Shown piece by piece: positions 1 through 58,297 of a stretch of 58,297 nucleotides of DNA (position 1 is its first letter; each line of letters begins with the position of its first letter). The stretch lies in assembly GCA_030831965.1 (NCBI GenBank), contig JAURJZ010000032.1, forward strand, positions 1 to 58,297. The letters are read 5' to 3'. Made by a program: the position numbers and the translations under genes. Source of the DNA: Verrucomicrobiota bacterium. GTDB taxonomy: Bacteria; Verrucomicrobiota; Verrucomicrobiia; Opitutales; UBA953. The notes below the pieces were generated by a model. The model was given only the letters and a program-made list of their open reading frames with translations, was not told where the DNA came from and made no database searches.

Positions 1-963
1 ACCACCGTGGGCAAGCGCTGGGCGATGTTCGGCGAGGAATGCCTGCGCGGCACGGCCCAGCTCGACGCGGCCCTCGGCGCGTTCGCGGCCCGCGGCCTCA
101 AGGGCGCCGTCGGCACCCAGCTCGACCAGCTGACGCTCTTCGGCGGTGACGCCGCCAAGGTCGCGCGTCTCGAGGAGCGCGTGCTCGCGCACCTCGGCAT
201 CCCGCGTTCCCTCGGGGCCGTCGGCCAGGTCTACCCGCGCTCGATGGACCTCGAGGTCGTGTCCGCCCTGCTTTCCGCCGCCTCCGGGCCCTCCTCGCTC
301 GCCCGCACCCTCCGCCTGATGGCCGGCCACGAGCTCGCCAGCGAGGGCTTCCTTCCCGGCCAGGTCGGCTCGTCCGCCATGCCGCACAAGATGAACGCCC
401 GCACCTGCGAGCGCATCAACGGCCTCCATGTCGTCCTCCGCGGCCACCTCGCGATGGCCGCCTCCCTCGCCGGCGACCAGTGGAACGAGGGCGATGTCGC
501 CTGCTCCGTCGTCCGGCGCGTCGTGCTGCCCGACGCCTGCCTCGCCGCGGACGGCCTCGCCGAGGCGTTCCTCACCGTGCTCGGCCAGATGGAGGTCAAC
601 CGCGGCGTGGTCGCCAAGGAGGCCGCCCATTACCTCCCCTTCCTGCTGACCACCACGCTTCTCATGGAGGCCGTCAAGGCCGGCGCCGGCCGCGAGGCCG
701 CCCACGAGGCGATCAAGGTGCACGCGGTCGCGGTCGCGCGCGAGCTCCGCTCCGGCGCCCTCGCCCGCAACGACCTGCTCGACCGCCTGGCCGCCGACCC
801 GCGCCTGCGTCTCACGCGCGCCGCGGTCGACGCCGTGCTCGCCCGGGCCCCCGAGCTCGCGGGCGCCGCCGGCTCCCAGGTCGACGCCTTCGTCGCCGAG
901 GCCGCGGCCTGGTCGGCGCGCGTCCCCGAGTCCGCCTCGGTTCGCCCCGGTCGCATCCTCTGA
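1..963 (+). CDS. purB: Adenylosuccinate lyase, 3' part (5' end outside window)
   Basis: Splits adenylosuccinate to AMP and SAICAR to AICAR, each releasing fumarate, in cytosolic purine synthesis. The frame is open from base 1 (T-T-V-G-K-R, the conserved lyase 'QLTTVGKR' region), so the GTG at position 7 is an internal valine and not the start. The fumarase/aspartase superfamily signature GSSAMPHKMN is present (about nt 367-396), as are the preceding 'GLKGAVGTQ' and 'GQVYPRSMDLEV' stretches. The order and spacing resemble the eukaryote-like adenylosuccinate lyase branch. About 320 residues are visible, and the N-terminal third is missing. The next gene begins 81 bases downstream. purD lies far away at 44.5 kb, so purine genes are not clustered here. 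Confidence 0.93.
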   Translation, partial: TTVGKRWAMFGEECLRGTAQLDAALGAFAARGLKGAVGTQLDQLTLFGGDAAKVARLEERVLAHLGIPRSLGAVGQVYPRSMDLEVVSALLSAASGPSSLARTLRLMAGHELASEGFLPGQVGSSAMPHKMNARTCERINGLHVVLRGHLAMAASLAGDQWNEGDVACSVVRRVVLPDACLAADGLAEAFLTVLGQMEVNRGVVAKEAAHYLPFLLTTTLLMEAVKAGAGREAAHEAIKVHAVAVARELRSGALARNDLLDRLAADPRLRLTRAAVDAVLARAPELAGAAGSQVDAFVAEAAAWSARVPESASVRPGRIL

Positions 964-1044
964 GCCGGCCCGAGGGGAGGGCAGGTTTGCCTTGCCAAGG
1001 GCGGGGCGGGGCAGCACAACCCCCCTTTCAACCGTTCCATTCCC

Positions 1045-2310
1045 ATGTCCCTGCAAGGCAACCTGCTCGTCGCGCAAAGCGGCGGCCCCACCCCGGTCAT
1101 CAACGCCTCCCTCGCAGGCGTGCTCACGGAGGCCCTCAACCACGAGGATTCCATCCCTGAGATCTTCGGCGGCCTCAACGGCATCCACGGCATCCTCAAG
1201 GAGGATCTCGTCGACCTGGCCGCCGAGTCCCAGCTGACGGTCCGCGCCCTGCGCCACACCCCCGGCGCCGCCCTCGGCACCTGCCGCTACAAGGGGCGCC
1301 GGCCGGGGGATTTCGACCGCGTCCTCCAGGTCGTCGAGGCCCATAACATCCGCTATTTCCACTACATCGGCGGCAACGACTCCCAGGACACCGCCTTCAA
1401 GATCGACACCCTCGCCAAGGAGCGCGGCTACGACCTCCGCGTCATCGGCGTGCCCAAGACGATCGACAACGACCTGCCCCTGACCGACCACTGCCCGGGC
1501 TACGGATCCGTGGCGAAGTACCTCTCGGCCACCGTCCGCGAGATGGCGCTCGACAACGCCGCCATGGGCCAGAACGACTTCGTCTCCATCCTCGAGGTCA
1601 TGGGCCGCAACGCCGGCTGGCTCGCCGCCTCCACCGTGCTCGCCCGCCGCAAGGACAAGTCCGCCAGCGACGCCCCCCACATCCTCCTCCTCCCCGAGGT
1701 GCCCTTCCAGGCCGAGGCCTTCGTCGGCCGCGTCCTCGAGGTCCTCAAGTCCAACCCTCATTGCTTCGTCGTCGTCTCCGAGGGCGTGCAGGACGAGGCC
1801 GGCAACTACCTCGGCGCCGACACCTCGTCCGCCGACGCCTTCGGGCACGCCGTCCTTGGCGGCGCCGGCGAGTACCTCCGCACCCTCGTCGAGAGCCGCA
1901 TCGAGGGCGTCAAGGCCCGCTCCGCCAAGCTCGGCATCGCCCAGCGCGCCGCCTCCCACCTCGCCTCCCTCACCGATGTCGACGAGGCCTTCCTCTGCGG
2001 CCAGGCCGCCGTCCAGGCCGCCGTCGCCGGCGAGTCCGGCAAGATGGTCGTCCTCGCCCGCATCGAGGGCAAGGACCACTACTCCGTCAAGACCGCCCTC
2101 GCCCCCCTCGGCGAGGTCGCCAACGGCGTGAAGGCCTTCCCCGCGAACTGGATCGGATCCGACCGCATGTCGGTCGAGCTGCCCTTCATCAAGTACGCCT
2201 CGCCCCTCATCCAGGGTGAGATTGCGCTGCCCTTCGAGAACGGCCTTCCCCGCTACGCGCAGCTCGCCGCGGTTCGCGTCAAGAAGACCCTCGAGCCCTT
2301 CAAGTCCTGA
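1045..2310 (+). CDS. pfp: Pyrophosphate-type 6-phosphofructokinase
   Basis: Phosphorylates fructose-6-phosphate in glycolysis; the PPi-dependent reaction is reversible. The 421-residue protein has the PFK N-terminal 'AQSGGPTPVINAS' (10-22), GGND at 109-112, PKTIDND at 137-143 and MGRNAGW at 186-192. In ATP enzymes the corresponding sites are GGDG and PGTIDND. The Asp after GGN and the Lys in PKTIDND are the accepted marks of PPi use, so the donor is inferred to be PPi. The length is above the ~320 residues of bacterial ATP-PFK, as is common in PPi and mixed clades. The ATG follows a pyrimidine-rich leader with no Shine-Dalgarno. A strong terminator follows, so it is probably monocistronic. 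Confidence 0.88.
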   Translation: MSLQGNLLVAQSGGPTPVINASLAGVLTEALNHEDSIPEIFGGLNGIHGILKEDLVDLAAESQLTVRALRHTPGAALGTCRYKGRRPGDFDRVLQVVEAHNIRYFHYIGGNDSQDTAFKIDTLAKERGYDLRVIGVPKTIDNDLPLTDHCPGYGSVAKYLSATVREMALDNAAMGQNDFVSILEVMGRNAGWLAASTVLARRKDKSASDAPHILLLPEVPFQAEAFVGRVLEVLKSNPHCFVVVSEGVQDEAGNYLGADTSSADAFGHAVLGGAGEYLRTLVESRIEGVKARSAKLGIAQRAASHLASLTDVDEAFLCGQAAVQAAVAGESGKMVVLARIEGKDHYSVKTALAPLGEVANGVKAFPANWIGSDRMSVELPFIKYASPLIQGEIALPFENGLPRYAQLAAVRVKKTLEPFKS

Positions 2311-2334
2311 GGCGCGCCCCCGATTGCCCCAAGC

Positions 2335-2365
2335 GCCCGGAAACCTCGGTTTCCGGGCCTTTTTT
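2335..2365 (+). terminator. Rho-independent terminator after the phosphofructokinase gene
   Basis: Arms GCCCGGAAACC and GGTTTCCGGGC are perfect complements (2335-2345 and 2348-2358). The innermost pairs probably open to give a usable loop. A run of six T (2360-2365) follows directly. It lies 25 bases past the stop codon. Confidence 0.9.
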
Positions 2366-2426
2366 CGCCCACTTTTCATTGCGCCCCGGGCCCTAGCCCC
2401 CAAACTGTCCACGCCCCCCGCACGCC

Positions 2427-3353
2427 ATGCGTTCCCTTCTCGGAATCAGCCTCCTCACGCTCAACCTCCTCGCCTCCGCCTCGCTCGGGGCCGCGCTCCA
2501 GAAGGGCGTCGTCGAGGCCGGCAAGGTTCGGGGCCAGGTCACCCTCAAGGACGCCTCGGGCCGCTCCGCCAACCTCACCACCGGCGCCACCTTCCGCGAG
2601 GGACATTTCGTCGAGACCGGCGCCAATTCCAGCGCCGAGCTGATCCTTTCCAACGGCGCCACCCTCGTGGTCTCGGCCGAGACCCTGGTCGAGCTCAAGG
2701 TCTTCTCCCAGGTCGCCTCCAAGCTCATCGTCCCCGGCAAGTACCGCGAGCTGTCCGAGGAGCCCTCGCCCTCCGTCGTCCAGATCGACCTGCACCGCGG
2801 CAAGATCACCGGCGAGGCCCGCAAGCTCAACCCCTCGACGCAGTTCACCGTCAAGACGCCCGTTCGCCTGACCCGCATCCGCGGCACCGTCTGGACCGAC
2901 GAGTACATCTACGACATCAACAACCAGCTCGGCACCCAGACCACCAACTGCGTCAAGGGCGCCATCGAGGTCAACGACCTCGAGGGCAACCTGCCCGTCC
3001 CCGCCGTCGGCGGCGAGCAGGTCATCATCGTCGCCCCCTCGCAGGCCCCCCGCAATTACCTCGGCAACGGCCAGTGGGACGACAATCCGCCCAACCTCAG
3101 GGGCGTTCGCGCCCAGCTTCGCACCGGCCCCTCGCCCGACGACCACGGGAAGCGCGCCTTCAAGGACCTGTCCGACGACAGCGGCCTGCCGCCCGAGCTG
3201 ACCGACGAGAAGACCTATCCCCCCGGCCCCCGTCTCCCGCTCGACGAGCGGCTCCGCCCCGGACAGGGTCCCACCCGTCCCCGCGACCGCGACATCTTCG
3301 ACCGCATCATCGAGAAGCACACCCAGGAGAACGTCTCGCCCAGCGGCGGCTGA
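2427..3353 (+). CDS. Secreted FecR-domain protein
   Basis: 308 residues. An N-terminal signal peptide (about 1-22, hydrophobic LLGISLLTLNLLASASLGAA) suggests export. Residues about 35-190 fit the FecR beta-sandwich fold: an 'anlttGatfreG' start, 'SSAELILSNGATLVVSAET', and the typical 'TPVRLTRIRGTVW' core with 'VKGAIEV'. The C-terminal 100 residues are Pro/Arg/Asp-rich and probably disordered. FecR domains occur both in sensors of TonB-linked anti-sigma systems and as free-standing secreted proteins. No transmembrane sensor segment, sigma factor or TonB receptor is adjacent, so I favour a periplasmic or surface protein of unknown role. Terminators upstream and no gene in tight coupling suggest its own promoter. 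Confidence 0.75.
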   Translation: MRSLLGISLLTLNLLASASLGAALQKGVVEAGKVRGQVTLKDASGRSANLTTGATFREGHFVETGANSSAELILSNGATLVVSAETLVELKVFSQVASKLIVPGKYRELSEEPSPSVVQIDLHRGKITGEARKLNPSTQFTVKTPVRLTRIRGTVWTDEYIYDINNQLGTQTTNCVKGAIEVNDLEGNLPVPAVGGEQVIIVAPSQAPRNYLGNGQWDDNPPNLRGVRAQLRTGPSPDDHGKRAFKDLSDDSGLPPELTDEKTYPPGPRLPLDERLRPGQGPTRPRDRDIFDRIIEKHTQENVSPSGG

Positions 3354-3403
3354 GCCCCCGCTTGGGGCTTGCCCCCGTCCCCCGGCTGTCCGCTGATGAG
3401 TTC

Positions 3404-4057
3404 GTGGCCGCCTTCTCCCGCATCCGTGGCGCGCTCCTCACCTTCGAGGGCGGGGAGGGCGCGGGCAAGTCGACCCTCATCGCGCGGCTGGCCGAGCGCC
3501 TGGTCGCCGAGGCCGGCCTCGCGCCGGCCGACATCATCCGCGTTCGCGAGCCCGGCGGCACCGCTCTCGGCGAGGGCATCCGCGAGATCCTCAAGCGCCC
3601 CGAGGCCGCCATCTGCCCCGAGGCCGAGGCCCTTCTCTTCACGGCTTGCCGCGCCGAGCTCGTCAACCAGGTGATCCGCCCGGCCCTGGCCGCGGGCAAG
3701 GTCGTGCTTTGCGACCGTTACGCCGACTCCACCGTGGCTTACCAGCAGGGCGGACGCGGCCTGCCCGCCGACCTCGTCGCGTCGGCCAATCGCCTCGCCT
3801 GCGGCGACACCGCCCCGGCCCTCACCGTCCTGCTCGACCTCGACCCGGCCCTGGGCCTGGCCAGGGCCTCCCGGCGCGATTCCGGCAAGCCCGACCGGCT
3901 CGAGTCGCTCGACCTGGCCTTTCACCGCCGCGTCCGCGAGGCCTACCTCGCCCTCGCGTCCGCCCATCCGGCGCGCTTCCTAACCCTCGACGCCGCCCAA
4001 CCTCCCGAGGCCGTGGCGGAATCCCTCTGGCATGAGGTCGCCCGCCGCTTCCGCTGA
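3404..4057 (+). CDS. tmk: Thymidylate kinase
   Basis: Phosphorylates dTMP to dTDP with ATP. The P-loop 'FEGGEGAGKST' lies near the N-terminus. It is followed by the DR(Y/H) region 'VREPGGTALGEGIREIL', the 'CDRYADSTVAYQQGGRGL' nucleoside-binding stretch and 'LLDLDPALGLARASRR' (LID region). From the GTG at 3404 the product is 217 residues, the usual size. The frame stays open upstream, so the TTG at 3362 or the CTG at 3386 remain possible starts; GTG 3404 places the P-loop at the normal distance. The 3' end overlaps holB by 26 bases, the classic tmk-holB pairing. Confidence 0.88.
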   Translation: MAAFSRIRGALLTFEGGEGAGKSTLIARLAERLVAEAGLAPADIIRVREPGGTALGEGIREILKRPEAAICPEAEALLFTACRAELVNQVIRPALAAGKVVLCDRYADSTVAYQQGGRGLPADLVASANRLACGDTAPALTVLLDLDPALGLARASRRDSGKPDRLESLDLAFHRRVREAYLALASAHPARFLTLDAAQPPEAVAESLWHEVARRFR

Positions 4058-4961
4058 GCGCGCCCGGCGCAGCGCCGACGCCCTGCTGGCCGCCGCCCGC
4101 GCCCGGCGCCTGCCCCACGCCGTCATCCTCCACGGCGACAACCTCGCCGAGCTCGCGCGCGTCGCCCGCGCCCTCGCCGAGGCCCACCTCGGCGCACCCG
4201 TCGCCCAGGGCCACCTCGACCTGCTCGAGCTGCGTCCCGCCGGCAAGTCCCGCGGCATCCCGGTCGAGGCGACCCGCGAGGCCGTGCGCTTCGCCAACCT
4301 CAGCTCCCACACCGGCCGGAAGGTCATCCTGATCCACGAGGCCGACTGCCTCCGGCCCGACTCCGCCAACACGTTCCTCAAGACCCTCGAGGAGCCCCCG
4401 CCCGGCGTGCTGCTCGTCCTGGCCACCCTCCATCCCTACCGCCTGCTGCCCACCCTCGTCAGCCGTTCGGCGCGCTTCGCCCTCGGCGGCGAGTCCGAGC
4501 GGCTCGGCGACCCGGCCTGGCGCGACTGGCTCGACGCCTTCTCCGGCCTGCTCGCGCGCGCCGGCGAGCGCGGCAAGCCCGCCGCGGCCCCGCTCCTCCT
4601 CGCCGAGGCCTACGGCCTGCTCAGCCGCTTTGAGCAGTGCCACGCCGCCCTTGTCGGCAAGGCGGAGGCGGCCGAGCCCTTCGCCGACAACCTGCCCGCC
4701 GACGCCGCCGCCGAGCGCGCCGAGCTCCGCGAGGCGCACGAGGCCCGCCTGGTGCGGTCCGTTCGCACCGGCATGCTGGCCGAGATGGCCGAGGCCGTCC
4801 GGGCCTTCGCCCGAGCCAACCCCTCCCTCGCTCCCGCGGCCTCCGGGGCCCTCGACGCCCTGGAGGCCGCGGAGCACCGGGCGCACCGCCTCAACCTCCA
4901 GGCCCAGCTCGCCGTCGAGGTCGCCCTCCTGCGGCTGCTCCGCCGCCTCGCGCGCCCGTGA
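4032..4961 (+). CDS. holB: DNA polymerase III delta' subunit-like clamp-loader protein
   Basis: 309 residues. It resembles the AAA+ clamp-loader delta' subunit, which stabilises the loader ring that places the beta clamp on DNA. Visible family marks are 'GRKVILIHEADCLRPDSANTFLKTLEEPPPG' (the Walker B/sensor 1 equivalent, split here only in reading) and 'LLPTLVSRSARF' (SRC-like motif). There is no Walker A lysine motif near the N-terminus (LHGDNLAELARV), in keeping with the ATP-inactive delta' role. The Cys of the canonical SRC is Ser. It overlaps tmk by 26 bases, so it is translationally coupled and probably co-transcribed with it. Confidence 0.8.
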   Translation: MRSPAASAERARRSADALLAAARARRLPHAVILHGDNLAELARVARALAEAHLGAPVAQGHLDLLELRPAGKSRGIPVEATREAVRFANLSSHTGRKVILIHEADCLRPDSANTFLKTLEEPPPGVLLVLATLHPYRLLPTLVSRSARFALGGESERLGDPAWRDWLDAFSGLLARAGERGKPAAAPLLLAEAYGLLSRFEQCHAALVGKAEAAEPFADNLPADAAAERAELREAHEARLVRSVRTGMLAEMAEAVRAFARANPSLAPAASGALDALEAAEHRAHRLNLQAQLAVEVALLRLLRRLARP

Positions 4962-5004
4962 GGCCGCCGCGAAACCCCTCCCCGTCCGCGGGGTTCCATC
5001 CCTG

Positions 5005-5574
5005 ATGCCCGAGACGGACATCGATCCCGACGAGGATGATCGTCGCCTCATGGCCCTTGTCGCCGCGGGCGACGACGACGCCCTCCGCCTGCTCGTCCAT
5101 CGGCATCATCCCCGCCTCGTCGGTTACCTCGCCTCCCAGGTCGGCAGCCAGGCCACCGCCGAGGAGCTCGCCCTCGAGGTGTTCATCCGACTCCACCGGG
5201 CCGCCGCCCGCTGGCGCCCGGAGGCCAAGCTCAGCACCTACCTTTTCCACATCGCCCACAACCTGCTGCTCAACGAGAGGCGGCGCCGCGCCCGCAAGCC
5301 CGCCTCGGCCCTCGAGGGCGCCCCGGAGCCGGCCGATGCCGCCCCTCGCTCCCAGCAGGCGGTCGCCGAGATCCAGGAGGCCTTCCGGCACGCCGTCGCC
5401 CAGCTGCCCGAGGAGCAGCGCGCCGCCATCGTCCTCCTCGTCCAGCAGGACCTTTCCTACGAGGCGATCGCCGAGGTCATGGGCGTGGGGGTCCCCGCCA
5501 TCAAGACCTGGATTCACCGGGCCCGGCTGCGGCTCCGCGAGCTTCTCGGGCCGGATTTTCGTCCCGGCTCCTGA
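5005..5574 (+). CDS. ECF-type RNA polymerase sigma factor
   Basis: 189 residues from the ATG at 5005. Region 2 (about 20-95) has 'LVHRHHPRLVGYLASQV', 'EELALEVFIRLHRAAARW' and 'LSTYLFHIAHNLLLNERRR', the usual -10-recognition helices. Region 4 (about 130-185) has 'LPEEQRAAIVLL..QDLSYEAIAEVMGVGVPAIKTWIHRARLRLRELL', a helix-turn-helix for the -35. The gene starts 43 bases after holB. It is followed 37 bases later by a small membrane protein that is probably its regulator. The stimulus and regulon cannot be read from the sequence. Confidence 0.88.
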   Translation: MPETDIDPDEDDRRLMALVAAGDDDALRLLVHRHHPRLVGYLASQVGSQATAEELALEVFIRLHRAAARWRPEAKLSTYLFHIAHNLLLNERRRRARKPASALEGAPEPADAAPRSQQAVAEIQEAFRHAVAQLPEEQRAAIVLLVQQDLSYEAIAEVMGVGVPAIKTWIHRARLRLRELLGPDFRPGS

Positions 5575-5611
5575 AACTCGCCCCCCGCCCCGGTGTTTCC
5601 TCCCTGAGACC

Positions 5612-5926
5612 ATGAACGAGCCCGACCTCGACCCCCGTTTTGTCGCCGCCCTCCGGGCCCGGCGCTCGATTCCCGTGGAGGGTTTCGCCGATCGGGCCGT
5701 CACCGCCGCCCGCCGCGATCGCCGGCGCCGCAACGTCATTCGCTGGGCCGGCCTCGCCGCCCCTCTCGCGGCCTGCGTCGCCCTCCTCCTCGCCCCCGCC
5801 TCCGGCCCGGCCGCCGGCGAGGCCGAGTTGGAGCATCTGGCCGCCTTGGTCGGCGAGCTCGAGGTCGGCGTGCCCCACCTGGAGGACAGCGAGGGTCTCG
5901 CCCGGCTCGCCGCCTGGGGCAACTGA
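5612..5926 (+). CDS. Small single-span membrane protein, candidate anti-sigma partner
   Basis: 104 residues from the ATG at 5612. Layout: an N-terminal soluble part with an Arg-rich stretch (about 34-42), one hydrophobic segment (about 44-62, WAGLAAPLAACVALLLAPA), and an acidic, Glu/Leu-rich C-terminus with 'LEHLAALVGELEVGVPHLEDSEGLARLAAW'. The position just after the sigma gene and the bitopic topology suggest an anti-sigma factor or accessory membrane tether. No HxxxCxxC zinc anti-sigma motif is visible and there is no known domain, so this is an inference from context only. It ends 4 bases from the convergent minus-strand gene. Confidence 0.6.
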   Translation: MNEPDLDPRFVAALRARRSIPVEGFADRAVTAARRDRRRRNVIRWAGLAAPLAACVALLLAPASGPAAGEAELEHLAALVGELEVGVPHLEDSEGLARLAAWGN

Positions 5927-5930
5927 GCCC

Positions 5931-6626
5931 TCAGCGCCTTTCCGCCGCCAGCGCGGGCCCGATGTCCGGCACCAGGATGTCCCTGCGTCCGCTCGCGTCC
6001 CGGAGGAAGTAGGGGTCCGTCTTCCGCACCAGGTCGAAGGGCTCGTCCGGCAGGTTGTCCTCGTCGAACTCCATCTCGTCGACCGCGTCGAGGTCGTCGA
6101 GCACCAGGCTCGCCCGGCGGGGCTCGCCCTCGACCAGCTCCGCGGGGCGCGCCAGCCCCCCGGCCTTCGGCAGGAAGGCGACCAGGCAGGTGCGGAAATC
6201 GTCCGCCAGCATCCTCTGGAACTCGCTCAGCCAGGCGTTGGGCGTCTCCCATCGGCGCACGAGCACGGCCGCGTCCGCGAAGTGGAGGCAGGACCGGAAC
6301 CACGGCTCCAGCTCGGGGTGGCGGTGGAGCAGGGGCAGGTCGATCACCGCGACGATGCGCCGGATGGCCCAGCCCGCCTGCGGGGCGGCCGCGATCAAGG
6401 CCTCCATCTGGTCCACCTGCGAGCGTCGGCCGTCGCTGATCAGCAGGGCGGGGGCGTCCGCGGCCCGGGGCAGCCGCGCGACCCCGTCCTCCATCGACCA
6501 TCCCCCGTCGCCGTGCGGGATGACGGCGACGCGCCGCCCCTCGGGCCAGGCGAAGCGGGCCAGCTCCTCGGCCACCTCGCGCCGACCCGAGCCGGCGGCG
6601 CCCAGGACCAGGCAGAGGTCCCTCAT
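5931..6626 (-). CDS. P-loop-like protein coupled to aroC, function unknown
   Basis: 231 residues; the start overlaps the aroC stop by 4 bases, so it is translationally coupled. The N-terminus '[22 protein letters not shown]' resembles a Walker A loop, with Arg replacing the Lys. Later '[11 protein letters not shown].....[25 protein letters not shown]' recalls the layout of CobW/G3E GTPases (D, then an 'AD.vvl' strand). However, the NKxD guanine motif is absent (RRWE). The C-terminal ~60 residues are acidic ([15 protein letters not shown]). I infer a degenerate P-loop NTPase-fold protein with no sure activity. No link to chorismate chemistry is visible beyond the operon. Confidence 0.6.
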
Positions 6627-7732
6627 CGCCGGCGACCCGCCCTGCCGAAGGGCGCGTTCTGGGCGCGGTCCCTCAGCCAGTGGTCGGCCAGCACCAGCGC
6701 GGCCATCGCCTCGACGATCGGGACGGCCCGCGGCAGCACGCAGGGGTCGTGCCGCCCGCGCGCGGTCAGCTCGACCGGCTTGCCCGAGCGATCAACCGTG
6801 CGCTGGGCGCGCAGGACGGTCGCGGTCGGCTTGAAGGCGACGCGGAAAAGGATGTCCTCGCCGTTCGAGATGCCGCCCTGGATCCCGCCCGAGCGGTTGG
6901 TCGCGGTGCGGATGCGCCCGCCCTTGCGGACAAAGAGGTCGTTGTGCTCGCTGCCCCGCAGGCGCGTCCCGGCGAAGCCGCTGCCGACCTCGAATCCCTT
7001 CGTCGCGGGCAGGGAGAGCATGGCCTTGGCCAGGTCGGCCTCGAGGCGGTCGAACACCGGCGAGCCCAGCCCGGCTCCGGGCGAGCGGATGGCGCAGCGG
7101 ATCACGCCGCCCACCGAGTCGCCCGCCGCCTGGGCCTCGCGGATGCGGGCCTCGATGCGCGCCGCGGTCGCGGGGTGGGGGCAGCGCGTCGGGCTCGCCT
7201 CGACCTGCGCGAGCGTCGGGATGCGCGCGGGCTCCGGCGCGGAGATGTCGTGCACGCTCTCCACCCAGGCGGTCACCTCCGCGCCGGTCGCCTGCCGGAG
7301 AATCAGCTTGGCCACGGCGCCCGCGGCCACGCGCGCCGCGGTCTCGCGGGCCGAGGAGCGCCCGCCGCCCTCCACCGCCCGGATGCCGTACTTCGCGTCG
7401 TAGGTGAAGTCGGCGTGCGAGGGGCGGTACGCCTCGCGCATCTCCGCGTAGGCCGAGCCGCGCTGGTCGGCGCTTCGGATGAGCAGCGCGATGGGCGAGC
7501 CAAGCGTGAGCCCGTCCGCCGAGACCCCGGAGAGCGCCTCCACCCGGTCCGCCTCCTTCCGCTGGGTGGTCAGCCGGCTCTGGCCCGGGCGCCGCCGGTC
7601 GAGCTCCGACTGCACGAAGGCCAGGTCGAGCGGCAGCCGGGGGGGGCAGCCGTCGATCACAACCCCGAGGGCGGGGCCGTGGCTCTCGCCGAAGGTGGCG
7701 ATTCTCAGGAGGGTTCCGTGGATGTTGCCCAT
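6623..7732 (-). CDS. aroC: Chorismate synthase
   Basis: Converts 5-enolpyruvylshikimate-3-phosphate to chorismate, the last shikimate-pathway step, and needs reduced FMN. The 369-residue protein has all three family signatures: '[11 protein letters not shown]' near the N-terminus, '[18 protein letters not shown]' in the middle and '[12 protein letters not shown]' near the C-terminus. '[14 protein letters not shown]' (flavin/substrate loop) is intact. The ATG lies 13 bases downstream of the hairpin that terminates the preceding lipoprotein gene. Transcription may therefore depend on partial read-through or on a promoter inside the upstream gene. The next gene overlaps by 4 bases. Confidence 0.95.
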
Positions 7733-7745
7733 GGCGGTTGTCGGG

Positions 7746-7782
7746 TAAAAGAAACGCCGCCGGGCGGGTGGCCGGGCGGCGT
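7746..7782 (-). terminator. Terminator of the minus-strand lipoprotein gene
   Basis: Reading the minus strand, ACGCCGCC (7782-7775) pairs with GGCGGCGT (7761-7754) around a 13-base GC-rich loop that can pair further. TTC then TTTT (7753-7747) follow. It lies between the lipoprotein stop and the aroC start. Confidence 0.75.
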
Positions 7783-7804
7783 CGGTGGGAGGCTCAGCCC
7801 AGGC

Positions 7805-8236
7805 TCAGCGGCCGAGGTTCTGGGTGATCCGGTGGATGACCTGCTGGCTCTGCTGGGCGTTGCCGGCGATGCCCCAGCGGACATCGACCTGGGTGCAGTC
7901 GTTGCCGGTGTTGGCGTCGACCGCCTTGTTGATCGAGACCCGGACCTGGACGTCGCCCAGGGCGCGGGCGTAGACCGTCACGCCGGTCAGCTCGCCGAGC
8001 TCGCTGCGCTCGGGGGTCTCGCCGGTGCGGCCGACGATGCCGACGTCGCGCATCCCGTCGAGGGCGCGCTTGGTGGCGGCGAACAGCGTGGAGACGTCCG
8101 ACTTGTAGGTCGTGCTCAGGGTGCCCGCGGACCAGGAGGCGGCGTTGTTGTCAGGGTTGTCCACCCCGATCTGGGTGGCGCAGCCGGTGAGGGAGACAAT
8201 GCCGACAAGGGCGGCGAGGGGCAGGAGGTGCTTCAT
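7805..8236 (-). CDS. Small lipoprotein, DUF3568-like
   Basis: 143 residues from the ATG at 8236. The signal peptide ends in a lipobox, 'IVSLTGCATQ', giving a lipid-modified Cys at about residue 19, so the protein is anchored to a membrane. The rest, 'TLSTTYKSDVSTLFAATKRALDGM......GELTGVTVYARALGDVQVRVSINKA.....TQVDVRWG......SQQVIHRI', matches my memory of DUF3568-type small lipoproteins found in PVC and proteobacterial genomes. Their function is unknown. It is a single gene with its own terminator. Its promoter should lie in the AT-rich gap shared with the divergent mraZ cluster. Confidence 0.7.
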   Translation of the reverse strand: MKHLLPLAALVGIVSLTGCATQIGVDNPDNNAASWSAGTLSTTYKSDVSTLFAATKRALDGMRDVGIVGRTGETPERSELGELTGVTVYARALGDVQVRVSINKAVDANTGNDCTQVDVRWGIAGNAQQSQQVIHRITQNLGR

Positions 8237-8564
8237 GTGCGTGCCCGGAGGTTGAAGCAGAGGCGGGGCCGCTTGGCAAACGCAAACGCCGGGCCGCCGC
8301 CGCGCCCTGTCCGTCGAGAAATGTAGTTGAAAAGTCATTATTTGTGATTAGGCTCCCCTTGCCACGATCCCGGCCCGCCACGACGAGTATGACTGTTTTT
8401 AGACATAAATTCATAAAGCATTGCTAATGAGCATTTTAACTTCAAAATGGAGCCCAATTTGGCTTTGTGAGTAAGTTTGGCGCTATTAGGGGGCAAAAAC
8501 CTTGACCAGTGGGGGCTTGTGGGGGAAAGTGGTTCAAAAGGGGGCACCTGCCCCTGCGTCACCC
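8237..8564. promoter_or_regulatory. AT-rich divergent intergenic region driving the dcw cluster and the lipoprotein gene
   Basis: 328 bases without a gene. The part at about 8325-8500 is much richer in A and T than anything else in the window (for example TTTTTAGACATAAATTCATA at 8394-8413), which suits a promoter zone. TTGTGA (8465-8470), CTATTA (8483-8488) and TTGACC (8502-8507) are promoter-like hexamers, but none pair at a clean 16-18 base spacing, so I do not assign a transcription start. The MraZ repeats occupy its right end. No small ORF with family similarity or RNA fold was recognised. Confidence 0.6.
8509..8544 (+). promoter_or_regulatory. MraZ operator: direct repeats at 10-base spacing
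   Basis: GTGGGG starts at 8509 and again at 8519. GTGGTT starts at 8529 and a weaker AGGGGG at 8539. All are exactly 10 bases apart and end 20 bases before the mraZ ATG. MraZ is known to bind tandem TGGGN boxes separated by 5 bases upstream of its own operon, and this matches that layout. I infer autoregulation of the division cluster by MraZ. Confidence 0.85.
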
Positions 8565-9023
8565 ATGTCCACCTCTTCCCCCCACGCGCTTTTCACCGGC
8601 CTTCACGCCGGCAAGCTCGACGAGAAGAATCGCGTGACCATTCCGGCCTCGTGGCGCTCCGACGATCTCGAGCGCCAGCGCTACCTGGCCGTCTTCCATC
8701 CCGCGGTCGGCGCCGTCATCGTCTTCCCTCCCGCCATGGTGGAGCGCATCGCCGCCGCCGCCTCGCAGGTCACGATCAGCGATCCCGCCAAGGTCGACGC
8801 GCTCTCGACGCTCGGCGAGAACAGCGTCGAGGTCAGCGCCGACAAGGCCGGCCGCATCACCCTCAACGAGCGCATCGTCGCCCAGGCCAACCTCGGGCGC
8901 GACATCGCCTTCAGCGGCGCCTTCACCACCTTCCAGATCCGCGGGACCCGGCCGCCCCGGCCCGACCGCGACTCGCCCCAGACCCGCGCCATCCTCGAGG
9001 CGCTGCGCCAGCTCGGCCTCTGA
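8565..9023 (+). CDS. mraZ: Transcriptional regulator MraZ
   Basis: 152 residues with two SpoVT/AbrB-like swapped-hairpin repeats. The first is 'FTGLHAGKLDEKNRVTIPASWR' (about 10-31) and the second is 'SVEVSADKAGRITLNERIVAQANL' (about 87-110); each carries the DxKgRvxiP/L core. MraZ forms a ring-shaped oligomer that binds the upstream repeats and controls the dcw operon. The C-terminal ~30 residues (GTRPPRPDRDS) look unstructured. It is the first gene of the cluster, followed after 34 bases by rsmH. An upstream in-frame ATG at 8502 would extend the product through the operator repeats and is not favoured. Confidence 0.93.
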   Translation: MSTSSPHALFTGLHAGKLDEKNRVTIPASWRSDDLERQRYLAVFHPAVGAVIVFPPAMVERIAAAASQVTISDPAKVDALSTLGENSVEVSADKAGRITLNERIVAQANLGRDIAFSGAFTTFQIRGTRPPRPDRDSPQTRAILEALRQLGL

Positions 9024-9057
9024 CTTGTATCCATAAGTTACTAACACTGTTCCCAGC

Positions 9058-9981
9058 TTGTTCACACCCCCCGTCCATCGGCCCGTCCTGCTCGAGGAGA
9101 CCCTCGGGTTGCTCGCGCCCCGCGCGGGCGGCCGCTACCTCGACTGCACCTTCGGGGGCGGGGGGCACGCCGGCGCCCTCCTCGCCCGCTGTCCCGGCGC
9201 CCGGGTCGTCGCCCTCGACCGCGACCCCGAGGCCGCGCCCCGGGCGGAGGCGCTCGCCGCCGCCCATCCCGGACGGCTCGATTTCCACGCCCTCGACTTC
9301 CGCCATCTCGACCGGGTGCCCGGCCCCTTCGACGGCGTGCTGATGGACATCGGCGTCTCCTCCTTCCAGCTCGACACCCCCGGCCGCGGCTTCGCCTTCC
9401 GGACCGACGGGCCGGCCGACATGCGCATGGACACCCGGGGCGGGGTCTCGGCCGCCGAGTTCCTCGAGCGCGCCCCCCGACCCGAGCTCGAGCGCGCCAT
9501 CCGCGACCTCGGCGAGGAGCCGCGCTGGCGGCGGGTGGTCGACGCCATCCTGCGCGCCCGGGGCACCGGCCGCCTCGGCCGCACCGCCTCGCTCGCCGCC
9601 CTCATCGAGCAGGCCGCGCCCCCCCCGCCCGGTCCCCGCGGCGTCCATCCCGCCACCCGCTCCTTCCAGGGCATCCGCATCCTCGTCAACGACGAGCTCG
9701 GCGCCCTCGACGAGGCCCTGCCCAAGGCCTTCGAGGCCCTCGCCCCCGGCGGCGTCCTCGCCGTCATCTCCTTCCACTCCCTCGAGGACCGTCGCGTCAA
9801 GCGCCTCTTCAACGAGCTCGCCGGTCGTCCCGTGGACCGATCCGACGCCCGCCCGCTCGACGCCCGCGTCGCGCGCGCCGAGCTGCTCACCCGGCGCGCC
9901 GTCGTCGCCGGCGAGGCCGAGGTCGCCGCCAACCCCCGCAGCCGCTCGGCCCGCCTGCGCGCCCTCCGCCGCCTGCCATGA
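9058..9981 (+). CDS. rsmH: 16S rRNA (cytosine-1402 N4) methyltransferase
   Basis: Methylates N4 of C1402 in the decoding centre of 16S rRNA using S-adenosylmethionine. The 307-residue protein starts at a TTG and shows '[13 protein letters not shown]', the SAM loop '[16 protein letters not shown]' and 'LDRDPEA'. It also has '[33 protein letters not shown]', '[20 protein letters not shown]' and '[15 protein letters not shown]', all family hallmarks. The TTG start was chosen because no ATG or GTG precedes 'HRPVLL' at a sensible distance. It is the usual second gene of the dcw cluster and overlaps ftsL by 4 bases. Confidence 0.95.
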
Positions 9982-10361
9982 CGACGCCGCGCGCCTGGGG
10001 CATCGCCTTCTTCCTCGCCACCGTCACCGTGGTGGTCTCCGGCGTGGTCTCCATCATGCAGGTCCGGCTTCGCGCCGAGCGGGTCGGCCAGGAGATCCGC
10101 GCGGTGGAGCGCGAGACCATCCGCCTGCGCAAGGAGGTCGACCACATCGCCCGCGACCGGGCCCGCGCCCAGGACGCCCTGCAGCTCACCCGCCATCCCG
10201 CCTGCGCCGACCTCCGCGCGCCCGAGCCCGACCAGGTCGCCTGGGTTCGCCCTCCCCTCGCCGCCTCGCCCCGCGCCGCCGGCCCCCTCAACCCGCGCCT
10301 CGCGGCGCTCGACATCGCCGGCCGCGAGCCGGCCGGGACCGGGGGCCCCGCCCGCCGATGA
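9978..10361 (+). CDS. ftsL: FtsL-like septum-site bitopic protein
   Basis: 127 residues. One transmembrane helix lies near the N-terminus (about 7-27, [21 protein letters not shown]), followed by a heptad-like charged helix (about 30-65, '[29 protein letters not shown]') that suits the FtsL coiled coil. The C-terminal half is Pro/Ala-rich. Sequence identity to FtsL is low, as usual for this family. The call rests on size, topology and position between rsmH and ftsI. In the divisome FtsL pairs with FtsB/DivIC and activates FtsW-FtsI. Both neighbours overlap by 4 bases. Confidence 0.75.
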
Positions 10362-12157
10362 GCCTGCCCCACGCCAGGCGCCCTCGGCTGCGAATCCTGG
10401 TGTGGTTGGTCTCCGCCGGGTTCGCCCTCCTCCTCGCCAAGCTCGTCCAGCTCCACGCCGTCGACGGCCCTCGTCTCCGCGCCAAGGCCCTCGAGGCCCG
10501 CAGCGAGCGCTCGGAGCGGCCCAGCCGCCGCGGCGAGATCCGCGACCGCCAGGGCAACCTGCTCGCCGCGACCGACACCGTCTGGGACATCGGCCTCGAC
10601 CCGCACGTCCTCGCGCCCGAGGACCGCGCCCGCGCCCCCGAGGTCGCGGCCCGGCTCGGCCTGCCCGCCTCGGTGGTGCTCGCCGCCTTCGCCGAGGAGC
10701 GCCGGACCCGGCTCGACGCGTCGGGTGCCGCCCGCGACGTCCGCTGGATCGTCCTCGCCAAGGAGGTCGACGAGGCCCGCAAGCGCGAGGTCGACGCGCT
10801 CGGCGTGCGCGGCCTCTACGGCCAGCCCCGCTTCCGCCGGGCCTACCCGCAGGGCTCCCTCGCCGCCCACGTCCTCGGCTACATCAACCACGAGGGCATC
10901 CCGGTCTCGGGCGTGGAGAAGACCTTCGACGACCTCCTCCGCGGTCAGGACGGCTGGGTCGAGTCCGAGCGCGACGGCCGCCGCCGCGAGATCGTCGCCC
11001 GACGCCTGCGGGATGTCCCCGCGGTCGACGGCCAGAGCCTCGAGCTGACCCTGGACTCGGTCATCCAGAGCGCCTGCGAGGAGGCGCTCGCCCAGGTCGT
11101 CCGCCAGCACCGGCCCAAGGGCGCCGTCGCCATCGTCAGCGAGCCCCGCACCGGCCGCCTGCTCGCCCTCGCCTGCTGGCCCACCTTCGACCTCAACCGG
11201 TTCAACGACCGGGAGGCCGCGCCCCTCGACGCCCAGCGCAACCGCGCCCTCGCCGACATCTACGAGCCTGGCTCCGTCTTCAAGGTCGTCTCCGTCGCCG
11301 GCGCGCTCGAGTCCGGGCTCGTCACGCCCGACACGCCCCTCGACTGCTCGGCCGACACCGTCCCCTACCGCGGGCGGATGGTCGCCATGCCCGGCGACTC
11401 CCACCGCATGGGCGTCGAGCCCCTCCGCGCCGTCGTCTGGGAATCCTCCAACCGCGGCACCGTCCAGGTCGCCATGCGCTACGCCGAGCGACACGGGGAG
11501 GAGCGCTACGTCGAGCTCCTCCGCGGCTTCGGCTTCGGCGCCGAGACCGGCCTGCCCGTCGCCGGCGGCGAGGTGCGCGGCATCCTCCACGCCCCGTCGC
11601 GCTGGGACGGCCTCACCATCTCCCGGCTTCCCATGGGCCACAGCGTGAGCGTCACCCCGATGCAGATGCATCTCGCCATGGCGGCCATCGCCGCGGACGG
11701 CCTTCTCATGCGCCCGCTCGTCGTCGGCCGCGTCCTCAACCCCGACGGCTCCGTCGCCATCGAGTACGCCCCCCGACCCCGCGGGCGCGCCGTCTCCGCC
11801 GCCGCCGCCCGCCAGATGGCCGACCTTCTCCGCGGGGTCTGCACGCGCCAGGGCACCGCCGCCGCCGCGGAGATTCCCGGCTACGACGTCGCGGGCAAGA
11901 CCGGCACCACCCAGAAGCTCGTCAACGGGCGCTACTCCAGCGCCCACCACGTCGCGTCCTTCTCCGGCTTCCTCCCCGCGTCCGACCCCCGCCTCGCCAT
12001 CACCGTCGTCGTCGACGAGCCCACCGGGTCGGGCGTCGGCTACGGCGGCAAGGTCTCCGCCCCGGTCTTCCGGGAGATCGCCCAGCGAGCCATCCGCCGG
12101 CTGGAGATCCCTCCTGCCAACCCCGCCCCGCGCGGCCGACTCGTCGCCGAACGATGA
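10358..12157 (+). CDS. ftsI: Division-specific peptidoglycan transpeptidase (PBP3)
   Basis: Cross-links septal peptidoglycan; a class B penicillin-binding protein of 599 residues. One N-terminal membrane anchor (about 12-32), then the PBP dimerisation domain ('SRRGEIRDRQGNLLA', 'YPQGSLAAHVLGYIN..GVSGVEK-like'), then the transpeptidase domain. The catalytic motifs are intact: SVFK with Ser306/Lys309, SSN at 363-365 and KTG at 514-516. No C-terminal PASTA repeats are seen. It partners with FtsW, encoded later in the cluster. It overlaps ftsL and murE by 4 bases each. Confidence 0.95.
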   Translation: MSLPHARRPRLRILVWLVSAGFALLLAKLVQLHAVDGPRLRAKALEARSERSERPSRRGEIRDRQGNLLAATDTVWDIGLDPHVLAPEDRARAPEVAARLGLPASVVLAAFAEERRTRLDASGAARDVRWIVLAKEVDEARKREVDALGVRGLYGQPRFRRAYPQGSLAAHVLGYINHEGIPVSGVEKTFDDLLRGQDGWVESERDGRRREIVARRLRDVPAVDGQSLELTLDSVIQSACEEALAQVVRQHRPKGAVAIVSEPRTGRLLALACWPTFDLNRFNDREAAPLDAQRNRALADIYEPGSVFKVVSVAGALESGLVTPDTPLDCSADTVPYRGRMVAMPGDSHRMGVEPLRAVVWESSNRGTVQVAMRYAERHGEERYVELLRGFGFGAETGLPVAGGEVRGILHAPSRWDGLTISRLPMGHSVSVTPMQMHLAMAAIAADGLLMRPLVVGRVLNPDGSVAIEYAPRPRGRAVSAAAARQMADLLRGVCTRQGTAAAAEIPGYDVAGKTGTTQKLVNGRYSSAHHVASFSGFLPASDPRLAITVVVDEPTGSGVGYGGKVSAPVFREIAQRAIRRLEIPPANPAPRGRLVAER

Positions 12158-13656
12158 GGCCCGCGCCCGCCAGCGTCCCGACGCTCGCCAGCCTGCTGGA
12201 CGGGTTGCCCGTGCTCGCGCGTTCCGGCGACTGGCGCGCCCCCGTCTCCTGCATCGTCACCGATAGCCGGCGCGTCGTCCCCGGGGCCCTTTTCTTCGCC
12301 CTCGACGGGCTCCGGTCCTCCGGCACCCGCTTCGTCGACGAGGCGGTCGCGCACGGCGCCGCCGCCGTCGTCTCCGGCCATCCCGTCTCCGGCATCCCGG
12401 CGGTGGACGCGGCGCAGGTCGCCTCCCCCCGGCAGGTGCTCGCGGAGGTCGCCCGCCGCTTCCACGGCCATCCCGAGCGCGCCCTCCGCCTCGTCGGCGT
12501 CACCGGCACCAACGGCAAGACCACCGTCGCCTCCCTCCTGCGCCACCTGCTCGAGCGGGCGGAGGGAAGGCCCTGGGGCCTGCTCGGCACGGTCCGCTAC
12601 CACCTCGGCGCGCGCTCCATCCCCTCCTACAAGACCACGCCCGACGCCGCCGACCTCGCCGGCTTCTTCGCGGCGATGCGCGACGCGGGGTGCGCCGGCG
12701 CCGCCCTCGAGGTCAGCTCCCACGCGCTCGACCAGGAGCGGGTCCACGGCCTCGGCTTCGCCGTCGCCGCCTTCACCAACCTCACCCGCGACCATCTCGA
12801 CTACCACGGCGACCTCGCCTCGTACCTGCGCGCCAAGGCGCGCCTCTTCGACGGCTCCGTCGGGCCGCGTCCCGCCGCCGCCGTGCTCAACGCCGACGAC
12901 CCGGCCTCGCCCGAGCTCGCGCGCGCCTGCGGCCCCGTGCGCCCGCTGACCTACGGCGTGTCGCGCCCCGCCGACCTCGCCGGCCGCATCCAGTCCATGG
13001 ACCTCGGGGGAACCCGGTTCTCCGTGAGCTCGGGCGGGCGCGAGACGGCCTTCTCCACCCGGCTGCCCGGCGCCTACAACGTCGCCAACCTGCTGTGCGC
13101 CCTCGCCTGCTGCCGCGCCCTCGGCCACGATCCGTCCGCGCTCGCCGCGGCCGTGGCCGACTTCCCCGGCGTGCCCGGGCGGATGGAGCGCGTCGAGGCC
13201 GGCCAGCCCTTTCCCGTCTTCGTCGACTACGCCCACACCGACGACGCCCTTCGCCACGCCCTCGGCATGCTCCGGGCCATCACGCCCGGCCGCGTCCTCT
13301 GCGTCTTCGGCTGCGGCGGCGACCGCGACCGCGGCAAGCGGCCCGAGATGACCCGCGTCGTCTCCGGACTCGCCGACCTCGCCTGGGCCACCGCCGACAA
13401 TCCCCGCCGCGAGCCCCTCGCCCGGATCTTCGGCGACATGCGCCCCGGCGCCGCCGGGCCCGGCGCCGTCGCCTTCGTCGACGACCGCCGCGAGGCCGTC
13501 GCCGCCGCCTGCGCCGCCGCCCGCCCGGGCGACTGCGTGCTCATCGCGGGCAAGGGCCACGAGACCACCCAGGAGTTCGCCGAGACCGTCGTGCCCTTCG
13601 ACGACCGGGAGGTCGCCCGCGACGTCCTCCTCCGCCTCGCCCTCCGCCCCGCCTGA
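12154..13656 (+). CDS. murE: UDP-MurNAc-tripeptide synthetase (meso-DAP adding)
   Basis: Adds the third amino acid to UDP-MurNAc-L-Ala-D-Glu in the cytosol. 500 residues. N-terminal UDP-binding domain ('DSRRVVPGALFFALDG'), ATP loop GVTGTNGKTT at 115-124, 'TTPDAADLAGFFAAM', 'LEVSSHAL' and 'FTNLTRDHLDYHG'. The C-terminal domain carries DNPR at 415-418, the accepted meso-diaminopimelate-specific motif, so DAP-type peptidoglycan is predicted. The ATG at 12154 overlaps the ftsI stop by 4 bases. The frame is open far upstream, but those codons lie inside ftsI. Confidence 0.95.
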   Translation: MRPAPASVPTLASLLDGLPVLARSGDWRAPVSCIVTDSRRVVPGALFFALDGLRSSGTRFVDEAVAHGAAAVVSGHPVSGIPAVDAAQVASPRQVLAEVARRFHGHPERALRLVGVTGTNGKTTVASLLRHLLERAEGRPWGLLGTVRYHLGARSIPSYKTTPDAADLAGFFAAMRDAGCAGAALEVSSHALDQERVHGLGFAVAAFTNLTRDHLDYHGDLASYLRAKARLFDGSVGPRPAAAVLNADDPASPELARACGPVRPLTYGVSRPADLAGRIQSMDLGGTRFSVSSGGRETAFSTRLPGAYNVANLLCALACCRALGHDPSALAAAVADFPGVPGRMERVEAGQPFPVFVDYAHTDDALRHALGMLRAITPGRVLCVFGCGGDRDRGKRPEMTRVVSGLADLAWATADNPRREPLARIFGDMRPGAAGPGAVAFVDDRREAVAAACAAARPGDCVLIAGKGHETTQEFAETVVPFDDREVARDVLLRLALRPA

Positions 13657-13658
13657 CC

Positions 13659-15017
13659 ATGCCTGTCTTCGACCCGCTCGAGCTCGCCGCCTGGTCCGAG
13701 GGATCCTGGCTCGCCGCGCCGCCGCGCCAGGTCACCGGCTTCGCCAACGACACCCGCTCGCTCCGCGCCGGGGACGCCTTCGTCGCCCTCGCCACCTCCC
13801 GCCGCGACGGGCACGACTTCCTGCCCGACGCCCGCGCCCGCGGCGCCGCCTGCGCCCTCGTCTCGCGGCCGGTCGACGACCCCCTGCCCCAGCTGCGCGT
13901 CGACGCCACCCTTCCCGCCCTCGGGCGGGTCGCCTCCGCCTGGCGCGACCGCCTCCGCTTCCCCGTCGTCGGCGTCACCGGCAGCGTCGGCAAGACCTCC
14001 TCCAAGGAGATGCTCCGCGCCGTCCTCGGCCCGCGCTGCCACGCCACCGCCGCCAACCTCAACAACCTCCTCGGCGTCCCCCTCAGCCTCCTCGCCGCCG
14101 ACCCCGAGCTCCATGACGCCGCCGTCATCGAGGTGGGCATGAGCGAGCCCGGCGAGCTCGGCGCGTCCGCCGCCGTCGTCCGGCCCGACCTCGCCGTCGT
14201 CACCGCCGTCCGCGCCGTCCACCTCGCCGGTGTCGGCTCGCTCGCCGGCATCGCCCGCGAGAAGGCCGAGCTTGTCCGCCACCTCGCCCCCGGGGGCGAG
14301 GCCTACCTCCCCGCGGAGCTCCTCGCCCACGCGCCCTTCGCCGCCCTCGCGCCCCGCATCGTCGCCCTCGCCGGCCCACGCGAGGAGCCGGCGGTCGCGC
14401 CCCGGCGCCTCGCCCGGCTCGGCCTCGCCCCCGACGGCGCCGGCTGGAGGGCCGAGGTCGCCGACCCCGCCCTCGGCGAGATCGCCCTCGCCCTGGGTCC
14501 GATCAGCGAGGGTCAGGCCCGCAACGCCGCCCTCGTCGCCCTGGCCGCCCGCCGCGCCGGAATTCCCGCCTCCGCGGTCGCCGCCTCGCTCGCCGCCTGG
14601 TCGCCCCTGCCCGGGCGGGGCTCCGTCCACCTCGACGCCGGCCGGGAGATCCACGTCGACTGCTACAACGCCAGCCCGGCCTCCCTCGCCGACGCCGCCG
14701 CCGCCTTCGCCCGCCGCACCCGCGGTCCCCGCCTCCTGGTCATCGGGGGCATGGCCGAGCTCGGCGGGGATTCCCGCCGGCTCCACGCCGAGGCCGGCGC
14801 CGCGCTCCCCCTCGGCCCCGGCGACCGCGTGCTCGCCTTCGGGGGCGACGCCGACGCGCTCGCCGCCGCCTGCGGGGGCGAGGTCGCGCCCGACCTGGCC
14901 GCCGTCGCCGCGGCCATCGCCGCCCACCCCGGCCCCGTCCTGCTCAAGGGCAGCCGAGCCCACGCCCTCGAGCGGGCGCTCCCCGCCGCCGTCCGCGCGG
15001 CCGCCGCGTTCCACTGA
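13659..15017 (+). CDS. murF: UDP-MurNAc-tripeptide:D-Ala-D-Ala ligase
   Basis: Adds D-Ala-D-Ala to give the UDP-MurNAc-pentapeptide. 452 residues. N-terminal 'NDTRSLRAGDAFVALATSRRDGHDF', P-loop GVTGSVGKTS at 105-114 (the Ser/Val variation is typical of MurF), 'NLNNLLGVPLSLL', 'EVGMSEPGELG', and the C-terminal 'DCYNASPASL' and 'IGGMAELG' blocks. The start is 2 bases after murE stops. Its stop shares one base with the mraY start (TGATG). D-Ala-D-Ala comes from the Ddl encoded later in the same cluster. Confidence 0.95.
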   Translation: MPVFDPLELAAWSEGSWLAAPPRQVTGFANDTRSLRAGDAFVALATSRRDGHDFLPDARARGAACALVSRPVDDPLPQLRVDATLPALGRVASAWRDRLRFPVVGVTGSVGKTSSKEMLRAVLGPRCHATAANLNNLLGVPLSLLAADPELHDAAVIEVGMSEPGELGASAAVVRPDLAVVTAVRAVHLAGVGSLAGIAREKAELVRHLAPGGEAYLPAELLAHAPFAALAPRIVALAGPREEPAVAPRRLARLGLAPDGAGWRAEVADPALGEIALALGPISEGQARNAALVALAARRAGIPASAVAASLAAWSPLPGRGSVHLDAGREIHVDCYNASPASLADAAAAFARRTRGPRLLVIGGMAELGGDSRRLHAEAGAALPLGPGDRVLAFGGDADALAAACGGEVAPDLAAVAAAIAAHPGPVLLKGSRAHALERALPAAVRAAAAFH

Positions 15018-16123
15018 TGCTCCACCAACTCAGCCAGCTCGAGCACCTCTGGGGCCCCTTCCGCCTCTTCGACTACCTGTCCGTCCGCATGATCCTCGCG
15101 GGCGTCACCGCCCTCGTCCTCGGGCTGCTCCTCTCGCCCCTCGTCCTTCGCCGCCTCCAGGCCCTCCGCCAACCCGAGCGCGACGCGCGGCTGATGGGCG
15201 ACCTCGCCAAGCAGGGCGGCAAGGTCCCCACCATGGGCGGACTCCTCATCGCCGTCGCGATGCTTCCCTCCGCGCTGCTCTGGGCCAAGCCCACCTGGCT
15301 CGCCGTCTCCGCCCTCGTCGCCCTCCTCGGCATGGGCGCCATCGGCCTGGCCGACGACTGGCTCAAGGTCCGCCGGGGCAACGCCGACGGCCTTTCCGCG
15401 CGCGCCAAGCTCGCCTGGCAGTTCGCCGTCGCCGGCCTCGCCTTCGCCGTCCTCCTCGTCGCCCCGGGCCACCGCGAGCTCTTCGCCCAGGTCTGGGTGC
15501 CCGGTCTCGCCCAGCCAGTCTGGCCTCCGGCCGGCCTCGCCGCCCCCCTCGCGCTCCTCGTCGCCGGCGGTTTCTTCGCCCTCGTCTCGGTCGGCGCCTC
15601 CAACGCCGTCAACCTGACCGACGGCCTCGACGGCCTCGCCGCCGGCTGCATCCTCGCCGTCGCCCTTGTCCTCGGCGTCGTCGCGTACCTGGTGGGCGAC
15701 GTCCGGCACGCCGAGTACCTGCGGCTCGCCCACGTCCCGGGCGCGGGCGAGCTCGGCGTCCTGTGCTGCGCGCTGGCCGGCGGCGCGCTCGTCTTCCTCT
15801 GGCACAACGCCGCCCCCGCCGAGGTCTACATGGGCGACGTCGGCGCCCTTGGCATCGGCGGCTTCCTCGGCGTCGTCGCCTGCCTCATCCACCAGCCGTT
15901 CCTGCTCGCCGTGGCCGGCGGCGTCTTCGTCCTCGAGGCCCTCTCCGTCATCCTCCAGGTCGCCTGGTTCCGCCGCACCGGCGGTCGGCGCCTGTTCCTG
16001 ATGACCCCGATCCACCATCACTTCCAGAGGCTCGGCTGGCCCTCCACCAAGGTCGTGGTCCGGTTCTGGATCCTCTCCTTCCTCTTCGGCCTCCTCGGCC
16101 TGCTCACCCTGAAGCTCCGATGA
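15017..16123 (+). CDS. mraY: Phospho-MurNAc-pentapeptide transferase
   Basis: Transfers phospho-MurNAc-pentapeptide to undecaprenyl phosphate to make lipid I; an integral membrane enzyme. 368 residues with about ten hydrophobic segments. Family blocks: 'KQGGKVPTMGGLLI' (about 66-79), the aspartate pair in 'GLADDWLK', 'NAVNLTDGLDGLAAG', 'FLWHNAAPAEVYMGDVGALGIGG' and 'LMTPIHHHFQRLGWPSTKVVVRFW' with the catalytic His cluster. It overlaps murD by 4 bases. Confidence 0.96.
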   Translation: MLHQLSQLEHLWGPFRLFDYLSVRMILAGVTALVLGLLLSPLVLRRLQALRQPERDARLMGDLAKQGGKVPTMGGLLIAVAMLPSALLWAKPTWLAVSALVALLGMGAIGLADDWLKVRRGNADGLSARAKLAWQFAVAGLAFAVLLVAPGHRELFAQVWVPGLAQPVWPPAGLAAPLALLVAGGFFALVSVGASNAVNLTDGLDGLAAGCILAVALVLGVVAYLVGDVRHAEYLRLAHVPGAGELGVLCCALAGGALVFLWHNAAPAEVYMGDVGALGIGGFLGVVACLIHQPFLLAVAGGVFVLEALSVILQVAWFRRTGGRRLFLMTPIHHHFQRLGWPSTKVVVRFWILSFLFGLLGLLTLKLR

Positions 16124-17406
16124 ACCCGCTGCCCGAGCTTCTCGCCCGCCGCCTCGCCCGCCCCGCCGCCATCCTCGGCGACGGCGTCAGCGGCCGCGCC
16201 ATGGCCGCCGCGCTCGCCGCCGCCGGCCGCGCCTTCGCCGTCTACGACGCGCGCGGCGCCAACCCCCGCTTCGCCGCCGAGGAGGCCGGCCGCCACGACC
16301 TCGCCCTGCTCAGCCCGGGCTTCGCGCAGAACCACCCCTGGGTCCTCGCCGCCCGCCGCGCCGGCTGCCTCTGCCTCGGCGAGCTCGACTTCGCCGCCCT
16401 GCTCTGGGACGGCCCCGCCGTGGCCGTCACCGGGACCAACGGCAAGACCACCCTGACCGAGTTCCTCGCCTTCGCCCACAAGCGCGCCGGCCGCAACGCC
16501 GTCGCCTGCGGCAACATCGGGCTTCCCCTCACCACCGTGGCGTCGGACGCCGCCGTCGCCGCCGCCGGCCTCCTGCCCGTCGTCGAGGTCAGCTCCTTCC
16601 AGGCCGAGGACCTGCGCCACTTCGCGCCGGAGGCCGTGCTCTGGACCAACCTCGACGAGGACCACCTCGACCGCCACGGCGACATGGAGTCGTACTTCCG
16701 GGCCAAGCACAAGCTGGTCGAGCGCCTGCTTCCCGCGGGCATCCTCGTCGTCGGCCAGTCCGTCGTCGACCACGCCCGCGCGCTCGGCATCGAGCTTCCG
16801 CCCGAGACCGTGGTCGCGCGCAGCGAGGACGTCGCGGGCGCCGTCCCCGACGGCTCGGCCTTCGACACCTGGCCCCAGCGCGAGAACTGGGCGCTCGCCC
16901 GCCGCTACTGGGAGGCGCGCGGCCTTCCCGTCGCCGCCCTCGAGGAGGCGGCCCGGCTCTTCCGCCCCGCGCCCCATCGCCTCCGCAAGGTGGCCGAGGC
17001 CGGCCTGGTCGAGTTCTGGAACGACTCCAAGGGCACCAATTTCCACGCCACGCTCGCCGCCCTCGCCGGGTTCGACTGCCCCGTGCGCTGGATCGGCGGC
17101 GGCAAGTGGAAGGGCGGCGACCTCCGCCGCTTCGCCGAGCGCCTCGCCCCGCGCATCGAGCGCGCCCACCTCGTGGGCGAGACCGGCCCCGAGCTGCTCG
17201 GCCTGCTCCGCGAGCTCGGCAAACCCTGCGAGCTCCACCCCACCCTCGAGGAGGCCACCGTCGCCGCCGGCCGCGATCCCGCCGCTGTCCGCACCGCCGT
17301 TCTCCTCAGCCCGGGCTTCGCCAGCCTCGACATGTTCCGCGGCTACGCCGAGCGCGGCCTCGTCTTCGAGCGCGCCGCCCAGGGCCTCGCCCTCCGCGCC
17401 GCCTGA
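16120..17406 (+). CDS. murD: UDP-MurNAc-L-alanine:D-glutamate ligase
   Basis: Adds D-Glu to UDP-MurNAc-L-Ala. 428 residues. N-terminal UDP-binding region 'AAILGDGVSGRAMA', P-loop VTGTNGKTT at about 103-111, 'VEVSSFQAEDL' (MurD-type SSFQ), 'WTNLDEDHLDRHGDMESY' and the C-terminal 'WNDSKGTNFHATLAAL' and 'LLSPGFASLDMFRGYAERG' blocks, both characteristic of MurD. It is coupled to mraY by a 4-base overlap. A 58-base C/A-rich gap follows before the LysM gene, one of the few breaks in the cluster. Confidence 0.95.
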   Translation: MNPLPELLARRLARPAAILGDGVSGRAMAAALAAAGRAFAVYDARGANPRFAAEEAGRHDLALLSPGFAQNHPWVLAARRAGCLCLGELDFAALLWDGPAVAVTGTNGKTTLTEFLAFAHKRAGRNAVACGNIGLPLTTVASDAAVAAAGLLPVVEVSSFQAEDLRHFAPEAVLWTNLDEDHLDRHGDMESYFRAKHKLVERLLPAGILVVGQSVVDHARALGIELPPETVVARSEDVAGAVPDGSAFDTWPQRENWALARRYWEARGLPVAALEEAARLFRPAPHRLRKVAEAGLVEFWNDSKGTNFHATLAALAGFDCPVRWIGGGKWKGGDLRRFAERLAPRIERAHLVGETGPELLGLLRELGKPCELHPTLEEATVAAGRDPAAVRTAVLLSPGFASLDMFRGYAERGLVFERAAQGLALRAA

Positions 17407-17464
17407 GACCCTTTCCACCCAGGAAAACCCAACCGAAACCCAGAACCCAAACCCACCCAACACC
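17407..17464 (+). promoter_or_regulatory. G-poor, AACCC-repeating leader upstream of the LysM gene
   Basis: 58 bases between murD and the LysM gene. From 17424 to 17464 the plus strand has only two G residues and repeats A(A)ACCC about five times. This contrasts sharply with the coding DNA around it. It could be an unstructured translation leader or a protein-binding stretch. No terminator or promoter hexamers are visible. Confidence 0.4.
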
Positions 17465-18127
17465 ATGAGACCCATGCTCACCATCAGCGCCGTCGTGCTC
17501 CTGCACCTCGGCGTCATCGCCGTCCTCGTCGGCGTCAACGGCTGCCGCACGACCACCGGCTTCGAGAAGACCGCCGACCTCGGCGCCTTCTCCGGCACGT
17601 CCGGCACCGCCTCGGCCGCGCCCGCGCCCGCCCCGTCCCCCGCTGGCGGCGCCGGCCTCAACGACGGCCCCGCGCCCGTCGAGGCCGCTCCCCGTCCCGT
17701 CGTCCAGGCCGTCGGCCCCGGCGGCACGCACGTCGTCGCCAAGGGCGAGAACCTCTTCGTCATCGCCCGCCGCGAGGGCGTGACCGTCGCCCAGCTCGCC
17801 GGCGCCAACGGGCTTGAGCTCAACGCGCTCCTCCGCATCGGCCAGAAGCTGACCATCCCCGCGAAGGACTATGTCGCGCCCGCCCCCAAGGCCGGCGCCG
17901 CCGCTCCCGCCGCCGGGACCCCCGCCGCCCGCCCCGCCCCTTCCGTGATTCCCCAGGGCGGCTTCGGCGGCTTCACCGGGTACAATGCCGACGCGCCCGC
18001 GCCGGCCCAGCCCGCCCCCGCCGCGCCGGCCCAGCCCGCGCCGGCCCAGCCCGCTCCCGCCGCGCCCGCTCCCGCCAACGGCATCCCTGCCGGCGGCTTC
18101 GGCGGCTTCGGTTCCGGCACCCGGTAA
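17465..18127 (+). CDS. LysM-domain lipoprotein inside the dcw cluster
   Basis: 220 residues. The N-terminal hydrophobic signal (4-25) ends in 'VGVNGC', a plausible though imperfect lipobox with Cys27. One LysM domain lies at about 88-132 ('THVVAKGENLFVIARREGVTVAQLAGANGL....LRIGQKLTIP'), which should bind N-acetylglucosamine-containing glycan in peptidoglycan. The flanks are Ala/Pro-rich. Two copies of IP-x-GGFGGF lie at about 163-170 and 208-215, separated by AQPAPA-type repeats. A LysM gene between murD and ftsW is unusual. It suggests an envelope-bound divisome or septal wall factor, by context only. 17 bases separate it from ftsW. Confidence 0.85.
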   Translation: MRPMLTISAVVLLHLGVIAVLVGVNGCRTTTGFEKTADLGAFSGTSGTASAAPAPAPSPAGGAGLNDGPAPVEAAPRPVVQAVGPGGTHVVAKGENLFVIARREGVTVAQLAGANGLELNALLRIGQKLTIPAKDYVAPAPKAGAAAPAAGTPAARPAPSVIPQGGFGGFTGYNADAPAPAQPAPAAPAQPAPAQPAPAAPAPANGIPAGGFGGFGSGTR

Positions 18128-18144
18128 GGCCCCCGCCCCGGTCG

Positions 18145-19371
18145 ATGCAGTTCAAGGTCGAGCAGGTTGGCGCGCCCACGGGGGTGGCGCGCGCCACCCT
18201 GCTCGTCCCCCTGCTCATCCTCCTGCTCGTCACCTTCGGGTTGATCGCGCTCTTCAGCGCGGGCTACTCGATGTCCCTTCGCGAGCCCACCGCGGCGGTC
18301 GCCCGCCAGCTCGCCTACACCCCCATCGCCCTGCTCCTCGGCTGGCTCGCCTGGCGCGTCGACCTCGACCGTCTCCGGGAGCTTCGCTGGCCTCTCTTCG
18401 GCCTCGTCCTCCTCCTGCTCCTCCTCGCCCGCATGCCCGGCATCGGCCGCATGGTCAACGGTTCCTGGCGCTGGATCGACTTCGGCCTCTTCCGGCTTCA
18501 GCCCTCCGACCTCGCCAAGGTGGTCCTGGTCATCCTCGTCGCCGACCACATCGCCCGCTGGCAGCGCCGCTCGTTGCCCATCCGCGAGCCCTTCGTCACC
18601 CTTTCCGGGCGGCAGCCCTATCTCTTCACCCGCGGCCGTTGGGAGGACCTGCGCGACGGGTTCCTCCGCCCCATGCTGCCTGTCCTCGGCATCTGCGCGG
18701 GCATCGCCCTCGGCCCCGACCTCGGCACCATCGTGCTCTGCTGCTTCGTCGCCTTCGCCATGCTCTTCGTCGGCGGCGCCCGCCTGAGCTACCTCGGCGC
18801 CACCCTGGCCCTCGGCAGCGTCGCCTTCACCTACCTCATCCTCAACTGGGGCAGCCGTCTCCGTCGCTTCCTCTCCTTCCTCGATCCCGAGGGCCGCCAG
18901 GGCGACGAGTCCTACCAGCTCTTCCAGGGCATGCTCGCCTTCGCCGTCGGCGGCGTCACGGGCGCCGGGCCCGGCAACGGCCTGCAGCAGCGGGCCTACC
19001 TCCCCGAGGCCCACACCGACTTCGTCTTCACCATCATCGGGGAGGAATGGGGCCTCGTCGCCACCGTCGGCGTCGCGGGCATCTACCTCCTCGTCTTCCA
19101 CCTTGTCATGCGCGAGCTCCGGGCCTGCACCGACCTCTTCCGCCTCTCGCTCGCCCTCGGCTGCGTGCTCTTCCTCACCCTGCAGGCCCTCGTCAACATG
19201 TGCGTCGTGACCGGGCTTCTTCCCACCAAGGGCATCTCGCTGCCCTTCGTCAGCTACGGCGGCACCAACCTCGTCACCTCGGCCGTGCTCATCGGCCTGA
19301 TGCTCAACGCGCTCCGCGACGGCGGGCGCCCGGCGCTGCGGCCCGCCGTCGTGCCCGCCTCCGCGCCATGA
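18145..19371 (+). CDS. ftsW: Septal peptidoglycan glycosyltransferase FtsW
   Basis: SEDS-family polymerase that extends glycan strands from lipid II at the septum with FtsI. 408 residues, about ten membrane helices. Conserved blocks: 'GSWRWIDFGLFRLQPSDLAK', 'LGPDLGT', 'FLSFLDPEGRQGDESYQ', 'GAGPGNGLQQRAYLPEAHTDF' and 'GLLPTKGISLPFVSYGGTN'. The periplasmic loop holding the conserved Asp is the PEAHTDF/IGEEWG segment. It overlaps murG by 4 bases. Confidence 0.95.
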   Translation: MQFKVEQVGAPTGVARATLLVPLLILLLVTFGLIALFSAGYSMSLREPTAAVARQLAYTPIALLLGWLAWRVDLDRLRELRWPLFGLVLLLLLLARMPGIGRMVNGSWRWIDFGLFRLQPSDLAKVVLVILVADHIARWQRRSLPIREPFVTLSGRQPYLFTRGRWEDLRDGFLRPMLPVLGICAGIALGPDLGTIVLCCFVAFAMLFVGGARLSYLGATLALGSVAFTYLILNWGSRLRRFLSFLDPEGRQGDESYQLFQGMLAFAVGGVTGAGPGNGLQQRAYLPEAHTDFVFTIIGEEWGLVATVGVAGIYLLVFHLVMRELRACTDLFRLSLALGCVLFLTLQALVNMCVVTGLLPTKGISLPFVSYGGTNLVTSAVLIGLMLNALRDGGRPALRPAVVPASAP

Positions 19372-20459
19372 CCCGCGTCCTCCTTGTCTGCGGCGGCACG
19401 GGCGGCCACCTCGCCCCCGGCATCGCCCTCGCCGAGCAGCTCGCGGCCCGCGGCGCCGATTGCCTCCTCCTGGTCAGCGGCAAGGGGGTCGACACCCTCA
19501 TGGCCGCGCGCTACCCCGCCCTCGCCTTCCGCCGGGGCCACGGCCGCGGCTGGGGCCCCGGCCTCCGCGGCCGGCTCGCCTTCCTCCTCCTCGGGCTGGT
19601 CGCCCTGGCCGACAGCCTTTGGCTCCTCCTTCGGCGCCGCCCCGCGGCCGTGGTCTGCTTCGGCGGCTACCTCTCGCTCGCCCCCGCGCTCGTCGCCCGC
19701 CTGCTCCTCGTCCCCGTCCACCTGCACGAGGCCAACCGCGTCCCCGGCAAGGCCGTCCGCCTCCTCGCCCGGCTCGCCTCCACCGTTCACGTTCCCTCCG
19801 GCGTCTCGCTTCCCGCCGTGCCCGCCTCCCGCCTTCGCGCCGGCGGCTTCCCTCTCCGCGCGGAGATCGGCCCGCGTCCGCGCGACGCCGCCCGCGCCGC
19901 GCTTGGATTCCCCGCCGAGGGCCGGCTCCTCCTCGTCGTCGGCGGCAGCCAGGGCGCCTCGGCCCTGACGCGCTGGTCGGCCGAATCCCTCCCCGAGCTC
20001 GCCCGCCTCGGCGTCCATCTCCTCTGCCTCAGCGGCCCGGGCGGACGCTCGGGTGAGGAGCGCGCCGCCGGCTCGGTCGCCCGCTTCCTCCCCTTCTGCG
20101 ACCGGATGGCCGAGGCCTACGGCGCCGCCGACCTCGCGGTCAGCCGGGCCGGCGCCGGCACCCTGGCCGAGCTCGCCGCCTGCCGCCTTCCCGCCGTGCT
20201 TGTCCCGCTGCCCTCCGCGGCCGACGACCACCAGTCCGCCAACGCCCGCGCCGCCGCCGCCGAGGGCGCGGCCAAGGTCTGCCCCGAGGCCGAGATCGGC
20301 TCCCTCCTGCCGATTGTCTCCGGCTTGCTCGCCCATCCCGCCGAGCTCGCCTCGCTCCGCGAGGGGCAGGGCAGGGTCCACGCCGCCAACCGCTGGGGCG
20401 GCCTGCTCGAGGCCGTGCTCGCCGACCTTCCCGCGGCGCGAAAGGAGGCGGCCGCATGA
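19368..20459 (+). CDS. murG: Lipid II synthase MurG
   Basis: Transfers GlcNAc from UDP-GlcNAc to lipid I at the inner membrane face. 363 residues, GT28 fold: N-terminal 'CGGTGGHLAPGIALAEQL' glycine loop, 'VVCFGGYLSLAPALVARLL', 'HEANRVPGKAVRLLAR', linker 'VVGGSQGASALTRWSAESLP', and the UDP-GlcNAc site 'AYGAADLAVSRAGAGTLAELAACRLPAVLVPLPSAADDHQSANA'. Only short pieces are quoted, but the order is complete. It is coupled to ftsW and to murC-murB by 4-base overlaps. Confidence 0.95.
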   Translation: MTRVLLVCGGTGGHLAPGIALAEQLAARGADCLLLVSGKGVDTLMAARYPALAFRRGHGRGWGPGLRGRLAFLLLGLVALADSLWLLLRRRPAAVVCFGGYLSLAPALVARLLLVPVHLHEANRVPGKAVRLLARLASTVHVPSGVSLPAVPASRLRAGGFPLRAEIGPRPRDAARAALGFPAEGRLLLVVGGSQGASALTRWSAESLPELARLGVHLLCLSGPGGRSGEERAAGSVARFLPFCDRMAEAYGAADLAVSRAGAGTLAELAACRLPAVLVPLPSAADDHQSANARAAAAEGAAKVCPEAEIGSLLPIVSGLLAHPAELASLREGQGRVHAANRWGGLLEAVLADLPAARKEAAA

Positions 20460-22708
20460 GCCGCCATTGGATGCTCGGCGCCTGCGGCATGGGCGTGGGA
20501 CCCCTCGCGCTTTACCTTCGCGCGGCCGGCCACGAGGTGCGCGCGTGGGACGACGCCCCGCGCGGCCCGATGCTCGACCATCTGCGGAGCGCCGGCATCC
20601 CCCTCGACCCGGACCCCTGGGCCTCGGGCTGGTCGCCCGAGGTGGTCGGCCACTCCGCCGCCGTCGCCCCCGGCCATCCCCTCCGCGCCCTCGCCGCCTC
20701 GCGCGGCGCCGAGCTCGTGCGGCGCGGCGAGCTCCTCGCCCGCGCCGCCGCCGGCCGCCGGTTGGTCGCGGTCTGCGGCAGCCACGGCAAGACCACCACC
20801 TGCGGGATGGTCATCGCGGCGCTCGACGCCGCGGGCGCCGACTTCGGGCACGTCCTCGGCGGCCTCTTCCGCGACCCCGCCTCGCCGCCCGCCCGAGCCG
20901 CCCGCGCCTCCGACTGGCTGGTGGCGGAGGTCGACGAGAGCGACGGCACCATCGGGGCCTTCTCGCCCGAGGTCACCGTCGCCGTCAACCTCGACTGGGA
21001 TCATCCCGACTACTACCGCTCCGAGGCCGACCTCGAGCGCGTCTTCGCCGACCTTTTCCGCCGGACCTCCTCGCTCATCCTCATCCCCGCCGACAGCGCC
21101 CGGCTGCGCCGGCTCGCCGAGGGTTGCTCCGCCCGCGTGCTCACCGTGGGGCCTGGCGGCGACCTCGCCCTCGACGCCGCGTCCGCCGGTCCCGGCCGCT
21201 CGCGCGCGACGCTCTCCGGCCTTTGGCCCCGCGCCAGCCTCGAGCTGCCCGTCGAGGGCGCCTTCAACCGCGCCAACGCCGGGCTCGCCCTGGCCGTCGC
21301 CTGGCATGTCGCCGGTCGCCTGGGCGAGCGTCCCCTCGGCGACTGGGCCGGCATCCGCCGCCGGCAGGACACGCTGCTCGACCGGCCCGGCCTGCGCGTC
21401 GTCGCCGACTACGCCCACCACCCGACCGAGATCGCCGCCCTCCTCGGCCTCCTCCGCGAGACCGCCCCCGGCCGGCTCGCCGTCGTCTTCCAGCCCCATC
21501 GGCACACCCGCACCCGCCAGTACGCCGCCGCCTTCCGCGACGCCCTCGCGGTCGCCGACCGGATCCTGCTCCTTCCCGTCTACGCCGCCGGCGAGACCCC
21601 CGTCGAGGGCGGCGCCTCGTCCGACCTCCTTCCCGCCGCCGACCCCCGCTTCGAGCTCGTCCCCGACCGCGCCCGCCTCCCGTCCCTCCTCCGCCGCTTC
21701 CTCGCCGACGGCCCCGCCACCGTCGCCTTCGTCGGCGCGGGCGACGTCGACCGCGACGCGCTCGCCTTCGCCCGCGCCGAGGACGATCTCGCGGCGCGCC
21801 TCGGCGGCCGGCTCTCCCCCGCGTCCGTCCTCCGCCGCGCCGAGCCCCTCGCCCGCCGCGTCACCCTCGGGGTCGGCGGCCCCGCCGCCTGGTACGCCGA
21901 GCCGGCCACGGAATCCGACGCGACGGAGCTCCTCCGCGCCGCGCGCCGCGCCGGCCTTCCCGCCTTCGTCCTCGGCCGCGGCTCCAACCTGCTCGTGCCC
22001 GACGGCGGTTACGAGGGCCTCGTCATCCATCTCGCCGCGGACGCGTGGACGCGGGTCGAGCCCCTCGGCGACCTCCGCCTCCGTGTCGGCGGCGGCGCCC
22101 GCCTCAAGGAGGTCTGCGGGGTCGCCGCCCGCCTCGGCCTGGCCGGGCTGGAGTTCCTCGAGGGCATTCCCGGCACCGTCGGCGGCTCCCTGCGCATGAA
22201 CGCCGGCGCCATGGGCGCCTGGATCTTCGACCGCGTCGAGTCGGTCGACTGGCTCGATGCCGACGGCGCGCGGCGCTCCGCCCCGCGCGAGGCCTTCGAC
22301 GCCGGCTACCGCGACTGCCCGCAGCTCCATGGCGCCCTCGTCCTGTCCGCCGTCCTGCGCGCCGAGCGGACGGACCAACCCGAGGCCATCCGCGCCCGCA
22401 TGGCCGACCTCGCCGCCCGCCGCCGCGCCTCCCAGCCCCGCGAGCCCAGCGCCGGCTGCGTCTTCCGCAATCCTCCCGGCGCCAAGGCCGGCGCCCTCAT
22501 CGACGCCGCCGGGCTCAAGTCCCTCGCATCCGGGGACGCGCTCGTCTCGCCCGTCCACGCCAACTTCATCGTCAATCCCGGCGCCGCCTCGTCCGACGAC
22601 GTGCTCGCCCTCATGCGCCGGGTCCGGTCCCGTGTCCGCGAGGCCAGCGGCATCCAGCTCGAGCCCGAGATTCTCCTGCTCGGCAAGGAATGGGGGGAGG
22701 TGCTGTGA
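20456..22708 (+). CDS. murC-murB: Fused MurC-MurB: UDP-MurNAc:L-Ala ligase plus UDP-GlcNAc-enolpyruvate reductase
   Basis: 750 residues in one open frame. Residues 1 to ~450 are MurC: 'GACGMGVGPLAL' Rossmann start, ATP loop CGSHGKTTT at 107-115, 'EVDESDGTIGAFSPEVTVAVNLDWDH', 'DYAHHPTEI' and 'FQPHRHTRTRQY'. Residues ~460 to 750 are MurB: 'LGRGSNLLVPDGGY' FAD region, 'GIPGTVGGSLRMNAGAMG', then 'SAGCVFRNPPGAKAGALIDAAGLKS'. In MurB the residue before VF(R/K)NP is normally the proton-donating Ser; here it is Cys668. The last two cytosolic steps before peptide growth are thus on one chain. The order of reaction is MurB then MurC, the reverse of the fusion order. Ddl overlaps by 4 bases. Confidence 0.93.
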   Translation: MSRHWMLGACGMGVGPLALYLRAAGHEVRAWDDAPRGPMLDHLRSAGIPLDPDPWASGWSPEVVGHSAAVAPGHPLRALAASRGAELVRRGELLARAAAGRRLVAVCGSHGKTTTCGMVIAALDAAGADFGHVLGGLFRDPASPPARAARASDWLVAEVDESDGTIGAFSPEVTVAVNLDWDHPDYYRSEADLERVFADLFRRTSSLILIPADSARLRRLAEGCSARVLTVGPGGDLALDAASAGPGRSRATLSGLWPRASLELPVEGAFNRANAGLALAVAWHVAGRLGERPLGDWAGIRRRQDTLLDRPGLRVVADYAHHPTEIAALLGLLRETAPGRLAVVFQPHRHTRTRQYAAAFRDALAVADRILLLPVYAAGETPVEGGASSDLLPAADPRFELVPDRARLPSLLRRFLADGPATVAFVGAGDVDRDALAFARAEDDLAARLGGRLSPASVLRRAEPLARRVTLGVGGPAAWYAEPATESDATELLRAARRAGLPAFVLGRGSNLLVPDGGYEGLVIHLAADAWTRVEPLGDLRLRVGGGARLKEVCGVAARLGLAGLEFLEGIPGTVGGSLRMNAGAMGAWIFDRVESVDWLDADGARRSAPREAFDAGYRDCPQLHGALVLSAVLRAERTDQPEAIRARMADLAARRRASQPREPSAGCVFRNPPGAKAGALIDAAGLKSLASGDALVSPVHANFIVNPGAASSDDVLALMRRVRSRVREASGIQLEPEILLLGKEWGEVL

Positions 22709-23622
22709 GCCCCCGGCTTGTCATCCTCTGCGGCGGGCGCTCCTCCGAGCGCGAGGTTTCCCTCGTCTCCGGCCGATGCGCCGCCCGGGCCCTCCCCTCC
22801 GCCCGCCTCGCCGAGCTCGATGCCGACGAGCTTCCCTCCTGGCTCGATCCCCGCGCCCACGCCGTCCTTCCCCTCCTTCACGGCGGCTGGGGGGAGGGCG
22901 GCGGGCTCCAGGAGGCGCTTGAGCGGCGCGGCGTCGCCTATTCCGGCTCGGACGCCGCCGCCAGCCGCCTCTGCATGGACAAGGTCGCAACCAAGGCCCG
23001 GCTGCGCGTCGCCGGCCTCCCTGTCGCCGACGAGGTCGAGTTCCCCGGCGGCCGGCCCCCCGCCGCCCGCGACCTGGCGGCCCGCCTGGGCGAGCAGGTC
23101 TTTGTCAAGCCGGTCGACCAAGGGAGCAGCGTCGGCCTTCGCCGCGCCTCCGGAATCGGCGAGATCGCCGAGGCCTTGGCCTCGCTGCCCCCGGGCGGCC
23201 GCTGGATGGCCGAGCCCCTTCTCGTCGGACGGGAGCTCACGGTCGGGCTCCTCGGCGGCGAGGCCCTCGGCGTCGTCGAGATCCTCGCCCCCGGCGGTGT
23301 CTACGACTACGCGAGCAAGTACACCCCGGGCGGCTCCGAGCACATCGCCCCGGCCGACCTGCCCCCCGCCCTCGCCGCCGCCATCGGCCGCGCCGCCGAG
23401 GCCGCCTTCGCCGCCTGCGGCTGCCGCGACTTCGCCCGGGTCGACCTTGTGCTCTCGGCCGATGGCCGCTTCTCTATCCTGGAGATCAACACCTTGCCCG
23501 GGATGACCGAGACCAGCCTCCTGCCCGACAGCGCCCGCTGCCGGGGCATCGGCTACGCCCAGCTCGTGTCGCGGATGGCCGAGCCCGCCCTTCGCCGGGC
23601 GCAGGAAGGAGCGCGTCCGTGA
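22705..23622 (+). CDS. ddl: D-alanine--D-alanine ligase
   Basis: Joins two D-Ala with ATP to feed MurF. 305 residues from the GTG at 22705, which overlaps the murC-murB stop (GTGA). ATP-grasp fold: 'CGGRSSEREVSLVSG' N-terminus, 'LPLLHGGWGEGGGLQEALERRGVAYSGSDAAASRLCMDK', 'VFVKPVDQGSSVGL', 'YDYASKYTPGGSEH', 'DFARVDLVLSADGRFSILEINTLPGMTETSLLPDSA'. In the dipeptide-ligase specificity loop it has YDYASKY, as in D-Ala-D-Ala rather than D-Ala-D-Lac ligases. The chain is short for the family, with a trimmed N-terminal domain. Confidence 0.94.
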   Translation: MSPRLVILCGGRSSEREVSLVSGRCAARALPSARLAELDADELPSWLDPRAHAVLPLLHGGWGEGGGLQEALERRGVAYSGSDAAASRLCMDKVATKARLRVAGLPVADEVEFPGGRPPAARDLAARLGEQVFVKPVDQGSSVGLRRASGIGEIAEALASLPPGGRWMAEPLLVGRELTVGLLGGEALGVVEILAPGGVYDYASKYTPGGSEHIAPADLPPALAAAIGRAAEAAFAACGCRDFARVDLVLSADGRFSILEINTLPGMTETSLLPDSARCRGIGYAQLVSRMAEPALRRAQEGARP

Positions 23623-24599
23623 TTCCCCCCATCGTCCGACGGATGCTCGGGCTGCGCACGCCCGACGCCTTCGCCCGCGCCGACGACCGCGACTGGCGCA
23701 AGCTGATCTCCCAGGATGTCCAGCGCGTCCCCGCGGGCGCGACCGGCCGACGGCGCGCCGCCCGCTCCTGGTTCAACGCCGCGCTCATCGGGCTGCTGCT
23801 GGCCGGCATGGCCTGCCTCACCTGGTTCGCCCTCGACGAGGCGCCCGCCGGGCCCCGCGCCTCCGCGCTGCGCGTGCGGACCGACGGTTGGCTGCCCGAG
23901 GACGCGGTCCGGGCCCTCGCCTTCCCCTCCGGATCCTCCTCCGCGCGCGACGTCGCCGCCATCCGCCAGTCCCTCGAGGCCGATCCCCAGGTCCTCGGCG
24001 CCCGCGTCCGCCGCCTCGCCGACGGCGCCCTTGAGGTCGAGCTGCGCGAGCGCCTCGCGGTGGCGCGCCTCGAGCCGGTCGCCGCGCCCGGCGCCGTCCC
24101 CTCCATCCGCCTGCTCGGCGCCGACGGCGTCCCCTTCGCCGGCGCCGGCTATCCCGCCCAGGCCGTGCGCAACCTTCCCCTCGTCACCGACCTTCCCCCC
24201 GAATCCTCGGGCGGCGAGCGCCGCTCCGCCGGCCTCGAGCTCGCCGCCGCCTTCCTCGCCGCCGCCCGGGCCGGCCACGGGCAGCTCCACGCCGAGTGGC
24301 AGGCCGTCTCCCTCCGCGACTGCCTCGACGGCCGGACCGACATCCCCGGGGCCACCTTCCGGGTCATCGTCCGTCCCGCCTCGCAGCCCGCCGATCGTCC
24401 CGCGCTCGAGGAGATCGTCTTCTCCAACGCCGAGTGGAACCGCGAGCTTGCGGTCCTCGCCGGCCTCCGCGTGGACGAGCTTCTCCGCCGCCCCGGGATG
24501 ACCGCGCGCGGCTACGTGCTCAAGCTGCACGTCCGCAACCGCTCCCAGCCCGGCACCGTCACCATGGAACCCCGCCTCGTACCCGCCGCCTCCCGATGA
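23619..24599 (+). CDS. ftsQ: FtsQ/DivIB-like division protein
   Basis: 326 residues from a GTG that overlaps ddl by 4 bases. A cytoplasmic tail of ~50 residues, one transmembrane helix (about 52-71, FNAALIGLLLAGMACLTWFA), then a periplasmic part. The periplasmic part contains a POTRA-like stretch ('VAAIRQSLEADPQVLGARVRRLADGALEVELRERLAVARLE') and a beta domain with 'RLLGADGVPF'. The latter recalls the FtsQ 'liD..G..f' segment. FtsQ recruits the FtsL/FtsB pair to the septum. The position before ftsA-ftsZ supports the call; sequence similarity is modest. Confidence 0.85.
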   Translation: MIPPIVRRMLGLRTPDAFARADDRDWRKLISQDVQRVPAGATGRRRAARSWFNAALIGLLLAGMACLTWFALDEAPAGPRASALRVRTDGWLPEDAVRALAFPSGSSSARDVAAIRQSLEADPQVLGARVRRLADGALEVELRERLAVARLEPVAAPGAVPSIRLLGADGVPFAGAGYPAQAVRNLPLVTDLPPESSGGERRSAGLELAAAFLAAARAGHGQLHAEWQAVSLRDCLDGRTDIPGATFRVIVRPASQPADRPALEEIVFSNAEWNRELAVLAGLRVDELLRRPGMTARGYVLKLHVRNRSQPGTVTMEPRLVPAASR

Positions 24600-25834
24600 G
24601 CAAGCGCCGCACCGTCCCCCTCCCTCCCCGCATCGCCGCGGTCGACATCGGCACCGCCAAGACCGTGGTCCTCGTCGGCCAGGTCGTCGACCGGAGCGTC
24701 CGGCTCCTCGGCTTCGGCGAGCGCCGCACCGAGGGCGTGGTCAAGGGCGTCGTCGAGGACCTCGAGCGCCTGACCGAGTGCGTCCACGGGGCCGTCGCCG
24801 ACGCCGAGGCCAGCGCCGGTTTCACGCTCCGCAACGTCTACGCCTCCGTCAACGGGCCCCAGGTCGACGGCGAGCGCGTCAAGGGTATCCTCACCGTCCC
24901 GGGCCGCGACCGCCGCGTCACCGTGGCCGACTCCCTGGGGGCCGCCGCCTCCGCCCGGCGCATCGAGCCGCCGCCCGGCCGGATGACCCTTCTCTACATG
25001 GCGCAGCCCACGCTGCTCGACGGCCGCCAGGTCGCCAATCCCGTCGGCATGACCGGCGAGCGCCTCGAGACCAGCTTCTGGCGGGTCACCCACGAGGAGG
25101 GATCCCTCCGCCAGCGCATCGGCATGCTGAACGGCATGAGCCTCGAGATCAACGAGTTCCTCCTCGGCAGCCACGCCTCCGCCTGCGCGGTGGCCGGCGA
25201 GGGCGACAAGCGCACCGGCTGCCTCGTCCTCGACCTCGGGGCCGGCACCACCAGCTGGATCCTCCACTACCGCGGCCACATCCTCTGCGCCGGCTGCGTG
25301 CCCGTCGGCGGCGAGCATGTGACCAACGACCTCTGCTCGGCCCTGCGGGTCCGGCGCGACGTGGCCGAGGACATCAAGCTCAAGTTCGCCTCCGCCGTGC
25401 ACCATCCCGACGACGCCAACAAGACCATCGTCAAGGAGGGCCTCCCCGGCGGCGAGCTCCAGTTCAACCGCGCCACCATCAACCTCGTCGCGTCCGTCCG
25501 CGTGCGCGAGCTCCTCGAGCAGGTGCGCCAGGATGTCGCCGGCCGGCTCCGGCAGATCTTCGGGCGCGATGTCGACCTCACCCCCGCCTTCCTTCCCTCC
25601 GGGGTCATCCTCACCGGGGGCGCCTCCCAGCTCGCCGAGCTTCCCGTCGCCGCCGGCGAGGTCTTCGGCCTCCCCGCCCGGTGCGCCATCCCCGCCACCG
25701 AGGCCGCCCAGCTCCGCCGACCCGAGTACGCCTGCGTCCTCGGCCTCGTCGCGGCCGCCCTGGTCAACGAGGCGCCGCCCCGCCGCCGCCCGGCCGGCTT
25801 CTGGGACATCCTCCGCAACCTCTTCCGCAGCTGA
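24596..25834 (+). CDS. ftsA: Cell division protein FtsA
   Basis: Actin-like ATPase that tethers FtsZ polymers to the membrane. 412 residues. 'AAVDIGTAKTVVLVGQV' (phosphate 1), the 1C domain ('VYASVNGPQVDGERVKGI..VPGRDRRVT'), 'LVLDLGAGTTSWILHYRGHI' (phosphate 2), 'PVGGEHVTNDLCSALRV', 'GVILTGGASQL' (adenosine motif) and a C-terminal amphipathic helix 'FWDILRNLFRS' that fits the membrane-targeting sequence. The ATG overlaps ftsQ by 4 bases, and ftsZ starts 2 bases after the stop. It is otherwise standard, which makes the divergent FtsZ next door more notable. Confidence 0.95.
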   Translation: MSKRRTVPLPPRIAAVDIGTAKTVVLVGQVVDRSVRLLGFGERRTEGVVKGVVEDLERLTECVHGAVADAEASAGFTLRNVYASVNGPQVDGERVKGILTVPGRDRRVTVADSLGAAASARRIEPPPGRMTLLYMAQPTLLDGRQVANPVGMTGERLETSFWRVTHEEGSLRQRIGMLNGMSLEINEFLLGSHASACAVAGEGDKRTGCLVLDLGAGTTSWILHYRGHILCAGCVPVGGEHVTNDLCSALRVRRDVAEDIKLKFASAVHHPDDANKTIVKEGLPGGELQFNRATINLVASVRVRELLEQVRQDVAGRLRQIFGRDVDLTPAFLPSGVILTGGASQLAELPVAAGEVFGLPARCAIPATEAAQLRRPEYACVLGLVAAALVNEAPPRRRPAGFWDILRNLFRS

Positions 25835-25836
25835 GC

Positions 25837-26994
25837 ATGTCGCCCGCGGCCCCCATCCTCCTCGTCGGCGTCGGCGGCGCCGGCTCCTCCCTCGTCGGCC
25901 GCCTGGCGGGCTCCCTCCCCGGCACCGTGCGCTGCCTCGCCGTCGACGCCGACGCCGCCGCCCTCGCCGCCTCCGGCGTCGCCGACCAGGTCCAGCTCGG
26001 CCGCTCCTCCCTGCGCGGCCTGGGCGCGGGCGGCGAGACCCGGCTCGGGTCCGACGCCGCGGAGGCCGAGACCGCCGAGCTCCGCCGGCGCCTCGCCGGC
26101 GCTCCCGTCGTCGTGCTCGTCGCCGGCCTGGGCGGCGGCATCGGCGGCGGCGCCACCCCCGTCCTCGCAGCCCTCGCCGCCGAGGCCGGCGCCACCGTCC
26201 TCGCCCTCGCGACGCTGCCCTTCTCGCACGAGGGCGAGCGCCGGCTCGCCTCGGCCCGCGACGCCCTCGTCGCCCTCCACCGCGCCGCCCACGGCACCGT
26301 CGTCCTTCGCAACGACGCCCTCCTCCAGCTCGCCCCCGCCTCCGCGCCCGTCTCCGAGCTCTTTGCCGAGACCGGGCGCTGGATCTCCGCCGCGATCGAG
26401 GCCATCTCCGGGTTCTTCGCCGAGGGCGCCCTCCTTCCCCTCGACCCCGGCGCCCTTCGCTCCCTGCTGCCCGCCCCCGGCTCGCGCGCGGCCTTCTCCA
26501 CCGGACGCGCCGAGGGCGAGGGCGCCGTGCTCGCCGCCGCGCGCGCCGCCCTCGCCTCGCCCCTCCACCCCCACGGCCCCGAGGCCGGCCGCCACGAGCA
26601 TCTTCTCGTCCAGGTGGTGGGCGGCCCCGGCCTCACCACCGGCGACTGCCAGGCCGCCGTCGCCGCGCTCCGATCCGAGCTCGGCGGCGACCGCATCACC
26701 CTGCTCGGGGCCCGCATCGACGCGGCCGATCCCGCCTCCGCCCGGGTCTCCTTCCTCGCCGCCAGCCCCGCGCCCGTCGCCCCCGCCCCGGCTCCCGCCC
26801 CCTCGCCGTCGCCCCGCGGCCGCAAGGGCGCGCGCGCCGCCGCCCCCTCGCCCCAGCAGCTCTTCAGCTTCGCCCAGGAGGAGAACCTGCGCCGCGGCCT
26901 CTTCGGCACCAGCGCGCCCAATCTCTTCAACGGCGAGGATGTCGACGTGCCCACCTACCTCCGCAAGGGCATCCGGCTGCCTTCCGCGGACTGA
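25837..26994 (+). CDS. ftsZ: Divergent FtsZ with degraded GTPase motifs
   Basis: 385 residues; tubulin-like by position, length and framework. The T1 loop 'VGVGGAGSSL' (10-19) replaces GVGGGGGNAV. GLGAGGETRLG (61-71) matches the T3 region, GGGIGGG (99-105) replaces the GGGTGTG signature, and 'PFSHEGERR' (128-136) matches PFxFEGxxR. The T7 synergy loop normally reads NxDFADV; here it is PLDPGAL (201-207), keeping only the central Asp203 and losing the Asn and the final catalytic Asp. After a Pro/Ala linker (about 313-340) the C-terminal peptide 'EDVDVPTYLRKG' is intact, so FtsA binding should persist. Known FtsZ biology predicts poor GTP hydrolysis. No second ftsZ is in the window. Confidence 0.88.
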   Translation: MSPAAPILLVGVGGAGSSLVGRLAGSLPGTVRCLAVDADAAALAASGVADQVQLGRSSLRGLGAGGETRLGSDAAEAETAELRRRLAGAPVVVLVAGLGGGIGGGATPVLAALAAEAGATVLALATLPFSHEGERRLASARDALVALHRAAHGTVVLRNDALLQLAPASAPVSELFAETGRWISAAIEAISGFFAEGALLPLDPGALRSLLPAPGSRAAFSTGRAEGEGAVLAAARAALASPLHPHGPEAGRHEHLLVQVVGGPGLTTGDCQAAVAALRSELGGDRITLLGARIDAADPASARVSFLAASPAPVAPAPAPAPSPSPRGRKGARAAAPSPQQLFSFAQEENLRRGLFGTSAPNLFNGEDVDVPTYLRKGIRLPSAD

Positions 26995-27003
26995 CTTCCC
27001 CGG

Positions 27004-27031
27004 TTGCGCGCCGCCGCGTCGCGCCTAGGTT
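27004..27031 (+). promoter_or_regulatory. Candidate sufS promoter with almost no leader
   Basis: TTGCGC (27004-27009), a 16-base spacer, then TAGGTT (27026-27031). The -10-like box ends 6 bases before the sufS ATG, so transcription would begin at or next to the start codon. There is no Shine-Dalgarno. This is a motif match by eye only. Confidence 0.4.
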
Positions 27032-27037
27032 GCCCCC

Positions 27038-28258
<1,221 letters not shown>

Positions 28259-28261
28259 CCC

Positions 28262-28720
28262 TCAGCGGGTCCCGACGTAGTCCATGTAGTCGTCCAGCAG
28301 CGTCCGCAGGGCGCGCCGGACCGCGTCGTCCGTCCTGTCCCCCGGCTCCATCGTGAAGTGTCGCAGCCTCGGCGGCCGCCGGAAGCGCTCCGCCGTCGGC
28401 AGGTTCAGCTGGATGTGCAGGTAGACGAGCCCCGTGCGCAGGTCCTCCGCCCTCGCGTGGTAATCCAGCGCCAGGGGATTCCACCACGCCCCCATCGTCG
28501 CCATCGCCTGCCGCATCTCGGCCTCCTCGAACAGCTCGCGTTTCCGCGGCTTGCCCTGCCTCGCCGCCGCCTCCTCCTGCTCGAACAGCGCCTGCTGCAC
28601 GATCCGCCCGTAGCTCAGCGCCGCCTCCCGTGCGTGCCAGCGCATCGCCAGCGCCCCCGCGATGAGCGCGAGGAGGGCGAGCAGGGCGTGGCGGGCGAAC
28701 CTGGACCGGCGGCGGCGCAT
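28262..28720 (-). CDS. Small membrane-anchored protein, unknown function
   Basis: 152 residues: a very basic N-terminus (RRRRSR), one hydrophobic helix (about 10-26, ARHALLALLALIAGALA), then a soluble Glu/Arg-rich helical region and a C-terminal 'RTDDAVRRALRTLLDDYMDYVG'. No family is recognised. It lies 31 bases downstream of the DUF2851 gene on the same strand and is probably co-transcribed with it. Confidence 0.6.
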   Translation of the reverse strand: MRRRRSRFARHALLALLALIAGALAMRWHAREAALSYGRIVQQALFEQEEAAARQGKPRKRELFEEAEMRQAMATMGAWWNPLALDYHARAEDLRTGLVYLHIQLNLPTAERFRRPPRLRHFTMEPGDRTDDAVRRALRTLLDDYMDYVGTR

Positions 28721-28751
28721 GCCCGACCCTTGGCCCGGCCGCCGTCCCCCT

Positions 28752-29840
28752 TCAACCCTTTCCTCCCCGGCCCAGCGTGTGCAACATGCCCTGCACCTGC
28801 CAGTTGCGCGCCCTCCCGGCCATTCCCAGCCGGCCGCGCGCCGCCTCCAGGTCGTCCGGTCTCAGGCCGGCCGGCCATTCGAGCCAGGTTTCCCGCAGCT
28901 CCGCCCCGCCCAGCGGCAGGAGCGCGTCCGTCGCCAGCGTGTCGGCCAGCGAGACGGGCAGGGCGCCGCCCAGGACGCCGTCCGACAAGCCCGCGCGCGC
29001 GCCCCGCCCCCGGGCCGCCTCCCCGAGCCACCGCGCCAGCCGTTCCGGCCAGTCCGGGCGGGCCCGGCACAGCTCCGCGTACGTCTCCAGCCGCCGGTGC
29101 GGGTGCCCGGCGGGCCTCACGCCGTGCAGGCGCCACCGCCCCGTCTGCTCCAGGTAGAGCCGAGACGGATCGGCCGTCGCGAACGCCGCCGCGTCGTGGC
29201 TCAGGCCCAGGGCCGCCATCGGCGCCCGGTTTCCCCCGTGCCCCATCGCCTCCAGCGCGGCGCGATGGCAGGTCGCCGCCCAGCCGTCCGCGCCCAACCG
29301 CCGCGCCAAGGCGCCCGCCTTGGCGTCAAACCGCTCCCGCGCCCGGCGACGCAGGTCGCGCTCCAGGTCCGGGTTGCCCTCGCGGACGAGCCGCCCGATC
29401 TCCGCATCCCTTCCCCTCAGCTCGAGCAGCGCGTCGTGCTCGGCCGCCCCCTCCAGGTCCTCCGGGAGCAGCGGCAGCAGCTCGATCACCTCCGGGGCCG
29501 CGCCTTGGCAGGTGCGCACCGGCTCGGCCGGCCCCAGCAGGACGGCGTGCAGGATGACACCCCGGAACGCCGGGTCGCGCCCGTGACCGTGCTCGCGCCA
29601 GCCCGACGAGCGCAGGTCGATCTCCACGTCGCCCCGCACCCGCGCGCCGTCCACGCGCAGCTCCGCCCCCAGGAAGTCGGGCCCGCCCAGCCGGTTCCAC
29701 CTTCCGGGCTCGAGAATCTCCACCACGGCGCCCGAGGCGGCTCGCGCCGGCGTCGCGATGCGCCCCTCGGCCCAGAGCCGTTGGATCGCCCGCTCCGCCG
29801 CGGGGAAGAGGGGCAGGGGGGTCTCGCCACGCTCGGCCAT
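28752..29840 (-). CDS. DUF2851 family protein
   Basis: 362 residues from the ATG at 29840. The N-terminal 150 residues follow the DUF2851 pattern: 'ERAIQRLWAEGRIAT', 'ILEPGRWNRLGGPDFLGAELRVDG..VRGDVEIDLRSSGWREHGHGRDPAFRGVILHAV'. The GPDF, DVEI and SSGW/H blocks are diagnostic. The C-terminal part is helical and Arg-rich. Members are common in Bacteroidetes and Verrucomicrobia and their function is unknown; the DVEIH-like core hints at a nuclease-type fold, which is inference. This is one of few genes here with a Shine-Dalgarno-like AGGA, about 7 bases before the start. An upstream extension to 29969 is possible but would cross unrelated DNA. Confidence 0.78.
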   Translation of the reverse strand: MAERGETPLPLFPAAERAIQRLWAEGRIATPARAASGAVVEILEPGRWNRLGGPDFLGAELRVDGARVRGDVEIDLRSSGWREHGHGRDPAFRGVILHAVLLGPAEPVRTCQGAAPEVIELLPLLPEDLEGAAEHDALLELRGRDAEIGRLVREGNPDLERDLRRRARERFDAKAGALARRLGADGWAATCHRAALEAMGHGGNRAPMAALGLSHDAAAFATADPSRLYLEQTGRWRLHGVRPAGHPHRRLETYAELCRARPDWPERLARWLGEAARGRGARAGLSDGVLGGALPVSLADTLATDALLPLGGAELRETWLEWPAGLRPDDLEAARGRLGMAGRARNWQVQGMLHTLGRGGKG

Positions 29841-29958
29841 GTTTTTTCCTGTCCGACGCTGCGCCCTGTGGCGAAACCGGAGATGCCTCAGGCGATCCTG
29901 GGCGATTGACCCCGGAGATCGGCGGCTGCTTGGTCCCCTCTCGGGAATCCCGCCGCAC

Positions 29959-29980
29959 GTCCAAGTCATTCTGCTTGGAC
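29959..29980. repeat. Inverted repeat upstream of tRNA-Ser
   Basis: GTCCAAG (29959-29965) and CTTGGAC (29974-29980) are perfect complements around 8 bases. They lie 33 bases before the tRNA. No T run follows, so this is not a terminator on either strand. It could be an operator or a remnant; nothing else supports a role. Confidence 0.45.
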
Positions 29981-30012
29981 TCCCCGCCTGCCCCGGCCAA
30001 GATGCGCCTCAC

Positions 30013-30102
30013 GGAGAGGTGGCAGAGTGGTCGATTGCACCTGACTTGAAATCAGGCGAGCCCGCGAGGGTTCCGGGGGTTCGAATCCCTCCCTCTCCGC
30101 CA
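30013..30102 (+). tRNA. tRNA-Ser (UGA)
   Basis: Acceptor stem GGAGAGG (30013-30019) pairs with CCTCTCC (30092-30098); G discriminator at 30099 and an encoded CCA at 30100-30102. Anticodon stem CCTGA/TCAGG (30040-30044 and 30052-30056) encloses loop CTTGAAA with anticodon TGA at 30047-30049. A long variable arm (class II) and T-loop GTTCGAATC are present. It decodes UCA and by wobble UCG/UCU. Its last 19 bases plus 5 more are repeated 142 bases downstream (see repeat). Confidence 0.97.
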
Positions 30103-30107
30103 GCCTT
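30084..30107. repeat. 24-bp direct repeat, copy 1 (3' end of tRNA-Ser)
   Basis: Bases 30084-30107 span the 3' half of the T arm, the acceptor strand, CCA and 5 flanking bases. The same 24 bases recur exactly at 30226-30249. Duplication of a tRNA 3' end is the usual footprint of site-specific integration (attL/attR), but no integrase lies between the copies. Confidence 0.9.
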
Positions 30108-30225
30108 CGCCAGGCCCATCGCTCGCCCGGGGAGGGATGAGAACCTCGGTTCGGTGAGGCCGCAGGCCGAACAGGCAATCCGAAGGATTGGGCCGCAGGC
30201 CCGTAGCCGCGCCAGCGGCGCAGCC
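30108..30225. other. Mini-hairpin array between the tRNA-end repeats
   Basis: 118 bases with at least four consecutive short perfect hairpins. They are GGCC-GCA-GGCC (30158-30168), CAATCC-GAA-GGATTG (30176-30190), GGGCC-GCA-GGCCC (30190-30202) and GCCGC-GCCA-GCGGC (30206-30219). A longer pair, GTTCGG/CCGAAC (30149-30154 and 30167-30172), encloses the first. No gene is present. It could be a non-autonomous mobile repeat or a small structured RNA processed with the tRNA transcript. I do not recognise it as a known family. Confidence 0.6.
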
Positions 30226-30249
30226 AATCCCTCCCTCTCCGCCAGCCTT
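30226..30249. repeat. 24-bp direct repeat, copy 2
   Basis: Identical to 30084-30107. It carries the tRNA-Ser 3' acceptor strand and CCA without the rest of a tRNA, so it is not a functional gene. The minus-strand membrane-protein frame loses its natural sequence exactly here. Confidence 0.9.
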
Positions 30250-30472
30250 GACCGGGAGCCCCCATGGGCCAAGCCAATCCCAGGAAGTCGAGCTCGTGGA
30301 TGAATTCCCCGAAGGCGACAAAGAAGCCGCACAGCATCATGAAGAAGCAGGCAACCCGCCACTTCGCGAAGCGCTCCCCGAGCTTCCCGAAGTGAGGGAG
30401 AAGCACGGCGCCGTTGACCACCGCCAGCAGGCCGATGACCAGATCCGCGATGCGTATCGGGGGCAGTTCCAC
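30250..30472 (-). pseudogene. Small two-helix membrane protein gene, 3' end replaced by the tRNA-derived repeat
   Basis: From a GTG at 30472 the frame encodes about 74 plausible residues: two hydrophobic helices (about 8-28, IADLVIGLLAVVNGAVLLPHF, and about 38-56) and the loop 'GEFIHELDFLGLAWPMGAPGQG'. It then enters the 24-bp repeat, the hairpin array and finally the antisense of tRNA-Ser, with no stop until 29966. The tail is clearly not a real protein sequence. I infer a gene truncated by the event that copied the tRNA end. A less likely view is an intact short gene whose stop was lost. The family is not recognised. Confidence 0.55.
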
Positions 30473-30556
30473 CGCCTAAGCCTCGCCGGGCTCCCGGCAA
30501 ACTCCACCTTGGTTGGCGGACCTCTCCGTGTCGCCGTCGCGGCGCTCGGGGTCCGC

Positions 30557-31573
30557 TCAGGATCCCCAGCTCCAGCGCTCGGGCACCCAGGCGAAATGGT
30601 CTCCCTTGGGCACCACCGTGCCCAGGCCGGGCCAGGGGATGTGGAACGCGAAGGCCCGCGCCCTGGCCGCGGCGATGCGCTTGAACAGCTTCCGCCGGCT
30701 GGCGATCGCCACCTCGTGGTCGTGGTCGAGCGCGATCGTCCAGCCCGTGTCCTCGAACATCAGCTGGTGGTGGTGGACCATGTCGCTGAGATGCACCAGC
30801 GACTCCCCGCCCGAGCGGATCTCGTAGCAGGCGTGGCCCGCGGTGTGTCCGGGCGCCGCGAGGATCTCCACCGCGTCGTGCCAGCGCCGGTCGCCGTCGC
30901 GCACCGCCTCGAGCCGTCCGTGGCGCTCCAGGATGTCCAGGCACTTCCGGGCCTGCCTGACCATGTTGGGCAGAGGCTTGCGGTCGCGCCTCGTCTTGGA
31001 GAAGTCCGGCTCCGGCGCGCGCCAGAAATCGATCTCCTCCCGCAGGGCGTAGACCTTCGCGTTGGGAAAGGTCGGCTTGTCGCCGTCCACGAAGCCGTCG
31101 AGGTGGTCGCTGTGCCCGTGGCTGAGGAAGCCGGCCGTCACCTGCTCGCGCCTGATGCCCAGCGCGGCCAGCCCCTCCTCCATCCAGCCGAACTGGACCC
31201 AGGGGTGCCGCGCCCCGAAGCCCGCGTCGACCAGCGCGACCTCGTCGCCCTTCCTCAGCCCGAGGATGTTGATGTAGAGGGGCAGGGCGTCCGTCCGCTC
31301 CCGCCCCGCCTCGAGCGTCGCCTTCATGCGCGGACGGTCCGACTCCGGGTGCATCAGCCCCAGGCCCTCCTTGAACAGCATGTGCCCGTCGCTGATCGAG
31401 AACGCCTCGAGCTCCCCGACCTTGAACTTGTAGACGTAGGGGTTGGGAGGGCGCTTCGCCGCGACCGGCTTGGCCTCCTGGCCGGCGAGCCTGGGAGCGC
31501 CGGCCGCGAGGCCGGCCAGCCCGAGGGCGGCGGTGCCGAGAAAATCGCGTCGGGAGGGTCGGGGCGGGGTCAT
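30557..31573 (-). CDS. Tat-exported metallo-beta-lactamase-fold hydrolase
   Basis: 338 residues from the ATG at 31573. The twin-arginine signal 'SRRDFLGTAALGLAGLAAGA' (7-26) implies folded export. The MBL fold metal motifs are HGHSDH (152-157), 'APGHTAGH' (about 241-248) and 'VHLSDMVHHH', with the usual strand 'VALVDAGFG' at 112-120. Such proteins hydrolyse lactones, phosphodiesters or similar substrates; the substrate cannot be told from sequence. Methyl parathion hydrolase/AttM-like lactonase relatives are a fair guess. It is divergent from the cytochrome gene at 31655, and the 81-base gap between them holds a large inverted repeat. Confidence 0.85.
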   Translation of the reverse strand: MTPPRPSRRDFLGTAALGLAGLAAGAPRLAGQEAKPVAAKRPPNPYVYKFKVGELEAFSISDGHMLFKEGLGLMHPESDRPRMKATLEAGRERTDALPLYINILGLRKGDEVALVDAGFGARHPWVQFGWMEEGLAALGIRREQVTAGFLSHGHSDHLDGFVDGDKPTFPNAKVYALREEIDFWRAPEPDFSKTRRDRKPLPNMVRQARKCLDILERHGRLEAVRDGDRRWHDAVEILAAPGHTAGHACYEIRSGGESLVHLSDMVHHHQLMFEDTGWTIALDHDHEVAIASRRKLFKRIAAARARAFAFHIPWPGLGTVVPKGDHFAWVPERWSWGS

Positions 31574-31600
31574 GGGAATGAGGCATAGAGCGTCCGTCCG

Positions 31601-31633
31601 CGTCCGAGGTTCCCTCTTGCGGAACCTCGGACG
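31601..31633. repeat. Perfect 13-bp-arm inverted repeat between divergent genes
   Basis: CGTCCGAGGTTCC (31601-31613) and GGAACCTCGGACG (31621-31633) are exact complements around CTCTTGC. It sits midway between the MBL gene start (31573) and the cytochrome gene start (31655). No T tract follows on either strand, so an operator for a dimeric regulator, or an attenuator, is likelier than a terminator. The left arm is preceded by further CGTCCG copies (31591-31596 region). Confidence 0.75.
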
Positions 31634-31643
31634 GCGACTCTTG

Positions 31644-31649
31644 TAATAC
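31644..31649 (+). promoter_or_regulatory. Candidate -10 element of the DUF1549/DUF1553 cytochrome gene
   Basis: TAATAC, a good -10 match, ends 5 bases before the GTG start at 31655 and 11 bases after the inverted repeat. A -35 is not clear (TTGCGG at 31617-31622 is 21 bases away). If it is used, the mRNA is leaderless. Confidence 0.4.
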
Positions 31650-31654
31650 CCTCC

Positions 31655-34651
31655 GTGTCTCGCCTTGCCGCCCTTGGTCTGACGATGGTCGCCGCGTGCG
31701 GCCTCGGCGACCCTGTCTCCTACAACCGGGATGTCCGGCCGATCCTCTCCGAGAACTGCTTTTCCTGCCATGGGTTCGACGAGCACGGGCGCAAGGCCAA
31801 GCTCCGGCTCGACCGCCGCGAGGACGCGGTCGCCCCGCGCGAGGACGGCCCGGCCATCGCCCCCGGCAAGCTGGCCGGCAGCCTCGCCTGGCAGCGCATC
31901 ATCTCCGACGACCCGGACGACCTCATGCCGCCGCCGGAGTCCCACCTTGCGCTCACCCCGGCGCAGAAGGACATCCTACGCCGCTGGATCGAGCAGGGCG
32001 CGCCCTACGAGCCCCACTGGGCCTTCGTGCCTCCCCGACTGCCCGCCGTGCCCCGCGGCGTCGCCCCCAACCCGGTCGACGCCTTCGTGCGCCACCGCCT
32101 GCGCGCGGAGGGCCTCTCCCCCTCGCCCGAGGCCGACCGCGCCACCCTCATCCGGCGGGTCAGCCTGGACCTGACCGGCCTCGCGCCGACCGCCGAGGAG
32201 GTCGAGGCCTTCGTGCGCGATCCCGACCCTGACGCCTATGTCCGCCTCGTCGACCGGCTCCTCGCCAGCCCCCACCACGGGGAGCGCCTCGCGCTCGAGT
32301 GGCTCGACGCCGCCCGCTACGCCGACACCAACGGCTACTCCATCGACGGCGGCCGCCACCTCTGGCTCTGGCGCGACTGGGTCATCCAGGCCTTCAACGA
32401 CAATCTTCCCTACGACCGCTTCCTGGTCGAGCAGCTCGCGGGCGACCTGCTGCCGGGCCGCACCGAGGCCCAGCTCGTCGCCACCGGCTTCCAGCGCAAC
32501 AACATGGTCACCCACGAGGGCGGGACCATTCCCGAGGAGAACCTCGCCAACTACAACGCCGACCGCGTCCGCACCCTCGGCGAGGCCGTGCTCGGTCTCA
32601 CCCTCGCCTGCGCCCAGTGCCACGACCACAAGTACGACCCCCTCAGCCAGCGCGACTACTTCCGCCTCTTCGCCTACTTCAACACGCTCGGCGACAAGGG
32701 CCTGGACGGCGACGGCGGCGCCAACGCCGGCCCGGTCGCCAAGCTCCGCACGCCCCTCCGCGCCGGCGACCCCGAGCGTGTCCGCGGCCGAATCGCCGTG
32801 CTCCGCGCCCTCCTCGCCACCCCCGACGAGGCCCTGCTCGCCGCCTGGGAGCGCGAGCAGCGCGCGCGCCTCGCCGAGCGCGCCCGCGGCATCCAGCTCC
32901 ATCCCGTCCCCCTGCAGCGCATCTCCACCCCCAACAGCGGCGGCGGCTTCTCCGTCGAGGGCAACCTCCTGCGCGGCCTCGGCGCCGCCGCCTACGACGT
33001 CCTGGGCCAGACCCCGCGCACCGATCGTCCCATCGCCGGCATCCGCCTCGTCTTCCCCGCCTCCAACTTCCTTCTCACCGCGGTCGACGCCACCGCCGAC
33101 CGCGTTCCCTCCGACCAGGTCAACCTCCATCGCCTGATGCGCTTCTCGCGCGTCACCGCCAGCTCCTGGCACCCCCGCCACCCCGCCGCCGATGTGCGCG
33201 CGTTCGACAAGCATCGCGGCTGGTCGCCCGCTCCCGAGGCGAAGGGCGAGGTGCACCTGACCCTCACCTTCGAGCGCCCGATCACCGCCGAAACCCACCC
33301 CTGGCTCACCACCCAGGTCTATTTCGCCTCCCGCGCGGCCCCGGAGGCCCGGCTCTACGTCTTCACCGGCGATGACGACGGCACCGACCTGCCTGACGAC
33401 ATCCTCGCCATCCTCGGCAAGCCCGCCGAGGCCCGCGGGCCGGCCGAGCGCGCCCGGCTGTGGGAGCATGTCGCCGCCCATGCCGACGCGCTTCGCGCCG
33501 CGCGCGTCGACCTCGCCAACGCCGAGGAGCGGCTCCGCGCCCTGACCGAGCCGCACCCGACCATGGTCATGGCCGTGTCCTCCCAGCCTCGCGAGACCTT
33601 CATCCTGGAGCGCGGCGACTACAGCCAGCCCAGGGAGAAGGTCGCCGCCGGCACGCCTTCCTTCCTCCCGCCCCTCCCCGAGGGGTCGACCGCCGACCGA
33701 CTCGGGCTGGCCCGCTGGGTGACGATGCCGGACAATCCCCTGACCGCGCGCGTCGCCGTCAACCGCGCGTGGAAGATGCTCTTCGGGACCGGCCTGGTCT
33801 CCACCCCGGCCGACTTCGGCCTGCAGGGAGCCTTGCCCTCGCATCCCGAGCTGCTCGATTGGCTGGCGGTCGATTTCGTCGACTCCGGCTGGGACCACCG
33901 CCGCCTGCTTCGGCTGCTCGTGCTTTCCCAGACCTACCGCCAGTCGAGCCGCGCGACCCCCGGCCTCCTCGAGCGCGACCCGTCCAACCGGCTGCTCGCC
34001 CGAGGGCCCCGTTTCCGGCTGCCGGCCGAGTTCATCCGCGACCACGCCCTCAAGGTTTCCGGCCTCCTCGTGCGCGACCTCGGCGGACCGAGCGTCAATC
34101 CCTACAGCCCCTTCGACCTCTGGCGCGAGGTCAGCCATTACGGGTCCACCCCGGCCACCGCCCAGACCTTCGTCCAGGACCACGGCGACAAGCTCTACCG
34201 CCGCAGCCTCTACACCTACTGGAAGCGCACCGCCCCTCCTCCCAACCTCGCCGCCTTCGACGCGCCCAACCGCGAGGTCTGCGCCGTGGACCGCCCCCAG
34301 ACCATCACGCCCCTCCAGGCGCTGGTGACCCTCAACGACACGCAGTTCGCCGAGGCGGCGCGCGCCCTCGGCGGCCGGGTCGCCGCCCGCCCGGGCGACG
34401 ACGCCTCCCGCGTCCGCTGGGCCGCCTTGGAAACCCTCGGCCGGCCTCCCACCGAGCGCGAGTCCGGCGTCCTCCTCTCCGCCCTCGCCCGCGAGCGCGC
34501 GCGTTACGCCGCCGACCCGGCCCGCGCCGCCGCCGCGCTTCGCGTCGGGGACTCCGCGGTCCGGGGCGAGATCCCCTCGGGCGAGCAGGCCGCCTGGATG
34601 CAGGTCGCCTCCCTCCTCCTCAACCTGAGCGAGACCATCACCCGCAACTGA
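31655..34651 (+). CDS. PVC secreted cytochrome protein (PSCyt1-DUF1549-DUF1553)
   Basis: 998 residues from a GTG. Lipoprotein-like signal 'LTMVAAC' (Cys15). A cytochrome c-like planctomycete domain follows with heme motif CFSCH at 35-39 and 'LMPPPESHLALTPAQKDILRRWIEQGAPYEPHWAF'. DUF1549 comes next ('NPVDAFVRHRLRAEGLSPSPEADRATLIRRVSLDLTGLAP', 'DAARYADTNGYSIDG') with a second CxxCH, CAQCH, at 319-323. DUF1553 is at the C-terminus ('RLGLARWVTMPDNPLTARVAVNRAWKMLFG', 'YRQSSRA', 'QALVTLNDTQFAEAARAL'). The reaction is unknown; a periplasmic redox role is inferred from heme attachment. It is almost always paired with DUF1501, which starts 1 base after the stop. Confidence 0.92.
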   Translation: MSRLAALGLTMVAACGLGDPVSYNRDVRPILSENCFSCHGFDEHGRKAKLRLDRREDAVAPREDGPAIAPGKLAGSLAWQRIISDDPDDLMPPPESHLALTPAQKDILRRWIEQGAPYEPHWAFVPPRLPAVPRGVAPNPVDAFVRHRLRAEGLSPSPEADRATLIRRVSLDLTGLAPTAEEVEAFVRDPDPDAYVRLVDRLLASPHHGERLALEWLDAARYADTNGYSIDGGRHLWLWRDWVIQAFNDNLPYDRFLVEQLAGDLLPGRTEAQLVATGFQRNNMVTHEGGTIPEENLANYNADRVRTLGEAVLGLTLACAQCHDHKYDPLSQRDYFRLFAYFNTLGDKGLDGDGGANAGPVAKLRTPLRAGDPERVRGRIAVLRALLATPDEALLAAWEREQRARLAERARGIQLHPVPLQRISTPNSGGGFSVEGNLLRGLGAAAYDVLGQTPRTDRPIAGIRLVFPASNFLLTAVDATADRVPSDQVNLHRLMRFSRVTASSWHPRHPAADVRAFDKHRGWSPAPEAKGEVHLTLTFERPITAETHPWLTTQVYFASRAAPEARLYVFTGDDDGTDLPDDILAILGKPAEARGPAERARLWEHVAAHADALRAARVDLANAEERLRALTEPHPTMVMAVSSQPRETFILERGDYSQPREKVAAGTPSFLPPLPEGSTADRLGLARWVTMPDNPLTARVAVNRAWKMLFGTGLVSTPADFGLQGALPSHPELLDWLAVDFVDSGWDHRRLLRLLVLSQTYRQSSRATPGLLERDPSNRLLARGPRFRLPAEFIRDHALKVSGLLVRDLGGPSVNPYSPFDLWREVSHYGSTPATAQTFVQDHGDKLYRRSLYTYWKRTAPPPNLAAFDAPNREVCAVDRPQTITPLQALVTLNDTQFAEAARALGGRVAARPGDDASRVRWAALETLGRPPTERESGVLLSALARERARYAADPARAAAALRVGDSAVRGEIPSGEQAAWMQVASLLLNLSETITRN

Positions 34652-34652
34652 C

Positions 34653-36122
34653 ATGGACCCCCGGATCGAGCACCTTGAGCATCTCACGCGGCGCACCTTC
34701 GTCGGCCAGGCCGCCCGCGGCATCGGCGGCCTCGCGCTGGGCACCATGCTCCTCCCCGACCTCCTCGCCAAGGCGGGGGCGGGCGCCGGCTCCCGCGTCG
34801 GGGGTCTCCCCGGGGTGCCGCACTTCGCGCCCAAGGCCAAGCGGGTCGTCTGCCTTTTCCAGTCCGGCGGCCTCTCCCACATCGACCTCTTCGAGGACAA
34901 GCCCGAGCTGCGCCGGCTGGCCGGACAGGACCTTCCTCCCAGCGCCAAGGGCACGCAGCGGCTCACGGGCATGACCAGCGGCCAGTCCCGCTACCCGCTC
35001 CAGCCTTCCATCGCCGGCGGCAAGCTCTGCGGCCGCCAAGGCGCCTGGATCAGCGACCTCCTTCCCCACATCCAGACCATCGCGGACGACATCTGCGTCA
35101 TCCGGTCGATGAACACCGAGGCCATCAACCACGACCCGGCCATCACCTACATGAACACGGGCAACCAGCTGCCCGGCTACGCCAGCATCGGGGCCTGGGC
35201 CAGCTACGGCCTCGGCACCGAGAACGCCAACCTCCCCGCGTTCATCGCCATGGTCTCCCAGGGCACCGGCAAGAACCCCGGCCAGCCCGTCTTCTCCCGC
35301 CTCTGGGGCAGCGGCTTCCTGCCCTCCAGCCACCAAGGGGTCGGGCTCCGCCCAGGGGCCAACCCCGTCCTCTATCTCAACAACCCCCCGACGGTCGACG
35401 CCGCCCAGCGGCGCGCCCTGCTCGACGACCTCGCCCTGCTCAACGACGAGCGCGCCCGCGAGCTCGGCGACCCCGACACCGTCGCCCGCATCAAGGCCTA
35501 CGAGATGGCCTTCCGCATGCAGACCTCCGTCCCCGAGCTGACCAACATCTCCGGCGAGTCCCCCGCCACCCTCGCCGCCTACGGCCCCGAGGTCACCAAG
35601 CCCGGCTCCTACGCCGCCAACTGCCTCCTCGCCCGCCGCCTCCTCGAGCGCAACGTCCGCTTCGTCCAGCTCTTCCATCGCGGGTGGGACCAGCATGTCT
35701 CGCTCGGGCGCCAGCTCCCCAACCAGTGCCGCGACATCGACCAGCCCACCGCCGCCCTCGTCAAGGACCTCAAGGCGCGCGGCCTGCTCGAGGACACCCT
35801 CGTCGTCTTCGCCACCGAGTTCGGCCGCACCTCCTTCACCCAGGGCGGATTCGGCAGCCCGGGCGCGGGGCGCGACCACCACGGGCGCTGCTTCTCCATC
35901 TGGCTCGCCGGCGGCGGGATCAAGGCCGGCCACCTCCACGGCGCCACCGACGACTTCGGCTACAACATCGCCAAGGACCCCGTCCACCTGCGCGACTTCC
36001 ACGCCACCCTCCTCCATTGCCTCGGCATCGACCATGAGCGCCTGACCTACCGTTTCCGCGGCCTCAACGCCCGCCTGACCGGCGTCGAGCCGGCGAAGGT
36101 GGTCAAGGGCGTCCTGGCCTGA
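34653..36122 (+). CDS. DUF1501 family Tat-exported protein
   Basis: 489 residues. Tat signal 'LTRRTFVGQAARGIGGLALGTMLLPDLLAKAGA' (Arg13-Arg14). The body follows the DUF1501 alkaline-phosphatase-like pattern: 'AKRVVCLFQSGGLSHIDLFEDKPEL', 'INHDPAITYMNTGNQLPGYASIGAWASYGLG', 'ELTNISGESPATLAAYG', 'ANCLLARRLLERNVRFVQLFHRGWDQH', 'LVVFATEFGRT', 'GRDHHGRCFSIWLAGGGIKAG'. The His/Asp-rich blocks suit a metal site as in sulfatase/phosphatase folds. The function is unknown. It is probably exported and acts with the DUF1549/1553 protein just upstream. Confidence 0.92.
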   Translation: MDPRIEHLEHLTRRTFVGQAARGIGGLALGTMLLPDLLAKAGAGAGSRVGGLPGVPHFAPKAKRVVCLFQSGGLSHIDLFEDKPELRRLAGQDLPPSAKGTQRLTGMTSGQSRYPLQPSIAGGKLCGRQGAWISDLLPHIQTIADDICVIRSMNTEAINHDPAITYMNTGNQLPGYASIGAWASYGLGTENANLPAFIAMVSQGTGKNPGQPVFSRLWGSGFLPSSHQGVGLRPGANPVLYLNNPPTVDAAQRRALLDDLALLNDERARELGDPDTVARIKAYEMAFRMQTSVPELTNISGESPATLAAYGPEVTKPGSYAANCLLARRLLERNVRFVQLFHRGWDQHVSLGRQLPNQCRDIDQPTAALVKDLKARGLLEDTLVVFATEFGRTSFTQGGFGSPGAGRDHHGRCFSIWLAGGGIKAGHLHGATDDFGYNIAKDPVHLRDFHATLLHCLGIDHERLTYRFRGLNARLTGVEPAKVVKGVLA

Positions 36123-36142
36123 CCCCGGGGCAAACTTTCTAT

Positions 36143-36159
36143 GGACGGGAACCCCGTCC
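36143..36159. repeat. Inverted repeat ahead of the ThuA-like gene
   Basis: GGACGGG (36143-36149) and CCCGTCC (36153-36159) flank AAC. It ends 11 bases before TACTAG (36171-36176), a -10-like box 4 bases before the ThuA ATG. The placement mirrors the inverted repeat and -10 of the cytochrome gene at 31.6 kb, so it may be an operator. There is no T tract. Confidence 0.4.
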
Positions 36160-36180
36160 CCGGCCAAGTGTACTAGGGTC

Positions 36181-37194
36181 ATGCGACCGCTCGCCTCCCT
36201 CGTCGCCCTTCTTCTCGGGCTCGTCCATCTCTGCGCCGCCTCCGGGCCCGGCTGGGTCAGCTACGGCTCCGGCTCCGGCCCCCACATCGTCCTCCTGGGG
36301 GGCGACGAGGAGTACCGGTCCGAGGAGGCGCTCCCCATGCTCGCCCGCATCCTCGCCGAGCGCCACGGCTTCCGCTGCACGGTCCTTCTCTCCCACAACG
36401 AGGACGGCACCGTCAACCCCGACAAGGGCGACAGCCTCGCCAACCCCGCCGCGCTCGACACCGCCGACGCCCTCGTCATCTCCCTTCGCTTCCGCCGCTG
36501 GAACGCCGAGGCCCTCGCGAAGTTCGACGCCGCCCTGCAGCGCGGCGTCCCCCTCGTCGCCCTCCGCACCTCCACCCACGCCTTCGCCGGCATCCCCAAG
36601 GAAAGCCCCCAGGCCTGGTACAACTGGAACAACGCCGGCGGCTTCGGCGCCAAGGTCCTCGGCGAGACCTGGGTCAGCCACTGGGGTCACCACGGCGTCG
36701 AGGGCACCTTGACCAAGGCCGAGGAGGCCAACGCCGGCCATCCCGTCCTGCGCGGCGTCGGCCCCGCCTTCGGCGACAGCGACGTCTACGAGGCCTATCC
36801 CCCCGACGACGCCAAGATCCTCCTCCGCGGCCTCGTCCTCAAGGGCATGGACCCCAAGGGGCCCCTCTCCGACAAGGTCAAGAAGCGCGCCCGCGGCGAC
36901 AAGGGCGGCCAGCCCATCAACGAGCCCGCCATGCCCGTCGCCTGGGTCCGCGAGGTCCCCAATGCCTCCGGCAAGACCAACCGCGTCCTCTGCACCACCA
37001 TGGGCGCCGCGACCGACCTTGCCGACCCCAACCTCCGTCGCCTCGTCGTCAACGGCGTCCTCTGGGGCCTGGGCAAGGAGGTTCCCGCCTCGGCCAACGT
37101 CGACGTCGTCGTCCCCTTCAAGCCCTCCAAGTTCGCCTTCAAGGGTTACCGCAAGGGCCTCACCGCCGAGCAGTTCGGCGAGGCCGCCCGCTGA
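36181..37194 (+). CDS. Secreted ThuA-like domain protein
   Basis: 337 residues with a signal peptide (1-20, 'PLASLVALLLGLVHLCAAS'). A ThuA/class I glutamine amidotransferase-like fold: 'PHIVLLGGDEEYRSEEALPMLARILAERHGF', 'ALVISLRFRRWNAEALAKFDAALQRGVPLVALRTSTHAFAGIP', 'VSHWGHHGVEGTLT' and 'VAWVREVPNASGKTNRVLCTTMGAATDLADPNLRRLVVNGVLWGLG'. PVC genomes carry many such proteins next to cytochrome/dehydrogenase genes. A role in sugar modification (keto-trehalose type) is known only for distant ThuA relatives, so the substrate is open. 23 bases separate it from the next gene. Confidence 0.85.
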   Translation: MRPLASLVALLLGLVHLCAASGPGWVSYGSGSGPHIVLLGGDEEYRSEEALPMLARILAERHGFRCTVLLSHNEDGTVNPDKGDSLANPAALDTADALVISLRFRRWNAEALAKFDAALQRGVPLVALRTSTHAFAGIPKESPQAWYNWNNAGGFGAKVLGETWVSHWGHHGVEGTLTKAEEANAGHPVLRGVGPAFGDSDVYEAYPPDDAKILLRGLVLKGMDPKGPLSDKVKKRARGDKGGQPINEPAMPVAWVREVPNASGKTNRVLCTTMGAATDLADPNLRRLVVNGVLWGLGKEVPASANVDVVVPFKPSKFAFKGYRKGLTAEQFGEAAR

Positions 37195-37217
37195 TTCCCT
37201 CCCCCCGCCTCACCTCC

Positions 37218-40200
37218 ATGCGTCTGCCCCTCCTCCTTGGCGCCGTCCTCGGCTGCCTCAACCTCCTCGCCGCCGACGGCCCGCCGCTCGAGCTGCGCAA
37301 GGGCGACCACCTCGCCGTGGTCGGCTCCGGCGTCGCCGACCGCCAGCAACACCATGGCTGGCTTGAGTCCCTCATCCACGCCGCCCACCCCGAGCACGCC
37401 CTCGTCGTCCGCAACCTGGGCTTCGCCGGCGACGAGGTCGATGTCCGCCCCCGCTCCGACGGCACCCCGCCGCTCGCCTTCTTCCTCAACATGACCCCGG
37501 GGACCCTCAAGGCCCGCTGGGGCTCGGCCGAGGGCACCTACCACGTCGGCGCCCACTTCCACGCCAGCGTCCTCCTCGCCCACTGGGGCTTCAACGAGTC
37601 CTTCAAGGGCCGCGCCGGAATCGACGCCTTCCGCGCCGACCTCGACAAGTGGGCCAAGGAGCAGCTCGCCGCCGACTTCGGCCAGGGCAAGCCCCGACTC
37701 GTCCTCGTCTCGCCCCTCGCCTGCGAGGAGCGCGCCAGCGCCGATCCCGCCCTCGCCCGCGCCCGCAACGTCGACCTCGGCCTTTACGCCGCCGTCGTGG
37801 CCGACGTCGCCAAGGCCAACGGCCTGCGCTTCGTCGACCTGTTCGGCCTCTCCCAGTCCGCCTTCGCCAAGTCCAGCCAGCCCCTCACCCACAACGGCAT
37901 CCACCTGACGGACGCCGGCGACAAGGCCCTCGCTCCCGCCGTCTACGCCGCCATCTTCGGCCGCCCCGCGCCCCAGTCGTCCCGCGTCGCCGCCATCCGC
38001 GACGCCGTGCTCGACAAGAACGCCGCCTGGCTCGCCCGCTACCGCGTCGTCGACCAGTTCAACACCTACGGCCAGCGCTCGCGCATCCCCTATCCCGACC
38101 ATCGCGACAAGAGCAAGACCCTGACCAACGCCCACATCCTCAACCAGGAGATGGCCCAGCGCGACGTCCAGACCGCCAACCGCGACGTCGCCGTGTGGGC
38201 CGCCGCCCAGGGCAAGCGCCACCAGGTCAAGGACGACAATCTCCCCAAGGTCGACCTCACGGCCCCCAACCTCCCGCCCCAGCCTTACATCTCGGGCGAG
38301 GAGACCCTCAAGCACCTCCGCGTTGCCGACGGCTGCAAGGTCGAGCTGGTCGCCGACGAGGTCTCCCTCCCCCACCTCGCCAACCCCGTCCAGATGGCCT
38401 TCGATCCCAAGGGCCGCCTCTGGGTCGCCGTCTGGCCCACCTACCCCAGCCGCCGCCCCACCGACGAGTTCGCCGACAAGCTCCTCGTCCTCGACCTCGA
38501 CCCCGCCACCGGCAAGGTCGTCAAGTCCACCGTCTTCCTGGACGGCCTCAACTGCCCCACCGGCTTCCAGTTCCACAAGGACGGCGTCCTCGTCGTCCAG
38601 GCGCCCGACCTGATTTTCGCCCGCGACACCGACGGCGACGGCAAGGCCGACACCTTCGAGCGCATCCTCCACAACCTCGACGCCGCCGACTCCCACCACC
38701 AGACCAACTCCATCTCCCGCGAGCCCGGAGGCGCCATCTACCTCAGCGACGGCGTCTTCCACCGCACCAGCGTCGAGACCCCCTGGGGCCCCGTCCGCAA
38801 CGTCGACGGCGCGATCTACCGCTTCGAGCCCATGTCCGGGCGCTTCTACCGCCACGTCCCCCTCGGCTTCGCCAACCCCCACGGCAAGGTCTTCGACCGC
38901 TGGGGCAACGACCTCGTGACCGACGGCACCGGCAACCACACCTACTTCGCGCCTGCCGTCTCCACCTTCCGCGAGGAGGGCAAGCATCCCGGCTTCCCCG
39001 AGTTCTGGAAGCGGCCCTCCCGCCCCTGCCCGGGCACCCTCATCCTCAGCAGCCGCCATTTCCCCGACGATTGGCAGGGGATCTTCCTCAACCTCAATGT
39101 CATCGGCTACCAAGGCATCTTCCGCGCCCGCATCAGCGAGGATGGCGCCGGTCTCAAGGGTGAGACGCTCGAGAAGGGCCTGCTCTGGGCCGACATCGCC
39201 AACGCCCCGAACTTTCGCCCCGTCTCCGCCGCCACCGCGCCCGACGGCTCCATCTACGTGATCGACTGGGCCCAGCAGCTCATCGGCCACCTCCAGCACC
39301 ACATCCGCGACCCCAACCGCGACAAGACCCACGGCCGCATCTACCGCGTCACCTACCCCTCCCGCCCCCTCCTCAAGCCCAAGCCCGTCGCCGGCCAGCC
39401 CATCCCCGCCGTGCTCGACCTCCTGAAGGAGCACGAGGACGGCGTGCGCGAGCGCGCCCGCATCGAGCTCGAGTCCCGGCCCCGCCAGCAGGTGCTCGCC
39501 GCCCTCTCGCGTTGGGTCTCCGGCCTCGACCCCAAGCATCCCGACTTCGAGCACCACCGCCTCGAGGCCCTCTGGGTCCACCAGACCTTCCACGACGTCA
39601 ACCTCGACCTCCTGCGCGCCGTCCTGGCCTCCCCCGAGCCCCGCGCGCGCGCCCAGGCCGTGCGCGTCCTCGGCTACTGGCGCGACCAGGTGCCGGTGGC
39701 GCTCGACCTCCTCGCCGCCGCGGCCTCGGATTCCCATCCCCGCGTCAAGCTCGAGGTCGCCCGCGTCTGCAGCTTCTTCCGCGACGCCGACGCCGCCAAG
39801 GCCGCCGCGATCGTCCGGGGCTTCACCGACGAGAAGGAGCGCCACATCGCCTACGTCGTCGCCCGGACCGTGGGCCAGCTCAGCCGATTCCCCGCCGCGG
39901 CGGAGGTCCTCAAGGGCGCCCAGCTCGCGCCCAAGCCCGCCGAGCCTCCCGCGCCCAAGCCCGCCAACCCCGGTCTCTCCAAGGAGGAGCTCGCCCTGTT
40001 CAACCTCGGCCGCGAGGTCTACAACCGCGAGGCCCACTGCGGCACCTGCCACCAGCCCGACGGCAAGGGGCTCGACCCCGCCTTCCCCGCCCTCAACGAC
40101 GCCCGCTGGGTCGGCGGCAGCGACGAGCGCCTGATCAAGCTCGTGCTCAAGGGGCTCTACGGGCCCATCGAGGTCCACGGCAAGCAATACGGTCCCGCCC

Positions 40201-40409
40201 GCGGCACCCCGCCCATGACCGGCTTCGAGAGCCTCCTCAACGACCGCGAGATCGCCGCCGTCCTCACCTACGTCCGCCAGTCCTTCGGCAACAACCTCGC
40301 CCCCATCAAGCCGGAGCAGGTCGCCAAGGTCCGCGCCGCGGAAAAGGGCCGCAACGGCTTCTGGGACCCCGCCGAGCTCCTTCGCCAGCATCCCTTGGAG
40401 AAGAAGTGA
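37218..40409 (+). CDS. Multidomain PVC heme-binding protein: SGNH-like, dehydrogenase propeller, HEAT, cytochrome c
   Basis: 1063 residues. Signal peptide (1-18); SGNH/GDSL-like domain (about 25-255: 'RQQHHGWLESLIHAAHP', 'NLGFAGDEVDVRPR', 'HNGIHLTDAGDKAL'). A membrane-bound-dehydrogenase-type beta-propeller (about 360-710: 'GCKVELVADEVSLPHLANPVQMAFDPKGRLWV', 'NGTGNHTYFAP-like', 'DWAQQLIGHLQHHIRDPNRDKTHGRIYRVTYP'). HEAT-like helices (about 730-895). A cytochrome c domain with CGTCH at 941-945 and distal Met in 'PPMTGFESLLNDREIAAVLTYVR'. It is probably a periplasmic oxidoreductase acting on a carbohydrate-like substrate; that is inference. A clear terminator follows, ending the 31.6-40.4 kb module. 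Confidence 0.9.
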   Translation: MRLPLLLGAVLGCLNLLAADGPPLELRKGDHLAVVGSGVADRQQHHGWLESLIHAAHPEHALVVRNLGFAGDEVDVRPRSDGTPPLAFFLNMTPGTLKARWGSAEGTYHVGAHFHASVLLAHWGFNESFKGRAGIDAFRADLDKWAKEQLAADFGQGKPRLVLVSPLACEERASADPALARARNVDLGLYAAVVADVAKANGLRFVDLFGLSQSAFAKSSQPLTHNGIHLTDAGDKALAPAVYAAIFGRPAPQSSRVAAIRDAVLDKNAAWLARYRVVDQFNTYGQRSRIPYPDHRDKSKTLTNAHILNQEMAQRDVQTANRDVAVWAAAQGKRHQVKDDNLPKVDLTAPNLPPQPYISGEETLKHLRVADGCKVELVADEVSLPHLANPVQMAFDPKGRLWVAVWPTYPSRRPTDEFADKLLVLDLDPATGKVVKSTVFLDGLNCPTGFQFHKDGVLVVQAPDLIFARDTDGDGKADTFERILHNLDAADSHHQTNSISREPGGAIYLSDGVFHRTSVETPWGPVRNVDGAIYRFEPMSGRFYRHVPLGFANPHGKVFDRWGNDLVTDGTGNHTYFAPAVSTFREEGKHPGFPEFWKRPSRPCPGTLILSSRHFPDDWQGIFLNLNVIGYQGIFRARISEDGAGLKGETLEKGLLWADIANAPNFRPVSAATAPDGSIYVIDWAQQLIGHLQHHIRDPNRDKTHGRIYRVTYPSRPLLKPKPVAGQPIPAVLDLLKEHEDGVRERARIELESRPRQQVLAALSRWVSGLDPKHPDFEHHRLEALWVHQTFHDVNLDLLRAVLASPEPRARAQAVRVLGYWRDQVPVALDLLAAAASDSHPRVKLEVARVCSFFRDADAAKAAAIVRGFTDEKERHIAYVVARTVGQLSRFPAAAEVLKGAQLAPKPAEPPAPKPANPGLSKEELALFNLGREVYNREAHCGTCHQPDGKGLDPAFPALNDARWVGGSDERLIKLVLKGLYGPIEVHGKQYGPARGTPPMTGFESLLNDREIAAVLTYVRQSFGNNLAPIKPEQVAKVRAAEKGRNGFWDPAELLRQHPLEKK

Positions 40410-40425
40410 CCCGGGCCTGAGCCGA

Positions 40426-40458
40426 AGCCCGGCGGGTTGACCCCGCCGGGCTTCTTTG
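40426..40458 (+). terminator. Terminator of the secreted-redox module
   Basis: AGCCCGGCGGG (40426-40436) pairs perfectly with CCCGCCGGGCT (40442-40452) around TTGAC, followed by TCTTTG. It lies 17 bases after the stop of the multidomain cytochrome gene. Confidence 0.9.
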
Positions 40459-40498
40459 TCTGATTTACCCGCGCCTGCCACGGCGCCTCCCCCGTCCC

Positions 40499-42007
40499 AT
40501 GGTCCGCGAGATCCTCATCCTCGGCGGCGGCTCCGCCGGCCTGATGACCGCGCTCGCCCTGCTGCGCCGCGCCCCCGGTATCCGGGTCCGCCTCCTCCGC
40601 AGCCCGGCCCTCGGCATCATCGGCGTGGGCGAGGGCAGCACCGCCGACCTCCCCGTCTTCCTCCACAGCTTCCTCGGCATCCCGCCCGCCGAGTTCTTCC
40701 GCGCCGTCAACCCCAGCCTCAAGCTGGGCATTCGCTTCAACTGGGGCAGGGGGGAGCCCTACTTCTACACCTTCGCCGAGGCCATGCGCCAGGTCATCGG
40801 TCCCCGCGAGGTCCCCTGCGGCTTCGCCTGCGGCGGCGACCTTGGCGGCAACCATCCCGCCACCGCCCTGATGGAGCAGGGCAAGGTCTTCCTCCGGCAC
40901 CCGGACGGACCCTGGCCCGACGTGCGCGCCCACTTCGGCTACCATGTCGAGAACCGCGAGCTTGTCGCCTGGCTCGAGTCGACCGCCCTCGCCTGGGGCT
41001 GCGAGATCATCGACGGGGATCTCGCCGAGGCGCCCGTCGCCGACGGGCGCGTCGCCTCCCTCCGCCTCACGGACGGGCGGGAGCTCCGCGCCGACCTCTA
41101 TGTCGACGCCTCCGGCTTCGCCGCCGAGCTCATCGGACGCGCCCTCGGCGAGCCCTTCGTGGGGTTCGCCGACTCGCTTCTTTGCGATCGCGCCGTCGTC
41201 GGCGGCTGGGAGCGCTCCGACGAGGTCCTCCAGGCTTACACGGCGTCCGACGTCATGACGGCCGGGTGGTGCTGGCAGATCGAGCATCCCGGCCGCATCA
41301 ACCGCGGCTACGTCTACTCCAGCCGCTTCCAGTCCGACGCCGACGCCGAGGCCGAGTTCCGCGCCGCCAATCCCAAGGTCGGCCCCACCCGCATCGTCCC
41401 CTTCCGCACCGGGCGTCGCGCGCGCCAGTGGGTCGGCAATGTCTTCGCCGTCGGCAACGCCGCCGGCTTCGTCGAGCCCCTCGAGGCCACCGCGCTGATG
41501 TGCATCAGCCACGCCGCCCGCTTCCTCGCCCTCTCCCTGCGCGACAGCGACGGCGCCCCGCCGCCCAGCCTGGTCGGCGCCACCAACCGCCTCCTCGCCC
41601 GGCAGTGGGACGAGATCCGCGACTTCCTCGCCGCCCACTACCGCTTCCAGTCCCGCCTCGACACCCCCTTCTGGCGGCACTGCCGCGAGCACGTCGCCCT
41701 CCGCGGCGCCGAGCCCATCGCCGCCTACTACCGCGAGAACGGCCCCACCTTCCTCGCCGAGATCGACCTCATCCCGCCGGCCAAGTCCTTCAACCTCCTC
41801 GAGGGCTACTGGACCCACTTCCTCGGCATGGGCGTCCCCCACGCCCGCCCCGACCGGGCCAACCCGGAGGAGGTCGCCGCCTGGCGCGCCCACGTCGCCG
41901 CCAACCGCGGCGACGCCGCCGCCCGCGGCTGGTCCCTCCGCGACACCCTCGCCATCCTCCACGATCCCCGCTGGAGCTGGACACCCGGGTTCTTCGGCCC
42001 CGACTGA
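40499..42007 (+). CDS. Flavin-dependent tryptophan-halogenase-family protein
   Basis: 502 residues. FAD-binding GGGSAG at 9-14 and 'GVGEGSTADL' (42-51, the halogenase GVGEAT region). The catalytic Lys is in 'NPSLKLGIRFNWG' (Lys75), 'YVDASGF' follows, and the family WxWxI motif appears as 'GWCWQIEHPGRINRGYVYSS'. Also present: 'FVGNVFAVGNAAGFVEPLEATALM' (second FAD motif, GNAAGFVEP) and 'GYWTHFLGMGVPHARP'. Known members chlorinate or brominate indoles using FADH2 and halide. The key residues for halogenation are kept, but the substrate is unknown, and no flavin reductase or biosynthetic cluster is beside it. It is followed 50 bases later by a glycosyltransferase-like gene. Confidence 0.88.
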   Translation: MVREILILGGGSAGLMTALALLRRAPGIRVRLLRSPALGIIGVGEGSTADLPVFLHSFLGIPPAEFFRAVNPSLKLGIRFNWGRGEPYFYTFAEAMRQVIGPREVPCGFACGGDLGGNHPATALMEQGKVFLRHPDGPWPDVRAHFGYHVENRELVAWLESTALAWGCEIIDGDLAEAPVADGRVASLRLTDGRELRADLYVDASGFAAELIGRALGEPFVGFADSLLCDRAVVGGWERSDEVLQAYTASDVMTAGWCWQIEHPGRINRGYVYSSRFQSDADAEAEFRAANPKVGPTRIVPFRTGRRARQWVGNVFAVGNAAGFVEPLEATALMCISHAARFLALSLRDSDGAPPPSLVGATNRLLARQWDEIRDFLAAHYRFQSRLDTPFWRHCREHVALRGAEPIAAYYRENGPTFLAEIDLIPPAKSFNLLEGYWTHFLGMGVPHARPDRANPEEVAAWRAHVAANRGDAAARGWSLRDTLAILHDPRWSWTPGFFGPD

Positions 42008-42057
42008 GCCCGTTCGCGGTTGCCTCCCGCCGCCCCCGCCGATTGCCTCGCCAACCG

Positions 42058-42789
42058 ATGGCGACCTTTCTCTGCATGAAGTGGGGCACCAAGTACGGCC
42101 CCGAGTATGTCAACCGGCTCCACTCCATGGTCCGGCGCCACATGTCCGGCCCCTTCCGCTTCGTCTGCCTGACCGACAACCGCGAGGGGCTCGACCCCGC
42201 CGTCGAGGCCTTCCCCATCCCCAGCCTCCGCCTCCCTCCGGGCAGCCCCGAGCGCGGCTGGACCAAGCTCGTCTCCTTCTCCCCCGAGCTCACCGCCCCC
42301 GGCGGCCCCGCGCTGCGCGGCCCCGTGCTCTTCCTCGACATCGACATCGTCATCGTCGGGCCGCTCGACGACTTTTTCCGCGCGCCCGGCGAGTTCCTCA
42401 TCATGCGCGAGCGCAAGCGGCTCCGCATTCAGGGCAACTCCTCCGTCTACCGCTGGACCGCCGGCGCCCACGCCGACGTCCTCGAGCACTTCCGCGCCAA
42501 CCTCGACGCCGTCCGCCGCCGCCACCGCAACGAGCAGGAGTTCCTCGTCGACCACCTCTCGCGCCAGGGCAAGGTCCGCCACTGGCCCGAGACCTGGTGC
42601 CGCAGCTTCAAGCGCCACTGCGTCCGCCCCTTCCCCCTCTCCCTCTTCCAGCCGCCCGCCATCCCGCCCGACGCGCGCATCGTCGTCTTCCACGGCCTGC
42701 CCAACCCGCCCGACGCCCTCGTCGGCCGCAGCGGCAAGTGGTACCGGCGCGTGCTGCCCACGCCCTGGATCGCCGAGCACTGGCGCTGA
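42058..42789 (+). CDS. Glycosyltransferase-like protein
   Basis: 243 residues. N-terminal 'FLCMKWGTKYGPEYVNRLHSMVRRHMSGPFRFVCLTDN' and 'FLDIDIVIVGPLDDFF', whose D-I-D is a DxD-type nucleotide-sugar/metal motif after a hydrophobic strand. Also 'NSSVYRWTAG', 'NEQEFLVDHL' and 'VFHGLPNPPDAL', as in a family of small glycosyltransferases seen in cyanobacteria and alphaproteobacteria. Donor and acceptor are unknown. It is in the same direction as the halogenase-like gene with a short gap, so they may act together; this is inference. The start is the ATG at 42058; the open frame upstream lies inside the halogenase gene. Confidence 0.75.
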   Translation: MATFLCMKWGTKYGPEYVNRLHSMVRRHMSGPFRFVCLTDNREGLDPAVEAFPIPSLRLPPGSPERGWTKLVSFSPELTAPGGPALRGPVLFLDIDIVIVGPLDDFFRAPGEFLIMRERKRLRIQGNSSVYRWTAGAHADVLEHFRANLDAVRRRHRNEQEFLVDHLSRQGKVRHWPETWCRSFKRHCVRPFPLSLFQPPAIPPDARIVVFHGLPNPPDALVGRSGKWYRRVLPTPWIAEHWR

Positions 42790-42801
42790 CGCGCCCCGGC
42801 C

Positions 42802-44220
42802 TCAGGCCGAGGCCTCGCCGCCGCCCGCCGCCTCGCCCGATTCCGCGCCCGACTGCTCGGCCGAGCTCTCCTCGGCCTCCGCCGCCTTGGCCTCCGCCGC
42901 GTTGCGGATGACCGGCTGGGCGTGCAGCGCCCCGTTCGGCAGCTTCGCCACATAGCCCTGGCCCACGAGGAAGACCAGGCCCTCGGCGAACGCCTTCCGC
43001 GCCGCGTCGTCCGCGCCCTCGGGCAGCGCCTTCGCCGCCAGCTGCCCGGCGTTCATCCCGGGCCGGGCGTCGAGCTCGGCCAGGATCCGCGCCATCGCGT
43101 CGGAGAACGTCGTCCGCTCGTCCCGGCAGCGCCGGCGAACGCCGCAGACATAGGTGATGCCCTTCGAGCCGCGGCGATAGAGATGGAAGCCCTCCTTGCG
43201 CAGGCGGCCGCGGATGCCGTTCGCCGTGGCCAGGGGGAAGTGGCGCTGCTCCTCCAGGATCCAAAGCGCGGACTCGCGCAGCGGCCCGGCCGGCAGCTCG
43301 GGCAGCAGGCGTCCGGGGAAGCGGACCCAGGGCAGCTCCCGGACCGCGGCCTCGCGCCGGTGCGCGAGCAGGAACGCCTTGGCGGCGTCGAGCGATTCCA
43401 GCTGCTCGGGCTCGCCCTCCTTCCGGTCCTTGGGCGCGTAGCGCAGCTGCTTGGCGAGCGAGGCCACCCAGGCCGCCACCACCTCCGGCTCGCGGACCAT
43501 CTCGACCGACGACTTGAAGCGGTCGAAGGGCATCCCGGCGAAGTGCCGGGCATGGTGCTCGCGCAGCCTGCGCGTCCAGTCGTGGTGGTTGGGCGCGCCG
43601 AGAACCTCGCCCGTCCGCGGGCAGCGGCCGACCATCTGGAAGACGCCCTTCGGCGCCTCGACCTCCACCTCGACCGTGTCGAAGAAGGCCGCCAGGTGCC
43701 GGGACGCGACGTGCGACACCGCCTCGGCCTCGGTCAGGAAGGGCAGGGCGTCGGGCACCGATTGCCAAAGCCTGGCGTCCGCCGCGACCGGCTTCGCCAC
43801 GACCGACAGCCGGTCCTCCTTGTCGAGGATCAGCTTGGCCACGTCGAACAGCTCGTACGTCACCTGGCTGTCGCGCATCGCCTTGCCCAGCGCCTCGAAC
43901 TTCGCGTCGTCCGGGTAGAACTCGCAGCTCACCGCGAGCCGGGGCGGCTCGGGTCGGGGCTCGAAGCCCCGCTCGCGCCCGCGCCCGCGGTCGCCCTCAT
44001 CCCGCCTGCCGTCGCGCCGCGGCCGGTCGTCGCCGCCCCGGCGCGGCCCGCGGGGAGGGCCGCCCGGGCCGTCGCGCCGGGGCGCGCGATCGCGGTCGTC
44101 GCGGGGGCCGCGCCCGCCTCCGGCTCGCACCGTCTCGGCCGGCCCGCTCGCCCAGGCCGGACCGAAGCCGAGGGACGACAGGTCCAGCTGCGGGTTGTCG
44201 GGCTCCGGTTCGTTGGGCAT
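42802..44220 (-). CDS. RG-rich N-terminal orphan protein, unknown function
   Basis: 472 residues from the ATG at 44220. Residues about 30-95 are a low-complexity Arg/Gly/Asp/Pro region (repeats such as RGPRRGGDDRPRRDGRRD), like RNA-binding RGG tails. The central region has 'FYPDDAKFEALGKAMRDSQVTYELFDVAKLI' and 'NHHDWTRRLREHHARHFAGMPFDRFKSSVEM'. Further on is a helical region with 'GIRGRLRKEGFHLYRRGSKGITYVCGVRRRCRDE', possibly winged-helix-like. The C-terminus is Ala/Glu-rich. I recall similar hypothetical proteins from Verrucomicrobia but no named family. RNA or DNA binding is a reasonable guess, not shown. It is divergent from tRNA-Leu. Confidence 0.7.
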   Translation of the reverse strand: MPNEPEPDNPQLDLSSLGFGPAWASGPAETVRAGGGRGPRDDRDRAPRRDGPGGPPRGPRRGGDDRPRRDGRRDEGDRGRGRERGFEPRPEPPRLAVSCEFYPDDAKFEALGKAMRDSQVTYELFDVAKLILDKEDRLSVVAKPVAADARLWQSVPDALPFLTEAEAVSHVASRHLAAFFDTVEVEVEAPKGVFQMVGRCPRTGEVLGAPNHHDWTRRLREHHARHFAGMPFDRFKSSVEMVREPEVVAAWVASLAKQLRYAPKDRKEGEPEQLESLDAAKAFLLAHRREAAVRELPWVRFPGRLLPELPAGPLRESALWILEEQRHFPLATANGIRGRLRKEGFHLYRRGSKGITYVCGVRRRCRDERTTFSDAMARILAELDARPGMNAGQLAAKALPEGADDAARKAFAEGLVFLVGQGYVAKLPNGALHAQPVIRNAAEAKAAEAEESSAEQSGAESGEAAGGGEASA

Positions 44221-44323
44221 CGCCCCACTCTCGCCTCCCCCTCGCCCCTTTGGCAAGAGCGGGCGAGGCCCTTTTTTTCTTGCGGCAGGGGGTCGCATCG
44301 CCCACTTGTCGGCTTCTTCCCAC

Positions 44324-44404
44324 GCTCAGGTGGTGGAATGGCAGACACGCATGCTTGAGGTGCATGTGCCGAAAGGCGTCAGGGTTCAAGTCCCTGCCTG
44401 AGCA
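44324..44404 (+). tRNA. tRNA-Leu (GAG)
   Basis: Acceptor GCTCAGG (44324-44330) pairs with CCTGAGC (44397-44403), discriminator A44404. Anticodon stem CATGC/GCATG (44350-44354 and 44362-44366), loop TTGAGGT, anticodon GAG at 44357-44359. The variable arm GTGCCGAAAGGCGT and T loop GTTCAAGTC are typical of Leu. No CCA is encoded (ACCCCC follows), unlike the tRNA-Ser in this window, so CCA must be added. A strong terminator follows 8 bases later. Confidence 0.96.
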
Positions 44405-44412
44405 CCCCCTTC

Positions 44413-44443
44413 GACCGACCCGGCCCCGCCGGGTCGGTCTTTT
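44413..44443 (+). terminator. Terminator after tRNA-Leu
   Basis: GACCGACCCGGC (44413-44424) pairs perfectly with GCCGGGTCGGTC (44428-44439) around CCC, then TTTT (44440-44443). Confidence 0.92.
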
Positions 44444-44498
44444 CCGCGACCGCGCGTTCGGTGTTCCCTTTTGCCCGCGCCTCGTGCATCCCTCGCCC

Positions 44499-45794
44499 AT
44501 GTCCAACGGTCGGCTCAATGTCCTCATCCTGGGCTCGGGCGGGAGGGAGCACGCGCTCCTCAAGGCCTGCCTGCGCTCCCCCCGCGTGGCCCGCGTCCAG
44601 GTCGCTCCGGGCAACGGCGGCATGGCCCTCGAGGCCGAGTGCCTGCCGTGCGACATCGCCAACCCCGCCGACGTCCTCGCCCTCGCCCGACGCGCCGCCG
44701 CCGACCTCGTCCTCGTCGGCCCCGAGGTCCCCCTCGCCGCCGGCGTCGTCGACGTCCTCGAGGACGCCGGCATCCTCGCCTACGGCCCCCGCCTCGCCGG
44801 CGCCCGCCTCGAGGCCAGCAAGTCCTTCACCAAGGACTTCCTCGTCCGCCACCGCATCCCCACCGCCGCCGCCGCCACCTTCGCCGCCGTCGCGCCCGCC
44901 CTCGCCCATGTCCGCGCCGGCCGCTTCCCCGTCGTCCTCAAGGCCTCCGGCCTCGCCGCCGGCAAGGGCGTCGTCATCGCCCGCGACCTCGCCGAGGCCG
45001 AGGCCGCCCTCCGCGACATGCTCGAGGCCCGCGTCTTCGGCGCCAGCGGCGACGAGGTCCTTGTCGAGGAATTCATGGAGGGCGAGGAGGCCTCGATCAT
45101 GCTCGTCGTCTGCCGCGACCAGCACCTGATGCTTCCCGCCAGCCAGGACCACAAGCGCGTCGGCGAGGGCGACACCGGTCCCAACACCGGCGGCATGGGC
45201 GCCTACGCCCCCGCCGGCGTCGTCACCCCCGCCGTCGAGGCCCGCGTCCGCGCCGAGATCATCGAGCCCACCCTCCGCGGCCTCCTCGCCGACGGTATCG
45301 ACTACCGCGGCACCCTGTACATCGGCATCATGGTCACCGCCGAGGGCCCGAAGGTCGTCGAGTTCAACGTCCGCTTCGGCGACCCCGAGTGCCAGGTCCT
45401 TCTCCCGCTCCTCGACGGCGACCCCGTCGGCATCTTCGAGTCCGTCGCCCGCGGGACCTTCCGCTCGACCCAGGTCGGCGTCCGGCCCGGCGCCGCCCTC
45501 GTCGTCGTCGTCGCCGCCCACGGCTACCCGGCGGCGCCCCGCCTCGGCGACGCCGTCCAGCTCCCCGCCGACCTCCCCGAGGGGGTCGACATCCTCCATG
45601 GGGGCACCCGCCGCCAGCCCGACGGCACCCTCGTCACCTCGGGCGGCCGCATCCTCGGCGTCGTCGCCCGCGGGGCCGACCTCGCCGAGGCCGCCCGCCG
45701 GGCCTACGGCGTCGTCCCCCGCATCCGCATCGCCGGCGCCCATTTTCGCAGGGATATCGGGGCGCGCCAGCTCCGCCGCGACGGCGCCGCCTGA
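44499..45794 (+). CDS. purD: Phosphoribosylamine--glycine ligase
   Basis: Second step of purine synthesis: joins glycine to phosphoribosylamine with ATP. 431 residues, ATP-grasp: 'NVLILGSGGREHALLKAC', 'VAPGNGGMA', 'LVGPEVPLAAGVVDVLEDAGI', 'EASKSFTKDFLVRHRIPTA', 'VVLKASGLAAGKGVVIA', 'EEFMEGEEASIMLVV', 'DHKRVGEGDTGPNTGGMGAYAPA', 'NVRFGDPECQVLLPLL'. The ATG at 44499 was chosen by the conserved N-terminus. The in-frame extension to 44250 would cross tRNA-Leu and its terminator and is rejected. 39 bases separate it from the phosphatase gene, so read-through into the next operon is possible. Confidence 0.96.
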   Translation: MSNGRLNVLILGSGGREHALLKACLRSPRVARVQVAPGNGGMALEAECLPCDIANPADVLALARRAAADLVLVGPEVPLAAGVVDVLEDAGILAYGPRLAGARLEASKSFTKDFLVRHRIPTAAAATFAAVAPALAHVRAGRFPVVLKASGLAAGKGVVIARDLAEAEAALRDMLEARVFGASGDEVLVEEFMEGEEASIMLVVCRDQHLMLPASQDHKRVGEGDTGPNTGGMGAYAPAGVVTPAVEARVRAEIIEPTLRGLLADGIDYRGTLYIGIMVTAEGPKVVEFNVRFGDPECQVLLPLLDGDPVGIFESVARGTFRSTQVGVRPGAALVVVVAAHGYPAAPRLGDAVQLPADLPEGVDILHGGTRRQPDGTLVTSGGRILGVVARGADLAEAARRAYGVVPRIRIAGAHFRRDIGARQLRRDGAA

Positions 45795-45833
45795 GCGCTT
45801 GAACCCGGGCGCGACTCCCCGCACCCTCGCCCC

Positions 45834-46316
45834 ATGCCGAACGAGCGCGACACCGTCCTCCTCGTCTGCTCCGGCAACACCTGCCGCAGCCCCATGGCCG
45901 AGGCCCTCCTCCGCGCCGCCCTCGCCCGCGAGGAGGGCGCCCTCGCCCGCCTCAAGGTCGCCTCGCGCGGCCTCGCCGCCCATCCCGGCGACCCACCCTC
46001 CGCCAACGCCGTCCGCGCCCTCCGCCCCCTCGGCCTCTCCCTCGACCGCCACCGCAGCCTGTCCCTGTCCCAGGCCGACCTCGACCGCGCCGCCGCCGTC
46101 CTCGTGATGGGCGATTCCCACCTCCAGGCCCTCCGCTCGCGCTTCTCCCCCTTGCCCGCCCACGTGGCCCGTTTCCGGGACTTCCTGCCCGAGGCTTCCG
46201 GCCGCGACATCCCCGACCCCTTCGGCGGCGACCTCCCGGCCTACGAGGATTGCCGCGATTCCATGGTTGAAGCCTTGCCCTCCCTCCTCGCAATGCTTCG
46301 GTCACGCCTCGCATGA
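45834..46316 (+). CDS. ywlE: Low-molecular-weight protein phosphatase, YwlE-like
   Basis: 160 residues. The P-loop CSGNTCRS (12-19) gives nucleophile Cys12 and Arg18; the general acid Asp128 is in 'DIPDPFGG'. The Thr at Cys+4 is the feature that distinguishes protein-arginine phosphatases of the YwlE type from tyrosine phosphatases (Ile/Leu there), so arginine-phosphate specificity is inferred. It overlaps rpiB by 4 bases, and glyA follows. The order ywlE-rpiB-glyA is also known in Bacillus. No McsB arginine kinase is in the window, so a plain LMW phosphatase role is still open. Confidence 0.85.
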
Positions 46317-46756
46317 GCGCCCCCCTTGTCCTCAGCCTCGGATCCGACCACGCCGGATTCGCCCTCAAGCGGGCCCTGCTCGCCCACCTCGCCGTCCGCG
46401 GCATCGCCGCCCTCGACCGGGGCACGCACGCCGAGGAATCCTGCGATTACCCCGTCTACGCTCGCGCCGTCGCCGCCGACATCGCCTCCGGCGCCGCCGC
46501 CCTCGGCGTCCTCGTCTGCTCCACCGGCGTCGGCATCTCCATCGCCGCCAACAAGGTCCCCGGCATCCGCGCCGCCCTCGTCCACGACGCCGAGACCGCC
46601 GCCCTCGCCCGACGCCACAACGACGCCAACATCCTCTGCCTCGCCGGCCGATCGACCTCCCCCGCGCTCGCCGCCGCCTGCCTCGACGCCTTCCTCGCCG
46701 CCGGGTTCGAGGGCGGCCGCCACGCCCGCCGCGTCGGCCTCATCGAGCCCCGCTGA
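46313..46756 (+). CDS. rpiB: Ribose-5-phosphate isomerase B
   Basis: Interconverts ribose-5-phosphate and ribulose-5-phosphate. 147 residues: '[22 protein letters not shown]' N-terminus, '[17 protein letters not shown]', '[49 protein letters not shown]'. The active-site Cys and the CSTGVG anion loop are intact. It is coupled to the phosphatase gene, and glyA starts 11 bases after the stop. Confidence 0.95.
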
Positions 46757-46767
46757 GCCCTTTCACC

Positions 46768-48021
46768 ATGACCGCCATCCGCCGCATCCCCCTCGCCCAG
46801 CTCGACCCCGAGATCGCCGCCGCCATCGCCGCGGAGCTCCGCCGCCAGCAGTCCCACATCGAGCTCATCGCCTCGGAGAACTTCACCCTGCCCGCCGTGA
46901 TGGAGGCCCAGGGCAGCGTCCTCACCAACAAGTACGCCGAGGGCTACCCCGGCAAGCGCTGGTACGGCGGCTGCGAGCACGTCGACGTCGTCGAGCAGCT
47001 CGCCATCGACCGCGCCAAGGCCCTCTTCGGCGCCGACCACGCCAACGTCCAGCCCCACTCCGGCAGCCAGGCCAACGCCGCCGTCTACTTCGCCTTCCTC
47101 AAGCCCGGCGACAAGATCCTGACCATGAACCTGTCGCACGGCGGGCACCTCACCCACGGCAACAGCGCCAACTTCTCCGGCAAGCTCTACGCCGTCGCCC
47201 ACTACGGCGTCGGCGCCGACGGCCGCATCAACTACGACGAGGTCGCCGAGATGGCCCGCAAGGAGAAGCCCCGCATGATCACCGTCGGGGCCTCGGCCTA
47301 CGCGCGGACCATCGACTTCGCCCGCTTCGGCGCCATCGCCAAGGAGAACGGCGCCCTCCTCCTCGCCGACATCGCCCACATCGCCGGGCTCGTCGCCGGC
47401 GGCGTCCACCCCTCGCCCGTCCCGCACGCCGACTTCGTCACCACCACCACCCACAAGACCCTCCGCGGCCCCCGCGGCGGCCTCATCCTCTGCAAGGCCG
47501 AGCACGCCAAGGCCATCGACTCCAGCGTCTTCCCCGGCGCCCAGGGCGGCCCCCTCGAGCATGTCATCGCCGCCAAGGCCGTCTGCTTCGGCGAATGCAT
47601 GAAGCCCGAGTTCAAGGAGTACGCCCGCCAGGTCGTCGCCAACTCCCAGGCCCTCGCCGCCGGCCTCGTCCGACGCGGCTTCCGCCTCATCAGCGGCGGG
47701 ACCGACAACCACCTCGCCCTCATCGACCTCCGGCCCAGCCATCCCGACGTCACCGGCAAGGACGCCCAAAACGCCCTCGACGCCGCCCACATCACCACCA
47801 ACAAGAACACCGTTCCCGACGAGACCCGCAGCCCCTTCCAGGCCAGCGGGATACGCGTTGGCACCGCCGCCGTCACCTCCCGCGGCATGGGGGTCGCCGA
47901 GATGGACGTCATCGCCGAGGCCATCTCCGTGGTCCTTTCCGGCCCCCAGGATCCGGCCAAAATCGCCGCCGGTCGCCAATTGGCCGAAGGGCTTTGCCAG
48001 CGGTTCCCCCTGCCTTACTGA
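46768..48021 (+). CDS. glyA: Serine hydroxymethyltransferase
   Basis: PLP enzyme: serine plus tetrahydrofolate to glycine plus methylene-tetrahydrofolate. 417 residues: '[40 protein letters not shown]', '[17 protein letters not shown]', '[10 protein letters not shown]', '[38 protein letters not shown]' (PLP Lys in [11 protein letters not shown]), '[11 protein letters not shown]', '[13 protein letters not shown]'. It supplies glycine and one-carbon units also needed by PurD and the purine pathway. Last gene of the phosphatase-rpiB-glyA operon; a 97-base AT-richer gap follows. Confidence 0.97.
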
Positions 48022-48032
48022 GCTCCCAGACC

Positions 48033-48061
48033 TTGTTACACCGCAAAAACCCCATTATTTT
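48033..48061 (+). promoter_or_regulatory. Candidate promoter of the pseudopilin gene
   Basis: TTGTTA (48033-48038), 17-base spacer, TATTTT (48056-48061), in an AT-rich stretch after glyA. A second -10-like box, TACTAA (48107-48112), lies 6 bases before the ATG and would give a leaderless mRNA, so two start sites are possible. Confidence 0.45.
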
Positions 48062-48118
48062 TTGCTTCCCAGCATCCATCCGGACTTCAATATCTGTCAT
48101 CTACCCTACTAACCCCGC

Positions 48119-48841
48119 ATGAACTCCCCCATCCGCAAGCGCTCCGGCTTCACGCTGATTGAGCTGCTCACCGTGATCGCCATCATCGGCATCCTTGCCG
48201 CCGTCCTCTTCCCCGGGGTCCAGGGCGTCATGAAGGCCGCCAAGAAGTCGTCCGCCCAGTCCAAGCTGGTCAACATCGGCAAGGCCTATGTGAACTACAA
48301 CAACTCCGGCAGCGGAGGTAAGTTCATCCGCGCCGGCGCCTGGTCCGTCACCAACAACACCCAGGCCAACACCATCGAGCAGTATGCCGCCGTCCTCGCC
48401 TTCAACGTCGACCTTAACGAGGCCGAGCTCTGGTATGTCGAGGCCGACCCCTCCAACGAGTCCGCCATCTTCGCCAAGCAGGTACTCGAGGGTGCCGGCG
48501 ACTCCCGCACGATTGCCACCAAGATGTCCTCGGCCAGCGCCGACAACGGCTTCATCTCCTGGTCCGCCTATTCCCCCACCACCCGCAACATCGGCACGAA
48601 CACCCCTCTCCTCTGGACCCGCGGGCTCGGCACCGATGGCAAGTGGGACGCCACCGCCGGCGTTTGGGGTTCCGAGGGCGGCCACATCGTCTTCGGCGAC
48701 GCCCACGTCCTCTGGGTCGCCAACACCAGCGACGCCGAGACCAAGTTCGTCGACCGCGTCTCCCCCGGCCAGACCACCGAGAACTGGAAGCGCGCCATCA
48801 CCTCGACGCTCTTCGCGGGCACCGAGCTGAAGTCCAAGTAA
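48119..48841 (+). CDS. Type II secretion/type IV-like pseudopilin
   Basis: 240 residues. The prepilin leader 'NSPIRKRSGFTLIELLTVIAIIGILAAVLFPG' has the G-FTLIE cleavage/methylation site (Gly10/Phe11, Glu15) and the ~20-residue hydrophobic spine. The C-terminal 'GGHIVFGDAHVLWV' resembles the processing-associated 'F.DGHV' ending of PVC pseudopilins. The middle is a globular, Asn/Ser/Ala-rich domain. It is an isolated gene with its own promoter and terminator, unlinked to secretion-machinery genes, as is common for the expanded pseudopilin families of Verrucomicrobia and Planctomycetes. The partner machinery is outside the window. Confidence 0.88.
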   Translation: MNSPIRKRSGFTLIELLTVIAIIGILAAVLFPGVQGVMKAAKKSSAQSKLVNIGKAYVNYNNSGSGGKFIRAGAWSVTNNTQANTIEQYAAVLAFNVDLNEAELWYVEADPSNESAIFAKQVLEGAGDSRTIATKMSSASADNGFISWSAYSPTTRNIGTNTPLLWTRGLGTDGKWDATAGVWGSEGGHIVFGDAHVLWVANTSDAETKFVDRVSPGQTTENWKRAITSTLFAGTELKSK

Positions 48842-48861
48842 TCCCCGCCCCAGGCATCGCG

Positions 48862-48892
48862 CGGGCCCCGGATTCCGGGGCCCGTTTGTTTT
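48862..48892 (+). terminator. Terminator of the pseudopilin gene
   Basis: CGGGCCCCGG (48862-48871) pairs with CCGGGGCCCG (48875-48884) around ATT, then TTTGTTTT. It lies 20 bases after the stop. Confidence 0.92.
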
Positions 48893-48931
48893 AGGGTTTC
48901 CCCGCCCCGCCGCCGGGCCTCATCGTGCCCC

Positions 48932-49855
48932 ATGGCCCGCCTCGCCGACTGGTTCCATGCCGCTCGTCCCCGCACCCTGGTCGCGGCGGCCGTCCCGGTC
49001 GCCGTGGCCGCCGCCGCCTATTCCCTCCACGCCCCCCGGCACCCTGGGTTCGGTCCCGTCCTCTTCCATTGCCTCGGCTTCGCGCTTCTCGCGCAGATTG
49101 CCAGCAACCTGGCCAACGACTATGGCGACGGCTTGCGCGGCGCCGACCGTCCCGGCCGGATCGGTCCCCCTCGCGCCGTCGCCGAAGGGCGAATCTCCCC
49201 GCGAGCCATGGGCTGGGCGACCGTCGCCGCCCTCCTCCTCGCGTTCGCGCTCGGCTACCCCCTCGCCGCGGGCGAGCCTTGGCTGGTCCTCGCCGGCGTC
49301 CTCGCGCTCCTGCTCGCCGTCGGCTACACCCTCGGTCCCCTCCCGCTCGCCTATGTCGGCCTGGGCGATGTCTTCGTCGTCGCCTGCTTCGGGGTGCAGG
49401 CCGTCGCCCTCACCGGCTACGTCCTCTGGGATGTCTCAAGGCTCTATCCTCCCTACGCGCCCGTGCCCTGGACCCCGCTCCTCGCCGACCTGCTGGTGGC
49501 GGGCCTCGGCGTGGGCTTGTTGGCCGACAACATCCTCCTCGCCAACAACGCGCGCGACCTCGAGGCCGACGCCGCCGCCGGCAAGCGCACCACCGTCGTC
49601 CGCCTCGGCCGTGGCTTCGCCCGCATCCTCCACGGCCTCAACCTCCTCGCCGGCCTCGGCTCCCTCGCCTGGGTCTTCGGCTGGCCCCCGCTCCTGGCCG
49701 CCCCGCTCGCCCTGCGCGACCACCTCGGCTTCCGCCGCGCCCGCGAGGGCCGCGACTTCGTCCCCTTCCTCGCCCGCTCCGCCCTCCTTCTCCTCCTCGC
49801 CGGCCTCCTGTGCATAACGGGCGCTTGCCTCGGCTGGGGCGCCGCCGTTCGCTGA
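48932..49855 (+). CDS. menA: 1,4-Dihydroxy-2-naphthoate prenyltransferase (menaquinone synthesis)
   Basis: UbiA-superfamily membrane enzyme that prenylates dihydroxynaphthoate. 307 residues, about eight to nine hydrophobic helices. 'WFHAARPRTLVAAAVPV' (typical MenA start), the first Asp-rich motif 'NLANDYGDGLRGAD' (N62-D63..D66) and the second 'NNARDLEADAAAGKRTTVVRLG'. The Arg-Pro-Arg-Thr-Leu start and the 'NDYGDG' favour MenA over UbiA. It implies menaquinone as respiratory quinone, which would suit electron flow from the secreted cytochromes, by inference. 4 bases separate it from the deaminase gene. Confidence 0.9.
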   Translation: MARLADWFHAARPRTLVAAAVPVAVAAAAYSLHAPRHPGFGPVLFHCLGFALLAQIASNLANDYGDGLRGADRPGRIGPPRAVAEGRISPRAMGWATVAALLLAFALGYPLAAGEPWLVLAGVLALLLAVGYTLGPLPLAYVGLGDVFVVACFGVQAVALTGYVLWDVSRLYPPYAPVPWTPLLADLLVAGLGVGLLADNILLANNARDLEADAAAGKRTTVVRLGRGFARILHGLNLLAGLGSLAWVFGWPPLLAAPLALRDHLGFRRAREGRDFVPFLARSALLLLLAGLLCITGACLGWGAAVR

Positions 49856-49859
49856 CGCC

Positions 49860-50339
49860 GTGACCCAGGGCCGACCCGAGAAGCTTCCCGACCGCCTCGA
49901 GGCGGTCGTCGCCGGCGCCGAGCGGCCGTCGTGGGACGACTATTTCATGGCCACGGCCCTCCTCCTCAGCTCGCGCTCGAGCTGCGAGCGCCTCCACGTC
50001 GGCTGCCTGATGGTCTCCTCCGGCCCCCATCCCAACCGCATCATCGCCGCCGGCTACAACGGCTTCCTGCCCGGCGCCCCCCACGACTCCAAGGTCCGCG
50101 ACGGCCACGAGCAGGCGACCGTCCACGCCGAGCAGAACGCCGTGGCCGACGCCGCCAAGCGCGGCATCACCCTCCAGGGCGCCGTCTGCTACGTCACGCA
50201 CTTCCCCTGCGTCAACTGCGCCAAGATCCTCGCCTCCGCCGGCATCGCCGAGATCCGCTACCGGCACGACTACCGCAACGACCCGCTGGTGGCCGAGCTC
50301 CTCGCCCAGTCCGGCATCGCCGTCCGCAAGCTCGCCTGA
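49860..50339 (+). CDS. Deoxycytidylate (dCMP) deaminase-like protein
   Basis: 159 residues from a GTG. Zinc motifs: HAEQNAV (His89, Glu91) and PCVNC (Cys117, Cys120), within 'RPSWDDYFMATALLLSSRSSCERLHVGCLMV' and 'IIAAGYNGFLPGAPH' as in dCMP deaminase/ComEB. Converts dCMP to dUMP for thymidylate supply, in line with tmk elsewhere in the window. It is tightly spaced between menA and the YqgE/AlgH gene (gaps of 4 and 3 bases), so it is one operon. Confidence 0.88.
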   Translation: MTQGRPEKLPDRLEAVVAGAERPSWDDYFMATALLLSSRSSCERLHVGCLMVSSGPHPNRIIAAGYNGFLPGAPHDSKVRDGHEQATVHAEQNAVADAAKRGITLQGAVCYVTHFPCVNCAKILASAGIAEIRYRHDYRNDPLVAELLAQSGIAVRKLA

Positions 50340-50342
50340 GCC

Positions 50343-50879
50343 GTGCCCGCGTCCCTCGCCGGACAGGTCCTCCTCGCCCACCCGTCGCTGGACGACGTCC
50401 ATTTCCGTCGCACCGCCGTCCTGCTTCACCACCACACGGCCAAGCACGGGGCCCTCGGCGTCGTCCTCAACCGCCCCCTCGCCCGCACGCTGGCCGACCT
50501 CGACAGCCGCTTCGCCGGCGGCCCCGTCGCCGCCGCCCTCGCCCACGAGGGCGGCCCTGTGCACCCCGACCGCCTCGCCCTCGCCTCCTGGCGCCTCGGC
50601 CCCGACGGCCTCGGCGACCTCCGGTTCGGACTCGCCGAGGAGGAGGCCTCCCTCCTCGCCGCCGACCCCGCCGTGCGCCTCCGGGCCTATGTCGGCCACG
50701 CCGCCTGGTCCCCCGGTCAGCTCGACAACGAGCTGCGCCTCAACGCCTGGGTCGTCGCTCCCCTCGGCCCCGACGCCGAGACCCTCGCGGGCGAGGCCCT
50801 CTGGCGCCGCTGGATCGGCCGGCTGCGCCCCGACCTCCGCCTCGCCGCCGACGCCCCCGGCGACCTCGGCCTCAATTGA
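50343..50879 (+). CDS. YqgE/AlgH family (UPF0301) protein
   Basis: 178 residues from a GTG. Family pattern: 'SLAGQVLLAHPSLDDVHFRRTAVLLHHHTAKHGALGVVLNRPLA', 'EGGPVHPDRLALASW', 'LRAYVGHAAWSPGQLDNELRLNAWVVAPL'. The GxxxNRP and GxAgWxxGQLexEl blocks are diagnostic. The biochemical role is not established (a regulator of alginate genes in Pseudomonas). Its 3' end overlaps the convergent M23 peptidase gene by 8 bases. Confidence 0.88.
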   Translation: MPASLAGQVLLAHPSLDDVHFRRTAVLLHHHTAKHGALGVVLNRPLARTLADLDSRFAGGPVAAALAHEGGPVHPDRLALASWRLGPDGLGDLRFGLAEEEASLLAADPAVRLRAYVGHAAWSPGQLDNELRLNAWVVAPLGPDAETLAGEALWRRWIGRLRPDLRLAADAPGDLGLN

Positions 50880-51858
50880 CCGACAGCAGGATTCCCATCG
50901 TGCGGCGCAGGGTCTCGCCCGGCTCCGTCGTCCCGGGCTCCAGCATCCGGCGCTGCTCGAGCAGCCGGCGGAGATCCGGCCGCGAGCTCAGCCGCTCGAT
51001 CCGCCACCCCGCCGCCGGCAGGCCCGGCGAGCCCTGCAGGATCGGCGTCCACCGCTTCGGCAGGCCGTGCCACGTGAACTCGATCCGCCAACCGACCGAG
51101 CCCTGAGCCGTCCCCGTCACCAGCTGCGGGTGCCGTCGCGCGAAGTCCGGCGGCTGGCGCGTCCGCGCCACCACCACCAGGGCCGCCGGCAGGTTGTTCA
51201 CCACCGTGTGCGCGTCCACCCTCGGGCGAAGCAGCACGCTCTCCAGCGGCTCGAAGCCGGCCAGGTTCATCCCGTTGTGGTTGCCGTGCGGGTTGGGCTC
51301 CCGCCGGTGCGGCGAGCCGGCGTACCAATCGTCGAAGCGGTCCGAGAGGCGAAGCCCGATCTCGAAATGCAGGTGCGCCCGGTCCTGGGGGATGGGGTCG
51401 ATTCCCTCCGAGCTCCTGCCCAGGATGCCCAGCACGTGGCCCTCCGCCACCTCGCGGCCGACCTGGAGATCCCCGCGCACCGAGGCCAGGTGCGCGTAAA
51501 GCGTGTAGACCGGCAGCTCCGCCCGCGGGTGCTCCAGCACGACGTAGCGTCCGTACGGGCCGTTGACCTGGTCGCACACGTAGGCCACCCGGCCGGCCAA
51601 GGCCGCCCGCACCGCATCGACCGGCTCGCCGCGCGAGTTGAGGAAGGCCGGCTTGATGTCCACCCCCTCGTGGAATCGCGAGCCCTCGTTGCGCGTCATG
51701 CCGAACAGGCCCGACTCCAGCCGGCCCGACACCGTGGGCTGGATGAAGGCGGCGTAGGGTTGCCCATGGGGACGACCCGCGCTGGTCGGCCAGGCGACCT
51801 CGACCGCGCCCGCCATCGTCGCGGCGAGGAGCGCCAGCAGCGCCGCGGGCCGCCTCAC
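50872..51858 (-). CDS. Secreted M23-family metallopeptidase
   Basis: 328 residues from the GTG at 51858, chosen because it overlaps the upstream stop by 4 bases (GTGA) and begins a signal peptide ('RRPAALLALLAATMAGAV'). LytM/M23 zinc motifs: 'SRFHEGVDIKP' (His, Asp) and 'DRAHLHFEIGL' (HxH), with 'YGRYVVLEHP' and 'YTLYAHLASV' of the lysostaphin fold. The C-terminal 150 residues are a separate domain with no recognised family. It probably cleaves peptidoglycan cross-links or acts as an amidase activator. Co-transcribed with the two genes upstream. Confidence 0.88.
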   Translation of the reverse strand: MRRPAALLALLAATMAGAVEVAWPTSAGRPHGQPYAAFIQPTVSGRLESGLFGMTRNEGSRFHEGVDIKPAFLNSRGEPVDAVRAALAGRVAYVCDQVNGPYGRYVVLEHPRAELPVYTLYAHLASVRGDLQVGREVAEGHVLGILGRSSEGIDPIPQDRAHLHFEIGLRLSDRFDDWYAGSPHRREPNPHGNHNGMNLAGFEPLESVLLRPRVDAHTVVNNLPAALVVVARTRQPPDFARRHPQLVTGTAQGSVGWRIEFTWHGLPKRWTPILQGSPGLPAAGWRIERLSSRPDLRRLLEQRRMLEPGTTEPGETLRRTMGILLSVN

Positions 51859-52364
51859 TTGCCCTCCTCCTCCCGCCACTTGCGGTAAAGGAGGATGGAT
51901 TCGTTCAGCCGCTTGCTCCAGTAGGCGGCGGCGGCGGGCCCGCCCATGCCCGGACGCTCGACCGCGAAGAACAGGTTGCCGTCCAGCACCGGCTGCTCGA
52001 GCCGCATCAGGCCGACCGGCTCGGCGTTGACCAGCAGCACGAGCTGCTTGCCCCGCGCCTCGGCCGAGCTCGTCAGGCTCATCAGGGGCTTCGCCACCCG
52101 CGGATCCAGCTGGACCAGGAGGTAGGTCGAACGGATGTCCCTCGGCCCGGCCTCGACCACCTCGGTGTTGAGGAACTCCTCCGCCTTGATCACCGGGATT
52201 TTGAGCACCGACACCTGCACCCCGCTCACCGGCAGCGCCACGGTGGTCTGCGCCGACTCGCGCGCCGAGACCGGCGCCTCGATGAACACCGAGAAGACAT
52301 CCTCGGGCAGGTCGGTCGAGCAGCCGGCGAGCGCCAGGGCGAGGAGGGCGGGGAGGAGGCGCAT
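51855..52364 (-). CDS. Lipoprotein, unknown function
   Basis: 169 residues. Signal peptide with lipobox 'LLALALAGCS' (Cys15). The body shows alternating beta strands ('QTTVALPVSGVQVSVLKIPVI', 'IRSTYLLVQLDP', 'GKQLVLLVNAEPVG') and a C-terminal helix 'AYWSKRLNESILLYRKWREEEG'. No family is recognised. It is coupled to the M23 peptidase (4-base overlap) and lies 6 bases after the upstream gene, which suggests a shared envelope job. Confidence 0.65.
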   Translation of the reverse strand: MRLLPALLALALAGCSTDLPEDVFSVFIEAPVSARESAQTTVALPVSGVQVSVLKIPVIKAEEFLNTEVVEAGPRDIRSTYLLVQLDPRVAKPLMSLTSSAEARGKQLVLLVNAEPVGLMRLEQPVLDGNLFFAVERPGMGGPAAAAYWSKRLNESILLYRKWREEEGK

Positions 52365-52370
52365 GGTCGT

Positions 52371-52862
52371 TCAGCCGATGAGAAGGTCGAGCGTCGCCTG
52401 CACGCGCTGGATGTCCGCCGGCTGCAGGTCGATCGCGGGCACCTGCAGGATCTGCTGGGAGCGCGCGTGGAGGTAGGGCGTCGCGCCCCCGGCCGCCGGT
52501 CCGGCGGCCTTGATCAGCCGCCGACGCTCGAGCAGCAGGGCCAGGATGTGCTTGAGGATCGCCTTCTCCCCGGTCGGGTCCGCCGGATCCTCGAAGAGCG
52601 AGAGGAAGAACTCCTCGCGGGACGCCAGGAGCTGGGCCCGCTGGGCGCGCTCCTCCTCGCCGCGCTCCTTCACCTCGCGGTTCCAGCGGCCCAGGACCAG
52701 GCCCGCGGGCTTGAACTCGGCCGCATGGTCGCGCAGCACGTCGACCCGCTCCATCATGCCGCCCACGGGCTTGTGCACGACGCAGGTCACGAGGTCGCCG
52801 GGGGCCAGCTCGCGGCCGGTGGCCGCGCAGGCTCGGGTGATGGGCTTAACCTGCCATTCCAT
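52371..52862 (-). CDS. Conserved-looking small cytosolic protein, unknown function
   Basis: 163 residues from the ATG at 52862. The N-terminus 'RACAATGRELAPGDLVTCVVHK' has two Cys in a CxxTGxxLxPGD setting that could be half of a zinc ribbon. It is followed by a charged helical region ('REVKERGEEERAQRAQLLASREEFFLSLFED') and a C-terminal helix pair. No signal peptide. First gene of the minus-strand operon with the lipoprotein and M23 peptidase. A 21-base palindrome lies 14 bases upstream of its start. Confidence 0.6.
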   Translation of the reverse strand: MEWQVKPITRACAATGRELAPGDLVTCVVHKPVGGMMERVDVLRDHAAEFKPAGLVLGRWNREVKERGEEERAQRAQLLASREEFFLSLFEDPADPTGEKAILKHILALLLERRRLIKAAGPAAGGATPYLHARSQQILQVPAIDLQPADIQRVQATLDLLIG

Positions 52863-52875
52863 GGCCCCACATTGA

Positions 52876-52896
52876 GCCCTCCGGGGCCCGGAGGGC
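52876..52896. repeat. Palindrome in the divergent intergenic region
   Basis: GCCCTCCGG (52876-52884) and CCGGAGGGC (52888-52896) around GGC, perfect 9-bp arms. It lies between the divergent starts at 52862 and 52957 with no T tract. A dimeric-regulator operator is possible. Confidence 0.5.
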
Positions 52897-52956
52897 AAGG
52901 GACATAAGCGACGCCTCCGGGATTGTGCCCCGGCCCGCAACCGATTCCCTCGCCCC

Positions 52957-53493
52957 ATGGCCGCCGCCCTTCTCCTCATCGACCTCCAGCCCTCCTTCCT
53001 CGGCGCGGTCGCCGCCGGTCCCGCCGTCCTCGCCCGCGCCCGCCTCGCCGCCCGCGCCGCCGCCCTCCTCGGCCTTCCTGTCTACGCCACGGAGCAGGTG
53101 CCGGAAAAACTCGGCGCCACCGACGCCTCCCTCCTCGCCGCCGCCGGCGACGACGCCCGCGTCTTCCCCAAGTCCGCCTTCTCCTCCCTCGCCGCCCCCG
53201 GTCTCCTCGACCGCATCCGCGACCAAGGCGTCGACCACCTCCTGCTCGCGGGCGTCGAGGGTCCGATCTGCGTCCACCAAACCGCCGTCCAGGCCCTCGC
53301 CGAGGGGCTCGGCGTCACCCTCCTCTGCGACGCCGTCGGCGCCCGCCGGCCCGCGGACCAGGATGCCTGCCTCGCCGCCCTCGCCCGCGCCGGCGCCCAT
53401 GTCCTTCCCGTCGAGACCGTCTTCTACGCCCTCCTCGGCGGCGCCGGGCACCCGGCTTTCCGCGACTTCACGCGCCTCGTCAAGGAAGCCTAG
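52957..53493 (+). CDS. Isochorismatase-like cysteine hydrolase
   Basis: 178 residues. The catalytic triad of the family is visible: Asp9 in 'LLLIDLQPSFL', Lys72 in 'VFPKSAFS' and Cys105 in 'GVEGPICVHQTA'. Members hydrolyse small amides or enol ethers (nicotinamidase, ureidoacrylate, YcaC-like). The short length and 'EQVPEKLG' resemble the YcaC/ISOC1 subgroup of unknown substrate, so the specific reaction is open. The 3' end overlaps convergent tsaD by 4 bases. Confidence 0.85.
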   Translation: MAAALLLIDLQPSFLGAVAAGPAVLARARLAARAAALLGLPVYATEQVPEKLGATDASLLAAAGDDARVFPKSAFSSLAAPGLLDRIRDQGVDHLLLAGVEGPICVHQTAVQALAEGLGVTLLCDAVGARRPADQDACLAALARAGAHVLPVETVFYALLGGAGHPAFRDFTRLVKEA

Positions 53494-54512
53494 GCCGTCT
53501 CCACCCCGAGCGACGGCTCCGCGGCCGCCGCCTCGCCCTCCGGCAGCCCCGGCTCGGCGAGGGCCGCGAACGCGACCATGCCCGCGTTGTCGCCGCAATG
53601 CATCGGCTCGGCGACGCGCAGGGGCAGGTCGCGCCTCGCGCACACGCCCGCCAGCCGCGCCCGCAGCAGCCGGTTGTTGGCCACCCCGCCGGAAAGCCCC
53701 GCCGAGCGGTAGGCCCCCGACTCGAGGGCCGAGCGGAACTTCGCCTCAAGCTGCGCGATGACCGCCTCCTGGTACCCCGCGCAGAGATCCGGCATCGCCG
53801 CCGCCACCGCCGCGTCATCCATGCCCTCCAGCCGATAGCGCAGCGCCGTCTTCAGGCCCGAGAAGCTCATCCGCAGGTCCGCGCGCTCCGGAATACCCCG
53901 GGGGAAGGCGAAGCGCGTCGCATCGCCCCCCTGGGCCGCGCGCTCGACCAGCGCCCCGCCCGGATAGGCCATGCCGAGGAGCTTCGCCCCCTTGTCCAGC
54001 GCCTCGCCCGCCGCGTCGTCGACCGTCCGCGCCACCACCGTCATCCCGAGGTCCTCGCCCAGCCGGACGAGCAGCGTGTTGCCGCCCGAGACCACCAGGC
54101 CGAGGTGGGGAAGCAGCGCCCGCCTCGCCGCCGCGAAGCCCGCCGGGTTCTCCGCGTGCAGCGCGATGAAGGGCGAGTGCACGTGCGCGCGCAGATGGTT
54201 GACCCCGACCAGCCGGGCGCCGGTCGACGCCGCCAAGGCCCGCGCGAAGGCCAATCCCAGCGACAGGCAGGGCGGCAACCCCGGCCCGCGCGTCACGGCG
54301 ATCGTCGACACCTCGCCCAGCCGCGGCGCGAACTCCCGAAGCAGGAGGGGCAGGGCGGCCAGGTGCTCCCGGCTCGCGATGTCCGGCACCACCCCGCCGT
54401 GCGGCCGGTGCAGCTCCACCTGGCTGCTCACGCGCTCGAGCACGATTCCCCGGTCCGGCGCCAGCAAGGCCAGCGCGGACTCGTCGCAGGAGCTCTCCAC
54501 GGCGAGGATCAC
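53490..54512 (-). CDS. tsaD: tRNA N6-threonylcarbamoyladenosine transferase subunit TsaD
   Basis: Completes t6A37 in ANN-decoding tRNAs together with TsaB/TsaE. 340 residues from the GTG at 54512, chosen because 'ILAVESSCDES' is the universal TsaD start. A longer frame to 54665 would overlap the divergent methyltransferase gene. Motifs: 'HGGVVPDIASREHL', 'TRGPGLPPCLSLGLAFA', the metal-binding 'NHLRAHVHSPF' (a variant of NHLEGH), 'LVVSGGNTLLV', 'DDAAGEALDKGAKLLGM', 'GLSGGVANNRLLR' and 'HCGDNAGM'. It is a single gene here. Confidence 0.94.
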   Translation of the reverse strand: MILAVESSCDESALALLAPDRGIVLERVSSQVELHRPHGGVVPDIASREHLAALPLLLREFAPRLGEVSTIAVTRGPGLPPCLSLGLAFARALAASTGARLVGVNHLRAHVHSPFIALHAENPAGFAAARRALLPHLGLVVSGGNTLLVRLGEDLGMTVVARTVDDAAGEALDKGAKLLGMAYPGGALVERAAQGGDATRFAFPRGIPERADLRMSFSGLKTALRYRLEGMDDAAVAAAMPDLCAGYQEAVIAQLEAKFRSALESGAYRSAGLSGGVANNRLLRARLAGVCARRDLPLRVAEPMHCGDNAGMVAFAALAEPGLPEGEAAAAEPSLGVETA

Positions 54513-54603
54513 CCCGCGAGGCTTGCCGCTGCGCCGCCGGGGCGCAAGCGCCGCCTCCGCGCTTCCGGCTCGCCCCGCGCCCGCCCTCGGCCAGCCTGCC
54601 CCC

Positions 54604-55581
54604 GTGGCCGAGCCCAGGGACAGCCTCCTTGCCGAGCTCCGCCGCCGGGCCGCCGGCGGCGGCACCGTCCGGTTCGACGCCTTCGTCGACGTCGCCCTCT
54701 TCCATCCCGGCGCCGGCTACTACGCCTCCCCGCGCGAGCGCGTCGGCCGCCGTTCCGGGACCGACTTCACCACCGCCGCCGCCCTCGGCCCCGTCTTCGG
54801 CGAGCTCATCGCCGAGGCCGCCCGCGGCATCCTCGGCGACACCCGCGACCACGTCCTCGTCGAGCTCGGCGCCGAGCCCGGCCCCTCCCCCCTCGCCGGC
54901 GTCGCCGACCGCTTCGCCGCCTTCCAGGTCCGCCGCCTGGGCGATGGGATGGAAATCCCCCCGCGCGCCGTCGTCGTCGCCAACGAGCTGCTCGACGCCC
55001 AGCCCTTCCGCCGCCTCCGCTTCCTCGGCGGACGCTGGGTCGACCTCGGCGTGCGCGTCCTCGCCGACGGCGGGCTCGCCGAGGACATCCACGGCGAGCC
55101 CGACGATGACGACGGTCGCGCCCTCGTCGCCACCCTGCCCAACCCCTGGCACGAGGGCGCCACGCTCGACCTCGCCTTGTCCGCCGAAACCCTCCTCGCC
55201 CGCATCCTCGGCGGCGGCTGGCGGGGGCTCGCCCTCTTCCTGGACTACGGCAAGCCGCTCGCCGACCTCCTCGAGGGCTCGCCCGCCGGCACCGCCCGCG
55301 CCTATCGCAACCACGCGATGCGCGCCGACCTCCTCGCCCATCCCGGCGAGCAGGACCTCACCTGCCACGTCGCCTGGGATCGCCTCGCGGCCGTCATGGC
55401 CTCGGCGGGCTTCGCCCCCGCCAAGGTCGATCGCCAGGAGGCCTTCCTCGTCCGCCACGCCGCCCCCGCCCTCGAGCGCCTCGTCGCCGCCGGCAACCCC
55501 GAGTCCGTCGGCGTCCTCAAGGCCCTCACCCATCCCGCCCACTTCGGCGGAAAGTTCCAAGTTCTCTGGGGCAGGCGTTGA
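54604..55581 (+). CDS. MidA-type SAM-dependent methyltransferase (DUF185)
   Basis: 325 residues from the GTG at 54604. Family marks: 'VRFDAFVDVALFHPGAGYYAS', 'GRRSGTDFTTAAALGPVFGELIAEA', 'VLVELGAEPG' (SAM loop, GxxxG-type), 'VVVANELLDAQPFRRLRF' and 'LFLDYGK'. MidA/NDUFAF7 methylates an Arg of the NDUFS2 subunit of mitochondrial complex I; bacterial targets are largely unknown. The start was set by the conserved N-terminus. It is divergent from tsaD with a 91-base gap. Confidence 0.87.
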   Translation: MAEPRDSLLAELRRRAAGGGTVRFDAFVDVALFHPGAGYYASPRERVGRRSGTDFTTAAALGPVFGELIAEAARGILGDTRDHVLVELGAEPGPSPLAGVADRFAAFQVRRLGDGMEIPPRAVVVANELLDAQPFRRLRFLGGRWVDLGVRVLADGGLAEDIHGEPDDDDGRALVATLPNPWHEGATLDLALSAETLLARILGGGWRGLALFLDYGKPLADLLEGSPAGTARAYRNHAMRADLLAHPGEQDLTCHVAWDRLAAVMASAGFAPAKVDRQEAFLVRHAAPALERLVAAGNPESVGVLKALTHPAHFGGKFQVLWGRR

Positions 55582-55624
55582 CCCAGGGGGCCCAGGCGGC
55601 TTCCCTAGGCTTTCAACCCTAGCC

Positions 55625-58297
55625 ATGCGGTCGCTCCTCGCCTCCCTCGCCCTCGCCCTTTGCGCCGCCTCCTCGCGCGGCCAAACCCGGCTCATCGAGG
55701 CCTTCGAGAGCGATGGGTTCGACACCTGGGCGGCCGACGGCTCCGCCTTCGGGCTCGCCCCCGTGCCCGGCCGCCAGGACGGGGTCGGCGGCGAGTTCCG
55801 CAACTACGGCGACACCTACCTCGTCGCCTCGGGGCAGGGCGGCGACGATGCCACGGGCAGCCTGACTTCCCCTCCCGTCCGCCTCGACCTCCCCTACCTC
55901 GCCTTCCTCGTCGCCGGCGGCAACCACCCCGGCCGCACCGCCGTCCAGCTCCTTGTCGACGGCCAGGTTGTCCGCCAGGCCACCGGCAACGGCAACCTCA
56001 CCCTCGGCGAGGTCGTCTGGGACATCTCCGAGTTCCTCGGCAAGCAGGGCGTCATCCGGATCCTCGACAGCCAAAAGGGCTCCTGGGGCATCATCGCCGC
56101 CGACCACTTTGTCCTCAGCGCCGACCCCAGGCCCAAGCTCCCCGCCGGCGGCCGCCCCAGGCCCGCCGCCTCCGCCCAGCTCACCCGCGTCGCCGGCGAG
56201 GGCAGCGCGGCGGTCGCACCCGGCGTCGACTTCCGCGTCGCCGCCACCCGCGAGCGGACCGGCGTCACCTCGCCCACCGCCATCACCCTCGGCAACGACG
56301 GCACCCTGCTCGTCGCCGAGACCCACCGCTTCCGCTTCGGCATCGAGGACGACCGCAACCACCTGTACTGGTACCTCGACGACCTCGCCGCCGCCACCAC
56401 CGCCGACCGCGTCGCCCTCCATCGCAAGTGGGACGCGCGCAAGCCGGTCCGGGACCTCACCGAGCGCTCCGAGGTCATCCGCCGCCTCGACCAGGAGGGC
56501 CCCGACGGCGCCTTCGCCCGCGGCCGCGTCTTCTCCGACGGCTACAACGACCTGCTCGACGGCACCGCCGCCGGCATCCTCGCCTGGGACGACACCGTCT
56601 ACTTCGCCTGCATCCCCAAGATCTGGATGCTGCGCGACGGCGGGCCCGACGGCCGCGAGGCCGCCCGCGCCGTCGTCCAGGACGGCTTCGGCGTCCGCAT
56701 CTCCCTCTCCGGCCACGACCTCAACGGCTTCGTCCTCGGGCCCGACGGCCGCATCTGGGGCACCCTCGGGGACCGCGGCTTCAACGGCGTCACCCAGGAG
56801 GGGACCAAGGTCGACCTCCGCAACCAGGGCGCCGTCTTCCGCATGGAGCCCGACGGCACCGGCCTCGAGTTCGTCCACACCGGCCTGCGCAACCCCAAGG
56901 AGATCGCCTTCGACGAGCTCGGCCACGCCGTCTCGGTCGACAACAACTCCGACCAGGGCGACTCCGCCCGCGTCGTCCACATCGTCGACGGCGCCGACTC
57001 CGGCTGGGAGATGGAGCACCAGGCCATGCACACCTTCCACCGCGAGATCGGCCTCGAGCAGCGCCCCGCCTCCCGCTGGATGAACGAGAAGCTCTGGCAC
57101 CTGCCCAACGCCGACCAGCCCGCCTACCTCCTCCCGCCCGTCGCCCATCTCAGCTCCGGACCCTCCGGCCTGGCCCACCATCCCGGCGCCGGCTTCCTCG
57201 CCGACGAGGCCGGCCGCTTCCTCATCTGCGACTACCGCGGCGCCGCCGCCGGCTCCGGCATCTGGTCCTTCCGCCTCGAGCCCGCCGGCGCCGGCCTCCG
57301 CCTCGCCGACCATCGCCAGCTCCTCTGGGGCGTCGCCGCCACCGACGTCGAGTACGACTGGAAGGGCCGCCTCGTCGTCTCCGACTTCGTCGGCGGCTGG
57401 GAGTCGCACCCCAAGGGCCGCATCCTCACCCTCGTCGCCAAGGAGCCCCACCAGCCCAAGGCCGCTGCCGAGGTCGCCGACCTCATCCGCGACGGTTTCT
57501 CCAAGCGCCCGCCCGACGAGCTCGCCCGCCTCCTCGCCCATCCCGACCAGCGCGTCCGCCTCCGCGCCCAGGTCGAGCTCACCCGCCGCCCCGGCGCCGC
57601 CGAGCGCTTCGCCGCCGCCACCCGCTCCGCCAACCGCCTTGAGCGCCTCCACGGCGTCTGGGGCCTCGGCATCCTCGCCCGCCGCGGCGCCGCCATCCTT
57701 CCCGGCGAGGCCTGGGACAACCGTCCCTCGCCCCTCGCGCCCGAGCCGGAGCGCGCCGCCGCCGCCCGTCTCCTCCTCCCTCTCCTGAAGGATGCCGATG
57801 CCGACATTCGCGCCCAGGCCGTCCGCGCCCTCGGCGAATCCCCCCTCCGCGCCGAGGCGATCGGCCTCGGCTCGCTGCTCGCCGACACCTCCCCGCGCGT
57901 CCGCCTCCAGGCCGCCCTCGCCGCCGCCCGCCTCGCCGACCCCTCCGTTCTCCCGCAGGTCACGCAGCTCATCCGCGCCAACGCCGACCGCGACCCCACC
58001 CTGCGCCACGCCGGCGCCTTCGCCCTCGAGAGGCTCGCCCTCTCGCCCGAGGCGATGGACAGGCTTGCGTCCGACCCCAGCGCCTCCGTCCGCCTCGCCG
58101 CCTGCGTCGCCCTCCGCCGCAGGTCCGATCCCTCCGTCGCGCGCTTCCTCGCCGACCCCGATCCGCGCGTGGCCGACGAGGCCATCCGCGCCATCGGCGA
58201 CCGCTCCCTCGACTCGGTCCGCTCCCAGGCGGCCGCCCTGCTCGACAACCTCGGCCGGCGCGAGTGGAACCCCTTCATCCTCCGGCGCCTTGTCCAC
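55625..58297 (+). CDS. Large secreted PVC heme-binding-type protein, 5' part (runs off window)
   Basis: At least 891 residues; no stop before the window end. Signal peptide (1-19, 'SLLASLALALCAASSRG'). A jelly-roll-like domain (about 22-165: 'LIEAFESDGFDTWAADGSAFGLAPV', 'AVQLLVDGQVVRQATG', 'GIIAADHFVLS'). The PVC dehydrogenase-like propeller (about 200-615) has 'TSPTAITLGNDGTLLVAETHRFRFG', 'VSFDDNNSDQGD-like' and 'SGPSGLAHHPG'. Helical HEAT-type repeats follow from about 628 to the end ('HPDQRVRLRAQVEL', 'DADIRAQAVRALG', 'DPDPRVADEAIRAIG'). By analogy a CxxCH cytochrome domain is expected beyond the window; it is not seen here. It has the same architecture class as the gene at 37.2 kb but a different N-terminal domain. 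Confidence 0.85.
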   Translation, partial: MRSLLASLALALCAASSRGQTRLIEAFESDGFDTWAADGSAFGLAPVPGRQDGVGGEFRNYGDTYLVASGQGGDDATGSLTSPPVRLDLPYLAFLVAGGNHPGRTAVQLLVDGQVVRQATGNGNLTLGEVVWDISEFLGKQGVIRILDSQKGSWGIIAADHFVLSADPRPKLPAGGRPRPAASAQLTRVAGEGSAAVAPGVDFRVAATRERTGVTSPTAITLGNDGTLLVAETHRFRFGIEDDRNHLYWYLDDLAAATTADRVALHRKWDARKPVRDLTERSEVIRRLDQEGPDGAFARGRVFSDGYNDLLDGTAAGILAWDDTVYFACIPKIWMLRDGGPDGREAARAVVQDGFGVRISLSGHDLNGFVLGPDGRIWGTLGDRGFNGVTQEGTKVDLRNQGAVFRMEPDGTGLEFVHTGLRNPKEIAFDELGHAVSVDNNSDQGDSARVVHIVDGADSGWEMEHQAMHTFHREIGLEQRPASRWMNEKLWHLPNADQPAYLLPPVAHLSSGPSGLAHHPGAGFLADEAGRFLICDYRGAAAGSGIWSFRLEPAGAGLRLADHRQLLWGVAATDVEYDWKGRLVVSDFVGGWESHPKGRILTLVAKEPHQPKAAAEVADLIRDGFSKRPPDELARLLAHPDQRVRLRAQVELTRRPGAAERFAAATRSANRLERLHGVWGLGILARRGAAILPGEAWDNRPSPLAPEPERAAAARLLLPLLKDADADIRAQAVRALGESPLRAEAIGLGSLLADTSPRVRLQAALAAARLADPSVLPQVTQLIRANADRDPTLRHAGAFALERLALSPEAMDRLASDPSASVRLAACVALRRRSDPSVARFLADPDPRVADEAIRAIGDRSLDSVRSQAAALLDNLGRREWNPFILRRLVH

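Follow-up and report, generated by a model that had tools for sequence, protein, structure and literature searches.

How much GTP hydrolysis does FtsZ-driven division need, and which aspartate must supply it? This question is raised by a gene in a 58,297-nucleotide stretch of DNA (the window) from a freshwater member of the Verrucomicrobiota with a genome of 1.85 Mb (a draft of 96 contigs, 98.35% complete). The initial annotation described the gene as an ftsZ with a broken GTPase signature and T7 loop. Losses of this kind extend through most of the phylum, so the reaction rule derived from Escherichia coli and Staphylococcus may fail for a large bacterial branch.

The T7 loop of beta-tubulin retains an asparagine and an aspartate equivalent to E. 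coli D209, although it is non-catalytic. Beta-tubulin carries a lysine (K254) in the place of D212 and the neighbouring GTP stays unhydrolysed; E254 is the catalytic acid (PMC13394414). In Staphylococcus aureus FtsZ (SaFtsZ), D210 (E. coli D209) moves to place the water for attack, D213 does no more than shape the site, to which G72 also gives shape, and N208L, D210N and D213N each abolished assembly in vitro; the six interface residues D46, Q48, R143, N208, D210 and D213 were described as required for assembly or catalysis and as shared between species (PMC8936486). E. coli FtsZ D212A is cited as having about 7% of normal GTPase activity (PMC8142252), and D212G rescues an ftsZ null only when suppressors are present (PMC5405962). 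The divergence of FtsZ in Verrucomicrobiota is already on record (PMC1845146, PMC9871819, PMC12283558); Yee et al. noted that V. spinosum differs at eight positions that are conserved elsewhere (PMC1845146). In that species, which belongs to the same phylum, ftsZ is essential and targeted mutagenesis exists (PMC12283558). A literature search, with most subscription journals outside it, found no analysis or report of T7-acid loss in verrucomicrobial FtsZ, and no biochemical study of any member of this group of FtsZs.

A single, divergent FtsZ at the end of the dcw cluster

The window holds ftsI, murE, murF, mraY, ftsW, murG, a murC–murB fusion, ddl, a gene in the ftsQ position, ftsA and ftsZ (Table 1), a gene content that bears out the assignment of ftsZ to a dcw cluster. 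It is the last gene of the cluster and directly follows ftsA, its ATG lying 2 bases past the ftsA stop. The product matched PF00091 (Tubulin/FtsZ GTPase domain) at 98.6 bits against a cut-off of 33, whereas PF12327 (FtsZ_C) aligned over nearly full length at 24.9 bits (E = 2.5e-5), slightly below its cut-off of 27. The NCBIfam equivalog TIGR00065 scored 174.4 bits (E = 3.9e-51), below its cut-off of 295.2; homology is thus clear, but the sequence has diverged too far to be assigned to the curated equivalog. Identity to the core of E. coli FtsZ was 28%. An AlphaFold model showed the FtsZ fold (pLDDT of 90.7), and its top match in the PDB was 7ohk, S. aureus FtsZ–GDP–BeF3–Mg (E = 8e-33; TM score of 0.91 by target length). 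The open reading frame is clearly an FtsZ, and a very divergent one.

The source genome gave one PF00091 match, no match to the Tubulin_2 profile and no second match when searched with the FtsZ of a relative, which makes the second FtsZ that the initial annotation had considered very unlikely. All six genomes of the sister genus (94–99% complete, 8–80 contigs) likewise carried exactly one PF00091 match. The product is most likely the organism's single, functional FtsZ.

The neighbouring ftsA had been called normal, and its product does have an SHS2 domain and a C-terminal amphipathic helix (FWDILRNLFRS). Accelerated evolution unique to FtsZ was considered and rejected, as FtsA diverges similarly (54.7% identity to the sister genus, versus 49.0% for FtsZ). 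Near the C terminus of FtsZ we found EDVDVPTYLRKG; the FtsA-binding peptide, GEDVDVPTYLRKG, is conserved across Opitutales, and the claim of an intact tail therefore holds. This tail is 45–93% identical to those of the genus and sister genus, whereas the linker reaches only 23–40%.

Table 1 Features of the window
Feature	Coordinates	Strand	Details
ftsI (transpeptidase)	10358..12157	+	PF00905, PF03717
ftsW	18145..19371	+	PF01098
murC–murB fusion	20456..22708	+	
ftsQ	23619..24599	+	By position alone; no Pfam match
ftsA	24596..25834	+	412 aa; PF14450 and PF02491 matches
ftsZ	25837..26994	+	385 aa by translation; PF00091 match; predicted fold
T1 loop, GGAGSS	25873..25890	+	Residues 13–18; E. coli N24 to Ser
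T4 GTPase signature, GGGIGGG	26131..26151	+	Residues 99–105; E. coli T108 to Ile, T110 to Gly
T7 loop, PLDPGAL	26437..26457	+	Residues 201–207; N207 to Pro, D212 to Ala, D209 present
D203 codon (retained acid)	26443..26445	+	E. coli D209, S. aureus D210; invariant in 22 family FtsZs
FtsA-binding peptide	26932..26970	+	Residues 366–378 of FtsZ; C-terminal, conserved
tRNA-Ser(tga)	30013..30102	+	
tRNA-Leu(gag)	44324..44406	+	

The T7 loop retains one aspartate

The translation reads in T1, T4 and T7 letter for letter as first described. In E. coli numbering, N24S, N43D, T44A, T108I, T110G, D187R, N207P and D212A are changed, and D45, G71, E138, R142, N165, F182 and D209 are unchanged. The tubulin signature [SAG]GGTG[SAT]G is not matched in T4, and the canonical triad N207/D209/D212 reads P/D/A, so that two of the three T7 residues thought essential for GTP breakdown are missing. 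Relative to canonical FtsZ (E. coli, B. subtilis and S. aureus), the protein shares the fold, the dcw position beside ftsA, the C-terminal FtsA peptide, the T5 Glu and Arg, the T2 Asp, the guanine-binding Asn and Phe and the first T7 Asp; it differs in lacking the T4 Thr, the T7 Asn and the second T7 Asp, and the guanine-contacting T6 Asp is Arg. Three congeners with readable loops (G001, G003 and G004) carry the same P-L/M-D-P-G-A-L loop type with a GGGV[GS]GG signature, which rules out sequencing error as the cause. R142, E138, D45, N165 and F182 are present in all five FtsZs of the genus; the initial annotation had mentioned neither the retention of these residues nor the change of D187 to Arg.

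The GTPase site is therefore altered in the way first proposed, but it is not broken outright. D203 aligns without gaps opposite E. coli D209, and no shifted catalytic aspartate was found within the T7 loop in the genus. Across 22 FtsZs of the family, a set that takes in the heavily eroded genus g3, the 305 core columns include only 6 that never vary: G19, G67, G107, G111, P134 and D209. As aligned, D209 is thus the only invariant side chain with chemistry, the other five columns being glycine or proline. Retention and invariance of this residue argue that the loop has been reduced to one acid. In genus g3, R142, D187 and N207 are lost from all six FtsZs and D45 from five. Four g3 proteins (L026, L027, L024 and L028) are more eroded than the window FtsZ, with R142, D45, N207, D187 and also D212 changed and D209 present, and carry a lysine-rich C-terminal extension.

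The frame of ftsZ is open in every readable relative. Between close congeners dN/dS was 0.043 and 0.10, and for close relatives, those of the sister genus included, it ranged from 0.04 to 0.20; ftsZ is under purifying selection among close congeners. The window gene and that of G001 form a fast-evolving pair with a dN/dS of 0.41.

Loss of T7 residues across the phylum

The altered site is not peculiar to this gene. The alignment comprised 197 FtsZs drawn from the order, the class and the phylum, and the T7 loop was readable in 196 of them. Match rank partly decided which sequences were taken, so the proportions are no more than a guide, and there is uncertainty in the deep branches. The comparison outside the phylum rests on PMC8936486 and on aligned FtsZs of B. 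subtilis and Staphylococcus. The triad was complete in 27 of the 196 proteins. Within Opitutales, D212 was gone from 101 of 108 FtsZs (present in 7) and D209 was present in 98, the usual loop being N-x-D-F-[AS]-T-L-R. Of 54 FtsZs from elsewhere in the class, 21 had D209 and 43 had D212, and the loop was often x-G-F-D-D-L; Chthoniobacterales have mostly lost D209 and keep D212. Named records follow these types: strain IMCC26134, Candidatus Didemnitutus and Candidatus Synoicihabitans carry N-x-D-F-[AS]-T-L, Chthoniobacterales carry R-x-G-F-D-D-L and Pedosphaera carries N-V-D-F-N-D-L.

Within the Opitutales type, the window genus stands at the extreme, with N207P, D212A, T108 replaced by Ile or Val, and D187R, and with D209 present. 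Like the window protein, the FtsZ of IMCC26134 (CP011265) lacks the second T7 Asp, keeps the first as the single loop acid and has the tail D-V/L-D-V-P-T-Y-L-R; it retains the T7 Asn and a GGGTGSG signature, both of which the window genus has lost. FtsZs of Chthoniobacterales and other Verrucomicrobiota outside Opitutales also have an incomplete T7 acid pair, but in the Chthoniobacterales type (xGFDDL) D209 has become Gly, D212 is present and an extra Asp is often found at 211. Loss of D212 goes back a long way in Opitutales, and the window genus has N207P, the T4 change and D187R in addition. In family f2 of the order (L118, L114, L115 and L117) the T4 signatures are GGGIGGG, GGGVGGG and GGGMGGG, so the T4 change either arose more than once or is old.

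A FastTree phylogeny from which the T4 and T7 columns had been left out required about 18 changes for D209 and about 19 for D212, compared with only two for the order label. Raw counts suggested that losses of D209 and D212 exclude each other, but this was not significant on independent pairs and was rejected. An acid at 211 occurred in 12 of 51 FtsZs without D209 and in 1 of 145 with it; the cases are confined to class relatives in other orders and the association was not significant on independent pairs, and compensation from this position was likewise rejected. One Opitutales genome (G090) has two FtsZs with opposite T7 types, L107 (on C5) and L060 (on C16); the second shares 81% identity with L148, from a distant member of the class, which makes contamination likely.

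A probable slowly hydrolysing filament and its alternatives

We consider it most probable, at roughly 60%, that the window FtsZ is a functional, FtsA-bound protein in which D203 supports slow GTP hydrolysis. The protein would bind GTP and polymerise head to tail, with FtsA tying it to the membrane through the C-terminal peptide. The T7 loop would have shrunk from an asparagine and two aspartates to D203, which could extend across the GTP held by the adjacent subunit and act together with R136 (E. coli R142) and the T3-loop glycine of that subunit. Hydrolysis would persist at a low rate and filaments would be long-lived. The initial annotation had listed slow hydrolysis among its options, and the residual activity of E. 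coli D212A, the behaviour of beta-tubulin and the retention of D209 point the same way; GTP binding, polymerisation and slow turnover are the most likely properties of the protein. In the E. coli D212A and D212G mutants the residue was removed in the laboratory, whereas here its loss is the natural state. The SaFtsZ N208L, D210N and D213N results and that for D212G imply that losing two of these residues should harm a canonical background. Moreover, because beta-tubulin keeps the D209-equivalent Asp without catalysing, the invariance of D209 could be structural, and the fast-evolving window–G001 pair also counts against this reading.

Beta-tubulin also supplies the model for a different outcome, in which the filament is a GTP-locked scaffold resembling the tubulin intradimer interface, with scarcely any hydrolysis and with turnover left to other proteins or to subunit loss. 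The Opitutales loop N-x-D-F-x-T-L matches that of beta-tubulin, the first Asp present and the last acid absent; the window genus also lacks the Asn, and has lost T108 of T4 and the guanine contact D187 as well. Beta-tubulin alternates with catalytic alpha-tubulin, however, whereas in the window FtsZ every interface would be of the same, non-alternating kind, and the remaining catalytic set (D209, R142 and the T3 glycine) is present in the genus. We regard such a scaffold as improbable, and somewhat more so than the opposite possibility, that a remodelled interface, with other residues or a metal standing in for D212 and N207, hydrolyses GTP at the ordinary rate. The loss of D212 is old and clade-wide, ftsZ stays in the dcw cluster and some congeners show purifying selection, so the order evidently lives well with the loss; the acids at 211 in other orders indicate that the loop can be rebuilt. 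That signal failed on independent pairs, however, and 99 of the 109 loops in which D209 alone remains, as in Opitutales, have one acid between 207 and 213, so that most such loops gained no new acid. A remodelled site is therefore unlikely, although it deserves some weight.

It is much less plausible that ftsZ is decaying and that division is independent of it. The dN/dS of the window–G001 pair, the even greater loss of contacts in genus g3 and the several small-genome Opitutales families in which two profiles detected no FtsZ would fit decay; the open frames, the low dN/dS among close relatives, the conserved FtsA-binding tail and the essentiality of ftsZ in V. spinosum (PMC12283558) speak against it. 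A second, canonical tubulin-family protein that carries division is the least credible reading of all: a gap in the draft assembly could hide one, but none turned up in the genome searches and the sister genus has a single copy throughout.

A broader proposal is that most Verrucomicrobiota have undergone complementary loss of the two-aspartate site (the first acid remaining in Opitutales, with a loop like that of beta-tubulin at each filament interface, and the second in other orders) and that filaments of the most eroded lineages hardly hydrolyse GTP. We hold this as a speculative view with the odds well against it. If true, GTP-driven treadmilling would be unneeded for constriction in the most eroded lineages, the window genus among them. 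By itself the gene would be a curiosity; the finding that merits pursuit is that lineages of the phylum have lost different catalytic acids in a complementary pattern. Several of the six SaFtsZ interface residues are lost order-wide, and other combinations over most of the phylum. This also bears on the loss of FtsZ in the related Planctomycetota and Chlamydiota. Cultured strains such as IMCC26134, together with mutagenesis in V. spinosum, make the question directly testable.

Relatives without detected FtsZ and other features of the window

Neither PF00091 nor a profile built from 48 relatives found FtsZ in 13 Opitutales genomes of 0.8–1.0 Mb (89–95% complete; families f7 and f25–f28): G030, G048, G052, G057, G065, G066, G080, G082, G095, G097, G106, G107 and G116. 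Loss of FtsZ in these reduced Opitutales is possible. G080 retains a 398-aa FtsA (L294) with an amphipathic C terminus and no adjoining ftsZ. Both profiles also failed to find FtsZ in G059 and G101 of family f17 (2.3–2.7 Mb, 1–3 contigs), other members of which carry it; an FtsA-family match was absent from G101 as well. Downstream of ftsZ in the window, a large open reading frame on the forward strand (31655–34651) resembles by eye the cytochrome-linked DUF1549/DUF1553 proteins that are common in Planctomycetes and Verrucomicrobia.
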